In this document: positions 1 through 17,252 of the stretch, piece by piece
Layout: each line of letters begins with the position of its first letter
Position numbering within the stretch: the stretch's first letter is position 1
Origin: Deltaproteobacteria bacterium
GTDB lineage: Bacteria; Desulfobacterota; Desulfobacteria; Desulfobacterales; Desulfobacteraceae
Assembly (NCBI GenBank): GCA_003647385.1
Contig: QMMT01000007.1
Coordinates: forward strand, 1-17,252
Direction of reading: 5' to 3'
DNA length: 17,252 nt
Made by a program: the position numbers and the translations under genes
Notes under the pieces: model-generated
What the model saw: the letters and a program-made list of their open reading frames with translations, nothing else
What the model was told of the DNA's origin: nothing
The model's database searches: none

Positions 1-39
1 CATTTAGCAGACAACAATTATATACAGTAAAGAAGGTTG

Positions 40-1584
40 ATGTTAGCAAAGATGAGAGATAACCCAATTAAAATTCTTGTGGTTGATGATGAGGAAGGTA
101 TCCTTGATGTGACGGAAGGGTATTTCCAGCGAAAAGGGTATGAGGTTTATACGGCAGGCAATGGGATTGAAGCTCTTGAAGTCTTGAACAGGGTAACAAT
201 CGGTTGCGTATTTACCGATATTAATATGCCGCAGATGGATGGCTTAAAGCTGGCTGAAAAGATCAGGCAGATAGAAAGTACCCTGCCGGTCGTTATAATG
301 ACAGGGTATCCTTCACTGGAAAATTCTATACAGACATTGAAAAACGGGGTTGTCGATTATCTGATCAAACCTGTTAATCTTGAACAGATGGAGCTGACGC
401 TCAAAAGGATTTTAAGGGAACGTGAGCTTTTTGTTGAGAATCTGATTTTAAAAGAAGAGGTAGAGCGCCAGGAACGCTTAAAAAAACTGAATCGTGAATT
501 GCTGGAAAGAGTTGAGGAAGTCAATACATTGAATCGGGTGATGGAAGATTTCTCTACAACAGATTCAAGTTATGGTATTTTTAATAAAGTCGTTGATTTA
601 GGGGTGGAAGAATTAAAGGCGGATAAAGTTTTTTTCCATATCTATTCTGATCAGGACAAATCCCTGGTGCTTATGGCAAGTTCTGATTGTGGTATTGAAG
701 ATGAGAAGGTTCGTTCATCATTCGGAAGAGATCTTTCAAACACTGCCAGTCAATTTATTCTTGATGTCTTGAGTTCAGATCACAATCCCTGCCTGATTTC
801 AGGATCTGGAAAAAACAAGCATCTTGATGATGTGGTTCATTCGTTAATGGTTGTACCGTTGAAAATCCGGGACAAGATTTTTGGTGTTGCCAGTGCATTC
901 TCGTTTCAAAAAGATAAGCTCTTTGATGAAAAAGATATTTATTATATGAATTTTATTACCCAGAAGGCGGCCGCTGCCATTGAAAATATCGCTTTATATG
1001 AAAATATCTATGATAACCTTTTTTCAACACTCTATGCATTTGTAACTGCACTCGAGGTAAGGGATCTGTATACAAGAAAACATTCAACAAGAGTTGCAAA
1101 ATATGGACATATGATCGCCAGGCAAATGGGTTGCACAGAAGAAGAACTCGATATTATCAGTTTTGCCGGGAGCCTTCATGATATTGGAAAAATAGGCATC
1201 AGGGATGATATCCTCCTGAAACCGGGCCGATTGACAGATGAAGAATATGAAAAGATTAAAGAACATCCTGTGATTGGTGCGGATATCATCAGCAAGCTGG
1301 GACTCTGGGATCAGGAAATGAAAATTATCCGGCATCACCATGAACGGTTTGATGGTAAAGGCTACCCGGATGGAATAAAAGAAGATGAAATCCCTAAGCT
1401 TGCAAGGATTTTATGTGTTGCCGATTCATTTGATGCCATGGCTTCGGACAGGGCATATAGAAAAAAGATGGAGAAAAGTAAGGTCATTGATATCATAGAG
1501 GAAAATTCCGGTACACAATTTGATCCTGAAGCCGTAAAAGCGTTCTTAGAAGTAGCGGATCAGGAGTTGCTGGATGATTTTTAA
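40..1584 (+). CDS. Response regulator with GAF-like and HD-GYP domains (predicted c-di-GMP phosphodiesterase)
   Basis: A predicted cytoplasmic regulator that hydrolyses cyclic di-GMP under the control of phosphorylation. Counting from the ATG at 40, an N-terminal receiver (about residues 9-125) has the acidic pair in VVDDEE, phospho-acceptor D60 and the conserved K110 in LIKP. A coiled linker follows (about 125-165), then a GAF-like region (about 170-320). The C-terminal HD-GYP domain (about 330-510) keeps the HD pair (H380 D381 in HDIGKIG), the HHH cluster and the GYP signature (441-443), so catalysis should be intact. The start is uncertain: an AGAAGG at 31-36 lies only 3 bases before ATG 40 and 15 before ATG 52, and TTG 37 abuts it. 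It precedes a PilZ gene by 82 bases, which fits local c-di-GMP control of motility. Its cognate kinase is not in the window. Family assignment is firm; the link to flagella is inferred from position. Confidence 0.93.
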   Translation: MLAKMRDNPIKILVVDDEEGILDVTEGYFQRKGYEVYTAGNGIEALEVLNRVTIGCVFTDINMPQMDGLKLAEKIRQIESTLPVVIMTGYPSLENSIQTLKNGVVDYLIKPVNLEQMELTLKRILRERELFVENLILKEEVERQERLKKLNRELLERVEEVNTLNRVMEDFSTTDSSYGIFNKVVDLGVEELKADKVFFHIYSDQDKSLVLMASSDCGIEDEKVRSSFGRDLSNTASQFILDVLSSDHNPCLISGSGKNKHLDDVVHSLMVVPLKIRDKIFGVASAFSFQKDKLFDEKDIYYMNFITQKAAAAIENIALYENIYDNLFSTLYAFVTALEVRDLYTRKHSTRVAKYGHMIARQMGCTEEELDIISFAGSLHDIGKIGIRDDILLKPGRLTDEEYEKIKEHPVIGADIISKLGLWDQEMKIIRHHHERFDGKGYPDGIKEDEIPKLARILCVADSFDAMASDRAYRKKMEKSKVIDIIEENSGTQFDPEAVKAFLEVADQELLDDF

Positions 1585-1666
1585 TCGCTTGAGCGTTAGT
1601 TTAAAATGTGTTATTTTATTTTAAAAATTAACTGCATGAAAAGAAAAAACATGGAGTAAATTCACC

Positions 1667-2020
1667 ATGGCTGTCTCCAATAATGATGAAAGACGCAAGC
1701 ATTCCAGAGTTGGGTTTAAAACGGCAATCCAGATATTGCTTGAAGCAGATGGAAGACAAATTAATTTAGTAGGAAGCTCCAGAGATTTAAGCCTTAAAGG
1801 GATATTTGTCAGCACACAAGATAGATTTCCCTGTGGAACAAAATGTTCCATCAAGGTTTGTCTTACCGGCACAAAAGAAAAAATTGAATTACTGATGAAG
1901 GGTACGGTTGTCAGGGACAGTGATAATGGCTTGGGAATAGGGTTTGATTCAATGGATGTAGACTCCTATTCTCATCTTAAAAATATTGTAAACTATAATC
2001 GTGTTGATGCTCAAGCATGA
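1667..2020 (+). CDS. Stand-alone PilZ domain protein (predicted c-di-GMP receptor)
   Basis: A 117-residue single-domain protein. It carries both halves of the PilZ c-di-GMP binding signature: RxxxR at R10-R14 (inside RRKHSR) and DxSxxG at D40-G45 (inside RDLSLKG). The rest is the alternating beta pattern of a PilZ barrel, ending with the 'G(L/I)GIGF' type strand. No signal peptide or membrane segment is visible, so it should be cytoplasmic. The ATG at 1667 is supported by GGAGT at 1653-1657. It sits between the HD-GYP regulator and cheX, so it could pass the c-di-GMP signal to the motor or the chemotaxis proteins, as YcgR-like proteins do. It lacks the YcgR N-terminal domain, so its partner cannot be named from sequence. 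A hairpin overlaps its stop codon. Confidence 0.93.
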   Translation: MAVSNNDERRKHSRVGFKTAIQILLEADGRQINLVGSSRDLSLKGIFVSTQDRFPCGTKCSIKVCLTGTKEKIELLMKGTVVRDSDNGLGIGFDSMDVDSYSHLKNIVNYNRVDAQA

Positions 2021-2027
2021 GCGTCAA
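2004..2027 (+). terminator. Hairpin overlapping the PilZ stop codon (possible weak terminator or processing site)
   Basis: TTGATGCTCA (2004-2013) can pair with TGAGCGTCAA (2018-2027) around an AGCA loop, giving a 10-bp stem with one G-U pair. The TGA stop of the PilZ gene (2018-2020) lies in the right arm. Only three T follow, so a strong intrinsic terminator is unlikely. Partial attenuation or mRNA processing between the PilZ and cheX messages is possible. Confidence 0.35.
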
Positions 2028-2058
2028 TTTAAAGCTGAATTATTAAAAGATATATTTT

Positions 2059-2520
2059 ATGGATGTTAAACTTGTAAATCCTTTTATCAATGCAACGATT
2101 AATGTTTTAGAAACCATGGCTTTTATGACGGTGGATGCCGGTAAGCCCTACCTTAAAAAAGATGATGTTGCTATTGGGGATGTGTCTGGGATTTTAGGAC
2201 TTACCGGGGTTGCCAATGGAACAATAGCCGTAACTTTTGAAGAAAAATGCATTTTAGCCATAGTGTCTAATATGTTTGGTGAAACCATGACGGAACTGAA
2301 CAGTGAAATTACGGATGCGGTAGGAGAACTGACAAATATGATTTCAGGTCAGGCAAGACGGGAACTCGGAGAGATGGGAAGAGTACTTAAAGCTGCCATC
2401 CCTTCGGTTGTTACCGGAAGAGGTCATAGCATCATTCACTTTACCAATGGCCCAAAGATTGCTATTCCATTTGAGACCAACAATGGAAAATTTACAATTG
2501 AGGTCTGCTTTGAAAGATAG
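2059..2520 (+). CDS. cheX: CheX-type CheY-P phosphatase
   Basis: A 153-residue protein of the CheC/CheX/FliY phosphatase family, which dephosphorylates CheY-P and so resets the flagellar motor signal. The single active-site helix DAVGELTNMISGQAR carries the catalytic ExxN pair, E90 and N93. Only one such helix is present, as in CheX; CheC normally has two. The N-terminal part (NPFINATINVLETMAFM) and the Gly-rich strand ISGILG-like segment (VSGILGLTG) also match the family. No strong Shine-Dalgarno is visible before the ATG at 2059, so translation may depend on upstream genes. The next gene, 32 bases downstream, is a canonical cheY, its expected substrate, which supports the assignment. Confidence 0.9.
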   Translation: MDVKLVNPFINATINVLETMAFMTVDAGKPYLKKDDVAIGDVSGILGLTGVANGTIAVTFEEKCILAIVSNMFGETMTELNSEITDAVGELTNMISGQARRELGEMGRVLKAAIPSVVTGRGHSIIHFTNGPKIAIPFETNNGKFTIEVCFER

Positions 2521-2552
2521 AAAGGCTGTTTAATACAAAGAAGGAGGAAAAT

Positions 2553-2933
2553 GTGGCAATGGATACATCCATCAAAATTTTGATTGTTGACGATTTTGCT
2601 ACCATGCGCCGTATTCTTAAGAATATTTTAAAACAGCTTGGTTTTAAGAATCTTGTGGAAGCTGATGATGGTACAACTGCCTGGGATGTATTGGAAGGCC
2701 AGGGGATAGATCTGATTATATCAGATTGGAATATGCCTAAAATGACGGGTCTTGAGCTTCTAAAAAAAGTCCGGGCAAGTGATACGTATAAAAGCACTCC
2801 TTTTTTGATGGTTACGGCTGAAGCTCAAAAACAAAATGTTATAGAAGCTGTTCAGGCAGGCGTTTCAAATTATGTTGTCAAACCGTTTACAGCAGAAGCA
2901 ATTTCAGACAAACTCGATAAGATTTTAAAATAA
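2553..2933 (+). CDS. cheY: Chemotaxis response regulator CheY
   Basis: A 126-residue single receiver domain of the true CheY kind. When phosphorylated by CheA it binds the flagellar switch (FliM/FliN) and changes rotation. Acidic pocket D13 D14, phospho-acceptor D58 in [11 protein letters not shown]88, Y107 and K110 correspond to E. coli D12 D13, D57, T87, Y106 and K109, and the Trp after the acceptor Asp is also kept. The AAGGAGG at 2541-2547 lies 5 bases before GTG 2553 and 11 before the in-frame ATG 2559. GTG is preferred, but ATG 2559 would remove only two residues. The stop overlaps the ATG of the next gene (TAATG), so the two are translationally coupled. No cheA is visible in this window. 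Confidence 0.96.
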
Positions 2934-3994
2934 TGATTGTCCCGACAACTGCTGCAAAAAATGACCCTGAAATAGTCCGTGATCCGGAATTCAAGAAAAA
3001 AGAGTTTGACCGGGTAGGGATAGCCGGTGTCAGTAAAGGGCTGATGAAAGTTCTTGGTACGGTAAGAAAGGTATCAAAATCTGATTCTTCCGTGTTGATT
3101 ACGGGGGAAAGCGGTACAGGTAAGGAATTAATAGCAAAAGCCATTCATAAAAATAGTTCAAGAAGTAACGGCCCCATGGTCGTCATCAATTGCGGTGCTA
3201 TCCCTGGTGAACTTCTGGAAAGTGAATTGTTCGGACATGAGAAAGGCGCTTTCACAGGTGCTCATCGTTCCAGAATCGGGCGGTTTGAAATTGCAGATCA
3301 TGGAACGATTTTTTTAGATGAAATCGGGGATATGAGTCCTGAATTACAGGTCAAATTACTGAGAGCAATTCAGGAAAGACAGTTCGAACGTGTCGGTGGA
3401 ACCACTACCATTGAGGTGGATATAAGGGTGATATCTGCAACAAACAAAGATTTGCCCGCAGCAATTTTGGAGGGATTATTCAGAGAAGACCTCTATTATC
3501 GTCTTAATGTTATTCCCCTTCATATCCTGCCGCTGCGTGAACGAAAAGAAGATATCCTTGTATTAACAGATCATTTCCAAAATTATCTGACCAAAAGGTC
3601 GAATGGCTATCAAGTAAAAATTTTTAGCGAGAATTCCAAACAGGCTTTGCTTCACTATGATTGGCCCGGAAATATCCGAGAACTTGAAAACTTAATTGAA
3701 AGATTATCCGTTCTTGTTGAAAATCAAACAATTGAACCCCACGATCTGCCGGAAAATATTACCAATAGATCGCCTGGAAGTACGCCTATCTCTGTGATAT
3801 CTGTTTTTAATAACGAGATTGGGTTTAATGATGCCGTGGATCAATATCAAAGATCTTTGATACGTCATGCTCTGGATGAAACCGGATGGGTTAAGGCAAG
3901 GGCTGCAGAGCTTTTACAAATGAATAGAACCACTCTTGTGGAAAAAATAAAAAAAATGAATATAGAACCGGAAAGTGCGGCACCTGTTTTTTGA
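2933..3994 (+). CDS. FleQ-like sigma-54 activator without a receiver domain
   Basis: A 353-residue bacterial enhancer-binding protein that remodels sigma-54 RNA polymerase using ATP. It has a short N-terminal extension (about 1-27) with no receiver or PAS domain. The AAA+ domain follows: Walker A GESGTGKE (58-65), sigma-54 contact loop GAFTGA (105-110), Walker B IFLDE (126-130) and the arginine-finger region [10 protein letters not shown]-terminal Fis-type helix-turn-helix (about 305-345) contains [13 protein letters not shown], close in style to FleQ/FlrA. FleQ/FlrA proteins are the top regulators of polar flagella and often do not depend on phosphorylation. A motif equivalent to FleQ LFRS before Walker A is not clearly present, so c-di-GMP control is uncertain. 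The start overlaps the cheY stop by one base. It may act on the sigma-54 promoter at 4144-4159. Confidence 0.9.
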
Positions 3995-4143
3995 TTTCAG
4001 ATAAGCGTCATTTTTTTGTCATTTTCATGTGCTGTTGATTTTTTTTAAATTCAAGCCCCACTTGCCTGAGTAAACCAGTTTAGAATGCATCATTGCTTCG
4101 CTCCTTGATTTTCTCTGTTATGATAAGTATAATTGATAATATA

Positions 4144-4159
4144 TGGCATACTACTTGCT
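4144..4159 (+). promoter_or_regulatory. Sigma-54 (-24/-12) promoter for the TPR protein and FlrC-like regulator
   Basis: TGGCAT-ACTAC-TTGCT matches the -24/-12 consensus TGGCAC-N5-TTGCA at all invariant bases, with GG and GC correctly spaced. Transcription should start near 4170, about 47 bases before the ATG at 4217. It lies in the 222-base gap after the FleQ-like activator gene, which is a natural candidate regulator. Confidence 0.88.
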
Positions 4160-4216
4160 TTGATTTAAGATGTGGCATCTTGAAATGACATAAATCCATA
4201 TAGCAAAGTAAAGATT

Positions 4217-6829
4217 ATGAGTAAACCAAATTACAAATCACATCAGTTGTTTAAAGGATTGCAAGTCCTGATTTTATCACTTCTCGTGTTCCATTTTTCA
4301 TCACATATTGCAGTGGCAAAGCAGGCAGTGATGAAGAAAATTTTGATACAGGCAAATCCATTGGCTGTAAAATTTTTTGTGACCCAAAATATTCCCGTTA
4401 AAGTCATCCAGGTTGAAAAAAGAGAGCTTTTGGTTGCTTTAAAAAATGTGAAATTAGAAAAAGGCTTCAAGATATTGGGAAAAGAAAAATCAGCCATTAA
4501 GCATGTTGCTCTGGAAACCCTGCAGGGCAATGTGATTGCTGTTGTTTTAACCAGTCATCAACCCTATGGAACTATTCGATCTGGGTTCAATAAAGCAGAT
4601 TCAAGCTTTACCGTTAACCTTGAAAAAAAGCCGGAAAAAACAGTGACCGTGCCGGAGCCGACTGTAAAAGAACTTGAAAAAAAACACAGTGCCCCGAAAG
4701 TAGTAAAGGGCTCGACACCCGATTCTATGAAAGGGATCCAAAAAGAAACAGCAAAAAAGGCTGTGACAGAGCCTGTAAAGGCAATAAAAAAAATATCACC
4801 TCAAAAGCCTGATCCGTTAAAGCCAATTCGTAAAATGGCATCAAAGGAACCTGTCAAAATAGTAACACCACCTGCCTATGCCCTGCATAGAAGGGAGCAA
4901 AGTAAGTATAAAGGAGATATCAGTGATCTTGCCCGCGCTATTGATGGATCTCAATGTGATTCGAAACAGATCGGCAATTCAATACTTCTTTTAAAAAAAG
5001 ATTTGTATGAAGAGGCGTTTGAGGTGCTGGATCAATATATTTTTCAGGAAAATTTTACCTGTCTTGAACAGGCATATTTTTTAAGAGCCTATGCATTTTA
5101 CAAAACCGTGGGAAAAGATGATTTTGCTCAATTAATGAAGGCTGAACGACTGTTTCAGGATGCATTGGTATCCTATCCTAAATCATCATTACTTGCCTAT
5201 GGATATTCTGCCATTGGAATGATTCAAAAAAAATTGAATAATGTTTCAGCTGCTGAAGGGTATTTTAATATTGTCAAGCAGGGGTATCTTACGTATTCGG
5301 GTCTTGCTGAGATCATGTATCATCTGGCAGAGATATATGACGAAAAAGGCTATCTGGATAAAGCATTAAGATATTATAAACAGGTCTTTGAAGATACGGT
5401 GGAGAACAACTATATACCCGATGCCGGGATTGGATATGGTAAAGCGCTTTTTAAAAAAAGACAGTACCTGGATTCATTGACGGTTTTAAATTATGTTGTG
5501 GCGTCTAATCCTAAAAAGGTTTATGATTCCTATGAGTTGCTGCTTCACATTGGGAATGCCAATTTTGAAGTGGGCTTAAGCAAAGCTGCCAGACAAACCC
5601 TTACTCGCGTGTTAAATTTATTCCCGCAGGTTGAAGGCCGGGATATTATTTTAAGTAAAATCGGTCATACCTATGGTATGGAAAATAATCAGGAAAAAGC
5701 CATTAAAATTTATGAACTGGTCAGGGAAAAATTTCCTGACTCCGAAGGATATGTGGCCAGTTCTATCGGGATTGCACGATATTTAAAAACAGACGAAGGA
5801 AAAATTGAAATTTATGAAATGATAAAAATTAAATTCCCTAAAAATAAATTTGCCAGAATTTCCATGATGCGCCTGGCAGAAATTTATCTGGCAACGGGTG
5901 AATACAATAAATGTATAAAAGAAATAGAACAATTATTATCGACACATCCAAGGGGGTTGCGGTACGAAGCGGTTAAGTTGATGCAAAAAGCTTATGAGGC
6001 CCTGTTTCAAAAACAACTTAAGTCAGATGACTATACAAAGGTGTTGAACCGATATGAATTTGAGCACGAAAGACTCGACAGAATGGGAAGCAGAAAAATT
6101 GCTTTTAGCGTCGGGCTTGCATATCTTGAAGCAAAATTATTTGAAGAATCATTTAATCATTTGATTAATGCGTACAAACAATATAAAAGATCTTCAAGAT
6201 CATCACAATTGCTTTTCGGGTTAGGTGTAGCAATGGATGAGTCCGGCAGGGATGACGATGCATTAAAATTATTTAATGCATTCTCAAAAAGATTCCCTAA
6301 AAATAAACATCGAGTAGAAACGCTGTCACGGGCAGGAGATATCTATCTTGAGAAAAAAAAATATAAACGGTCTTCAGCAAAATTTAAGGAAGCATTCAAA
6401 ATTTCAAAAACACACCTTGATAAAGGAAAGATTTTAATTTTGCATTCAAATGTATATGCAAAAAAGGGAGATCTGAAAACTGCGTCCCAATTCCATGAGA
6501 AGGCAATAAAAGAAATTGCTTTGGCACCGGGTGAAAATTATGAAATTTTAACGGATGCATATAAAGAATTGGGGCAAACATATATATCTTTGAAAAAATA
6601 TATAAAAGCTGCTGATGCTTATTTGAAAGCATTAAGTTTTTCAAAAAATGATCGGGAAAAGGCAAACCTTGGATTTCTGCTCGGGGATGCATATCAAAAG
6701 GGAAATATTATTCCAAAAGCCAAAGAGGCATTTAAACAGGTGGTTGCATCTTATGATTCAGTGTGGGCAAGACTTGCCCAGCATCGACTGAATACATTTG
6801 AATTAGCTCAGATGGTTCAAAGCTCTTAG
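4217..6829 (+). CDS. Large exported TPR-repeat protein (possible flagellar motor scaffold)
   Basis: An 870-residue protein with no assigned family name. It begins with a basic stretch and a hydrophobic segment (about 12-34) that reads as a signal peptide or anchor, so it is probably periplasmic. Residues about 40-138 are beta-rich and resemble an AMIN-like domain. Residues about 138-225 are a Lys/Pro/Glu low-complexity linker. From about 250 to the end there are many degenerate tetratricopeptide repeats (for example AEIYLATGEYNKCIKEIEQ, and LGQTYISLKKYIKAADAYL near the C-terminus). It contains few cysteines; C247 and C282 flank the first repeat. It is the first gene after a sigma-54 promoter and lies 25 bases before a flagellar regulator, so a flagellar role is likely. 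The order beta-domain, linker, TPR superhelix resembles Campylobacter PflA, a periplasmic stator scaffold; this is inference. No strong ribosome site precedes the ATG. Confidence 0.88.
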   Translation: MSKPNYKSHQLFKGLQVLILSLLVFHFSSHIAVAKQAVMKKILIQANPLAVKFFVTQNIPVKVIQVEKRELLVALKNVKLEKGFKILGKEKSAIKHVALETLQGNVIAVVLTSHQPYGTIRSGFNKADSSFTVNLEKKPEKTVTVPEPTVKELEKKHSAPKVVKGSTPDSMKGIQKETAKKAVTEPVKAIKKISPQKPDPLKPIRKMASKEPVKIVTPPAYALHRREQSKYKGDISDLARAIDGSQCDSKQIGNSILLLKKDLYEEAFEVLDQYIFQENFTCLEQAYFLRAYAFYKTVGKDDFAQLMKAERLFQDALVSYPKSSLLAYGYSAIGMIQKKLNNVSAAEGYFNIVKQGYLTYSGLAEIMYHLAEIYDEKGYLDKALRYYKQVFEDTVENNYIPDAGIGYGKALFKKRQYLDSLTVLNYVVASNPKKVYDSYELLLHIGNANFEVGLSKAARQTLTRVLNLFPQVEGRDIILSKIGHTYGMENNQEKAIKIYELVREKFPDSEGYVASSIGIARYLKTDEGKIEIYEMIKIKFPKNKFARISMMRLAEIYLATGEYNKCIKEIEQLLSTHPRGLRYEAVKLMQKAYEALFQKQLKSDDYTKVLNRYEFEHERLDRMGSRKIAFSVGLAYLEAKLFEESFNHLINAYKQYKRSSRSSQLLFGLGVAMDESGRDDDALKLFNAFSKRFPKNKHRVETLSRAGDIYLEKKKYKRSSAKFKEAFKISKTHLDKGKILILHSNVYAKKGDLKTASQFHEKAIKEIALAPGENYEILTDAYKELGQTYISLKKYIKAADAYLKALSFSKNDREKANLGFLLGDAYQKGNIIPKAKEAFKQVVASYDSVWARLAQHRLNTFELAQMVQSS

Positions 6830-6854
6830 GAGGTTTTAAGGACACAAAAAAAAT

Positions 6855-8222
6855 ATGCCGGGACATAGAATTTTTATTATACTTGAAAATCCTAAGGAGA
6901 GAATGGAATATGTCCGGTTTTTTGAGGACCTTGGTTTTTTGGTAGATGCTACCCCTGATGGCTCGAATGCACTCTCATATCTTATCGAGAAAAAACCGGA
7001 TGTGGTCATTGCAGATATTGGAACGCCCTCTTTTTGTGCCAGTGAGTACTTAAAAAAAGTTGACGAAGCCAAACTCCTGTGCCAGACCATTATTCTTACA
7101 GCAGAGCCTGTTGTTGAGCACGCGGTAAATTTAATGAAACTTGGTGCCCTGGATTATTTAATCAAGCCTGTTGAAATAGAACAGCTTGAGTTGAGTACAA
7201 AAAGAGCATTGCTGGCATCGAAACCAAAACTTCTTCCCAAAAAGGTGTCGCCGTCACATCATAAAAAAGTTCAAATCATTACCCGGGACAAAGGTATCCA
7301 AAAGCTTTTCACCCTGGCGTCAAAAGTTGCTAATTCAAGTGCTTCCATATTGATCCAGGGAGAAAGCGGCACGGGTAAAGAACTGTTTGCAAAATATATC
7401 CATGAAAAGAGTGACAGATACAATAGACCGTTTGTCGCAGTAAACTGCGCTGCATTGCCGGAAAATCTTCTGGAAAGTGAACTTTTTGGTCATGAAAAAG
7501 GTGCCTTCACCGGCGCCATATCAAGAAAGACCGGTAAATTTGAATTGGCACATAAAGGGACCCTGTTTTTAGATGAGATTACGGAGATGCAATTTCATCT
7601 TCAGGCAAAACTGCTCAGGGTCCTTCAGGAAAAGGTTGTGGACCGGGTTGGCGGAACCGAACCTGTTGATGTGGATGTCCGGGTGGTTGCCACAACAAAT
7701 CGAGATGCAAAACAGGCCGTTGAAAAAGGTGATTTCAGAGAAGACCTTTTTTACAGATTGAACACTATTCCCCTGGTCATTCCGCCTTTGAGAGATCGAA
7801 AAGGAGATCTTGAAGTACTTTGTAATTTTTTTGTTCAAAAATATTGTAAAATTGACGGCCGTCATGTCAAAGGCTTGACAAAACGGGCTGTATCCCTCCT
7901 TAGCCGGCATTCCTTTCCCGGCAATGTTAGAGAACTTGAAAATATTATTCACAGAGCAGTCCTGCTTGCAGATTCTGATTTGATCGAACCCAATGATCTT
8001 CTCATCGATGGAGTGGAACAAAAGGATGATTTGACTGGCCCGGATGCTGATCAGGGCGTTGGCCCTGAACCCAGTTCATTAAAAGAGATGGAACAGAAAA
8101 TGATTTTTAAAACCCTTGACCAAACCGAGGGTAACAGAACCCATGCTGCAAAAATTCTGGGTATCAGTGTCCGGACCCTTCGAAATAAACTCAATGAGTA
8201 TAAAGAAAAAAAACTGATTTAG
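6855..8222 (+). CDS. FlrC/FleR-like sigma-54 response regulator with degenerate receiver
   Basis: A 455-residue activator with the order receiver, AAA+, Fis helix-turn-helix, as in FlrC/FleR/FlgR, which turn on rod, ring and hook operons. The receiver (about 4-120) keeps D54, T82 and K104, but the usual acidic pair is replaced by E11-N12 (IILENPKE), so metal binding and phosphorylation may be altered. Walker A is GESGTGKE (169-176), GAFTGA is 216-221 and Walker B TLFLDE is 236-241. The C-terminal segment 409-455 contains LGISVRTLRNKLNEY, typical of the FlrC/FleR class. AAGGA at 6838-6842 precedes the ATG by 12 bases. A partner histidine kinase (FlrB/FleS) would be expected beside it but is not in the window. 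It lies immediately before the flgB operon promoter, its most likely target. Confidence 0.92.
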   Translation: MPGHRIFIILENPKERMEYVRFFEDLGFLVDATPDGSNALSYLIEKKPDVVIADIGTPSFCASEYLKKVDEAKLLCQTIILTAEPVVEHAVNLMKLGALDYLIKPVEIEQLELSTKRALLASKPKLLPKKVSPSHHKKVQIITRDKGIQKLFTLASKVANSSASILIQGESGTGKELFAKYIHEKSDRYNRPFVAVNCAALPENLLESELFGHEKGAFTGAISRKTGKFELAHKGTLFLDEITEMQFHLQAKLLRVLQEKVVDRVGGTEPVDVDVRVVATTNRDAKQAVEKGDFREDLFYRLNTIPLVIPPLRDRKGDLEVLCNFFVQKYCKIDGRHVKGLTKRAVSLLSRHSFPGNVRELENIIHRAVLLADSDLIEPNDLLIDGVEQKDDLTGPDADQGVGPEPSSLKEMEQKMIFKTLDQTEGNRTHAAKILGISVRTLRNKLNEYKEKKLI

Positions 8223-8227
8223 GTTTT

Positions 8228-8243
8228 AGGCATATAAATTGCA
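8228..8243 (+). promoter_or_regulatory. Sigma-54 (-24/-12) promoter of the flgB-motE operon
   Basis: AGGCAT-ATAAA-TTGCA carries the invariant GG and GC with exact spacing and matches TGGCAC-N5-TTGCA except for the first base and the sixth. Transcription should start near 8254, about 58 bases before flgB. It begins only 5 bases after the stop codon of the FlrC-like activator gene. Confidence 0.85.
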
Positions 8244-8270
8244 AAAGCCTTAATTATGGAAAAGGTTTTT
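8243..8270 (+). terminator. Hairpin between the FlrC-like gene and flgB (weak terminator candidate)
   Basis: AAAAGCCTT (8243-8251) can pair with AAGGTTTTT (8262-8270), a 9-bp stem with one G-U pair and a 10-base loop. It is A-rich on the left and T-rich on the right. The left arm lies upstream of the predicted flgB start site, so only read-through transcripts from the TPR operon would form it. GC content of the stem is low, so strength is doubtful. Confidence 0.3.
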
Positions 8271-8311
8271 AAGATAATATTCTTAAATTTTAACTCATAT
8301 TGAGAGGAAAA

Positions 8312-8722
8312 ATGGCAGATTCAAGAATTTTTGGGCATACATCAAAGATGATTGGAAAGGCACTTGATGTGTCAGTCAGGCGGCATAATTTGATTGCAGG
8401 CAATATCGCTAATATGGATACCATTGGCTTTAAGCCTTCGGACCTTGATTTTAACGACACTCTCAAACGGGTCATGAAAGAAGATGAGCCTGAATCTTTA
8501 GATAAAACCCATATTAAGCATTTGTCGGCAGATAATGAAGACCGGTTCGCAATGAACGGGAAGAACAGTGAAGAGGTTGATATCTACCACCTTGATTCCG
8601 TCAATATTGACACTCAGATGATGAACCTTATGGAAAATAATATTAAATATCGGTCAACAACAGAAATGTTATTAAGGAAAATACAGATGCTGAACTATTC
8701 AATTGATGAGGGAGGTAAATAA
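8312..8722 (+). CDS. flgB: Flagellar proximal rod protein FlgB
   Basis: FlgB forms part of the proximal rod that joins the MS ring to the distal rod; it is exported by the flagellar type III system and so has no cleaved signal peptide. The N-terminal flagellar rod motif NLIAGNIANMDTIGFK (starting about residue 27) is intact. At 136 residues the length is normal for FlgB. The ATG at 8312 is chosen over an in-frame TTG at 8300 because AGAGG at 8303-8307 lies between the two. It is the first gene of the operon behind the sigma-54 promoter at 8228-8243, and flgC follows after 3 bases. The C-terminal helix (MMNLMENNIKYRSTTEMLLRK, about 105-125) is the typical rod-polymerisation helix. Confidence 0.96.
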   Translation: MADSRIFGHTSKMIGKALDVSVRRHNLIAGNIANMDTIGFKPSDLDFNDTLKRVMKEDEPESLDKTHIKHLSADNEDRFAMNGKNSEEVDIYHLDSVNIDTQMMNLMENNIKYRSTTEMLLRKIQMLNYSIDEGGK

Positions 8723-8725
8723 TTC

Positions 8726-9223
8726 ATGGATCTTTTAACGGCAGCAAAAATCAGCGGGACCGCCCTTGCAGCTCATCGAACCAAGATGAATGTTATTGCT
8801 GAAAATCTTGCGAATGTTGATACCACACGAACAAAAGAGGGTGGACCCTATCGCAGAAAAATGGTTGTTTTTAAAGGGGACGATATTGATTCTTTTAAAA
8901 GTATTATTGAAAAAAAGCAATTAAAGAAAGTGCAGTCGGGAATTGAGCTTTCCCCCATTGAGTTTGATTCTGACAAAAAAGAAGACAAGGGAACCGGGGT
9001 AAGAGTTGATCAGATTGTGAGGTCCCAGGAGAATTTCAGGATGGTTTACAATCCAGCCCATCCCGATGCCGACCTTGATACCGGCTATGTGAAGATGCCC
9101 AATGTGGACCATTTGACGGAAGTGGCTGATATGCTGGTGGCTAAACGAAGCTATGAAGCAAGTGTTACTGCTCTTTCCACCACAAAGGATATGGTTTTAA
9201 AAGCACTTGAAATTGGTAAATAA
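8726..9223 (+). CDS. flgC: Flagellar proximal rod protein FlgC
   Basis: FlgC is the second proximal rod subunit. The N-terminal motif NVIAENLANVDTTRTKEGGPYRR is diagnostic, and the C-terminal part shows the conserved NPAHPDAD...GYVKMPNVD run and the final helix ending near ALEIGK. At 165 residues it is longer than the roughly 135-residue enteric form; the extra length lies in a Lys-rich central stretch (about residues 50-90, around SIIEKKQLKKVQSG and DSDKKEDKG), probably a surface loop. GGAGG at 8711-8715 supports the ATG. It is tightly linked to flgB (3 bases) and fliE (16 bases). Confidence 0.96.
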   Translation: MDLLTAAKISGTALAAHRTKMNVIAENLANVDTTRTKEGGPYRRKMVVFKGDDIDSFKSIIEKKQLKKVQSGIELSPIEFDSDKKEDKGTGVRVDQIVRSQENFRMVYNPAHPDADLDTGYVKMPNVDHLTEVADMLVAKRSYEASVTALSTTKDMVLKALEIGK

Positions 9224-9239
9224 GAAAAGGTGAGTTAAG

Positions 9240-9530
9240 ATGATGGAGATAAAGGGGATTAATAGAATTTCTTTAAATACCGAGTCTCTGAGTAATAAAA
9301 TAAACAGGCGTGACGATGAGTTTGCACAGAGAATTAAAGCTGCTGTCAAGGATGTGAATACAAATCAGCATATTGCAGATGATTCCATTGAAAAAGTGAT
9401 TCAGGGAGAAATGGGTATTCATGAAGGAATGCTGGCTATTTCAAAAGCGAATACATCCTTGAAACTTCTTGCACAGGTCAGAAATAAGATCATGGCCGCA
9501 TATAACGAAGTCATGCGGATGCAGGTATAA
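9240..9530 (+). CDS. fliE: Flagellar hook-basal body protein FliE
   Basis: A 96-residue protein. FliE is the junction subunit between the MS ring (FliF) and the rod. Its C-terminal helix has the family pattern IHEGMLAISKANTSLKLLAQVRNKIMAAYNEVMRMQV, here about residues 60-96, and the length is normal. AAAGG at 9226-9230 lies 9 bases before the ATG at 9240; a second ATG follows directly and would change only one residue. It lies between flgC and fliF, the usual order in flgBC-fliE-fliF operons. Confidence 0.94.
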   Translation: MMEIKGINRISLNTESLSNKINRRDDEFAQRIKAAVKDVNTNQHIADDSIEKVIQGEMGIHEGMLAISKANTSLKLLAQVRNKIMAAYNEVMRMQV

Positions 9531-9558
9531 TATGGATATAATGGAGTGATTTAAGTTT

Positions 9559-11265
9559 ATGAATCCTGTTATTGAAAGAATAATTACAACACTTAAAGAA
9601 TTGCCACTGTCTAGAAAAATTGCTTTAGGCGTTTTTGCAATGGTGCTTGTAGCAGGGTTTAGCACCCTGTTTGTCTGGGCAAACAAGACCCAGTTCGATG
9701 TGGCTTATAAAGGACTTTCAAAGGATGATGCTGCATCGGTTGTAGATAAACTTAAGGAGTCCAACACACCCTATCGCCTCACAGGGGATGGTACCACCAT
9801 TATGGTTCCGGAAGATATTGTCTATGACGTCCGGCTTTCAATGGCAAAAGAGGGGATTCCCAAAGGAGGGGGCGTTGGGTATGAGATATTTGATAAAACG
9901 GAGTTCGGCACCACAGAGTTTGTTCAAAAGATTAATAAAAAAAGAGCCATCCAGGGAGAGTTAGCCAGAACCATCAGTGCGTTTGATGAAGTCAAAACTG
10001 CCCGTGTCATGATTGTGCTGCCAAAAGACTCGGTATTTGTTGAAGAGATAAAAAAACCGTCAGCATCTATTCTTTTGGAGTTAAACACTGATCTTGAAAA
10101 AGAAAATATCACAGCCATTGCCCATCTGGTGGCAAGTTCCATCCAGGACTTAACCCCGAAACTTGTTACCATTGTTGATACAACAGGCAGAATTCTTTTT
10201 GAGGGAAAATCAGAAGAAGAACAGGCCAAAATAACGGCTCAAAATTTTGCAGATGCCCAGTATAAGTATAAAGTCAGGTTTGAGGAAAATCTCACCAAAA
10301 GAATTCAGACCATGCTTGAGAGAATTGTCGGAACGGACAAGGCCATCGTAAGAGTGACATCTGAAATGGATTTTTCAAAAAATGATATGAATGAAGAAAT
10401 CTATGATCCATTTGAACGGGGGGGAGAATTTACCAGAAGCCGGAAAAATAGAGCAGAAAAGGTCATAACAGCATCCCAGGAAGTTCCAACGCCGTCCAGT
10501 GTGAATCCTATTGTAGGTGATGAAGGGCTTGCAGGGGATCAAAATAATGAACGGGTAAATAAGAGTGATGATACCGTTAATTATGAAATCAGTAAACGCA
10601 TTCGGGAAACCCAAAAACCCATGGCGGTTTTAAATCGTCTTTCTGTTGCGGCTGTTGTGGATGGGAAATATGAATTTAAAACCGACGAAAATGGTAATAA
10701 AAGCCGTGTTTATGTGCCAAGATCCCCTGCGGAGATGAAGCAATTTGAAGATATTGTCGTTAAAGCCATGGGGTATAATGAAGACAGAAGCGACCAGGTC
10801 TCCATGGAATGTTTTCCGTTTGCCTCCATCGCTGAGATTGAGGCGGAACCAGCTCTTACCGGGTTGAAAATGGTGCAAAAAGAGTATGGCAGAACCATTG
10901 CAAATCTACTCTTAGTATTATTATTATTTCTTTTTGTTATACGGCCCATCGTAAAAACTGTGAAGGATATTAAAACAACAGTTGACCAGGAAGCCTTACC
11001 CGGGCCTGAAGACAGGGCCTTGATTGAAGAAGAGGAAAAAGAACCTGAATTCATTGAAATGGACGGTAAACAGCAAAAAGAATACCTGGAACTGCTGCCG
11101 GATGATCAAAAAGAGGCGTTCTTAAAGGAGATGAACAATAGAGAACGGAATTCTTATTTTACCAATATGTCTGTGAATGAAAAAGCAAAATATTATGCCC
11201 GGAAAGATCTTTACAAGACGGTTAATATCCTTAAGGGCTGGATAAGCGAAGTAGAGGAGGAATAA
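9559..11265 (+). CDS. fliF: Flagellar MS-ring protein FliF
   Basis: FliF builds the MS ring in the cytoplasmic membrane, the base on which rod, switch and export gate assemble. The 568 residues show a first membrane helix at about 20-41 (ALGVFAMVLVAGFSTLFVW), the ring-building YscJ-like domain with KGLSKDDAASVVDKL and the PKDSVFVEE segment, a large periplasmic region, and a second membrane helix at about 446-463 followed by IRPIVK. The acidic cytoplasmic tail ends with YKTVNILKGWISEVEEE, the FliG-binding helix. Length is normal. GGAG at 9543-9546 is 12 bases before the ATG, slightly long. fliG follows after 2 bases, as expected for partners made in equal number. Confidence 0.97.
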   Translation: MNPVIERIITTLKELPLSRKIALGVFAMVLVAGFSTLFVWANKTQFDVAYKGLSKDDAASVVDKLKESNTPYRLTGDGTTIMVPEDIVYDVRLSMAKEGIPKGGGVGYEIFDKTEFGTTEFVQKINKKRAIQGELARTISAFDEVKTARVMIVLPKDSVFVEEIKKPSASILLELNTDLEKENITAIAHLVASSIQDLTPKLVTIVDTTGRILFEGKSEEEQAKITAQNFADAQYKYKVRFEENLTKRIQTMLERIVGTDKAIVRVTSEMDFSKNDMNEEIYDPFERGGEFTRSRKNRAEKVITASQEVPTPSSVNPIVGDEGLAGDQNNERVNKSDDTVNYEISKRIRETQKPMAVLNRLSVAAVVDGKYEFKTDENGNKSRVYVPRSPAEMKQFEDIVVKAMGYNEDRSDQVSMECFPFASIAEIEAEPALTGLKMVQKEYGRTIANLLLVLLLFLFVIRPIVKTVKDIKTTVDQEALPGPEDRALIEEEEKEPEFIEMDGKQQKEYLELLPDDQKEAFLKEMNNRERNSYFTNMSVNEKAKYYARKDLYKTVNILKGWISEVEEE

Positions 11266-11267
11266 TT

Positions 11268-12281
11268 ATGGCTGATCCCATAGACCCTGAAAGTATATCC
11301 GGTCCACGAAAAGCCGCTATTTTTTTAATGGCCATGGGAGAGGAATATGCCACCAAAGCATTTGAAAAAATGAATGAACTCGAAATCAGTGATGTGGCAT
11401 TTGAAATGTCATTAATAGACTATATTACCCCTGAAATGTTAAAGGCGGTTTCCCTGGATTTTGTAGATCAATTTGAGGGTGAATCAAAAATGATCATAGA
11501 GAGTGATTCGTTTATTAAAAATGTTGTTAAAAAGACGTTGAAAGATAAAGAAGCCGATGCCATTCTTGATGATCTTGAGAAGAAAAAACAGGATAAGCCG
11601 TTTATCTGGAGCCGGAATGTGAATGTGGGAACACTTGCCGGCTATGTGGAAGGAGAGCATCCTCAGACCATTGCAATGATTCTTGCCCATATGCCGTCTG
11701 AAATATCATCAGATATATTGATGTCTCTTCCTGAAGAACTCAAAGGGGATATTGCCATGCGAATTGCAAGGCTGGGTCAGATTTCAGAAGACGTTGTTCG
11801 GGACGTCGACAGGGCGTTAAAATTGGAGCTTTCCGGTGCTGTGGGCCCGGGAGGAAAGGCCGGTGGGTTGCAGGTGCTTGTGGATATTATCAATGGGGTG
11901 GACAAGACAACAGAAGATATGGTCATGGAATTTGTTGAAGAAGATAATCCAGAAATGGCCAATGACATTCGTAACCTGATGTTTGTATTTGAAGACCTGA
12001 CAAGTATTGATGATACGGCAATGAGAGAGATCCTCAAGAAAGTTGAGGGACAGCAGTTGACATATGCACTTAAGACGGCAACAGATGAAATGAAAGAAAA
12101 GATTTTTTCCAATCTTTCTCAACGAGCGGGCGAAATGCTTAAAGATGATCTTGATGCAATGGGTCCTGTCCGTCTGGCAGAAGTTGAAGAAGCTCAGCAG
12201 GCAGTTGTCCGTGCCGCAAAAGAGCTTGAGGCTGATGGAACGATAACGCTTGGAAAAGGAAAAGACGATGTCCTTGTCTGA
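11268..12281 (+). CDS. fliG: Flagellar motor switch protein FliG
   Basis: FliG is the rotor subunit that receives torque from the stator and joins FliF to FliM. The 337 residues have the N-terminal FliF-binding part (SGPRKAAIFLMAMGEE, about 11-26), the middle domain with EHPQ (130-133), and a C-terminal domain whose charged helix (around SQRAGEMLKDDLDAMGPVR) keeps the Arg and Asp-Asp residues known to work with MotA. GAGGAGG at 11254-11260 is an excellent ribosome site. The 3' end overlaps fliH by 14 bases. Confidence 0.97.
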   Translation: MADPIDPESISGPRKAAIFLMAMGEEYATKAFEKMNELEISDVAFEMSLIDYITPEMLKAVSLDFVDQFEGESKMIIESDSFIKNVVKKTLKDKEADAILDDLEKKKQDKPFIWSRNVNVGTLAGYVEGEHPQTIAMILAHMPSEISSDILMSLPEELKGDIAMRIARLGQISEDVVRDVDRALKLELSGAVGPGGKAGGLQVLVDIINGVDKTTEDMVMEFVEEDNPEMANDIRNLMFVFEDLTSIDDTAMREILKKVEGQQLTYALKTATDEMKEKIFSNLSQRAGEMLKDDLDAMGPVRLAEVEEAQQAVVRAAKELEADGTITLGKGKDDVLV

Positions 12282-13236
12282 TATCAAGAATGAGAAATTT
12301 GAACCCATTGATGTAAGCTCTTTAGATAGTTTTGATGAAGAACACTCAAACAATATGGATAAATCCGATCCGGATTTTGATCGATTTAAAATGCTGTTTG
12401 AAAAGCCGAAGTTGGAGAAAGAAAAATCCCATGAATTTGAACCGATGTATGATGTTAAAGAAGAACTCGAAGAAATTATTTTCAAGCCTTTAATCAAAAG
12501 AAATGACGAGCCTTTTGAAAAAGATGACACGAATACAGAAAACCAAAGTTCTAAAGGCAATGGATTATCTGAAAAAGAAGATCGTAAAGAGCCGGAAGAA
12601 ACCCCGGAAGAAAAAGGATATCGTGAGGGGTTTGAGAAGGGTCTTGAACAAGGAACTAAGCAGGGGCATGAAGAAGGATTAAAAAAAGGTGAAGCAAAAG
12701 GGCATGGAAAAGGGGAACAGCAGGGAATAGAAAAAGGAGAGAAACAGGGGTTTGAACAAGGCCTCAAGGACGGTGAACAAAAAGCCACAAACGAAACCCG
12801 GGAAAAAGGAGTTGAGATTATAAGTTCACTTGAAGAATCCTTAAAGAAAGCAGATCAAACTTTGGATTTGCTGGTTGAAAAGTATGAAGAAAGGATTATT
12901 TCCCTTATTCAACAGATTGCCGAAAAAGCGGTTATGGCCCAGATTGAAATAAATGATGAAATTGTTAAAAATTTGATCCTGGATGCATTAAAAGCGCTGG
13001 TTAAACCCGAAGAGGTGGTATTAAGCGTCTGTCAGGACGATTATGATTATATTGATATGATTAAAGATGAGTTTTTTGAAGTGATTGATTCATTAAACAG
13101 TGTGTCAGTGAGATCAGATGCTTCTATTAAAAGGGGCGGCTGTAAAATTGATACCGTCACAGCTTCTATCTCAGCAGACCCGGAATCAAGACTTGAAGCC
13201 ATCTTTGAAGCCATTAAAAAGGTTGGGGCTAAATGA
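12268..13236 (+). CDS. fliH: Flagellar export ATPase regulator FliH, with a long GxxxG segment
   Basis: FliH binds FliI, holds it inactive and docks it at the export gate in the cytoplasm. At 322 residues it is longer than the roughly 230-residue enteric form. Residues 1-115 are acidic and low in complexity. Residues 117-169 have a Gly at every fourth position without a break (14 glycines, 13 consecutive GxxxG units). The C-terminal half (about 180-322) is the conserved FliH/YscL domain, with a helix (IISLIQQIAEKAVMAQIEI) followed by LILDALKALVKPEEVVL. The ATG at 12268 is chosen because AAGGA at 12256-12260 lies 7 bases before it; the upstream TTG at 12250 precedes that site. It overlaps fliG by 14 bases and fliI by 4 (ATGA), which suggests coupled translation. 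Confidence 0.95.
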   Translation: MSLSDIKNEKFEPIDVSSLDSFDEEHSNNMDKSDPDFDRFKMLFEKPKLEKEKSHEFEPMYDVKEELEEIIFKPLIKRNDEPFEKDDTNTENQSSKGNGLSEKEDRKEPEETPEEKGYREGFEKGLEQGTKQGHEEGLKKGEAKGHGKGEQQGIEKGEKQGFEQGLKDGEQKATNETREKGVEIISSLEESLKKADQTLDLLVEKYEERIISLIQQIAEKAVMAQIEINDEIVKNLILDALKALVKPEEVVLSVCQDDYDYIDMIKDEFFEVIDSLNSVSVRSDASIKRGGCKIDTVTASISADPESRLEAIFEAIKKVGAK

Positions 13237-14585
13237 CCCTGGGACACTTAAATGAAATTGATTTTGAGAAATATGATCTGGCTGTGGATCAATGTATCAC
13301 GATACAGCCCGAAGGAAGGGTTTCTCAGATTGTTGGACTGATTGCAGAAGGCGATAGCTTAGGAATGGGTATCGGAAGTCTTTGCAGCATTATCAATGAT
13401 CATGGTCAACAAGTAAAAGCTGAGGTTGTAGGATTTAAAAAGGAAAAAGCGTTATTTATGCCCTATGGAGATATCCGGGGGATCAGTCTTGGTGCCAGGA
13501 TTATTCGGGTTGAATCATCTCAGGTGGTGGGTGTTTCAGATCAACTTTTAGGAAGAGTGATAGACGGAATGGGGGTACCCATAGACGGTAAAGGCTCAAT
13601 TGAGTCTGCACAAGAGTACAATTTGTATGGAAAACCCATAGGCCCTATGGAAAGGGAGCCCATTAAAGAATCTCTGGATGTTGGGGTGGCAGCCATCAAC
13701 AGTTTGATTACCCTTGGCAAAGGCCAGCGTGTTGCCATTATGTCAGGCTCAGGGGTTGGCAAAAGTGTTTTGATGGGAATGATGACCAGGCATACCAGTG
13801 CTGACGTAGTGGTCATTGGTCTTATCGGGGAAAGAGGCCGGGAAGTAAAAGATTTTATAAATGATACTTTGGGAGAAGAGGGATTGAAAAGAGCGGTTGT
13901 GGTTGCAGCGACATCTGATTCTCCTCCTTTGGTGAGAATAAGGGGTGCGTACCTTGCCACCACCATAGCCGAATATTTCAGGGACCAAGGCAAAGATGTA
14001 TTATTGATGGTGGATTCCATCACTCGCTTTGCCATGTCCTCAAGAGATGTGGGACTTGCTGCCGGTGAACCGCCGACATCCAGGGGATATACCCCGTCCT
14101 TTTTCGTTCAGATTCCTGTCCTGCTTGAACGGGCTGGAAATATGGAAAACGGGGGATCAATTACCGGTATTTACACGGTTCTGGTCGAGGGAGATGACTT
14201 AAATGATCCTGTCGGAGATACGGTTCGATCCATTGTTGACGGCCATATTGTATTGTCAAGAGATCTTGCCAACAGGGGCCATTATCCTGCCATTGATGTG
14301 CTGGCCAGTATTTCAAGGGTCATGCGGGATGTGAGCCCAAAAGATCATGTGATTGTAAGAGATAGAGCAGTCAGTGTATTATCTTCATACTCAAGTGCGG
14401 AAGATATGATTACTATCGGCGCGTATATAGACGGATCAGATCCTGATGTTGATGAGGCAAAGCGTTTGATGCCGGGGATTGTACAGTTTTTAAGGCAGGG
14501 CATGGATAGGAAGGTCGATATGCAGTCCAGTATCAAGGGGTTAAAAAGAGTCCTGGGTATAAAAAAGGACAAAAAAGAGAAATAA
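13233..14585 (+). CDS. fliI: Flagellum-specific export ATPase FliI
   Basis: FliI is the hexameric ATPase of the flagellar type III export system, related to the F1 beta subunit. In 450 residues (normal length) it shows Walker A GSGVGKS (172-178), the GLIGERGREVKDF segment, Walker B in LLMVDSITRFA, and the strictly conserved run AGEPPTSRGYTPSFF. The start ATG 13233 overlaps the fliH stop (ATGA), so translation is likely coupled. fliJ begins on the base after its stop codon. The fliH-fliI-fliJ order is the standard export-ATPase set. Confidence 0.97.
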   Translation: MTLGHLNEIDFEKYDLAVDQCITIQPEGRVSQIVGLIAEGDSLGMGIGSLCSIINDHGQQVKAEVVGFKKEKALFMPYGDIRGISLGARIIRVESSQVVGVSDQLLGRVIDGMGVPIDGKGSIESAQEYNLYGKPIGPMEREPIKESLDVGVAAINSLITLGKGQRVAIMSGSGVGKSVLMGMMTRHTSADVVVIGLIGERGREVKDFINDTLGEEGLKRAVVVAATSDSPPLVRIRGAYLATTIAEYFRDQGKDVLLMVDSITRFAMSSRDVGLAAGEPPTSRGYTPSFFVQIPVLLERAGNMENGGSITGIYTVLVEGDDLNDPVGDTVRSIVDGHIVLSRDLANRGHYPAIDVLASISRVMRDVSPKDHVIVRDRAVSVLSSYSSAEDMITIGAYIDGSDPDVDEAKRLMPGIVQFLRQGMDRKVDMQSSIKGLKRVLGIKKDKKEK

Positions 14586-15035
14586 ATGAAACGGTTTGAA
14601 TTTAAATTGCAGCCTTTGCTTAATTACAGACAATACCTGGAACGGCTTGCCCAGCAGAATACAGCCAGGGCTCACATGGATGTGAGGCTCTGTGAAAAAC
14701 AAATCACTGACTTGAAGCAGGCATATGTTCAAAATGCTGATAAAATTGAAACAATTGTGACAAAGGGTATTCGTGCTTCTAAATTTAGACAATACCATCA
14801 ATATCTTGATTCAGTAGAAAACAGTATAGAAGATGAAAAATCAAGAAAAATTGATTTAAAGAAAAATCTTCAAAAAAAATTATTGGAGTTAAGAAAAAAG
14901 AGTGTAGATAAAAAGGCAATGGAACTTTACCGTGAAAAATTGAAAGCCGATTACACTCAGGAAGTTATAAAAAACGAACAAAAAGAACTGGATGAGATTT
15001 CATCTCTAAAAACAGCAAGGACAAGATCTAAATGA
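14586..15035 (+). CDS. fliJ: Flagellar export chaperone / ATPase stalk FliJ
   Basis: FliJ is a small two-helix coiled-coil protein that fits into the FliI ring, like the gamma stalk of F1, and links it to FlhA. The 149 residues are highly charged and helical. The beginning FEFKLQPLLNYRQYLE and the later ELYREKLKADYTQE...KELDEI segment are typical of the family, whose members diverge strongly in sequence. The ATG follows the fliI stop with no gap and overlaps the next gene by 4 bases (ATGA). No separate strong ribosome site is seen, so it probably depends on coupling with fliI. Confidence 0.92.
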   Translation: MKRFEFKLQPLLNYRQYLERLAQQNTARAHMDVRLCEKQITDLKQAYVQNADKIETIVTKGIRASKFRQYHQYLDSVENSIEDEKSRKIDLKKNLQKKLLELRKKSVDKKAMELYREKLKADYTQEVIKNEQKELDEISSLKTARTRSK

Positions 15036-15649
15036 GACGGTTTCATAACATCATATTTTTCCTTGGTATTTGTTTGGTATTCTCAGCATTTTTAGGATAT
15101 CAAAAATATTATTCTTCGTCTTTTAATGGGACGATGGCTTTTGCAGAAGATGAAAAAAAACAAGACAAAGAGGATGGTGAAACACAAGATGATAATCCCT
15201 GTCCTGAATGCCCGGAGTGTCCTGATCCTGCCAAGGTCATATTGCGGGGTCTTGAAGATAAGAAAATAATGATAGAAAAACAGCAAAAAACCCTTGCCCA
15301 GGAAAAAAAAGAACTTGAAATATTTGAAGAACAGATTGACGAAAAACTTGAAAGCCTGAAGGCGTTAAAGAAACAAATCAAAGATGATATAGCAAGCCTT
15401 ACGGAAACGAAAACCCGGAAAGAACAGGAAAAAGAAGCTGCATATGAAGCCAAAATCGGGAGACTTGTAAAAATGTATGCAGGAATGAAACCGAAAAGTG
15501 CTGCCCAGATTGTTGATAAGATGAAGCTTGAGGTCGCCCAGGAAATATTTTTAAGAATGCGTGAAGCATCGGCCTCCCAGATCCTGTCTTTTGTTGACAG
15601 TGAAAAAGCAGCCAAAATCAGCGAGCGCCTTGCCTTTAAAAGAAAGTAG
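15032..15649 (+). CDS. MotE-like membrane-anchored coiled-coil protein (MgtE N-like domain)
   Basis: A 205-residue protein. It has an N-terminal membrane segment (about 5-23) and a short acidic stretch containing three cysteines spaced by three (C57, C60, C63, in a CPECPEC motif). A long charged coiled coil follows (about 70-145), then a C-terminal domain (about 148-203) with the MgtE-N pattern VKMYAGMKPKSAAQIVDKM...AQEIFLRMREASASQIL. Proteins of this build commonly follow fliJ; MotE in Sinorhizobium acts as a periplasmic chaperone for MotC. Role here: probably a periplasmic motor-assembly or stator factor anchored in the inner membrane. The family resemblance is clear; the exact function is inferred. 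It overlaps fliJ by ATGA and appears to be the last gene of the flgB operon. Confidence 0.85.
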   Translation: MRRFHNIIFFLGICLVFSAFLGYQKYYSSSFNGTMAFAEDEKKQDKEDGETQDDNPCPECPECPDPAKVILRGLEDKKIMIEKQQKTLAQEKKELEIFEEQIDEKLESLKALKKQIKDDIASLTETKTRKEQEKEAAYEAKIGRLVKMYAGMKPKSAAQIVDKMKLEVAQEIFLRMREASASQILSFVDSEKAAKISERLAFKRK

Positions 15650-15672
15650 TAAAACCTGAATTTTCTTAAAAT

Positions 15673-15701
15673 AGTACATCTGTCGCTTTACATGATATAA
15701 A
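15673..15701 (+). promoter_or_regulatory. Possible housekeeping promoter with extended -10 before the binding-protein gene
   Basis: TATAAA at 15696-15701 is preceded by TG at 15693-15694 (extended -10), with a weak -35 AGTACA at 15673-15678 at 17-base spacing. It would give a leader of roughly 90 bases to the ATG at 15799. It lies in the 149-base gap between the MotE-like gene and the binding-protein gene. No sigma-54 pattern is visible in this gap, unlike before the flagellar transcription units. Confidence 0.4.
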
Positions 15702-15798
15702 AAACTTGTTAGACAGACCAATAGACAAGAATATTTTAATACGCAAATTGATTGACCAATTCATTTTATCCAACAGATTCAGAACAGGAGAAATCAGC

Positions 15799-16650
15799 AT
15801 GAAAAGGATATTGACAAGCATTTTACTGATCGTATTTTTTGCCGGCGCTGTATCAGCACAACAACTGACCGGAACCCTTCAACAGGTTGAAAAAACAGGG
15901 GAAATCAAAATTGGGTATCGCCAGGGTCTGCCCCCCATGTCTTTTCTGGACAAAGACGGTATCCCTATCGGGTATTCCGTTGATCTGTGTAAAAATATTG
16001 TGAAACAAATAGAAAAAAAATTGGGCAAAGACATAAAAACCGTTTGGGTTCCTGTGACAGGTGGAAATCGGTTCAAGGCCATATCTGACAATAAAATTGA
16101 CATATTGTGCGGCTCAACCACAAAAACACTCTCCCGGGGTGAACTTGTAGATTTCACACAGCTGACCTTTGTTACCGGTGCTTCTTTCATGACTCTGAAA
16201 GGAAGAAACATCAAAGGTAATTTTACCGGAAAGAAAATTGGCGTCTCAAAAGGCTCGACGACTGAAGCAGAGTTAAGAAAGCTGTTCAAAGAAACAAAAG
16301 TTGATGCCAAAATCGTATTGTTGGATTCTGCTGGTATCGGTTTTCAAAAATTGGAAAAAGAAAAGATTGACGCACTGGCCGCAGATCAGGTCGTCCTCAT
16401 GGGCTTTGCCCTGACCGGGAAAAATCCCGGGAACTATACTATTCTGCCGAATCTGTTCTCCTACGAACCGCTTGCCCTGGCTGTCAGACGAAACGACTCC
16501 GATTTCCGTCTGATCGTGGACATGGCGATATCGGATATGTGCCGATCAAATGAGATATTAAACATCTATGACAAATGGGTCGGCAGATTTATCGGTCAAA
16601 GATTATCGGCATTTGAGGCACTGGTCAAACTGAATGCCATACCGGAGTAA
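15799..16650 (+). CDS. Periplasmic amino-acid-type solute-binding protein (SBP family 3)
   Basis: A 283-residue secreted protein. Residues 1-20 form a clear signal peptide (KR, a hydrophobic core, then a GAVSA cleavage site). The mature part has the family 3 binding-protein fold pattern: IKIGYRQGLPPMSFLDKDG near the start, GYSVDLC, a ligand-binding segment with GSTTKTLSRGELVDFT that keeps the Arg usual for binding the amino-acid carboxylate, then IGVSKGSTTE and ALAADQVVL. It resembles glutamate/aspartate binding proteins, but substrate cannot be fixed from sequence. CAGGAG at 15785-15790 lies 8 bases before the ATG at 15799, which also gives the proper signal peptide; a frame open from TTG 15706 would add 31 residues without purpose. 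No permease or ATPase genes are nearby. Codon use, especially after about 16380, is visibly more C/G-ending than in the neighbours. Confidence 0.92.
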   Translation: MKRILTSILLIVFFAGAVSAQQLTGTLQQVEKTGEIKIGYRQGLPPMSFLDKDGIPIGYSVDLCKNIVKQIEKKLGKDIKTVWVPVTGGNRFKAISDNKIDILCGSTTKTLSRGELVDFTQLTFVTGASFMTLKGRNIKGNFTGKKIGVSKGSTTEAELRKLFKETKVDAKIVLLDSAGIGFQKLEKEKIDALAADQVVLMGFALTGKNPGNYTILPNLFSYEPLALAVRRNDSDFRLIVDMAISDMCRSNEILNIYDKWVGRFIGQRLSAFEALVKLNAIPE

Positions 16651-16665
16651 GATTACGCCGTACCC

Positions 16666-16690
16666 GTTGAAAAGCACGTTCAACTTTATT
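16666..16690 (+). terminator. Weak terminator candidate after the binding-protein gene
   Basis: GTTGAA (16666-16671) pairs with TTCAAC (16679-16684) around a 7-base loop, followed by TTTATT. It begins 16 bases after the stop codon. The 6-bp stem has little GC, so termination efficiency is doubtful. Confidence 0.35.
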
Positions 16691-16837
16691 TCCTGACGAT
16701 CATAAACAAAGGCAACTCCCCTTGGTATGCTTTAGTAATATAATGACGTGAAAATTATCTCCTGCCGGAATATCTGGGATTTATAAAACGTACCTGCACT
16801 CTTCCTGATTTTTTTCTTTCCCATCATCAGGTAATAT

Positions 16838-16866
16838 TTTCCCATGACATTTGGTTTGTTGGGAAA
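16838..16866 (+). repeat. Inverted repeat upstream of the fliK sigma-54 promoter
   Basis: TTTCCCA (16838-16844) and TGGGAAA (16860-16866) form a perfect 7-base inverted repeat separated by 15 bases, with ATA-type flanks extending it imperfectly. It lies about 100-125 bases before the -24 element at 16962, a distance typical of activator binding sites for sigma-54 promoters. It could instead be a chance hairpin. Confidence 0.35.
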
Positions 16867-16961
16867 TATATTCCAAAAAAAACATAAAATAGTTTATCAA
16901 TTGGATCATAAAATATCGTAACATCTTGAACTGCAAGCCTAAACTTTAATTGATAGGTATA

Positions 16962-16977
16962 TGGCATGATCATTGCT
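16962..16977 (+). promoter_or_regulatory. Sigma-54 (-24/-12) promoter before the probable fliK
   Basis: TGGCAT-GATCA-TTGCT has the invariant GG and GC at exact spacing and is nearly the same as the promoter at 4144-4159. Transcription should start near 16988, about 28 bases before the ATG at 17016. Confidence 0.88.
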
Positions 16978-17015
16978 GTTTTATTTGGCAAAAGAAAACT
17001 ATTTATAGGTGTTTT

Positions 17016-17252
17016 ATGAATTTACCTTTTGCAAATGTTAGCAAATCTTTTTTAAACATGGTTCAACAGGACGTCCCGCGGGAAGTTATGTCTAATACAG
17101 ATAATACCGGTCCGCAAAAGCAGATGTTTGCAGAAGAGTTAAGCAAAACACTTGAAAAAATAGAGCATCATGAAAATGAAGCATCCCTTCAAACAAAATC
17201 GGGACAGACTAATCAGGCACAGGTAAATCAACTTCAGGCAAGCGAAGATTCC
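17016..17252 (+). CDS. fliK: N-terminal fragment of a probable flagellar hook-length control protein FliK
   Basis: An open frame of 79 codons from ATG 17016 runs off the right edge of the window without a stop. AGGTG at 17007-17011 lies 4 bases upstream as a ribosome site. The visible part is polar and Gln/Asn/Ser/Glu-rich (for example QTNQAQVNQLQASED), like the low-complexity N-terminal half of FliK, the secreted ruler that sets hook length and switches export specificity. The diagnostic C-terminal domain is outside the window. The name rests on this composition, on its own sigma-54 promoter, and on the usual order fliJ, motE-like, fliK, flgD. It could be another secreted flagellar protein. 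Confidence 0.6.
   Translation, partial: MNLPFANVSKSFLNMVQQDVPREVMSNTDNTGPQKQMFAEELSKTLEKIEHHENEASLQTKSGQTNQAQVNQLQASEDS

Follow-up and report, generated by a model that had tools for sequence, protein, structure and literature searches.

PflA of Campylobacter jejuni and Helicobacter pylori, a spoke of the motor scaffold with FlgY and PflB as partners, is described as an AMIN-like β-sandwich followed by a flexible linker and 16–17 TPRs (PMC11870540). In C. jejuni, the C-terminal part of PflA is described as lying towards the motor axis, with FlgY contacted by the spoke at its inner end, and the PflA head as gripping PflB at the rim. According to PMC11870540, a preprint that is apparently the Feng et al. 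study cited by the review PMC13023049, 66% of the 1,365 flagellated species surveyed have a FlgY homologue, and in about 52% TPR proteins lie near flagellar genes, being mostly single-copy and nearer to PflA than to PflB. The review treats FlgY, MotE and FlbB as one E-ring family, whose genes mostly adjoin fliJ, fliK or both, and gives PflA, MotC/MotK and FlcB as the TPR partners of this family. It also describes a C. jejuni flgY deletion in which motility remains, so that the pairing of a TPR protein with FlgY need not be essential.

Another described member of this group is MotK, which is found with MotE in the Fla2 system of Cereibacter sphaeroides. MotK carries an AMIN head that is most like AmiC, then PilQ, with TPRs after it, and is described as interacting with MotB2 and MotE; AMIN domains in general are described there as binding or localising to the cell wall (PMC10954123).

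Here we analysed a 17,252-nt stretch of DNA from the order Desulfobacterales (the window), which encodes an AMIN-linker-TPR protein of PflA/MotK-like layout within a flagellar gene cluster. That about half of flagellated species have PflA-like TPR proteins next to their flagellar genes has been published as a general idea, and the supplementary tables of that preprint may cover the source species or its near kin (PMC11870540). A search of the literature on flagellar motors of Desulfo- species and Desulfobacterota, periplasmic TPR proteins and the E-ring returned no report on this protein in titles and the starts of abstracts.

Domain layout and fold of the TPR protein

The TPR protein is encoded at positions 4217–6829 of the forward strand, from an ATG start, and comprises 870 residues, in agreement with the coordinates, frame and length of the original prediction. 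Its AlphaFold2 model, built from 38 sequences, has a mean pLDDT of 84.7 and consists of a helix at residues 7–31, nine strands at 37–137, a stretch with pLDDT below 50 at 140–211 and helices at 237–869. An N-terminal export signal is predicted at residues 1–34 (4217–4318) from a charged start, a hydrophobic stretch and AVA ahead of residue 35, all read from the sequence, and from the modelled helix 7–31; by these features, the protein would be exported to the periplasm. It is followed, also on the forward strand, by an AMIN-fold head domain (residues 35–140; 4319–4636), a disordered Lys/Pro linker that contains the lowest conservation blocks of the protein (residues 140–211; 4634–4849) and a TPR solenoid that is delineated by the model helices and Pfam TPR families (residues 237–869; 4925–6823). 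The β-rich AMIN-like head, the Lys/Pro linker and the long TPR solenoid proposed earlier are thus all recovered, and the predicted fold contains both the β domain and the TPR superhelix.

At E 0.001, 158 relatives were found, which makes the protein more than a chance ORF; the best 120 share 51–100% identity over 77–100% of the query. The named relatives belong to Desulfobacula, Desulfobacter, Desulfotignum and Desulfospira, and the Pfam families TPR_14 and TPR_16 both matched in 36 of 36 aligned relatives from the order.

The Pfam AMIN model (PF11741) gave no match to the TPR protein at E 1 and none to its first 240 residues at 0.01. With Pfam silent, the AMIN assignment of the head is settled by the fold search. 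Modelled alone, the head reached a pLDDT of 92.2 and adopts an AMIN fold, with AmiC and then PilQ as best matches, the same order as for MotK and for CC_2058/CC_2059 of Caulobacter. PflA was not among the matches listed in these head-only searches, and no Foldseek match fell below E 0.001. In one relative (L149), a head found by the window-type head profile passes the Pfam AMIN model, with 24.5 bits against a cut-off of 20.5.

When the whole model was compared with 350,542 PDB chains using Foldseek, chain 9hmf_K ranked first (E 1.5e-14), followed by unrelated TPR proteins with E values of 1e-12 to 1e-11. The alignment extends over 884 columns for a chain of 773 residues, with TM-scores of only 0.30 and 0.33 and an rmsd of 41 Å. 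We take the full length of PflA to be 788 residues and infer that chain K is PflA, since its 773 residues fit PflA from residue 16 on. Entry 9HMF is the C. jejuni periplasmic motor scaffold, modelled from residue 16. Among the best 50 VIA-align rows for the whole model, 9hmf was absent and TPR-only chains dominated. Sequence searches of PDB chains, either with the TPR protein itself or with its 38-row profile, returned generic TPR proteins, and PflA was absent from the best 60 in each case. The firm match to PflA and MotK is the order of the parts, and homology to PflA is putative. The PflA-like succession of β-sandwich, linker and TPR superhelix, as originally predicted, gains backing from the first rank of 9hmf_K, at TM-scores of 0.30/0.33.

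Across the order, the best-kept blocks lie in the TPR body at residues 451–570, and conservation is lowest in the linker. The last 30 residues are also conserved above the mean (1.70 versus 1.42 bits), and the head and linker are less conserved than both of these regions. As the inner end of the C. jejuni spoke meets FlgY, the conserved C-terminus fits an inner-end contact, without proving it. Three cysteines, C247, C282 and C566, are invariant in all 38 closer relatives. Of the 36 order relatives, 21 have both C247 (4955–4957) and C282 (5060–5062), and the other 15 have neither. Because they are kept or lost together, these two cysteines may form a disulfide where the TPR body begins.

The flagellar cluster and its E-ring candidate

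A pattern scan of both strands of the window found two sigma-54-type elements, at 4144 and 16962. One of these, TGGCATACTACTTGCT (4144–4159, forward strand), lies 57 nt ahead of the ATG of the TPR gene, for which a sigma-54 promoter had been predicted. Of 53 TPR orthologues, 36 likewise carry the pattern in the 400 nt ahead of the gene, compared with 0.5% of mononucleotide shuffles, and the TPR gene may accordingly be read as a candidate for sigma-54 control. The other element (16962–16977, forward strand) precedes a fliK-like ORF on the same strand, named by position only, which has its ATG at 17016 and runs off the window.

Beginning 25 nt past the stop of the TPR gene, a response-regulator sigma-54 activator is encoded at 6855–8222 (forward strand). 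It was identified with Pfam and NCBIfam and is FlgR/FlbD-like, with the FlbD and FlgR models scoring below their cut-offs. The two genes are probably co-transcribed, and the pairing of the TPR gene with a flagellar regulator is as originally described. This pairing is not universal, as in three loci of the order (L070, L090 and L100) no FlgR-type match separates the TPR gene from the flgB that comes after it. At two further loci (L190 and L010), fliF follows the TPR gene, and the regulator, flgB, flgC and fliE are unmatched in between.

The ORFs of flgB, flgC, fliE, fliF, fliG, fliH, fliI and fliJ extend over 8300–15035 on the forward strand. The FliF_C domain matched at 10315–10821 and fliJ was identified by Pfam and NCBIfam; the other names are given from sequence and gene order. 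On the 5′ side of the TPR gene, the window holds a response regulator with an HD domain, PilZ, CheX, CheY and a sigma-54 activator in which no receiver was matched. The source assembly (3.07 Mb, 611 contigs, 81% complete) contains stator (MotB_plug) and FliL matches; Flagellin_N found no match in this 81% complete genome.

Directly after fliJ, an ORF at 15032–15649 (forward strand) encodes a FlgY/MotE/FlbB-like E-ring candidate with an N-terminal hydrophobic stretch, a coiled coil recognised by eye and an MgtE_N-like end. It matched NCBIfam collar_FlbB at E 8e-8 and Pfam MgtE_N at E 6e-4. Its coiled coil, MgtE_N-like end and location between fliJ and a fliK-like gene resemble those of the FlgY/MotE/FlbB family (COG3334), from which it differs in scoring below both curated cut-offs (32.3 versus 110 bits for FlbB and 20.7 versus 25.9 bits for MgtE_N). 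In the alignment of the FlgY/MotE-like family, the FlbB model matched 33 of 34 members and MgtE_N 29 of 34 at E 0.01. The gene order fliJ, E-ring gene, fliK corresponds to that described in PMC13023049; in the window, a gene for a family-3 solute-binding protein (SBP_bac_3; 15706–16650) intervenes before the fliK-like gene.

This candidate, which the original prediction had not named, further backs the comparison with PflA, as both systems include a FlgY-type protein, which is a partner of PflA and a putative partner here. A TPR body and a MotE-type gene in the same flagellar cluster are likewise shared with MotK. There are also differences from these systems. MotK and CC_2058/CC_2059 belong to Alphaproteobacteria, where the genes lie after motA or motE, whereas the window gene lies upstream of flgB–fliF. 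Unlike in C. jejuni, no PflB is in sight in the window, where Pfam scans of ten ORFs revealed no second, PflB-like TPR gene.

Association with flagella and with the E-ring candidate across the order

Of the 291 genomes of the order, 138 were matched by a profile built from 38 relatives. Among these 138, 76 were regarded as strong TPR matches (E up to 9.8e-14, a cut set by eye), and the remaining weaker matches look like TPR cross-matches. FliF_C was found in 153 of the 291 genomes and in 73 of the 76 with a strong TPR match (Fisher p about 1e-21, uncorrected for kinship). The gene thus occurs together with flagella, in line with the original prediction, and not mainly in non-flagellated relatives. 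Wherever the listed fliF match was on the same contig as the TPR gene, it lay on the same strand, 0.9–5.1 kb downstream (63 of 63). The three genomes with a strong TPR match and no fliF match (G238, G264 and G199) are 85, 81 and 96% complete, respectively, and G199 has a FlgY/MotE-like gene. In the genus to which the window belongs, two genomes gave no fliF match (G228 and G263), and both also lack a strong TPR match.

A phylum-wide profile (A3) was rejected as an orthology test: it matched 288 of 297 genomes at 1e-10 and is too loose because TPRs cross-match. Its best 20 include 17 loci outside the order, 13 with a sigma-54 activator gene adjoining the TPR gene, which is suggestive only.

To compare the TPR gene with the FlgY/MotE-like gene, we used BLAST and profiles to annotate the fliF regions of 114 of the 153 fliF genomes (50 of the 73 that have a strong TPR match and 64 of the 80 that do not). 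A region was counted as informative if it showed fliJ and included 4 kb or more of upstream sequence (n = 88). Among these 88 clusters, 49 contain both genes, 38 neither, one the FlgY/MotE-like gene only and none the TPR gene only. The sole cluster with a FlgY/MotE-like gene and no TPR gene is that of G257 (L052), a near relative. This region has a short fliF, a split fliI and a FlgY/MotE-like gene interrupted by a stop, and it lacks the TPR gene; the flagellar cluster of G257 is decaying.

The 26 regions left out comprise four with both genes, 14 with neither, two with the FlgY/MotE-like gene only and six with the TPR gene only. In the two FlgY/MotE-like-only regions, fliF is preceded by just 972 and 2298 nt before the contig ends. 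The six others show the TPR gene alone because the contig ends before any fliJ is found, and each of these genomes has its strong FlgY/MotE-like match elsewhere, on a different contig. Whole-genome counts at fixed cut-offs point in the same direction and are less clean: among the 153 fliF genomes, 70 have both genes, three the TPR gene only, 16 the FlgY/MotE-like gene only and 64 neither. In nine of these 16 genomes, an order-level profile showed that the cluster does contain a TPR protein, either diverged or cut; the rest are two cut contigs, G257 and four whose regions lie outside the sample.

In a FastTree phylogeny of FliF+FliG+FliI from 111 clusters, with a midpoint root poorly supported at one side, the TPR gene changes state four times and the FlgY/MotE-like gene five times. 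Several of these changes are due to cut contigs or to the degraded G257. The two cluster types lie almost wholly apart on this tree, and the distribution of the two genes amounts to about one evolutionary split. The association therefore counts as few independent events, and the pair has been inherited together, not lost together many times over.

Looking at the individual flagellar clusters of the order (L051–L164), two types can be seen, one with the spoke gene and the FlgY/MotE-like gene and one with neither, in which a fliK-like gene follows fliJ. In most of the pair-less clusters shown, the ORF after fliJ is long and ends much like DYFA or DFFA, and we take it for FliK by its position. 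Among 36 named loci, fliJ was found in 26, and 25 of these have the FlgY/MotE-like gene. At the remaining one (L193), the FliJ-labelled ORF has 381 aa, and fliJ and the FlgY/MotE-like gene seem to be fused in it. The cultured strains Desulfobacter vibrioformis DSM 8776, Desulfobacter latus AcRS2 and Desulfospira joergensenii DSM 10085 all have the cluster, beginning with the regulators and reaching as far as the FlgY/MotE-like gene.

Proposed role of the TPR protein and exchange of its head

The domain layout, AMIN fold, TPR solenoid, gene neighbourhood, linkage to the FlgY/MotE-like gene and conserved promoter element were computed here. We consider it likely that the TPR protein is a periplasmic flagellar motor spoke of the PflA/MotK kind, which joins the E-ring to the wall or the stators, and we infer its partners, the assignment of its ends to them, its wall binding and its placement of stators as follows. 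Once exported into the periplasm, the protein would meet, through its inner C-terminal TPR superhelix, the outward coiled coil of an E-ring; this ring would consist of the FlgY/MotE-like protein whose gene follows fliJ. With its long linker, the protein could extend the AMIN head outwards to peptidoglycan and/or to stator units, and the spoke would keep the stators at a set radius round the MS-ring. It would be produced along with the other sigma-54-dependent flagellar genes and the FlgR-like regulator. The possible role in a periplasmic motor scaffold of sulfate reducers, raised in the original prediction, is supported as a reading, with the role itself assigned by analogy.

The outer end of the putative spoke varies. 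In a survey of 54 proteins of the order that share the TPR body, including that of the window, the head profile found a window-type AMIN-like head in 38. The other 16 comprise six with a Pfam AMIN head, five with a SPOR head (L054, L051, L065, L102 and L104), one with an SH3 head (L150), one with an NTF2-like Cds6_C head (L145) and three in which no head domain was matched. By leaf order in the FliF+FliG+FliI tree, the SPOR-headed proteins sit together. The SH3 and NTF2 cases are placed beside AMIN-type relatives, so that these two heads look like replacements. Literature on PflA and TPR flagellar motor proteins with a SPOR domain, searched by titles and abstract starts, gave no mention of such a head exchange. 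AMIN, SPOR and SH3 are all cell-wall-associated domains, which suggests wall anchoring as the shared job of the heads; the NTF2-like head does not fit this pattern. We tentatively propose that the spoke in this group may be tethered straight to the wall by an interchangeable wall-binding head, without a PflB rim. On this reading, the gripping of PflB by the C. jejuni head would be a later change.

The exchange of AMIN, SPOR and SH3 heads on the same TPR body could also mean that the protein is a wall anchor for the motor or the pole, held through its AMIN head and contacting neither stators nor E-ring. Given the co-presence with the FlgY/MotE-like gene in the clusters and the precedent of MotK, with its described interactions with MotB2 and MotE (PMC10954123), we regard this as highly improbable. 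Equally slim is the chance that the protein is an envelope TPR coordinator of the Tol-Pal CpoB/YbgF type, which acts on wall synthesis and lies beside flagellar genes by chance. The tol-pal YbgF model of NCBIfam (TIGR02795) scores it at 112.6 bits, above the cut-off of 90.1, so that automatic annotation may label it as such. The proteins also have TPRs and a sequence-read N-terminal export signal in common, and in its fold the head best matches the AMIN domain that belongs to a wall amidase. However, this 119-position model matches five stretches, as a repeat cross-match would, and the window protein is seven times the model length, bears an AMIN head and is encoded in a flagellar cluster. In addition, fliF is present in 73 of the 76 strong-match genomes, and the 38 informative clusters with neither gene, set against the 49 with both, tie the protein to a motor part.

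An assembly or checkpoint factor, which would sense or stabilise the growing rod/MS-ring at the wall and feed back on the FlgR-like regulator, would be in keeping with the tight pair of TPR and regulator genes behind one sigma-54-type site. A chaperone role has been considered for MotE and not excluded (PMC13023049). On the other hand, the regulator match is missing between the TPR gene and flgB at L070, L090 and L100, and the domain layout is the same as that of proven motor scaffolds; we therefore consider such a factor unlikely.

As a motor spoke, the TPR protein would form a new branch within a type described only recently, and would not represent a novel sort of machine. Work on the E-ring-and-spoke scaffold has centred on Campylobacter, Helicobacter, Borrelia and a few alphaproteobacteria, and the scaffold would now extend to sulfate reducers, with a precise gene pair. 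The exchange of heads amounts to a natural experiment, in which it can be asked what the spoke holds at its outer end. Moreover, the flagellated Desulfobacterales are indicated to split into those whose clusters have the scaffold and those whose clusters do not, so that motors of both types could be compared in related species to see what the scaffold adds.
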